From a virus, in IMG/VR virus record IMGVR_UViG_3300032665_000229, positions 1-21,195 of that record: a stretch of DNA of 21,195 nucleotides. One strand, written 5' to 3'. A program made the translations under genes and the position numbers. The notes under the pieces were generated by a model, which had not been told where the DNA came from, made no database searches, and worked only from the letters and a program-made list of their open reading frames with translations. This document shows, in pieces, positions 1 to 21,195 of the stretch (positions are counted from its first letter, which is position 1; each line of letters opens with the position of its first letter).

Positions 1-47
1 GCGCATTTCCAGTTCCTCGCGAGCGTCTCATGGGGTCTAGAGCCTGA

Positions 48-76
48 TTGCACTGGTGAGGGTTTTTGTCTATAAT
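48..76 (+). promoter_or_regulatory. sigma70-type promoter for the left rightward operon
   Basis: The -35 box TTGCAC (48-53) and a perfect -10 box TATAAT (71-76) are separated by exactly 17 bases. Transcription would start near 83 and give a leader of about 165 nt before the first gene at 247. The -35 box overlaps the element GCCTGATTGC (42-51), which recurs downstream of both leftward promoters, so this promoter may be controlled by a factor bound there. Confidence 0.75.
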
Positions 77-80
77 TGCT

Positions 81-232
81 GCGTTGCCACAGGGTGGAAT
101 CTGGGGTGACGCAGTGCAACGCGGACGCTTGGTTGAGAGTGGTGGTGGCCTCGTGCCGCCGATGTGCCGACTCAGTTTGACTCTCCTGAGTCTGGAATCG
201 GTTTCCACACCACCACCCTCTACCAAGCGTCC
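81..232 (+). promoter_or_regulatory. structured 5' leader RNA, long nested stem-loop
   Basis: The untranslated leader between the promoter at 48-76 and the gene at 247 is full of complementary segments. The main stem pairs 123-147 with 208-232: 11 pairs, a T/T mismatch, 3 pairs, an A/C mismatch, 9 pairs. Inside it, 159-163 (CCGAT) pairs with 197-201 (ATCGG), and 169-175 (GACTCAG) pairs with 186-192 (CTGAGTC). Upstream, 81-87 (GCGTTGC) pairs with 116-122. The main stem ends three bases before the Shine-Dalgarno site (235-239), leaving it exposed. It may be a cis-regulatory RNA, or a DNA-level dyad such as an origin next to the replication gene. It matches no riboswitch class I can recall. Confidence 0.6.
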
Positions 233-246
233 GCAGGAGAGTTAGA

Positions 247-1083
247 ATGACCGAAACACCCAAGGTCTATCGGGTCGAGTACCGGCCTCAAGAGATTATT
301 TCAGAAGTCACCAGAGAGATGTCGATATTTGATTTCGGCGTCTATTGGTGGATATGTACCCTCATTTTTAGTCGTGGTGAGCCTATTCTAAACGACCCAA
401 AAAAGATTGCGGGCATGTTCAATGATACAGACCCAAGACAGGTTCGAGCCGCGATTGGTCGCCTAATACAAACCTCAAAGGTCCGTCAGATAGGTGATAG
501 ATTGTCCGTAGATGGGTGCACATCTACCCTACAGTTGGCTCACAAGCGTATAGCAGCAGCCCAACAGAATGGTCGCAAAGGTGGTAGACCATCAAAGGAA
601 AACAATGACTTAGAAAAAGGGTTTGGTTCTGGTGTAGAAAAACTATTATCACCAGCACCAGCACCATCAGTATCAAATAAAGATTCAGTTCCTAACGGAA
701 CTGCGCTGACCGCGCAGGAAACTGTTTGGTCAGTTGGGTTGACTTGGCTTTCTGAAACCTTGGGCAAGTCGGTCAATTCGGTGAGGTCGTTTCTGGGCAA
801 AGCCTGCTCAAAGCACGGGAACGATATGGTTCTCGATGCGTTGAACGAACTGATGGCATGGCCGGTCCCGCCGGTCGATGCCGCGTCTGCATTGATTAAA
901 ATTCTCAACGAAAAGGAAAACGCCAATGGCAAAACCACTGAAGCCAAACACGGGAATGGTGCTGGCAAGGTTGAGGGAAGACCTGCACCTCGACGCACCT
1001 TCGGGCCGGATTTTTGGGATATTCCAGAACCTGTGGGACAACGGGCTGATGGAGATGCTGACCCTGTATTATCCGCCGTATAG
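247..1083 (+). CDS. DUF1376-like (YdaU-type) phage replication protein
   Basis: This is probably a replication initiator or organiser protein. Residues 28-100 resemble the DUF1376 winged-helix-like region of phage replication proteins: FDFGVYWW, then a K-K-I-A-G-M-F segment, VRAAIGRLI and a basic strand. Next comes the typical R-I-A-A-A-Q-Q-N-G-R-K-G-G-R-P-S-K linker (residues 101-117). Residues about 125-150 are low complexity (PAPAPS). A second helical domain (about residues 158-225) ends near K-I-L-N-E-K-E-N, as in relatives whose second domain closes with an Ala-rich helix. The start is fixed by AGGAG (235-239), 7 bases upstream. The last 50 or so residues overlap the next gene in another frame and look compositionally poor, so the tail may be unconstrained. 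The exact role (origin binding or helicase loading) is inferred from the family only. Confidence 0.65.
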   Translation: MTETPKVYRVEYRPQEIISEVTREMSIFDFGVYWWICTLIFSRGEPILNDPKKIAGMFNDTDPRQVRAAIGRLIQTSKVRQIGDRLSVDGCTSTLQLAHKRIAAAQQNGRKGGRPSKENNDLEKGFGSGVEKLLSPAPAPSVSNKDSVPNGTALTAQETVWSVGLTWLSETLGKSVNSVRSFLGKACSKHGNDMVLDALNELMAWPVPPVDAASALIKILNEKENANGKTTEAKHGNGAGKVEGRPAPRRTFGPDFWDIPEPVGQRADGDADPVLSAV

Positions 1084-1606
1084 CGCCGATGACGATGACG
1101 AAATGGTCGAATGCGCGATTGTGGGGCTGAAATCCTACGTCGCTGACTTGGGCCACGCCACAGCGGAGGAAATGGCCTACGCTTGGAAGATGGTGCGCCG
1201 GTCGCATAAGACCCAGAGATGGCCGCTACCGGCAGCGTTCTTGGAGTTTCTGCCGGAACCGCCGACCGCCATACCGCCGAAGTCGATGCGGCAGAACACG
1301 GGAACCAGCAGCGGAGGCGGAGGCTGGAAGGACACGACCCTAGAAGAGCGTGACGCACTGGTCAGTGCCGGGTGGCCCCCGATGTCTCGACGCAAGATTC
1401 ACGACCCTTTGGTGGACAAGGCCGTCAGGGAGTATCGCGACCGCCAGGACGAGATGAAGCGGAACCGTGTCGATAGACATGCACTAAAGGACGCTCTGGT
1501 GGCCGCTGGGATGGGGGAAAGGTCTTTCCACTATGCAACCCACCAGAAAACATTTGAGGTCACTCAGCGGCCTTCAGAACCGATTTATGACGATATGGAG
1601 TTTTGA
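926..1606 (+). CDS. putative replication accessory protein (unknown function)
   Basis: A 226-residue protein that begins inside the preceding gene, overlapping it by 158 bases in a different frame. AAGGA lies about 8 bases upstream of the ATG. The N-terminus is acidic to neutral with a Tyr/Asp-rich stretch near residue 50. Residues 60-110 are helical and end in R-S-H-K-T-Q-R-W-P-L-P-A-A-F-L-E-F-L. That W/P-P-A-x-F-L pattern is common in phage proteins that follow replication initiators. The C-terminal half is basic (K-A-V-R-E-Y-R-D-R-Q-D-E-M-K-R). Position and pattern suggest a helicase-loader-like or primosomal partner, but no catalytic motif such as a Walker box is visible. The function is therefore left open. 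Confidence 0.6.
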   Translation: MAKPLKPNTGMVLARLREDLHLDAPSGRIFGIFQNLWDNGLMEMLTLYYPPYSADDDDEMVECAIVGLKSYVADLGHATAEEMAYAWKMVRRSHKTQRWPLPAAFLEFLPEPPTAIPPKSMRQNTGTSSGGGGWKDTTLEERDALVSAGWPPMSRRKIHDPLVDKAVREYRDRQDEMKRNRVDRHALKDALVAAGMGERSFHYATHQKTFEVTQRPSEPIYDDMEF

Positions 1607-1787
1607 TACGGATGAGATTGAGCAAGTGGCTCGCCAAATATGTCGCGAGCGTGGACTGGATCCCGATAAACAGGTGGAAGACCTTGACCGGAAATTATGG
1701 TTTTCCCCGCAATGGGAGGGTTTCAGGTTTGTGGCAATTCACCGGATTAAACAAGAAAAACCCCCGGCCAAAAACCGGGGGCGATAG
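1587..1787 (+). CDS. small phage protein, unknown function
   Basis: A 66-residue protein whose ATG lies inside the end of the previous gene (20-base overlap), a typical translational coupling. A longer reading from 1533 exists, but the ATG at 1587 gives the more protein-like N-terminus M-T-I-W-S-F-D-T-D. The segment A-R-Q-I-C-R-E-R-G-L-D-P-D-K-Q-V is a pattern I associate with small phage proteins of unknown role. It is followed by W-x-x-F-R-F-V-A-I-H-R and a basic tail. The 3' end of the coding region contains the stem of the leftward terminator (1761-1781), so the last residues (P-P-A-K-N-R-G-R) are partly dictated by that hairpin. Confidence 0.55.
   Translation: MTIWSFDTDEIEQVARQICRERGLDPDKQVEDLDRKLWFSPQWEGFRFVAIHRIKQEKPPAKNRGR
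1751..1781 (-). terminator. intrinsic terminator closing the leftward operon
   Basis: CCCCCGG (1761-1767) and CCGGGGG (1775-1781) form a 7-pair GC stem with a 7-base loop. Read leftward, the stem is followed by TTTTT then CTTGTTT, a good intrinsic terminator. On the rightward strand the stem lacks a T-run, so it mainly stops leftward transcripts just after the HTH gene at 1795. It lies within the coding end of the convergent gene. Confidence 0.8.
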
Positions 1788-1794
1788 CGTTTCT

Positions 1795-2016
1795 CTAGTA
1801 GACAATTGAGAAGTGGGTCATTGCCGCTTTGATGTCAGCGATACGGGTTTCGCATAGAGTTCTGAGTTCGGTCGAGATTCTCTCTGGGATGGGTGTTCGG
1901 CCAGCTGTCCATCGTCGAACTGTCCTGTCAGCGACTGAGAGGTTGCGGGCGATAGCGGATTGCCAGTGAGAGCCATACAAAGCCTGCCCAACCATACAGA
2001 ATATTTCTGGGTCCAT
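1795..2016 (-). CDS. small helix-turn-helix DNA-binding protein
   Basis: A 73-residue protein with one HTH: W-Q-S-A-I-A-R-N-L-S-V-A-D-R-T-V-R-R-W (about residues 18-36), followed by A-G-R-T-P-I-P. This fits the family of small phage and alphaproteobacterial regulators with consensus W-x-x-x-[IL]-A-R-x-L-x-V-x-D-R-T-V-R-R-W-x-x-G-x-x-P-I-P. The start is set by GGAGG 7 bases upstream of the ATG, and an alternative start 11 codons earlier lacks this. It is the last gene of the leftward block, and its SD overlaps the end of the previous gene. It could act as a Cro/CI-like regulator of the promoters in this window, but that is inference. The target site is unknown; dyads at 2802-2956 and the 12-base element at 4234 and 5458 are candidates. 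Confidence 0.7.
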   Translation of the reverse strand: MDPEIFCMVGQALYGSHWQSAIARNLSVADRTVRRWTAGRTPIPERISTELRTLCETRIADIKAAMTHFSIVY

Positions 2017-2018
2017 GA

Positions 2019-2756
2019 TTATTCCTCCACCACGACGCGAGCCAAACATGCGACCATACCATCGGCTAAACGCTTAATGGCGTTGGCGTAGGCGTCGGCG
2101 TAGGCGTTAGCGTAGGCATTGGCGTAGGCGTTGGCGTAGGCGTCGGCGTAGGCGTAGACGTTGGCGTCGGTGTCGGCGTCGGCGTCGGCGTAGGCGCAGG
2201 CGTCGGCGTAGGCGTAGGCGTAGACGTTGGGGTAGGCGCAGGCGTCGGCGTAGGCGTAGGCGTCGGCGTAGGCGTAGGCGTAGACGGATCGCAACGTGGC
2301 GACCCACTCCGCTTTTGACGCGATCTCGCCGCCAAGGGCTTTGGCGTGAATTGCCTGGTATGCAATATGCGGCGCAGGGTCTCTCCCAAGTTTTGTTGCC
2401 ACCTCAATTGCAAGTGGCGAAACCACGTTGGCCTGCCAATCGTAAACGACCGAAAACGGCACTTTACCGTCAAGGCGCTTCAACTCGGCATAGAAAGCAA
2501 CGCCCCACGCTTTCGCGTCATCGGCTTTTTGCTGGTCGAAGAACCACGGCACCATCTGCGCCAACCAACGAGGCATCACTGAGGACGGGCATTTGGCGGG
2601 GTCGTCAATGTTGTCGCCAAGCGTGCCGAGCGCGCAGGCGAGGAAACGACCGTCTTTGGCCTGGGTATGCCAACTGCCTTGGATGAGAAGGTCGGCATCG
2701 TAAGCCGCTTTATAGAGGTCGAATGCTTCGGCGGCGGTCAGGGTGGGGATGGACAT
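2019..2756 (-). CDS. hypothetical protein with a long alternating-alanine (YA/DA/NA) tail
   Basis: A 245-residue protein of unknown function. The first 160 or so residues look globular: helical [18 protein letters not shown], then [11 protein letters not shown], a Trp/Phe-rich stretch ([13 protein letters not shown]), and [13 protein letters not shown] believe this N-terminal part belongs to a recurring phage hypothetical family. About 65 residues then alternate Ala with Tyr, Asp, Asn or Cys, encoded by degenerate hexanucleotide repeats (2079-2286). A short helical end ([18 protein letters not shown]) follows. The ATG at 2756 has GGAG 9 bases upstream; a TTG five codons earlier is less likely. 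The tail may vary in length between relatives without breaking the frame. Confidence 0.6.
2079..2286. repeat. degenerate hexanucleotide tandem repeat (GGCGTA-like)
   Basis: About 35 head-to-tail six-base units of the form GGCGTA, GGCGTC, GGCGTT and variants (TAGCGT, GCATTG) run without interruption of the hexamer phase. Read leftward they encode the Ala-x alternation of the gene at 2019-2756. No frame of the tract gains stops because the unit is a multiple of three, which creates spurious Thr-Pro and Arg-Leu open frames. The G-rich strand has regularly spaced GG pairs and could adopt unusual structure. Slippage would change length in whole dipeptides. Confidence 0.85.
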
Positions 2757-2801
2757 GATAGAGTTCTCCAAAGTGAGCCTCCGGGGCCAATCCCCTTGAG
2801 G

Positions 2802-2956
2802 TGTCCTAGTTGTAGGACATTAAAACTTACATCGCAACATCTTTTTTGAGAGTTGAAGATATTTTTTCAAATGCCGGAGTTTGTCGGAATTAACCCCGAC
2901 ATTCGACAGATGCCTAACGCGTTGAAATATGGTATAATGTCGAGGTTGTTTGACAT
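2802..2956. promoter_or_regulatory. dyad-rich, AT-rich regulatory gap (operator candidates)
   Basis: This covers most of the largest leftward-block gap (2757-2975). It holds several inverted repeats built on TGTC/GACA. TGTCCTA (2802-2808) pairs with TAGGACA (2813-2819). TGTCGG (2882-2887) pairs with CCGACA (2896-2901). CGACATT (2897-2903) pairs with AATGTCG (2936-2942). ATGTC (2937-2941) pairs with GACAT (2952-2956). An extended -10 box TGGTATAAT (2930-2938) points rightward, antisense to the leftward genes, with no good -35. No convincing leftward promoter was found, although the gene at 2756 would need one or read-through. No protein-coding frame with an SD is seen here. Confidence 0.45.
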
Positions 2957-2975
2957 TGTGAAGTTCACCCGGCGG

Positions 2976-3140
2976 TCATTCTCGGTTTGAGGTTTTGCGA
3001 ACCTTGCCCCATCGAACGGCTGCGGCCTTTCGGCCCTTATCCGACACGGATTCATCGGGGTTGAGGAGAACGTTGGGGTTGGCCGGGAAGTCGATGAGTT
3101 TGAGGGTCTTACCGTCTGCAGACCATGCTTGGATTTTCAT
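2976..3140 (-). CDS. very small hypothetical protein
   Basis: A 54-residue basic protein beginning M-K-I-Q-A-W-S-A-D-G-K-T-L-K-L-I-D-F-P and ending in a Lys/Arg-rich tail (V-R-W-G-K-V-R-K-T-S-N-R-E). Two ATG codons lie in tandem (3143 and 3140). AGGA sits 5 bases before the second, so 3140 is preferred. The first ATG overlaps the TGA of the upstream gene (ATGATGA arrangement), a sign of translational coupling and good support for the reading despite its small size. No known domain is recognised. The basic C-terminus would suit nucleic-acid binding, but that is only inferred from charge. Confidence 0.6.
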   Translation of the reverse strand: MKIQAWSADGKTLKLIDFPANPNVLLNPDESVSDKGRKAAAVRWGKVRKTSNRE

Positions 3141-3391
3141 CATTTCCTCGCGTACTGCAGGATATCTCTGATGGCTTCCCGAAGCCCTTGATGATGCCGC
3201 CTGGAAACCGGCTCGCCGTTTTTGAGACGGGTCGTCGTCCAGTGGTAATCCGAGTAGCTGCCGATGATGGCTTTGATGCTGCCAACCGGGATGTCGCCGT
3301 CTTTGACGACGATGCCGCCCTTCCCAAAGTCCGCTGTGAGACCTTGGGAAGAGACGTAGATGTTTACGAGGCTTAGGGTCTCAGCGTCCAT
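3140..3391 (-). CDS. small hypothetical protein
   Basis: An 83-residue protein. The start at 3391 is set by a near-perfect SD (AGGAGG) 6 bases upstream; the open frame extends further up, but that part is the shadow of the previous gene. The N-terminal half looks like a compact beta-rich fold (L-S-L-V-N-I-Y-V-S-S-Q-G-L-T-A-D-F-G-K-G-G-I-V-V-K-D-G-D-I-P-V-G). The C-terminal half carries R-R-H-H-Q-G-L-R-E-A-I-R-D-I-L, a likely helix. The gene overlaps its upstream neighbour by 11 bases and its downstream one by a few bases, so it is part of a coupled chain. No function can be assigned. Confidence 0.65.
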   Translation of the reverse strand: MDAETLSLVNIYVSSQGLTADFGKGGIVVKDGDIPVGSIKAIIGSYSDYHWTTTRLKNGEPVSRRHHQGLREAIRDILQYARK

Positions 3392-3638
3392 AGAAGGCCT
3401 CCTGCAGCCGATTGGAACCGGCATCGCTGTCGAGGTAATCCTGCGCCCACTCGCGGACCATTTTCTGCGAGGGGCTGATGCCATCGCCGTCGATGAGGGT
3501 GGCCGACATGCCGATGACGGAATCTTCGTCAATCTCGACCTCAATCAAGATGGTGGGGTAAACAGTCTCCACCTCGATGAGCGAGGTGGGGACGAAAGAA
3601 ACTTCGACTTCAGTCTCGAAGAAAACGGTGCGGCTCAT
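3381..3638 (-). CDS. small acidic hypothetical protein
   Basis: An 85-residue protein preceded by GGGAG about 8 bases before the ATG. The first half is rich in Val, Glu and Ile in a beta-like pattern (F-E-T-E-V-E-V-S-F-V ... I-L-I-E-V-E-I-D-E-D-S-V-I-G). The C-terminus looks helical and acidic (M-V-R-E-W-A-Q-D-Y-L-D-S-D-A-G). It is coupled to the next gene by an 11-base overlap. Strong acidity is a feature of some phage anti-defence proteins that mimic DNA, but charge alone does not prove this and no family is recognised. Confidence 0.6.
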   Translation of the reverse strand: MSRTVFFETEVEVSFVPTSLIEVETVYPTILIEVEIDEDSVIGMSATLIDGDGISPSQKMVREWAQDYLDSDAGSNRLQEAFYGR

Positions 3639-3651
3639 GGTCAGTCTCCCG

Positions 3652-3876
3652 TTAGATGTTGGCGGCGTTCATCGCCCGCTCGGCGATGGCTACGGCATTG
3701 GCCCAAATGACACCATGCCAAGTAGAGTCGTATTCCGACATTTCGAGCAGACGGTCGAGGTGAGTGTTGTAGGCGGCACCAAAGACCGCGCCATAAATCT
3801 GGATTGCATCGGCATCCTGGCCCTCGCGGACGGCGGTGGTGATGCGTTCAACGTGAGGATGCTTGCTGGCGTACAT
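3652..3876 (-). CDS. small hypothetical protein
   Basis: A 74-residue protein beginning M-Y-A-S-K-H-P-H-V-E-R-I-T-T-A. The ATG at 3876 has GGAG 9 bases upstream in the context CTTGGAGAAATCTC, the same SD style used by several genes of this block; the longer frame to 3972 has no such site. It looks mainly helical, with Ala/Ile-rich segments (A-I-Q-I-Y-G-A-V-F-G-A-A-Y, V-I-W-A-N-A-V-A-I-A-E-R-A-M-N). No transmembrane segment, motif or known domain is visible. Confidence 0.6.
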   Translation of the reverse strand: MYASKHPHVERITTAVREGQDADAIQIYGAVFGAAYNTHLDRLLEMSEYDSTWHGVIWANAVAIAERAMNAANI

Positions 3877-3896
3877 GAGATTTCTCCAAGGATGGA

Positions 3897-3914
3897 GGGG
3901 GACCGAAGTCCCCC
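3897..3914 (-). other. intergenic hairpin with a TTCG tetraloop
   Basis: GGGGGAC (3897-3903) and GTCCCCC (3908-3914) form a perfect 7-pair stem. Read leftward, the loop is TTCG, an unusually stable tetraloop. It sits between two leftward genes, directly after the stop at 3921, and is not followed by a T-run. It is more likely an mRNA stabiliser, processing boundary or partial attenuator than a full intrinsic terminator. Confidence 0.6.
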
Positions 3915-3920
3915 GGTTGA

Positions 3921-4211
3921 TTAGGCGGCGGTCGAGACTTTGACCTTGCCGATGCGGATGACCGGGAAGCAAGCGACCTTGGTGGCCTCCAGCAACTGGG
4001 CCGGGGTCAGGTACTTCTCGACCACGGCCTTGTCGAGGGTCACGCGCTCCTGCAACTGGATTTTGAGGTCGGCGAACGCGCCGGGGATGCAGTCGAGGCC
4101 GGTGGCCTCAATCTGAGCCTTGAGGCTCTTGAGTTCCGCCTCGATGGCGTCCTGCTTGGCCTTGGCGGCGATGTAGGCGGCGTTGAGAGCGTTGAGTTCG
4201 GCGAAGGTCAT
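3921..4211 (-). CDS. hypothetical protein with N-terminal coiled coil
   Basis: A 96-residue protein. Residues about 3-40 form a clear heptad-like helix (F-A-E-L-N-A-L-N-A-A-Y-I-A-A-K-A-K-Q-D-A-I-E-A-E-L, then K-S-L-K-A-Q-I-E-A). A middle region and a C-terminal beta-like segment follow (V-A-C-F-P-V-I-R-I-G-K-V-K-V). The start is set by CTGGAGAAC, 9 bases before the ATG at 4211; the upstream extension to 4286 runs through the promoter and is rejected. It is the first gene after the leftward promoter 4258-4286, so it should be strongly expressed early. The coiled coil recalls phage inhibitors of host nucleases in general shape only; no sequence match is claimed. Confidence 0.65.
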   Translation of the reverse strand: MTFAELNALNAAYIAAKAKQDAIEAELKSLKAQIEATGLDCIPGAFADLKIQLQERVTLDKAVVEKYLTPAQLLEATKVACFPVIRIGKVKVSTAA

Positions 4212-4233
4212 TGGTCTGTTCTCCAGAGCGTCG

Positions 4234-4245
4234 GGCCTGATTGCC
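4234..4245 (-). repeat. repeated 12-base leader element, copy 1
   Basis: GGCCTGATTGCC (leftward reading GGCAATCAGGCC) lies about 12 bases downstream of the -10 box of the promoter at 4258-4286, within the first part of the transcript. An identical copy is at 5458-5469 in the same position relative to the other leftward promoter. A 10-base core is repeated at 42-51. It may be an operator or an RNA signal. Confidence 0.6.
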
Positions 4246-4257
4246 TCGACAGATATG

Positions 4258-4286
4258 AACTTAACAAAGTCTATTTGCGTGGTCAA
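4258..4286 (-). promoter_or_regulatory. leftward sigma70-type promoter
   Basis: Read leftward, -35 TTGACC (4286-4281) and -10 TAAGTT (4263-4258) are separated by 17 bases. Transcription should begin near 4251 and drive the genes 4211 to 1795. It lies just after the terminator of the preceding gene (4306-4337), which makes a clean transcription unit boundary. Confidence 0.7.
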
Positions 4287-4305
4287 TATGTTTTTATGCG
4301 TTTTG

Positions 4306-4337
4306 AGAAGAAAAAAGGGGAGACCGAAATCTCCCCT
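4306..4337 (-). terminator. intrinsic terminator after the gene at 4345
   Basis: AGGGGAGA (4316-4323) pairs with TCTCCCCT (4330-4337), 8 perfect pairs with a 6-base loop (TTTCGG read leftward). It is followed leftward by TTTTT-CTTC. This is a strong intrinsic terminator that ends transcripts from the 5437 promoter unit before the next leftward promoter. Confidence 0.85.
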
Positions 4338-4344
4338 GTATGGA

Positions 4345-4566
4345 TTAAGCGATGCGCCAGATGCGGATGTTGTCAGCGTCGATAGTGCGCGTGGCGAATT
4401 TTTCCTTATGCCTCATGGAATGGGTTTGCGCCGCCGAGATGGCATTTTTCGGGGCCACAAAGCTATCGCCGATTTCCATCTGGCGGAATGGATACTTCGT
4501 CTTCCTGCCGACACGAGTCTTGTCAATCTTCGGGATGGCAATGTTTTTTTCGATTTCAAAGGTCAT
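4345..4566 (-). CDS. small phage protein with a K-Y-P-F...M-x-x-G-D-S-F motif
   Basis: A 73-residue basic protein. The segment K-Y-P-F-R-Q-M-E-I-G-D-S-F-V-A-P (about residues 24-39) matches a pattern common in small phage proteins of unknown function. It is followed by a basic region and a C-terminal strand (R-T-I-D-A-D-N-I-R-I-W-R-I-A). The N-terminus M-T-F-E-I-E-K-N-I-A-I-P-K is also typical of the group. AGGA lies 7 bases before the ATG. The fold with a basic surface hints at DNA binding or modulation of a host protein, but neither is shown. It ends a transcription unit closed by the terminator at 4306-4337. Confidence 0.65.
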   Translation of the reverse strand: MTFEIEKNIAIPKIDKTRVGRKTKYPFRQMEIGDSFVAPKNAISAAQTHSMRHKEKFATRTIDADNIRIWRIA

Positions 4567-4591
4567 CAGTTTATCCTTTTTGGGTTAGCGA

Positions 4592-4780
4592 TTAAGTTGC
4601 TTGAATACTTTCCTCGTCAATGAGCCAAACGCGGGCGGTCCCATTGCCAAGTCGATAGGCGTAGTACAAGTGCTTCCCAGCTCCGTGGACGGGTTTGAGC
4701 AGTCCATTGTCTCGCAAGGCGGCATAGACACCCATGCTGACGACGATGCTTCCAGGGGCTTCTTCAGGGATGTAGGTCAT
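4592..4780 (-). CDS. small hypothetical protein
   Basis: A 62-residue protein. GAGGAG lies 8 bases before the ATG and overlaps the end of the upstream gene. The central part (V-Y-A-A-L-R-D-N-G-L-L-K-P) could be a short helix of a winged-helix type, followed by two beta-like strands (L-Y-Y-A-Y-R-L, A-R-V-W-L-I-D-E-E-S). No family is recognised. The spacing to both neighbours (24 and 5 bases) fits membership of the same transcript. Confidence 0.6.
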   Translation of the reverse strand: MTYIPEEAPGSIVVSMGVYAALRDNGLLKPVHGAGKHLYYAYRLGNGTARVWLIDEESIQAT

Positions 4781-4785
4781 CAGCG

Positions 4786-4965
4786 TTACTCCTCGTTCCG
4801 ATAGTCAGCGTGTCTCGCATCGCATTCGCCGCAGGGGATGCCGACGACGCCCCGCGCTTCTTCGGGCGGCTCGCCAGCACATACGTAGGACATCGGGAAA
4901 GAGGTTCTGACGGTGACCTCGCCCGACCCGTTGCACCATTCGCAGGTATCGTTATGTTCAGTCAT
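4786..4965 (-). CDS. small zinc-finger-like protein (DnaJ-type cysteine pairs)
   Basis: A 59-residue protein with two cysteine pairs that could hold a zinc ion: C-E-W-C-N-G-S-G (about residues 8-15), and near the C-terminus C-G-E-C. The first has the C-x-x-C-x-G-x-G form seen in DnaJ central domains and in many tiny phage proteins. A further Cys lies in S-Y-V-C-A-G. Of two in-frame ATGs, the second (4965) has GGAG at the right distance (6 bases); the first directly abuts the SD. A structural zinc site is likely, but the partner (nucleic acid or protein) is unknown. Confidence 0.65.
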   Translation of the reverse strand: MTEHNDTCEWCNGSGEVTVRTSFPMSYVCAGEPPEEARGVVGIPCGECDARHADYRNEE

Positions 4966-4974
4966 ATTCATCTC

Positions 4975-5178
4975 CTATAGGTTAGCGGACTTCTCGGCCC
5001 GGTGAGCGCATTCTTTAGCGCGCTGAGCGACGTATCTCGAAACTGCGGTATTGGTGGTTCCAACCCAATCAAGACGGATTAGCGCCATGCGATGGACGCC
5101 CATAAAAAGGCCGAAACGAGGATAGTCTCCGTTGATGCTCTCAATCACTCCGTAGGCAATGGGTCCAGTTTTTATCAT
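4975..5178 (-). CDS. small hypothetical protein
   Basis: A 67-residue protein beginning M-I-K-T-G-P-I-A-Y-G-V-I-E-S-I-N-G. The ATG at 5178 has GGAG 6 bases upstream in the TTGGAGAA context used elsewhere in this block; the TTG start at 5190 is less likely. The first 40 residues look beta-rich, and the C-terminus is a basic helix (S-R-Y-V-A-Q-R-A-K-E-C-A-H-R-A-E-K-S-A). Its SD lies just downstream of the terminator hairpin at 5212-5238, so expression depends on read-through from the 5485-5514 promoter. No function is recognised. Confidence 0.6.
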   Translation of the reverse strand: MIKTGPIAYGVIESINGDYPRFGLFMGVHRMALIRLDWVGTTNTAVSRYVAQRAKECAHRAEKSANL

Positions 5179-5206
5179 AGCATTCTCCAAGATTAGGTTC
5201 CTGACC

Positions 5207-5238
5207 CAAAAGGCCCGCTCATCCTCCGATGGCGGGCC
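5207..5238 (-). terminator. hairpin with short T-run after the gene at 5261 (weak terminator or attenuator)
   Basis: GGCCCGC (5212-5218) pairs with GCGGGCC (5232-5238), extended by CATC/GATG (5220-5223 with 5228-5231) after one bulged base. The total is 11 pairs around a CTCC loop. Read leftward it is followed by only TTTT, so it probably attenuates rather than fully stops transcription. That would let a high level of the first gene be made and less of the genes below. Confidence 0.65.
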
Positions 5239-5260
5239 GGTCTGGGGTTATGAAAGGCTA

Positions 5261-5437
5261 TTAGTCGATGTCAGGATGGAAGTGATTGCCCTCATAGTCG
5301 AAAAGGTATTCAGAATGGACGCGAAACAGGATTTGGTTGGCCTCATCGAGGAACAGCAGCATGACGGGCTGGTCGCGGTCGCGGACGATTTTGTAGATGC
5401 GACGACCGAAGAGGGATACGATGTGAGTGCGTTCCAT
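5261..5437 (-). CDS. small hypothetical protein, first gene of the leftward unit
   Basis: A 58-residue protein beginning M-E-R-T-H-I-V-S-L-F-G-R-R-I-Y-K-I-V. It has alternating hydrophobic strands (V-M-L-L-F-L-D-E-A-N-Q-I-L-F-R-V) and an aromatic, His-rich end (Y-L-F-D-Y-E-G-N-H-F-H-P-D-I-D). GGAG lies 9 bases before the ATG at 5437; the longer frame to 5530 runs through the promoter. It is the first gene after the strong leftward promoter and is followed by an attenuator-like hairpin, so it may be the most abundant early leftward product. No domain is recognised. Confidence 0.6.
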   Translation of the reverse strand: MERTHIVSLFGRRIYKIVRDRDQPVMLLFLDEANQILFRVHSEYLFDYEGNHFHPDID

Positions 5438-5457
5438 TAGCTTTCTCCAAATAGGCT

Positions 5458-5469
5458 GGCCTGATTGCC
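5458..5469 (-). repeat. repeated 12-base leader element, copy 2
   Basis: This is identical to 4234-4245 (GGCCTGATTGCC). It lies 15 bases downstream of the -10 box of the leftward promoter at 5485-5514 and upstream of the SD of the gene at 5437. Its repeated position in two leaders argues for a regulatory role. Confidence 0.6.
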
Positions 5470-5484
5470 ATCGCCCATGAACAG

Positions 5485-5514
5485 AGATTAAGCGATATGA
5501 AATGAGGGTGTCAA
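5485..5514 (-). promoter_or_regulatory. leftward sigma70-type promoter
   Basis: Read leftward, a perfect -35 TTGACA (5514-5509) and a -10 TAATCT (5490-5485) are separated by 18 bases; TTAATC at 17 bases is an alternative. It drives the gene at 5437 and those beyond. It faces away from the rightward promoter at 5549, so the 5438-5607 gap is a divergent control region. Confidence 0.7.
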
Positions 5515-5548
5515 CAGAATGTTTTCTCATTTTGAAGATTATTTTTGA

Positions 5549-5576
5549 TTGACGCGATGTGTGAGCATGTTAGTAT
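5549..5576 (+). promoter_or_regulatory. rightward extended -10 promoter
   Basis: -35 TTGACG (5549-5554) and -10 TAGTAT (5571-5576) are separated by 16 bases, with an upstream TG forming an extended -10 (TGTTAGTAT). Transcription should start near 5583 and reach the ATG at 5608 after a short leader with GGAG. It is divergent from 5485-5514. Confidence 0.65.
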
Positions 5577-5607
5577 TGGGTGTCGATTTTGACATGGAGA
5601 TAGACAC

Positions 5608-6222
5608 ATGGCCCGCACCGCTTCCGACTACATCGCCCGCGCTCTCGAAATGTTTGAGGCTGGGTTCACGACCAAGTCCGCGCAGAAGGATGCGCTCGAT
5701 AACGTCAGCCGCGCCTTCGACCGCGTGAAGGAGGATGTCCAAAATGCTCTCTGTGAGCGGTATTTCTGGGTGATGGAGTACAAGGATGTCCCCCTGGAGG
5801 TTCGTCTCCTGAGCGACGATTTGTGCTGCATGTATCCCCATCAGTTCCGCGACCGGCATGCCGATGCGCTCGTCGCTCTCGGCTTCGATGCCAAGCCGTT
5901 TGTCGAACTGGCTGATTTTCGGAACACCATTAAGTCGGCTGAAATCATCAAGGTCGCGGTCAAGGAACCCTGCGCCAAGACCATCGAGATTCAGAAGTTT
6001 ATTGGCGATGAGTTGGCCCGCCTCAAGAAATGCTACGTCGAGGGCCTGGACCTGAGCGAGCGCCTAGGTCATCTGCCGGTGACGGCGAACAGCCACTGGG
6101 TCGTCAACCAGTATGGTCACGGCTTCCCCCGCACGTTCTACTTCCTGAACGGCAAGTTGACCCGGCTGAGCATCATCATCTGCATCGCGGAAGAACTTGA
6201 GCGCCGGAAGGAGGTGGCATAA
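5608..6222 (+). CDS. hypothetical protein, first gene of the rightward late block
   Basis: A 204-residue soluble protein. GGAG lies 8 bases before the ATG. The first 70 residues look helical (Y-I-A-R-A-L-E-M-F-E-A-G, D-A-L-D-N-V-S-R-A-F-D-R-V-K-E-D-V-Q-N-A-L). Residues about 110-150 form another long helix (K-F-I-G-D-E-L-A-R-L-K-K-C-Y-V-E-G-L-D-L-S-E-R-L). A final segment has aromatic strands (H-W-V-V-N-Q-Y-G-H-G-F-P-R-T-F-Y-F-L-N-G-K-L). Five cysteines are scattered without a metal-site pattern. No known domain is seen. As the first gene after its own promoter it could be regulatory, but this is inference from position only. Confidence 0.65.
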   Translation: MARTASDYIARALEMFEAGFTTKSAQKDALDNVSRAFDRVKEDVQNALCERYFWVMEYKDVPLEVRLLSDDLCCMYPHQFRDRHADALVALGFDAKPFVELADFRNTIKSAEIIKVAVKEPCAKTIEIQKFIGDELARLKKCYVEGLDLSERLGHLPVTANSHWVVNQYGHGFPRTFYFLNGKLTRLSIIICIAEELERRKEVA

Positions 6223-6278
6223 GCCGACCTTCCCTTTGTCGCAGCCGGATGGTATTCTCACTGTGATATGAGGGATTC

Positions 6279-6470
6279 ATGACGCCAGAACACGAAGAGC
6301 GCCTGATAGCCATCTACCTCGCCCTGCACAAAGCACTGGCGCAAGAGGCCGCACAGGTGTTCGAGCATTACGTCATGGAAGCCGGGGACGGAATACTCCC
6401 CGGCTCCCTCGGCGAACTAGTAGAGAAGGCTTTCCCCGACGATAAGTTAAGGGAAGCCCGTTTGCGTTAA
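6279..6470 (+). CDS. small hypothetical protein
   Basis: A 63-residue acidic, helical protein (P-E-H-E-E-R-L-I-A-I-Y-L-A-L-H-K-A-L-A-Q-E-A-A-Q-V-F-E-H-Y). GAGG lies about 5 bases before the ATG, in a 56-base gap after the previous gene. Its stop is followed by AT-rich repeats of the GTTAAC/CTTAAC type (6443-6490). No domain is recognised. Confidence 0.6.
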   Translation: MTPEHEERLIAIYLALHKALAQEAAQVFEHYVMEAGDGILPGSLGELVEKAFPDDKLREARLR

Positions 6471-6501
6471 CTTAACCCATCGGCGAGTTAAAGGAACCAA
6501 C

Positions 6502-6702
6502 ATGAAGAACGCTATCATCGCACTCGCACTCACATTAACGCTCGCAGGCTGTGACAAAGTCGGGGCAGACGGCACTGTCGCACAGATGCTCGGTAGTTGG
6601 GCGCAAGTCACACTCCCCGACGGATGCATCGCCAAACAGATTGCAGCCTCAGAAAACAATGGCGTGGCTGTCCTCTGCGAAGATGGTAGAGTATTCCACT
6701 AG
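6502..6702 (+). CDS. small lipoprotein
   Basis: A 66-residue precursor with a clear lipoprotein signal peptide: M-K-N, a hydrophobic stretch (A-I-I-A-L-A-L-T-L-T-L-A), and lipobox L-A-G-C at residues 14-17. Signal peptidase II would cut before Cys17, leaving a membrane-anchored domain of about 50 residues with two further cysteines (D-G-C-I-A-K and V-L-C-E-D-G) that could form a disulfide in the periplasm. AAAGGA lies upstream of the ATG. Phage lipoproteins of this size include superinfection-exclusion proteins and Rz1-like outer spanins. Rz1 is normally Pro-rich and embedded in Rz, which is not the case here. The role stays open. Confidence 0.65.
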   Translation: MKNAIIALALTLTLAGCDKVGADGTVAQMLGSWAQVTLPDGCIAKQIAASENNGVAVLCEDGRVFH

Positions 6703-6734
6703 CGGTATCTAAACACCACACACGGAGAGAGGTG

Positions 6735-7220
6735 ATGGCAAGGGCAAAGGCAAAGACACCAGAAAAGAGCGGCGCTATTAAAATTGACCGGCGCGGCGCG
6801 TCTCCTGGCGACTACCGTCAACAGCCTCACATCCCGGATGAGAACACCCGCCTTGCCGTCTATGAGATGTCTCGCGCGGGTATTCCCCAGACCCGGATTG
6901 CGAGCGCCCTGAAACTATCGGAGGACACTCTGCAGCGTCACTACCGCCACGAACTTGATAACGCCACTGGCGAGGCTGTGAAGGCCGTAGCGAACACGCT
7001 GTTTGCCAAGGCTATCAACGGCGACACGACGGCGATGATATTCTATCTCAAGACCCGAGGCCGCTGGAGCGAAACGCAGAAACTCAATGTCTCCGGGCCA
7101 GACGATGGGCCGATTCAGACAGAGTCTGTGCTGGATTTTAGTGAGTTAGACCGAGAGGGGAAACTGGCTCTTCGCATAGCCTTGCAGACAGCAATAGCCA
7201 AGAAGGAAGGGAAATCATGA
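6735..7220 (+). CDS. terminase small subunit (DNA recognition for packaging)
   Basis: A 161-residue protein directly upstream of the packaging genes. The basic N-terminus (A-R-A-K-A-K-T-P-E-K) is followed by an HTH (about residues 38-72: A-V-Y-E-M-S-R-A-G-I-P-Q-T-R-I-A-S-A-L-K ... L-S-E-D-T-L-Q-R-H-Y). Next is the helical oligomerisation region typical of small terminases (A-V-K-A-V-A-N-T-L-F-A-K-A-I-N-G-D-T-T-A), then M-I-F-Y-L-K-T-R-G-R-W-S-E. The A-x-x-G-D-x-x-A-x-x-F-x-L-K-x-R-x-x-W pattern is a well-known feature of this family. GGAGAGAGG precedes the ATG; a GTG one codon earlier is possible. It binds the phage DNA and brings it to the large subunit, forming a ring. The size is close to P22 gp3. 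Confidence 0.8.
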   Translation: MARAKAKTPEKSGAIKIDRRGASPGDYRQQPHIPDENTRLAVYEMSRAGIPQTRIASALKLSEDTLQRHYRHELDNATGEAVKAVANTLFAKAINGDTTAMIFYLKTRGRWSETQKLNVSGPDDGPIQTESVLDFSELDREGKLALRIALQTAIAKKEGKS

Positions 7221-7363
7221 TTGGACTTGTACTCGCCGCGCTATTCCCCGCCACGCTCATCCTCGGCATCACAATCGGTCGAGGCATGGCTTGGGCTGAT
7301 GTGAAACGGCACCACTCTGTCAGACAGCGCCGAGACGCTCGCGGGCGGTTTTCTCGTGGTTGA
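7217..7363 (+). CDS. tiny single-span membrane protein
   Basis: A 48-residue protein starting on an ATGA overlap with the small terminase stop. It has one N-terminal membrane segment (about residues 2-21: I-G-L-V-L-A-A-L-F-P-A-T-L-I-L-G-I-T-I-G) and a strongly basic tail (R-Q-R-R-D-A-R-G-R-F-S-R-G). The short cytoplasmic-facing positive tail and single span resemble small phage membrane proteins, for example pinholin- or antiholin-like ones, but such shapes are not specific. The overlap with both neighbours argues that it is translated. Confidence 0.5.
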   Translation: MIGLVLAALFPATLILGITIGRGMAWADVKRHHSVRQRRDARGRFSRG

Positions 7364-7472
7364 CCTCATCGTCTACGTCATCGCCGGATATCAGGTTGGC
7401 CGCTGGATATGCAAAGCCGGTGTCTGGCTGTTCGATTGGTATCGAGAGCGCATTCAGGACGCCCCGGAGTAG
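7356..7472 (+). CDS. tiny membrane-associated protein (GTG start)
   Basis: A 38-residue protein from GTG, overlapping the previous gene by 8 bases. There is a hydrophobic N-terminal half (V-D-L-I-V-Y-V-I-A-G-Y-Q-V-G) and an amphipathic Trp-rich end (W-I-C-K-A-G-V-W-L-F-D-W-Y-R-E-R-I-Q-D). No strong SD is seen, so it would depend on coupling to the gene above. It and its neighbour could form a two-peptide membrane pair. This is the least certain of the small genes in this chain. Confidence 0.4.
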   Translation: MVDLIVYVIAGYQVGRWICKAGVWLFDWYRERIQDAPE

Positions 7473-7557
7473 GATTGGCACAACCTCAAGTGTGTCTGAA
7501 TAGCGTTTTTTCCGGGGTTAGACCATCGAAGTCCAAAATTCTCAACTGGAGGTGTGT

Positions 7558-7737
7558 GTGAATGACCGCTGTCTCTATGAGCCTCGCATTAAGAGTGGTC
7601 ATCATGGCCCTGCCAGCAATAGCGGCGGCGCTGACGGCAAAGCCTCGCCGAAACTGCAAATGATTCGGTGGAACGCAAAGACCCTGACCACTGAGCAATT
7701 CGTCGCGCTGTGGAAGCAAGCTATGGAAGCGAAATGA
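7558..7737 (+). CDS. small hypothetical protein (start uncertain, 7558 GTG or 7660 ATG)
   Basis: The open frame ends in a convincing helical segment (L-T-T-E-Q-F-V-A-L-W-K-Q-A-M-E-A-K). A GTG at 7558 lies 5 bases after GGAGG and would give 59 residues. However, residues 1-35 from there are polar and disorder-like, as in a shadow frame. Starting at the ATG 7660, coupled by ATGA to the micro-gene 7562-7663, gives 25 residues M-I-R-W-N-A-K-T-L-T-T-E. The C-terminal part is likely real in either case. Function unknown. Confidence 0.4.
   Translation: MNDRCLYEPRIKSGHHGPASNSGGADGKASPKLQMIRWNAKTLTTEQFVALWKQAMEAK
7562..7663 (+). CDS. possible hydrophobic micro-protein (alternative frame)
   Basis: A 33-residue frame with a hydrophobic core (M-S-L-A-L-R-V-V-I-M-A-L-P-A-I-A-A-A-L) and a basic Cys-containing end (K-P-R-R-N-C-K). 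GGAGG (7548-7552) lies 9 bases before its ATG. The stop overlaps an ATG (7660) that opens the 25-codon frame ending at 7737. That would continue the chain of ATGA overlaps seen between 7217 and 7889. It competes with the GTG-started frame 7558-7737 that uses the same SD, and the peptide character favours this reading. Confidence 0.4.
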   Translation: MTAVSMSLALRVVIMALPAIAAALTAKPRRNCK

Positions 7738-7892
7738 TAAAGCCTCCTGACGTCGAACGATACGTGCCTGTCCGCTGCGGCTGCTGCGAGGCTTGCTGGT
7801 ACGACAGGAAGCTGGGGCGGTGTTTGTACCTCGGCCCATACAACGGCTACCGCATCCTCGCTGACGGCTCGCTGGAGCGTGTCAGGCCGTGA
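7734..7892 (+). CDS. small Cys-rich protein
   Basis: A 52-residue protein starting on an ATGA overlap and ending on a GTGA overlap with the large terminase. Cysteines cluster as C-G-C-C-E-A-C-W (about residues 15-22), with another at G-R-C-L-Y-L-G-P-Y. It could bind a metal or form disulfides in a compact fold. A Gly/Tyr-rich strand follows (Y-N-G-Y-R-I-L-A-D-G-S-L-E-R-V). The position between the terminase subunits is the only functional hint; a packaging accessory role is a guess. Confidence 0.5.
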   Translation: MIKPPDVERYVPVRCGCCEACWYDRKLGRCLYLGPYNGYRILADGSLERVRP

Positions 7893-9526
7893 CCCTCATC
7901 AGCATCCAGGGAATGCAGATAGACGCGGAGGCCGTCCTCGACAGGCTCGAACGCGAGATGTGCGAGGAATCGCTGGAAGACTTTGTGAAGGCGGCGTGGC
8001 ACGTCATCGAACCCGGCCAGCCTCTGGTCTGGGGCGAGGTCATGTCGTTCATCTGCGTTCACCTCGAACAGATAGTCTACTCGGTCGTCTACGGCGATAC
8101 GCTGCCCGATGGGGAACTGTATAACCGGCTGCTCATCAACGTGCCTCCTGGGCTGTCCAAGAGCCTGCTGACGAGCGTGTTCATGCCCGCGTGGGCCTGG
8201 ACCTTCGCGCCGCATCTCCGCTTTCTCTGCGCTTCCCACAGCCAAGCCCTCGCCATCCGCGATAACCTCCGCATGCGCCGTCTGGTGACCTCGGAGTGGT
8301 ATCAGAAGCACTGGGGCGACAAGGTGCGGCTGACCCAGGACCAAGCAGCCAAACTGAAATTCGAAAACAATCACACTGGATTCAGAGAGGCGAGCGCGGC
8401 GGGGTCCATCACCGGCTCTCGGGCCGACATCCTGATACTGGACGACCCGCACAGCGTCGAGAGCGCAGGCTCTGAGCAACAGAGGGCGACGACACGGGAT
8501 TGGTTCCTGGAGGCGGTCCCCACCCGTTTGAACAATCCCGCGACCTCAGCCATCATTGTCATCATGCAAAGACTGCATGAGGAGGACGTGTCCGGAATCA
8601 TCCTCGACAAACAACTCGGCTACGACCACATCATGCTGCCGATGGAGTATGACCCGGCCCGATCGATGCCCACGCGTCTCGGCTGGCAAGATTGGCGGAC
8701 AGAAGAGGGTGAGTTGCTCTTTCCAGAGCGTTTTCCAGCAGAGGTGGTGGCAAGGGACAAGGCCGTTATGGGGCCATACGCGGTTGCCGGTCAGTTCCAG
8801 CAGACGCCGACGCCTCGAGGCGGGGGAATCATTCAGAGGGACTGGTGGCAGCTATGGGAAGGGCAAGGCGTCTTCCCCGGCTGCGACTACATTCTCGCCA
8901 GCCTTGACTGCGCCTACACGGAAAAAAGCGAAAACGACTACAGTGCTTGTACCGTGTGGGGTGTCTTCACGGACGACGGCAGGGCTGTGGCAGCAAACAT
9001 CATCAGCCCGGATGGTCGATACGTCCAAAATGGTCGAACCTACGTCGAGGGTGCGCCGAAGCTAATCCTGATGTACGCGTGGCAGGAGCGGCTCGAACTC
9101 CACGCTCTAGTGCAGAAGGTCGCGGCGACGTGCAAAAAGTACAAGGTCGATACCCTGCTGGTCGAGGCTAAGGCGTCAGGTCACTCCCTCGCTCAGGAGA
9201 TAAAGCGTCTCTTCGGGCACGAGGACTTCGCTGTCAGGCTCTATAACCCGAAGGCGCAGGACAAGGTCTCTAGGCTCTACTCCATCCAACACATCTTCGC
9301 CGAGGGCATGGTCTACGCGCCCGACATGACGTGGGCCGAGATGGTCATGACACAGTGTGCACAATTCCCGAAAGGCAAGCACGATGACCTTGTTGACTCG
9401 CTATCGCAGGGGGTGAGATACTTGCGCGAGATGGGGCTGCTGGTCCGCGCCCCTGAGAGATTGAGCGAGATTGAAGAGGGCCGACGCTACAAGGGAGCGC
9501 CACCGGCTCCTCTGTACCCAGTCTAA
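7889..9526 (+). CDS. terL: terminase large subunit (packaging ATPase and nuclease)
   Basis: A 545-residue motor protein that pumps phage DNA into the prohead and cuts it. The N-terminal ATPase has a variant Walker A, N-V-P-P-G-L-S-K-S (residues 84-92), Walker B L-I-L-D-D (182-186), and the coupling segment I-V-I-M-Q-R-L-H-E-E-D (222-233). The C-terminal RNase H-like nuclease has its three acidic clusters: S-L-D-C-A-Y (Asp340), L-V-E-A-K-A-S-G (Glu426) and K-H-D-D-L-V-D-S (Asp499/500/503). Both halves are complete and the length is typical. It starts with GTG on a 4-base overlap with the upstream gene. With the small subunit at 6735 and the portal at 10391 it makes the full packaging machine. 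The mechanism (headful or cohesive ends) cannot be told from this window. Confidence 0.95.
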   Translation: MTLISIQGMQIDAEAVLDRLEREMCEESLEDFVKAAWHVIEPGQPLVWGEVMSFICVHLEQIVYSVVYGDTLPDGELYNRLLINVPPGLSKSLLTSVFMPAWAWTFAPHLRFLCASHSQALAIRDNLRMRRLVTSEWYQKHWGDKVRLTQDQAAKLKFENNHTGFREASAAGSITGSRADILILDDPHSVESAGSEQQRATTRDWFLEAVPTRLNNPATSAIIVIMQRLHEEDVSGIILDKQLGYDHIMLPMEYDPARSMPTRLGWQDWRTEEGELLFPERFPAEVVARDKAVMGPYAVAGQFQQTPTPRGGGIIQRDWWQLWEGQGVFPGCDYILASLDCAYTEKSENDYSACTVWGVFTDDGRAVAANIISPDGRYVQNGRTYVEGAPKLILMYAWQERLELHALVQKVAATCKKYKVDTLLVEAKASGHSLAQEIKRLFGHEDFAVRLYNPKAQDKVSRLYSIQHIFAEGMVYAPDMTWAEMVMTQCAQFPKGKHDDLVDSLSQGVRYLREMGLLVRAPERLSEIEEGRRYKGAPPAPLYPV

Positions 9527-9539
9527 TGGAGATAGTGAC

Positions 9540-10319
9540 ATGGAGATATCAAAGCTGGAAGAGGCCGATGACAAGTTGTTCTGGGGCTTCTCGTATGTCG
9601 TTTACGATTCCGTAGAAGCAACTGGCAAGTGGCCTGAACTAATCGAGAACTCGCCCTATCGTCTCGGCGACATCGAGGATATGTACGACTTTATCTGCGC
9701 GAAGGAGACTGGCGTCATCAACGGTTGGGGTTTAGGTTATTCTGCCGATAATTTGCGGAAGATATTCAATGTGCTTTCCCGTGGCCGCATGGCCGTTCGC
9801 GCAAGCCAAGGGAAGGAGATGCTGTATCCGCTAGAGGACCGGCTAAAAGATAAATGGCATAATGCTTACAAAATCAGAAGAGAGATTGCTACTTTTGACG
9901 ATGAGAACAAAGAAATAGAGAATCGAAAGCAAGCAAAAGAAATAATGGAACACGTTCAAAGGAAATTGGACGGCGTAAAGGAGCGTAACAAAGCGTTTGG
10001 TTGGCCGGAGAACAAAACTGACCTCACGCCGGAAGACAGGCTGAATCGTTCCCGTGATATTGCGCGGCTGCGTTCTCAGGGTGTGATGTATAAGGAAATC
10101 GCCGAGAAATATTTTATTTCGCCAGGAAGGGCGTGGCAGATTAATCAACGGTTCCACAGGGAACTGACCGGACGCTTGAGCCGCGATAGTTTCCATTGTG
10201 GCTCGAACGACGAGCGGTTCCACGGCATCTGGGTGACCTTCGACCACGATGGCCTCATGGGATACTCGTTCGATGCTCCTCTGACTGAACCTGGATACGG
10301 CTATTGGGGTAAAGTCTAG
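9540..10319 (+). CDS. HTH-containing protein between large terminase and portal
   Basis: A 259-residue protein of unknown role. The ATG at 9540 has GGAG 9 bases upstream; a longer open frame to 9471 overlaps the large terminase and is rejected. Residues 1-110 look globular with aromatic residues (F-W-G-F-S-Y-V-V-Y-D). Residues 111-150 form a charged, Lys/Glu-rich helix, possibly a coiled coil. Residues 172-205 contain a sigma70 region 4-like HTH: D-I-A-R-L-R-S-Q-G-V-M-Y-K-E-I-A-E-K-Y ... S-P-G-R-A-W-Q-I-N-Q-R. The central part of the gene is more AT-rich than its neighbours, which hints at separate acquisition. It may regulate late transcription or bind DNA during packaging. Neither is shown. 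Confidence 0.6.
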   Translation: MEISKLEEADDKLFWGFSYVVYDSVEATGKWPELIENSPYRLGDIEDMYDFICAKETGVINGWGLGYSADNLRKIFNVLSRGRMAVRASQGKEMLYPLEDRLKDKWHNAYKIRREIATFDDENKEIENRKQAKEIMEHVQRKLDGVKERNKAFGWPENKTDLTPEDRLNRSRDIARLRSQGVMYKEIAEKYFISPGRAWQINQRFHRELTGRLSRDSFHCGSNDERFHGIWVTFDHDGLMGYSFDAPLTEPGYGYWGKV

Positions 10320-10356
10320 ACGCGCGATTTACCCTAATGCTTGATTGAATTCTTGG

Positions 10357-10365
10357 TGATATAGT
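10357..10365 (+). promoter_or_regulatory. extended -10 promoter before the portal gene
   Basis: TGATATAGT (10357-10365) matches the extended -10 form TG-N-TATAAT with one mismatch. No convincing -35 lies at 16-18 bases, as is common for extended -10 promoters. It lies 25 bases before the portal ATG, in the only gap of this block. Confidence 0.45.
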
Positions 10366-10390
10366 CTGCGGGCAACATTGAGGGTTCGCC

Positions 10391-12694
10391 ATGTCTATCT
10401 CGCCAAGTCTTTCCGGCAGAATGCAGTCTGGTCTTGGGGCAATTGGCCCTGACGACATCAAGGTCGTCATAGGCGAGAACCCTGACGCGCCGGAGGTTGA
10501 CGACAAGGGCAACATCATCAAGATTGTTCATGGTGATGGCTCGGTCACCGTCTCGCTCGATGGCAAGGGGCTGGGCAACGTCAACGGCGAGAAGGACAAG
10601 GGCTGGTGGGACAATCTCGCCGAAGAGATTGACCAGATGGAACTGTCCCGCATCTCCAACGACCTCTTGAGAAATATCGAATACGACATCGACAGCCGGA
10701 AAGAGTGGATTGAAGACCGCGCTCTGGGGCTGAAGCTACTGGGGCTGAAGATTGAACTTCCCGGTGTCGGCGGCGCTGCGGACGGCGCTCCCATCGAGGG
10801 TATGAGCAAGGTTCGCCACCCGCTGCTGTTGGAAGCCGTGTTGCGCTTCCAGGCCAATGCCAGGAGCGAACTGCTCCCCACCGATGGCCCGGTCAAGATT
10901 CGCGTGGACACGAACAATGGCAACGTCCAGCAGGACCAACTCGCCAATGCGCTGGAGAACGACCTCAACCACTACCTGACCTCGACGGCGACAGAGTATT
11001 ACCCCGACACTGACCGCATGCTGCTGATGCTTGGGTTCAGTGGCACCGCGTTCAAGAAGGTGTACTTCTGCCCGCTGCGAAATCGCCCCGTCTCCGAGAC
11101 AGTGGACGCCTCTGACCTCATCGTGAACGAGACGGCGACGGACCTCCGCAACGCCAAGCGCATCACCCACCGGACGACGATGCGGAAGTCCGATGTGGTC
11201 CGCATGCAGATACTGGGGGTGTACCGAGATGTTCCGCTCTCGACGCCGGTCATGCCGGAACTCGACGCCCTGCAACGGGAGAAGTTGAACCAGCAGGGTC
11301 TGAATCCCTCGGCGATGAACCCTGACGACCGAGACCGGGAGATATACGAGTGCTACTGTGAACTCGACATCAAGGGTTTCGAGCATAAGCACAAAGGCTC
11401 GCCCAGTGGGCTTGAGATACCCTACCGCGTGACGATTGATGTCTCGACCAAGCAAATCCTGTCCATCGTGCGGAACTACGACGAGGACACAGCGAACATG
11501 CCGGAGGCTCGCCCGGTCTTCGTCAAATACACGTTCGTTCCCGGCTTCGGCTTCCTCGACATCGGCTTGCTGCACATCCTCGGCAACACCACGAACGCCA
11601 TCACGGCAGCATGGCGCGAGATGCTTGATGCGGGGATGTTCGCATCGTTCCCCGGCTTCCTGTTCGCTAAGTCTGGCGCGAGACAGCAGACCAACGTATT
11701 CCGCGTTCCTCCCGGGGGCGGTGCGCCGGTCGAGACGGGTGGGTTGCCTATCACGCAAGCCATCATGCCGCTGCCGTACAAAGACATCTCCCCGGCCTTC
11801 GGAGCGTTCGTGGAGAACATCGCCCAGACGGGCATGAGGATTGGCGGGACATCGGAGCAGCAGGTCGGAGAAGGCCGTGCAGACGCGCCTGTGGGCACGA
11901 CGCTGGCGATGATAGAGCAGGCCACCAAGGTGCTTAATGCCGTCCACAAGCGCATGCATGCGGCTCAGGCGGAAGAGTTCCAGTTGCTGGTGAAGTGCTT
12001 TAAGGAGAACCCGGAATCCTTCTGGCAGTCCAATCGGAAACCCGCCTACCAGTGGGACGAGCAGACGTTCCTGCAGGCACTGGACGACGTTGACCTCGTC
12101 CCGCAGGCAGACCCCAACACCGCTTCACATGCCCAACGTGTCATGAAGATTATGGCGCTGAAGCAACTGCAGGCGCAGAACCCGACAATGTACGACCCCA
12201 TCGCCATCGACACCGCCGCGCTCCAGGCTATTGGCTGGTCGAACCCCGAACAGTTCCTCGCTCCTCCCGCTGCACAGTCTGCACCGCCGCCGGAGATGCA
12301 GAAACAGATGGCGGAAGCCAAGGTCAACCAGCAGGAGGCCGACGCCAAGACCATGCTGGCTCAAGCCAAGGCCGCTGAGATGCAAGCTAAAGTGGTGGCA
12401 TTAAAAGCCGAGATGGGCAAAGGCCCGGAGAATCACCCATCTCAGGTTGACACGCCCGTAGACATCCTTACGGCTAAGGCAAAGATGATGGATGCTGAAA
12501 CCCGACGCCAGCAGGTCAACACCTCAACCGGCAAGGTGGCGTTGGAGGATAAGGCGCGAGAGCAGGACCGGGAGAGCCGCGAAAAAATCCAACTACTCGA
12601 AATGGCTCGTGATATAGTGATGCATCCGGCGAGTGCGCCGATGGCAGAACCCCTGATTAAGCAGGCGGAGTCTGGAGATAAGGGAAATGATTGA
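10391..12694 (+). CDS. portal protein
   Basis: A 767-residue portal that forms the dodecameric DNA channel at one head vertex, binds the large terminase and nucleates prohead assembly. Recognisable parts include the membrane-like segment K-V-R-H-P-L-L-L-E-A-V-L-R-F-Q-A-N-A-R-S-E-L-L-P (about residues 138-161), F-S-G-T-A-F-K-K-V-Y-F-C-P (216-228), the clip/stem region around L-L-H-I-L-G-N-T-T-N-A-I-T-A-A-W-R, and P-V-G-T-T-L-A-M-I-E-Q. The last 150 residues are Ala/Gln/Lys-rich helix (E-A-K-V-N-Q-Q-E-A-D-A-K-T-M-L-A-Q-A-K-A-A-E), like the barrel of P22-type portals. The length is close to P22 gp1. GAGG lies 7 bases before the ATG. The N-terminal 80 residues are more variable. Confidence 0.9.
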   Translation: MSISPSLSGRMQSGLGAIGPDDIKVVIGENPDAPEVDDKGNIIKIVHGDGSVTVSLDGKGLGNVNGEKDKGWWDNLAEEIDQMELSRISNDLLRNIEYDIDSRKEWIEDRALGLKLLGLKIELPGVGGAADGAPIEGMSKVRHPLLLEAVLRFQANARSELLPTDGPVKIRVDTNNGNVQQDQLANALENDLNHYLTSTATEYYPDTDRMLLMLGFSGTAFKKVYFCPLRNRPVSETVDASDLIVNETATDLRNAKRITHRTTMRKSDVVRMQILGVYRDVPLSTPVMPELDALQREKLNQQGLNPSAMNPDDRDREIYECYCELDIKGFEHKHKGSPSGLEIPYRVTIDVSTKQILSIVRNYDEDTANMPEARPVFVKYTFVPGFGFLDIGLLHILGNTTNAITAAWREMLDAGMFASFPGFLFAKSGARQQTNVFRVPPGGGAPVETGGLPITQAIMPLPYKDISPAFGAFVENIAQTGMRIGGTSEQQVGEGRADAPVGTTLAMIEQATKVLNAVHKRMHAAQAEEFQLLVKCFKENPESFWQSNRKPAYQWDEQTFLQALDDVDLVPQADPNTASHAQRVMKIMALKQLQAQNPTMYDPIAIDTAALQAIGWSNPEQFLAPPAAQSAPPPEMQKQMAEAKVNQQEADAKTMLAQAKAAEMQAKVVALKAEMGKGPENHPSQVDTPVDILTAKAKMMDAETRRQQVNTSTGKVALEDKAREQDRESREKIQLLEMARDIVMHPASAPMAEPLIKQAESGDKGND

Positions 12695-12914
12695 GCCTGT
12701 CATCTATCGGAATGAATCCGCGCCTCCCACGAAGCCGGGATGGTATTACGCTCAAGCCAAGGGCAACACTCGTAAGCCTGCTGGCACCTCGATAATCCCC
12801 CGTTTGGTCGAACGGTCTTATATCGACGGCGACAAACTTATCATGGGCAGTTCCACACTAAGCATCGACCATTACCGTTGGTTTGGCCCGGTGACCCCGG
12901 TGAAGGAAGGCTGA
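12687..12914 (+). CDS. small hypothetical protein after the portal
   Basis: A 75-residue protein overlapping the portal stop by 8 bases, with GGAG and AAGGG upstream of the ATG. It looks like a compact beta fold with aromatic residues: P-T-K-P-G-W-Y-Y-A-Q-A-K-G near the start, and H-Y-R-W-F-G-P-V-T-P-V near the end. The P-G-x-Y-Y-A and W-F-G-P pair is a pattern found in small phage proteins of unknown function. It ends one base before the ATG of the large 12916 gene and is presumably made with it. Confidence 0.65.
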   Translation: MIEPVIYRNESAPPTKPGWYYAQAKGNTRKPAGTSIIPRLVERSYIDGDKLIMGSSTLSIDHYRWFGPVTPVKEG

Positions 12915-12915
12915 C

Positions 12916-15858
12916 ATGGGTGGCGGGACACTTGACCCGAATAACAAATACGGTCTCACGCAAGCCGGACTGGACAGGATTACAAACTTCGGTTTGTACG
13001 GGCAAGCCACGCCGCCATCCTACTCATCTCAGAACGTCTCCTCGCCGTACATAGGAGCCAACACTGGCTATCCGGTCAATGGCTTCCAGCAGCCCGCATC
13101 GTCTCCCGCATCATCTCCTGGCACGTTCCAAGTAGCCTCTCCCTTCGGCATGACCGGAGGGAAAGGTCCACAGACACAAGCCGGTGGCTATCAGTCCAAT
13201 CCTGTTGGTCGTGGCAAGGGATTCCAGTCCGGTGGCGCTGTAAAGGGCATCAACCCCGAGCGCATCTTAGAGGTCGCCAGTCGCGTCGTTAAAGCCGGTG
13301 GTGGTTTCATCCCCCACGGCGACCCACAGCGTGACGAGAACCTCACCGCATTCCTTGACCCATCACAGATTCACGGCATTCACGTCACAACCCGTCGCCC
13401 CGGTTTTCGAGAAGGCGGCGCACCGGACGATGAAGGCTTCGATGCCTATCACGGCACCCCGCACACGTTTCCTGCCGAGCGTCTGGTGCAGCATCCTGAT
13501 GGCACACAGGAACATATTGTAGGCGGTCCTGACCAACTTCCAGACGTTCCCGAAGGCGCTGCGGTGCTGAAAGATTATCCGCTGGGCCGGTTTCGTGATG
13601 AAGCCATTGGAACAGGTGAAGGCGCTCAAGCATATGGTTACGGTCATTACTCAGCAGGCCATGAAGGAACCGCCAAAGCATATCGTAATGCTTTAAGCGG
13701 AGAACCTGTTACTTCGGAGGGATATAGCCCATTTTACGAAAGTCCCCTTAAAAACAACAGAGTCGCTCAAGGTCTTGCAAAAATGTCTTTGCAACAAGCA
13801 CTAGACAAAAAATTGTCTGGCGATGCTGCTATTGAAGACGCCGTTCATGACTTAAACAGAAATGCTGCTTTTTCTGAAAGAAAAGATATAAAACAAAGAT
13901 ATTATGACGCAGCAAATAATCTTTGGAGCCTTCGCGGCAAAAATTGGTCTATTAATCCCGGTCACATGTTTCATCTCCGCGTTAACGCGAACCCCAATCA
14001 TTTTCTTGATTGGGATAAACCACTAATTCGTCAGCACGAAACTATAAGACGGTTAGCCGGGTTTACGCCAGAATTTGAAGCCGCCCATTGGAACGCTGAA
14101 AGAGCGGACAATGATAATCTTTATGATGCTTTGGCGAATGGTGCCGAATACAAAGAAACAAGAATGCCTGAACTTCCGCGCAGTGCAATGTCACCAAACG
14201 CAACAGGTGAATCCCTTTATCTACGTCTTCAAGAACGCATGGGTTCTCTTGATTGGAATGTCGGCGCCGATTTAGACGCGCGAAACCGTCAACGCAAATT
14301 AGCATCAGAACGTGCCAGTGAACATTTGCTGAGACATGGCATCCCCGGCATTCGCTATCTTGACCAAAATAGTCGTGATGAGGGCGAAGGCACCCACAAC
14401 TATGTAGTCTTCGACCCCAATAAGATTGACATCAAACGCCGTTACGCCCGTGGCGGCACAGTTCCCCAAGGTGGCAACATGGACATCGTAAACAAGGCAC
14501 TGCAGTTGGCTCGAATGCACGGTGCGACGCCTAACCCGCATGCCGCTGCGATGAACGTGCTGCACCGCAGTGCCGGTGGCGAAGACGATGCGGAGCCGAT
14601 GCCTACTCAACAAGAAATGTATAACAAGCCATCTCTGTTGCCGCCGGAAACGTGGGAGAAGCATCAACTTGCCACGCAGTCATTGGCTGACGCATTTAAC
14701 AAAGCAATCTCACATCATCTGTCGTTGACTGGCGCGGACAGAATCCGAAACAGCAAGCAGATGGGGGACCGCGTTGCCGCATTTTTAGGGCATACCAAAG
14801 AAGGGGCCATCAAGCCGCTGCTCACCCAAAACGCCAAATTAATAAAAGCAAATGCCGGATATGAAGCTGGCCCCGGTTACGCCGCACAAGCGCCAATCAT
14901 GCTTCCAGAAGGTGTGGGTGTGGAAACGACTGGGTTGGCTCTTCGTCCTGCTGCACGAAAGGGAAAGTTCAAAGTTTGCCCAAATTCCGCTATCTGCGAG
15001 AAACCATGCCTTGGAGAGACATCGGGCAATTACGGAGCGGCATACGAGCCTAATTGGCCCAAAATTAATGGACAAAACAGGACAAATGCATTTTTAAGTG
15101 ACCCCGAAGCATTTGCTGTTCGTCTTCATGACGAAATTAATCGTGCAAAAAGCCAAGCGGAAATGAATGGCAACAAGTTGGCTGTTCGATTAAATGTTCT
15201 TTCGGATATTCATCCCAAAATTCATGAGGCAATTATAAAAGCGCACCCAGACGTGGATTTCTACGACTATACTAAAATGGATTATGACCCCATCGCTCCC
15301 AATCATCATTATACCTACTCGTCTACAGGATTGACGCAACCGGAAGGCATGAATGGCATTGAGCAAGGAAGCGGCAAGGGTGTCTCAAATCCTCATCAAA
15401 ATTGGGGAAGGATGAGGTCTAGGCTTGACCAAGGCAGCAACGTGGCAATGGTTTTTAACCACAGAGCCAATATTCCCCTTCCCAAATGGGTTCATGACCA
15501 AGAAACAGGGAAAAGGTATCGCGTTGTTGATGGCACTACGCATGATTATAGGCCGTTGGACGCACAGCCCAAAGGTTCTGACGGCGTAATCATCGGCCTG
15601 AGCAACCTCAATGGCTCAGGCAGTTCTAAAGATGCCCATATTGATTCCGGCGGGTTCATGGTAAAATACGACCCTCAACTTCGACGCAATGTCGGGAAGA
15701 ACGGACAACCGATTGCCGGATTTCAAAGAGGTCCAAGTTTAGGTTTTGACAAAAAAGGCAAGCCGGTAAAAGGTGAATATGTTGCGGATAACGATACTGT
15801 TCATGTCGCCCCGCAAGGCAAGGCAAGACCGGGACAATTTGTAGACAGGATGTACTGA
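12916..15858 (+). CDS. multidomain protein: polyvalent-type ADP-ribosyltransferase-like domain plus gp88-like cysteine domain
   Basis: A 980-residue protein. Residues 1-170 are low-complexity, rich in Gly, Ser, Pro and Gln. Residues about 175-510 match ART domains of phage polyvalent proteins: Y-H-G-T-P-H (178-183, putative NAD-binding His179), I-G-T-G-E-G-A-Q-A-Y-G-Y-G-H-Y (231-245, second-position Tyr245), N-H-F-L-D-W-D-K-P-L, H-G-I-P-G-I-R-Y-L-D and N-Y-V-V-F-D-P-N-K-I-D-I. The glutamate of the H-Y-E triad was not placed. Residues about 660-925 resemble the phage gp88 family: C-P-N-S-A-I-C-E-K-P-C (Cys688, 694, 698), R-L-N-V-L-S-D-I (758-765), F-Y-D-Y-T-K (782-787). Two GG-x-V helices (106-130 and 513-536) flank the ART part. 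AAGGA lies upstream. From its place in the head operon I infer a virion protein ejected into the host to modify host targets. No activity is shown. Confidence 0.7.
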   Translation: MGGGTLDPNNKYGLTQAGLDRITNFGLYGQATPPSYSSQNVSSPYIGANTGYPVNGFQQPASSPASSPGTFQVASPFGMTGGKGPQTQAGGYQSNPVGRGKGFQSGGAVKGINPERILEVASRVVKAGGGFIPHGDPQRDENLTAFLDPSQIHGIHVTTRRPGFREGGAPDDEGFDAYHGTPHTFPAERLVQHPDGTQEHIVGGPDQLPDVPEGAAVLKDYPLGRFRDEAIGTGEGAQAYGYGHYSAGHEGTAKAYRNALSGEPVTSEGYSPFYESPLKNNRVAQGLAKMSLQQALDKKLSGDAAIEDAVHDLNRNAAFSERKDIKQRYYDAANNLWSLRGKNWSINPGHMFHLRVNANPNHFLDWDKPLIRQHETIRRLAGFTPEFEAAHWNAERADNDNLYDALANGAEYKETRMPELPRSAMSPNATGESLYLRLQERMGSLDWNVGADLDARNRQRKLASERASEHLLRHGIPGIRYLDQNSRDEGEGTHNYVVFDPNKIDIKRRYARGGTVPQGGNMDIVNKALQLARMHGATPNPHAAAMNVLHRSAGGEDDAEPMPTQQEMYNKPSLLPPETWEKHQLATQSLADAFNKAISHHLSLTGADRIRNSKQMGDRVAAFLGHTKEGAIKPLLTQNAKLIKANAGYEAGPGYAAQAPIMLPEGVGVETTGLALRPAARKGKFKVCPNSAICEKPCLGETSGNYGAAYEPNWPKINGQNRTNAFLSDPEAFAVRLHDEINRAKSQAEMNGNKLAVRLNVLSDIHPKIHEAIIKAHPDVDFYDYTKMDYDPIAPNHHYTYSSTGLTQPEGMNGIEQGSGKGVSNPHQNWGRMRSRLDQGSNVAMVFNHRANIPLPKWVHDQETGKRYRVVDGTTHDYRPLDAQPKGSDGVIIGLSNLNGSGSSKDAHIDSGGFMVKYDPQLRRNVGKNGQPIAGFQRGPSLGFDKKGKPVKGEYVADNDTVHVAPQGKARPGQFVDRMY

Positions 15859-15859
15859 C

Positions 15860-16057
15860 ATGACGGATAGACAGAAAATGCCTGAGCGGTTTGCTCAACA
15901 GCAGTTTCACAACTCTCATATGTTTGATGACAGCGAATACTCGCCGCCCGAATGGTATGAGATGCCGAATGCAGCCGAGCATTTCGCAAGTGGCGGCGAA
16001 GTGGTACAAAAGGCTTTATCCGTTGCCCGTCACCTTGCCTCCAAAGGAGCCAAATGA
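15860..16057 (+). CDS. small protein with a GG-x-V helix motif
   Basis: A 65-residue protein starting one base after the previous stop, with AGGA 9 bases upstream. The N-terminal half is Gln/Met/Pro-rich and aromatic ([11 protein letters not shown]). The C-terminal half is [19 protein letters not shown] (residues 42-60), a Gly-Gly turn and an amphipathic helix. This matches residues 106-130 and 513-536 of the 980-residue protein upstream. It consists of little more than this motif, which suggests the motif itself is a functional unit such as a virion-targeting or assembly tag. Confidence 0.6.
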
Positions 16058-17241
16058 TGTCCGAGTTTGATGCCAAGACTATCCGCGCTGACCGCAAAAA
16101 GCGTATGGAGAAGATGCTCCGCGCTGACCCGCATCAGAAGGTTGATGCCAGCGGTTACGAGCCGCCAGATTCGCTCGACGCGGATGTGAAGACCGGCCAA
16201 CGTCCTCTTTCCAAGCGGCAGTTCAAGCGCGGTGGCAAGGTCGAAGGCCATCACACTCATGCCCGAGCGGACAAGAAACCGCGTGGCAAGAAGTATGGCG
16301 GGCCGTCATCGCAGCATCTGAGCGAACATGTCAACACGGACCTCAAGGAAGCCAACGAGGAGCGTGACGGCAATAAACATGTCGGCGGCATGAAGAAGGG
16401 CGGTCGCGCTCACAAGGCTGATGGCGGCGTTCCGACATCGCGGTTTAATTTCTCCCCGGCTCAGTCTCGCATTTCATCCATGACCGGCTACAAGAAGGGC
16501 GGCAAGGCAGAGAAGTTTGAAGGCTCTGCCAAAGACCTCAAGGAAGACCGCGTCCTCGCCAAGAAACATCACATGACCCACAAGGAGTGGGAAGCATCCG
16601 AGATGGATGAGAAGCACGACCGGCAGAAGTCCATGAAGGGGTTGAAGCACGGCGGCGAGGTCCATCATCATTCCTGCGAGTGCAAGAAGTGCGGTGGCAG
16701 CGCGGGTGGCTCAGTCCATACCGGCTCGTGCCGTTGCGCCAAGTGCATGGGCGGTCGTTCCGGCAGGTCTGCAGGCGGTGACCTGAGTGTCAACAGTGGC
16801 GAGTTGGAGGGTACGCGCCCCACGGGTGGCCGTCATCTCGCTCGCGGCGGTGCAACTGATGGCGATGCCTACAGCAATTTTTCCCGCTCCAAGCATGCCT
16901 CTGGAGGCACTGTCGGCAAGAAGTCCGGTAAGGGCAAGATGCAAGTCAATATCGTCATTGGCGGCGCTCACCATGAGCCGCAGGGTGGCGCTGGCATGCC
17001 TCCCGGTGGCCCTATGCGTCCCCCGGCGCAGCCTATTGCTGTACCGCCGCCTCCTGCCGCTGCGGCTCCCATGCCGATGCCTGTGGGCATTCCGATGGGC
17101 GGCGCTCCGATGGGTGGCGCACCGCAGATGCCTCCTGGCATGATGCCTCGCAAGTCTGGCGGTCGTGTCCACATGGATTCCGGTGCCGGTGGCGGCGAGG
17201 GTCGTCTGGAAAAGAAGCGCATCTATGGTAAAGCCACATGA
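16054..17241 (+). CDS. Gly/His/Lys-rich protein with paired CxCxxC motifs
   Basis: A 395-residue, strongly basic, probably disordered protein. Short Gly-Gly motifs recur every 15-40 residues: K-R-G-G-K-V (58-63), then K-K-G-G-R-A, K-K-G-G-K-A, K-H-G-G-E-V, A-S-G-G-T-V and K-S-G-G-R-V. Residues 208-213 and 226-231 form two C-x-C-x-x-C motifs (C-E-C-K-K-C and C-R-C-A-K-C), preceded by His residues, a likely zinc or iron site. A Pro/Met/Gly tract (about residues 315-370) follows. Of two tandem ATGs, the second (16057) has AGGAG at better spacing (7 bases). The start overlaps the previous stop and the end overlaps the next gene. Its charge would suit DNA or virion interaction. No family is recognised. 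Confidence 0.6.
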
Positions 17242-17441
17242 GCGCACTTACATATGGTGGGGCTTTTGAACGAGAACTTCAGAAGCTAATCATTGCTGAA
17301 ATCAATGCTGCCGGGGACACAATTGTCTCCGGCAATGTTGAAGACTTTTCCCGCTATCAGCGTCTGGTGGGCATGGTGGCGGGATTACGTCTCGCCATTA
17401 AACTATGTGAAGACGCGAACGATAAACTCTCTGAAAGATAG
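17238..17441 (+). CDS. small helical protein
   Basis: A 67-residue protein starting on an ATGA overlap. It is helical with two likely coils ([13 protein letters not shown] and [22 protein letters not shown]). Small proteins of this pattern (R-Y-Q-x-L-V-G-x-x-x-G-L) are often found next to head genes in phages. It may be a head-assembly or structural accessory protein, but this is inferred from position and resemblance only. Confidence 0.6.
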
Positions 17442-17449
17442 GGGTTTCC

Positions 17450-17842
17450 ATGTCCAATGTGAAAATGCTGCACGATATTGACCCGAAAGAGAAGCTAAAG
17501 GCACAGATTGGTGACTTGACCAGCCTTGAAGTGTTCAACAATCAGGTCGTTATTGCGATTTACACCCGTCCTGAGCGCACCAAGGGCGGCATTTTTTTGA
17601 CCCCTAACGCTCAAAGCGAAGACAAGATTCAGTCCAAGGTCGGCCTAGTCGTAAAGATGGGGCCAGAAGCCTTTATGGACGAACGCGGGAAATGGTTTGC
17701 CGATGTTGAAATCAATGTCGGCGACTGGGTTGTGTTCCGTCCATCGGAAGGTTGGAACATCACTATCAATGACGTCGCTTGCCGCATGCTTGACGACGTA
17801 AATATTCGCTGCCGGGTCCAGAACCCCGACATGATTTGGTAG
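17450..17842 (+). CDS. GroES-like (Cpn10-fold) phage protein
   Basis: A 130-residue protein with the layout of a GroES co-chaperonin. A first strand (N-N-Q-V-V-I-A-I-Y-T, 30-39) precedes a mobile-loop-like segment E-R-T-K-G-G-I-F-L-T (42-51), which parallels the GroEL-binding G-G-I-V-L-T of bacterial GroES. Then come K-V-G-L-V-V-K-M-G-P (63-72, like the E-V-x-A-V-G-x-G strand), I-N-V-G-D-W-V-V-F (88-96, like V-K-V-G-D-x-V-x-F) and D-D-V-N-I-R-C (115-121, like the terminal D-I-L-A strand). It may redirect host GroEL to fold the capsid protein, as T4 gp31 does. Alternatively the fold has been reused as a structural protein. AGGGG lies 5 bases before the ATG. Confidence 0.7.
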   Translation: MSNVKMLHDIDPKEKLKAQIGDLTSLEVFNNQVVIAIYTRPERTKGGIFLTPNAQSEDKIQSKVGLVVKMGPEAFMDERGKWFADVEINVGDWVVFRPSEGWNITINDVACRMLDDVNIRCRVQNPDMIW

Positions 17843-17853
17843 GAGAGACCCTG

Positions 17854-18750
17854 ATGGCTGCTCGAAAGACCCCCAAACCGGACGAAATCGAAGTGAAACT
17901 GGAAGGCCAGGAGGAGCCTCCTGTTGTTGTGGTGGAGGATACTCCTAAGCAACAGGTCATGGAGCCTGAAGAAGGTCTTGAAGCCCTAAAAGCACAGCTA
18001 GAAGCGGAGCGAAATGCCCGCCGAGAAGCTGAACAGCGCGCCCAGATGGCCGCTCAGGACGCTTATAAGGCCAAAGAACGCGCCCAGGACACCGATTTAT
18101 CTCTGGTGAGCAACGCTATTTCGACTGTGAAGTCGAATATGCAGACGCTTCGCCAGAATTACATCCTGGCAGTGCAGAATGGCGATGCGGAAGCGCAGGC
18201 TGACATCCAATTGGCGATGGCTGACGCTTCCAGCAAGTTGATGGAACTGGAAAAGGGCAAGGAGGCGCTAGAACGCGCTCCCAAGCCGCAGATGCAGCAG
18301 TATCAGGCTCCAGACCCGGTCGAAACCATTGCAAACCAGATTTCCCAGCAGGGTTATTCCCGGTCTGCGGAATGGATTCGCAAGCATCCTGAGTTTGTGA
18401 CCAATCCCAAACTGTATAAACGCATGTTGGCGGCGCATGAACTTGCCATCAGCGAGGATATCACGCCCGATACCGACGAATATTTTGACGCAATCGAGGG
18501 AACTCTCCGTTTGGCGAGAGTTTCAGTAACCCCCACCGAAAGCCCAACGGCTCAGGCGGCTCAGGTCACCCAGCGTCGGTCATCCCCACCCGCCGCTCCG
18601 GTTACTCGGGCAGGCAATGGCACTGGTCAGCGTCAGACGACCTATACATTGTCTCAGGAAGAAGCGGATATGGCGGAACTGATGGGCATGACCCATGAAG
18701 AATACGCCGCAAACAAAATTGCCCTGCGCCGCGAAGGCCGGATGCACTAG
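17854..18750 (+). CDS. scaffolding protein
   Basis: A 298-residue protein just upstream of the capsid genes. It looks typical for a prohead scaffold: acidic, disordered N-terminus (P-K-P-D-E-I-E-V-K-L-E-G-Q-E-E-P-P-V), long coiled coil (about residues 40-150: L-E-A-L-K-A-Q-L-E-A-E-R-N-A-R-R-E-A-E and on), a globular middle (Q-Q-G-Y-S-R-S-A-E-W-I-R-K-H-P-E-F), a Gln/Ser/Pro linker and a short helical basic C-terminus (M-T-H-E-E-Y-A-A-N-K-I-A-L-R-R-E-G-R-M-H) that could bind the coat protein. GGAG lies 8 bases before the ATG; the extra six codons upstream are rejected. The family call rests on layout, as scaffolds have little sequence conservation. Confidence 0.75.
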   Translation: MAARKTPKPDEIEVKLEGQEEPPVVVVEDTPKQQVMEPEEGLEALKAQLEAERNARREAEQRAQMAAQDAYKAKERAQDTDLSLVSNAISTVKSNMQTLRQNYILAVQNGDAEAQADIQLAMADASSKLMELEKGKEALERAPKPQMQQYQAPDPVETIANQISQQGYSRSAEWIRKHPEFVTNPKLYKRMLAAHELAISEDITPDTDEYFDAIEGTLRLARVSVTPTESPTAQAAQVTQRRSSPPAAPVTRAGNGTGQRQTTYTLSQEEADMAELMGMTHEEYAANKIALRREGRMH

Positions 18751-18760
18751 GAGATAAGAG

Positions 18761-19318
18761 ATGGAAGAGATTAAACGCAGCTACAATCGCAAGCCGGTCC
18801 CGATCGGCGATATGCCTGTCAGCAGCGATGACGATATGCGCCCAGCCATGAGGGAAGAAAGCCCCCTAGACCGCGCTCGTCGTCGTGCGGCTGAACTTCG
18901 CAAGCATGGGGCCGTCGATGAGGACTTCACGGATGAGTTCTACGTTAACCCGTCTGACATCCCGGATGGTTGGTCTTATGAGTGGAAGCGCCGGACTGTT
19001 CTGGGCCAGGAAGACCCCGGATACAACGTCGCCATCGCTCGCGCCGGTTGGGAACCCGTCCCCGCCTCCCGTCATCCGGCCTATATGCCTGCCGGTTCGT
19101 CTGGTGCCGTGATTGAGCGCAAGGGCATGGTCCTGATGGAGCGCCCCAAGGAAATCACCGACGACGCTCGCAATCGCGACCTTCGCCGAGCCAAAGGTCA
19201 GGTTCAGCAGAAGGAAGCGCAGTTGAACGAGTCCGGTCCCGGTCAGTTTGGCAAAGATGACCCCCGCGTCAAAGCAAAGATTGGAAAATCCTACGAGGCT
19301 ATTCCTATCTCCGAGTAA
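18761..19318 (+). CDS. virion-associated structural protein (putative)
   Basis: A 185-residue basic protein with GGAG upstream of the ATG. It has a charged, disordered N-terminus (residues 1-55, with R-A-R-R-R-A-A-E-L), then a compact segment F-Y-V-N-P-S-D-I-P-D-G-W-S-Y-E-W-K-R-R-T (about residues 60-79) and R-A-G-W-E-P-V-P-A-S-R-H-P (about residues 94-106), and a helical C-terminus rich in Arg and Gln. The I-P-D-G-W-x-Y-x-W-K-R and G-W-x-P-V-P-A-x-R-H-P pattern recurs in phage proteins placed between scaffold and coat genes, usually listed as structural or hypothetical. The role (head completion or scaffold partner) is open. The terminator at 19367-19399 ends this unit. Confidence 0.65.
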   Translation: MEEIKRSYNRKPVPIGDMPVSSDDDMRPAMREESPLDRARRRAAELRKHGAVDEDFTDEFYVNPSDIPDGWSYEWKRRTVLGQEDPGYNVAIARAGWEPVPASRHPAYMPAGSSGAVIERKGMVLMERPKEITDDARNRDLRRAKGQVQQKEAQLNESGPGQFGKDDPRVKAKIGKSYEAIPISE

Positions 19319-19366
19319 TCGTGATAGGGTTTTCTTGTTTCTATGAGGCGAGACCTCCCAAACTGA

Positions 19367-19399
19367 AGGCCACTTTTAATCGGGTGGCCTTTTTCTTTT
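19367..19399 (+). terminator. intrinsic terminator after the scaffold unit
   Basis: AGGCCAC (19367-19373) pairs with GTGGCCT (19384-19390), extendable by one A/T pair, with a 10-base loop. It is followed by TTTT-C-TTTT. It separates the scaffold unit from the capsid unit, whose promoter starts immediately after. Confidence 0.85.
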
Positions 19400-19426
19400 G
19401 ACAAGACCCAGGACATGGGTTTACAT
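19398..19426 (+). promoter_or_regulatory. promoter for the capsid genes
   Basis: A perfect -35 TTGACA (19398-19403) and a -10 TTACAT (19421-19426) are separated by 17 bases. It begins at the tail of the terminator. Transcription from about 19433 would give the capsid genes their own strong, independent expression, as expected for the most abundant virion proteins. Confidence 0.65.
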
Positions 19427-19436
19427 GGGAAAGTAT

Positions 19437-19517
19437 GCCTCCCCCGGCGTGGAGGCCCGAAATTTTCCCGGTCTAAATCTCGCTAGGGCGTGATGATGGC
19501 CTCCTGAATAAGGAGAA
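19437..19517 (+). promoter_or_regulatory. capsid-gene leader with hairpins near the SD
   Basis: The leader of about 90 nt before the gene at 19524 holds a hairpin GCCTCC/GGAGGC (19437-19456). Just before the start codon, CTCCT pairs with AGGAG across 5 bases (about 19501-19515), and this AGGAG is the Shine-Dalgarno site. The weak 5-pair stem could modulate translation. The rest of the gap 19319-19523 holds only the terminator and promoter. Confidence 0.4.
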
Positions 19518-19523
19518 CCCGTC

Positions 19524-20405
19524 ATGGCGAATACATCTGCGCCTTTCGGTTTTTGGCAGTACACGGGGACCGGCTCGTCGCCGACCTATGAACAGACTGT
19601 CGCGTCTATCGCTTCGTCCAACTCGTCTCCCATTTACTACGGTGACCCTGTCGTTCAGGCGACTGGTACGACCGGCCTTGGCACTGGTTACATCCAGCAG
19701 GCTGCGGCTCCCGTAACCTATTCCATCACTGGCGGTACGCTGACCAACGGCATCATGGCGCTGGCGGGCACGTTCACGACTGCCATCCCGGTTGGTTCGA
19801 CCATCGTCGCTTACGGCTTCACCTCGACGGCAGCGACTGTCAACGGTGCATGGACGGTCTCGGCCTCCACGACCTCGGCTGTGTCGTTCCCGTTCTCTGG
19901 TGCGTTCACCACTGGTACTGGCTCGATTGCAGTGTTCACTCCGGTGGCTGGCATCTTCATCGGTTGCCGATATCTTTCGATTTCGCAGAAAAAGCCGGTG
20001 TGGGGCAACTACTGGCCGGGTGCAGACGCCAACGGCGACGTTCAGGCGTACATTGTCACTGACCCGAACGCTCAGTTCGTCGTGCAGACGGCAAACTCGA
20101 ACACGACCGCCACCCCGGTTGGTCTGTCGAACATCGGCCAGAACATCAGCTTCAACCTCGGCACTGGCACGGCAGCAAACGGCCTGTCCGGCGCTTATGC
20201 TGACCAGTACACGCTGACCGCCAACTACCCTTCGGGTAACTACGGAAACGCGTTCCTGCCGTTCCGCATCCTGGCGCTGGCAAACTACACGCCGGGTCAG
20301 GTTAGCCCCCTCGTTTCCATCAACGGTAACGACCCCACCACAGCCTACAATCGCATCGTCGTCGGGTTCAATAACTCGATGCCGCGTTCGTTTGCTGGCA
20401 TTTAA
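19524..20405 (+). CDS. capsid-associated virion structural protein
   Basis: A 293-residue protein that begins M-A-N-T-S-A-P-F-G-F and has P-I-Y-Y-G-D-P-V (36-43), G-I-F-I-G-C-R-Y (143-150), N-Y-W-P-G-A-D (162-168) and A-Y-I-V-T-D-P-N-A-Q-F (175-185). These match a common phage structural family found next to the major capsid gene, often described as decoration or capsid proteins. Residues about 61-140 are a Thr/Ser/Gly/Val-rich beta insert that I do not recall from the shorter members; it may be an outward Ig-like or decoration domain. AGGAG lies 8 bases before the ATG. It is the first gene of the capsid transcript and probably abundant. It could itself be a coat or stabilising protein. Confidence 0.75.
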   Translation: MANTSAPFGFWQYTGTGSSPTYEQTVASIASSNSSPIYYGDPVVQATGTTGLGTGYIQQAAAPVTYSITGGTLTNGIMALAGTFTTAIPVGSTIVAYGFTSTAATVNGAWTVSASTTSAVSFPFSGAFTTGTGSIAVFTPVAGIFIGCRYLSISQKKPVWGNYWPGADANGDVQAYIVTDPNAQFVVQTANSNTTATPVGLSNIGQNISFNLGTGTAANGLSGAYADQYTLTANYPSGNYGNAFLPFRILALANYTPGQVSPLVSINGNDPTTAYNRIVVGFNNSMPRSFAGI

Positions 20406-20419
20406 GGGTGGAGGCTTAG

Positions 20420-20929
20420 GTGACTGAGAGAGACATTATGTCAATCGAACCCACCTACGTCGAGCATCGTATTGTTTCGGACGATGATGTATTGCGTTCA
20501 ATCATTATGAACAAAACCATCGTTTCTGAAAACGGATGCTGGGAGTGGAAAGGGGCAAAAGACAGGGGTTATGGCGTGATTATGCGAAACGGTGAACGGC
20601 TTCGTGTTCATCGTGTTTCGTATGAATTGTGGGGTGGCACTATTCCTGATGGAATGGTTGTTCGTCACAAATGCGATAATCCATCGTGCGTGAATCCGGG
20701 ACATCTTGTTTACGGAACACAGGCGCAAAACATTCACGACATTATCGCTCGCGGGAAGTTTGCTAAAACCAAACTGAATGCAGCGCAGGTCGAAGAAATT
20801 AGATTGTCGCCAAAATCAAACCGAGAATTGGCCTCTGAATATGGGGTCGGTATTCTCTCAATTCGCAGAACCAGAGCCGGAGAGGCCTATAAGCATATCC
20901 CTCTCTCTTCTAGCGTAAGGGGACAGTAA
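20420..20929 (+). CDS. HNH homing-type endonuclease with C-terminal HTH
   Basis: A 169-residue free-standing HNH nuclease. The core is C-W-E-W-K-G (40-45), G-Y-G (50-52), V-H-R-V-S-Y-E-L-W-G-G-T-I-P (63-76, His64 as the general base), then R-H-K-C-D-N-P-S-C-V-N-P-G-H-L (82-96: His83, Cys85, Cys90, Asn92, His95) and N-I-H-D (104-107). All key residues are present, so it is probably active. Residues 119-150 hold a short HTH (L-N-A-A-Q-V-E-E-I-R-L ... S-N-R-E-L-A-S-E-Y-G-V) for target binding. It starts with GTG 5 bases after GGAGG and ends one base before the major capsid ATG. Its lower GC and placement between capsid genes fit a mobile gene inserted in the head module. Confidence 0.9.
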   Translation: MTERDIMSIEPTYVEHRIVSDDDVLRSIIMNKTIVSENGCWEWKGAKDRGYGVIMRNGERLRVHRVSYELWGGTIPDGMVVRHKCDNPSCVNPGHLVYGTQAQNIHDIIARGKFAKTKLNAAQVEEIRLSPKSNRELASEYGVGILSIRRTRAGEAYKHIPLSSSVRGQ

Positions 20930-20930
20930 A

Positions 20931-21195
20931 ATGGCCGTTAATCTCTCCGCAATTAAGGACTTGCTCCTTCCGGGCCTTCGCGGGATTGAAGGCAAGTACG
21001 AGATGATTCCGTCTCAGTACGATAAGGTATTCACCAAGCACGACTCGAAGCTGGCGCTCGAACGTACTGCTGAAATGCGGTACCTCGGTCTCGCCCAGTT
21101 GAAGCAGGAAGGCGCTCAGACGTCTTTCGACAACGCTGCGGGCGAGCGTTATGTGTATAACCAGGAGCATTCGGAAATTGCTCTCGGTTACGCCA
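20931..21195 (+). CDS. major capsid protein (N-terminal part, cut by window end)
   Basis: The first 88 codons of a coat protein, open to the window edge. M-A-V-N-L-S-A-I-K-D-L-L-L-P-G-L is followed by M-I-P-S-Q-Y-D-K-V-F (about residues 25-34), L-A-L-E-R-T-A-E-M-R-Y-L-G-L-A-Q-L-K-Q-E-G (about residues 42-62) and T-S-F-D-N-A-A-G-E-R-Y (about 65-75). This pattern is that of phage major capsid proteins downstream of P22-like packaging genes. GGGGA lies upstream of the ATG, inside the end of the HNH gene. It forms the icosahedral shell around the scaffold. The HK97-type fold region lies beyond the window, so this is an assignment by N-terminus and gene order. Confidence 0.8.
   Translation, partial: MAVNLSAIKDLLLPGLRGIEGKYEMIPSQYDKVFTKHDSKLALERTAEMRYLGLAQLKQEGAQTSFDNAAGERYVYNQEHSEIALGYA

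Follow-up and report, generated by a model that had tools for sequence, protein, structure and literature searches.

The ADP-ribosyltransferases (ARTs) of polyvalent proteins are defined by an active site with a His on strand 1, a Tyr on strand 2 and an Asp on strand 5 (PMC5512222). Iyer et al. (2017, PMC5512222) place the ART-PolyVal domain in the Tox-ART-HYD2 clade. T4 Alt is a packaged and injected ART of the R-S-E clade (PMC5512222). A structural match to the ART described here lies in the large pre-ejectosome protein of Cyanophage A4 (PDB 9K3A chain B, residues 1418-1606). A short targeting peptide is known from P1 DarB, a large virion-packaged antirestriction protein encoded beside the portal and carried in the head, which has a packaging peptide of 30 residues (PMC9024508). 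Members of the GP88 family (PF17338 / PHROG 1617) are usually short standalone proteins.

The window analyzed here, a linear virus record of 21,195 bases (IMG/VR IMGVR_UViG_3300032665_000229), encodes a protein combining features of these systems. It shares with the ART-PolyVal proteins the H-Y-D pattern, the multi-domain setting and the portal/late-gene context, but the survey of these proteins does not mention a GP88 fusion (PMC5512222) and the ART of the window carries an additional beta-rich insert of ~40 residues past strand 1. The protein is predicted to resemble T4 Alt in being a head-packaged ART with early action, whereas the R-S-E active site of T4 Alt and VIP2 ARTs is absent and replaced by the H-Y-D pattern. 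A logic similar to P1 DarB is proposed, with a large protein encoded at the portal and a short targeting peptide, although the domains differ and packaging is established for DarB and only predicted here. The GP88 domain matches its family over the full domain above the cut-off and contains three invariant Cys, but it is embedded in a multi-domain late protein.

Gene order and relatives of the phage

The late genes of the window follow the order terminase large subunit, portal, fusion gene, Gly-Gly-rich protein, GroES homolog and further head-module genes:

7889 to 9526, + strand: terminase large subunit
10391 to 12694, + strand: portal protein (phrog_1216, 1.6e-28)
12687 to 12914, + strand: 75-residue open reading frame (ORF) that overlaps the stop of the portal gene, with 1 base between its end and the fusion gene
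12916 to 15858, + strand: fusion protein of 980 residues (P0001) with a low-complexity N-terminal region, ART domain, linker and GP88 domain
15860 to 16057, + strand: 65-residue ORF that matches the tail (QQFHN...; GG-helix motif) at the C terminus of the fusion proteins in the relatives L002 and L006
16054 to 17241, + strand: Gly-Gly-rich conserved late protein (g16054) with [YF][AKE]xGG motifs, right border of the cassette slot
17450 to 17842, + strand: co-chaperonin GroES homolog
17836 to 18750, + strand: late gene conserved among relatives, presumably in the scaffold position
18761 to 19318, + strand: late gene conserved among relatives
19524 to 20405, + strand: homolog of HTVC023P gp39

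The fusion gene lies right after the portal as originally predicted, with only the 75-residue ORF in between, and judging from its spacing this ORF forms a tight operon with the portal and fusion genes. The tail is a separate ORF in the window and part of the fusion protein in L002 and L006. An assignment of 19524-20405 as major capsid protein ('MCP') was rejected, as gp39 directly precedes the capsid gene in HTVC023P. The phage is water-borne and podovirus-like. The nearest named genome is MW202675 (61 kb, spring water) with a portal identity of 64.5%, and phages of Pelagibacter, Roseobacter and Caulobacter have portals with weaker similarity.

The ADP-ribosyltransferase domain

The original prediction of a single 980-residue protein containing all named motifs was correct to the base. 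The ORF is intact, starts with ATG and is preceded by a ribosome-binding-like GAAGG. All motifs named for the ART and GP88 blocks exceed chance. The parts of the protein are the following:

12916 to 13395, + strand: low-complexity N-terminal region, residues 1-160, with a GG-helix-like stretch FQSGGAVKGINPERILEVASRVVKAGG recognized from sequence
13435 to 14460, + strand: ART domain, residues ~174-515, Tox-ART-HYD2 / ART-PolyVal type
13450 to 13452, + strand: codon of His179, strand 1, candidate catalytic-site His
13648 to 13650, + strand: codon of Tyr245, strand 2
14362 to 14364, + strand: codon of Asp483, late strand (IRYLD), candidate third active-site residue
14443 to 14535, + strand: inter-domain linker with a YARGGTV motif followed by an NKALQLAR helix
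14785 to 15612, + strand: GP88 (PF17338) domain, residues ~624-899, HMM match
14977 to 15009, + strand: Cys688, Cys694 and Cys698 in a C-x5-C-x3-C arrangement

The ART block starts with YHGTPH at residue 178, and includes GTGEGAQAYGYGHY ending at Tyr245 and NYVVFDPNKIDI from residue 495. The predicted domain ranges of 170-520 and 640-930 were close to the 174-515 and 624-899 obtained here (HMM). Profile searches had been proposed for both ranges; residues 640-930 match GP88, while residues 170-520 have no direct PF18760 match and are connected to that family by relatives that pass. Searches of Pfam, NCBIfam and PDB sequences with the full protein yielded no ART match and no PDB match, and direct Pfam scans with the ART segment of the window did not match PF18760. 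The curated PF18760 cut-off is exceeded by L019, L020 and L015, which are direct tblastn relatives with about 32-33% identity in the ART segment. By this transitive sequence evidence, the protein belongs to ART-PolyVal.

In an alignment of 48 relatives, His179 is conserved in 46, and both Tyr245 and Asp483 are conserved in all 48, consistent with the emphasis of the original prediction on His179 and Tyr245. Asp483 likely corresponds to the strand-5 Asp of the triad in PMC5512222. Gln replaces His179 in 2 of the 48 relatives, and these copies may be inactive. The AF2 model of the domain (pLDDT 83, pTM 0.78) had no match below E 0.001 in a plain Foldseek search against the PDB, and the ART profile produced only chance matches to low-complexity or helical PDB entries. 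The second-look aligner VIA ranked the Cyanophage A4 pre-ejectosome (9k3a_B) first, with Z 9.6 over 162 residues at 4.9 A, followed by tankyrase, PARP2, PARP4 and the toxin MbcT at Z 6.4-7.7, above a background of unrelated helical proteins at Z about 5 and below. The relatives above the family cut-off and the model matches to 9k3a_B and PARP ARTs both bear out the ART identity and fold of the original prediction. Residues ~174-515 are thus assigned, from sequence and model, to an ADP-ribosyltransferase domain of the polyvalent-protein kind with predicted activity.

The corresponding residues of the large protein of Anabaena phage A-4L, by its name presumably the same phage as Cyanophage A4 or a close relative, read LYHGT...GEWGSGTYFS...TLVINPDAVSVIN and include YHGT and TYFS motifs. 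A sequence match between the ART profile and this protein was not detectable. The structural match to Cyanophage A4 and the motifs in A-4L indicate that an ART-type domain is already present within a podovirus ejection body. The Cyanophage A4 protein differs in that no GP88 domain is seen, and its gene sits with ejection proteins rather than behind the portal. An ART fold within a pre-ejectosome structure could also mean that the fusion protein is a structural or internal component of the ejection channel, with ART and GP88 as inactive relics serving as scaffolds. The Gln substitutions at His179 would fit such a role, but the retention of catalytic-site residues in 46-48 of 48 relatives and of the three GP88 Cys in 31 of 31 speaks against it, and we consider inactive relics quite improbable.

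The GP88 domain

The gp88-like cysteine domain of the original prediction was recovered with confidence, as PF17338 matches residues 635-865 with 65.6 bits against a cut-off of 24.4 (E 7.7e-18). Each of the 31 aligned relatives matches GP88. Cys688, Cys694, Cys698, R758, D764, Y783, Y785, T786, K787, N796 and S802 are invariant across these relatives, including residues of the RLNVLSDI (758) and FYDYTK (782-787) blocks. The first cysteine spacing is variable and longer in many relatives, and the second is x3. The structural model (pLDDT 73, pTM 0.75) has a cysteine loop below 50.

Structural comparisons of the GP88 model point weakly to radical SAM enzymes, whose fold is a partial TIM barrel. 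The best nine chains in VIA are all radical SAM proteins (including QueE, viperin-like, TigE, SuiB and NifB), at Z 4.4-5.4. Plain Foldseek against the PDB had nothing below E 0.001, with weak matches at E about 0.1. When GP88 family members are set aside, the named viral matches have radical SAM / Fe-S oxidoreductases near the top at E 0.05-0.2, alongside unrelated lipases. The model shares with QueE, viperin-like proteins and NifB a cysteine loop past the first strand and an alternating alpha/beta arrangement, though GP88 has Cx5Cx3C and not the Cx3Cx2C cluster motif of radical SAM enzymes. No match to PF04055 was found in the window up to E 10, nor did the GP88 alignment profile match the PDB up to E 10. 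The absence of Cx3Cx2C and of a PF04055 match makes 'radical-SAM-like' a lead rather than a membership. A relationship of GP88 to DUF5131 (Gp37/Gp68), prompted by similar SD / TK signatures, found no support in shallow alignments (hhalign probability <1%, not significant).

GP88 might instead be a zinc-type module that binds DNA or protein and aims the ART at its target. Together with a fourth ligand, three invariant Cys with a variable first spacing can coordinate zinc, and the radical SAM fold matches are weak. The invariant R, D, Y, Y, T, K, N and S lie on predicted strand ends and resemble an active site, however, and GP88 occurs alone in many phages and bacteria, where it does not need an ART. 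We hold a binding module to be possible but doubtful; it concerns the GP88 half only and would be compatible with a virion-delivered effector.

Standalone GP88 is common, and GP88 overall was found in >30 environmental phage lineages, several isolates, bacterial contigs and one UniProt entry of an archaeal spindle-shaped virus. Standalone genes in other phages are located outside the head module: in HTVC024P and Mesorhizobium phage Lo5R7ANS they lie close to one end of the genome, and in Sansa they sit among replication genes. These positions fit an early function and suggest that the same function can be supplied by an early gene.

A cassette slot behind the portal

IMG/VR was scanned with the fusion protein and with a profile of each domain. 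The operon of terminase, portal, slot, Gly-Gly-rich protein, GroES and more head genes is conserved in the relatives, and the slot between the portal and the Gly-Gly-rich protein is kept in dozens of contigs. Its content is mosaic, with GP88 and/or ARTs fused or in neighboring genes, ART alone, GP88 alone, or other domains. ART-PolyVal was found in 24 of 45 slot ORFs, together with occurrences of the polyvalent-type domains PBECR5 and LPD23. The slot of MW202675 encodes a GNAT-M15-ART protein and an InPase protein, and the slot of HTVC023P contains small ORFs only. Such freely variable content, down to small ORFs in HTVC023P, is ill-suited to an essential structural part and further disfavors inactive scaffolds. 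An ART gene shortly past the portal is also found in Sulfitobacter phage PhiGT1 (gp5), and virion mass spectrometry is reported for this phage (PMC10386132).

The family includes 37 distinct GP88 proteins. Of these, 11 are fused to an ART, another 9 have one encoded by the neighboring gene, and 17 have neither, some of the latter on truncated contigs. The fusion had been thought undescribed. It is indeed absent from PMC5512222 and PMC9503650, but it is not unique, as it recurs in at least 10 further distinct contigs and probably also in UniProt entries from uncultured phages that carry no annotation; only a functional description is missing. Both curated Pfam cut-offs (PF18760 and PF17338) are exceeded within a single ORF in L006 and L051. 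The GP88 tree places the window in a well-supported four-member clade whose proteins are all fused, and at least two changes are needed to account for the fused state. The ART of L006, from the same clade, is missed by the window-type ART profile yet passes PF18760. The ART half was thus probably exchanged within this GP88 clade.

The unrelated jumbo phage Tunturi_5 encodes an InPase-GP88 fusion directly ahead of a NUDIX/ART/GNAT gene. Because GP88 is fused or adjacent to ARTs in the slot and fused to InPase in Tunturi_5, it behaves as a polyvalent-protein domain, and it looks like one not previously recorded, in two unrelated phage groups. The term 'gp88' does not occur in the polyvalent-protein survey (PMC5512222) or the NAD-ADPr survey (PMC9503650). 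ART-PolyVal was present in only one of 12 GP88-carrying genomes in which it was sought, so the pairing with ARTs is a trait of the phage cassette and not general. The fusion protein itself fits polyvalent-protein features, with two distinct domains on one polypeptide and a late/portal context in which InPase, M15, GNAT, PBECR5 and LPD23 occupy the slot of relatives. Within this known kind of protein the fusion recurs, and GP88 is a domain unrecorded for the kind.

A mosaic slot could also serve as a moron-type insertion site in the late operon, with the protein made in the infected cell as a superinfection-exclusion or host-takeover enzyme and never packaged. The standalone GP88 genes near the HTVC024P genome end and among the Sansa replication genes would agree with this. 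Expression without packaging appears hardly likely though, given the fixed place between portal and late genes wherever contigs show the context, and given the co-occurrence of polyvalent-type domains with the peptidoglycan peptidase M15, which make sense for injected proteins. A motif common to slot proteins and predicted ejection proteins likewise argues for packaging.

A Gly-Gly motif shared with predicted ejection proteins

This motif, [YF][AKE]xGG, has 126 copies in 84 slot ORFs, against a shuffle mean of 9.5. A further 61 copies are found among 35 Gly-Gly-rich protein homologs, where the shuffle mean is 2.8. No excess over chance was found in the terminase, portal, GroES and downstream head genes. 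A genome-wide count covered three long relatives, MW202675, HTVC023P and the window. Across these six genomes or contigs, the only proteins with at least two copies are slot proteins, the Gly-Gly-rich protein and three large proteins. The latter match PHROGs annotated as 'DNA ejection protein', endolysin/SLT, virion structural and 'released from the phage upon host infection'; tail-fibre families are also among their matches. Slot proteins, the Gly-Gly-rich protein and predicted ejection/virion proteins carry 34 copies in 13,277 residues against 7 in 61,893 residues elsewhere (shuffle mean 5.6), in a class that the ejection proteins joined only once their motifs had been seen. The fusion protein of the window has a single copy between its domains, which alone is not significant, and a further copy is located in the C-terminal tail of relatives, corresponding to the 15860-16057 ORF in the window. 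From its distribution across sequences, the motif may be a loading tag. A GG-plus-helix motif (GG..ALxxAR) was dropped as a specific tag, since it is enriched in slot proteins but also in the remaining ORFs. The GG-rich linkers common to the fusion protein, the Gly-Gly-rich protein and the predicted ejection proteins, as well as the location of the gene within the head module, would also be consistent with an inactive component of the ejection channel.

Proposed function

We suggest, with a probability of roughly 0.7, that the fusion protein is a cassette-type polyvalent effector that is packaged in the virion and ejected with the DNA, with an ART that modifies the host and GP88 as a second early effector. 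Packaging, ejection, both activities, their targets and any cooperation between the domains are what we infer from the evidence above. The protein would be made late together with the head proteins and loaded into the capsid or an internal ejection body, for which the aromatic-A-x-Gly-Gly motif of the linker may serve. Once ejected along with the DNA, the ART would use the putative His179-Tyr245-Asp483 site to move ADP-ribose from NAD+ onto a host macromolecule at an early stage of infection. The mode of action would be as in T4 Alt, with an ART from the polyvalent Tox-ART-HYD2 clade. GP88 would act as a second effector of the early phase. Its fold is probably barrel-like, with the three cysteines forming a metal or Fe-S site, and the domain may be an enzyme of a radical-SAM-like type. 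We regard as rather unlikely a further reading in which GP88 represents a new enzyme class that is virion-delivered, Fe-S-dependent and radical-SAM-like, and acts with the ART in one injected protein that is loaded with other ejected proteins via a shared [YF]-A-x-G-G-x-V tag, which would be a repeated internal motif for ejection loading.

Should the Gly-Gly motif prove to be a loading tag, injected proteins would become predictable from sequence across many uncultured freshwater and marine phages. The presence of GP88 in an ART effector cassette and its fusion to InPase in a jumbo phage provide the family with a testable role as an early host-directed enzyme, expressed by some phages and possibly injected by others.

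Gene neighborhood of the ART-GP88 fusion

Window 17450-17842, GroES co-chaperonin gene, part of the head operon
Window 2019-2771, minus strand, low-complexity ORF

The GroES gene of the head operon is retained in nearly all relatives for which context is available. Directly downstream of the fusion gene, a 65-aa ORF (window 15860-16057) encodes the stretch that two relatives (L002 and L006) carry as the C-terminal tail of their fusion protein. The separate ORF is a gene split or a translational re-start. The following Gly-Gly-rich protein (window 16054-17241) found no match in a PHROG search, nor did its homolog in MW202675 in a Pfam search. The window protein carries two short Cys/His clusters of 10 residues each, which are possibly metal-binding. 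Elsewhere in the window, the minus-strand ORF encodes a long repeat of Ala-Tyr-Ala-Asp/Asn.

Related effector genes and the distribution of GP88

L005 5902-11136, fused relative of the window protein
L025 1149-7028, InPase+GP88 gene and its neighbor in Tunturiibacter phage Tunturi_5
L203 7316-14813, slot proteins of MW202675, the closest named genome

The fused protein of the related locus L005 has Gln instead of the ART His (AYQGSPN), and a small separate ART-like ORF (L005 5283-5957) lies just upstream. The fused ART might hence be an inactive copy with a second ART alongside. Among named phages, the InPase+GP88 gene of Tunturi_5 is annotated as 'minor head protein' and adjoins a gene for a 1,490-aa NUDIX/ART/GNAT protein, annotated solely as 'MutT/NUDIX hydrolase'. 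Two proteins encoded in the MW202675 slot between the portal and late protein genes, one of GNAT-M15-ART type and the other with InPase, have the annotations 'peptidase M15' and 'type I restriction enzyme'. GP88 is also present in bacterial and archaeal contigs (L165-L191), with carriers in Planctomycetes, Rhizobiales, Lachnospiraceae and Woesearchaeota. The spacing between the first and second Cys is variable, and the second spacing is x3.

A short Gly-Gly motif

Window 16054-17241 and 12916-15858, also L205-L213 and L203, [YF][AKE]xGG motif

Slot proteins, predicted ejection proteins and the Gly-Gly-rich late protein all show strong enrichment of the motif, whose count outside these protein classes is at chance level. 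The [YF][AKE]xGG motif might serve as a loading tag.
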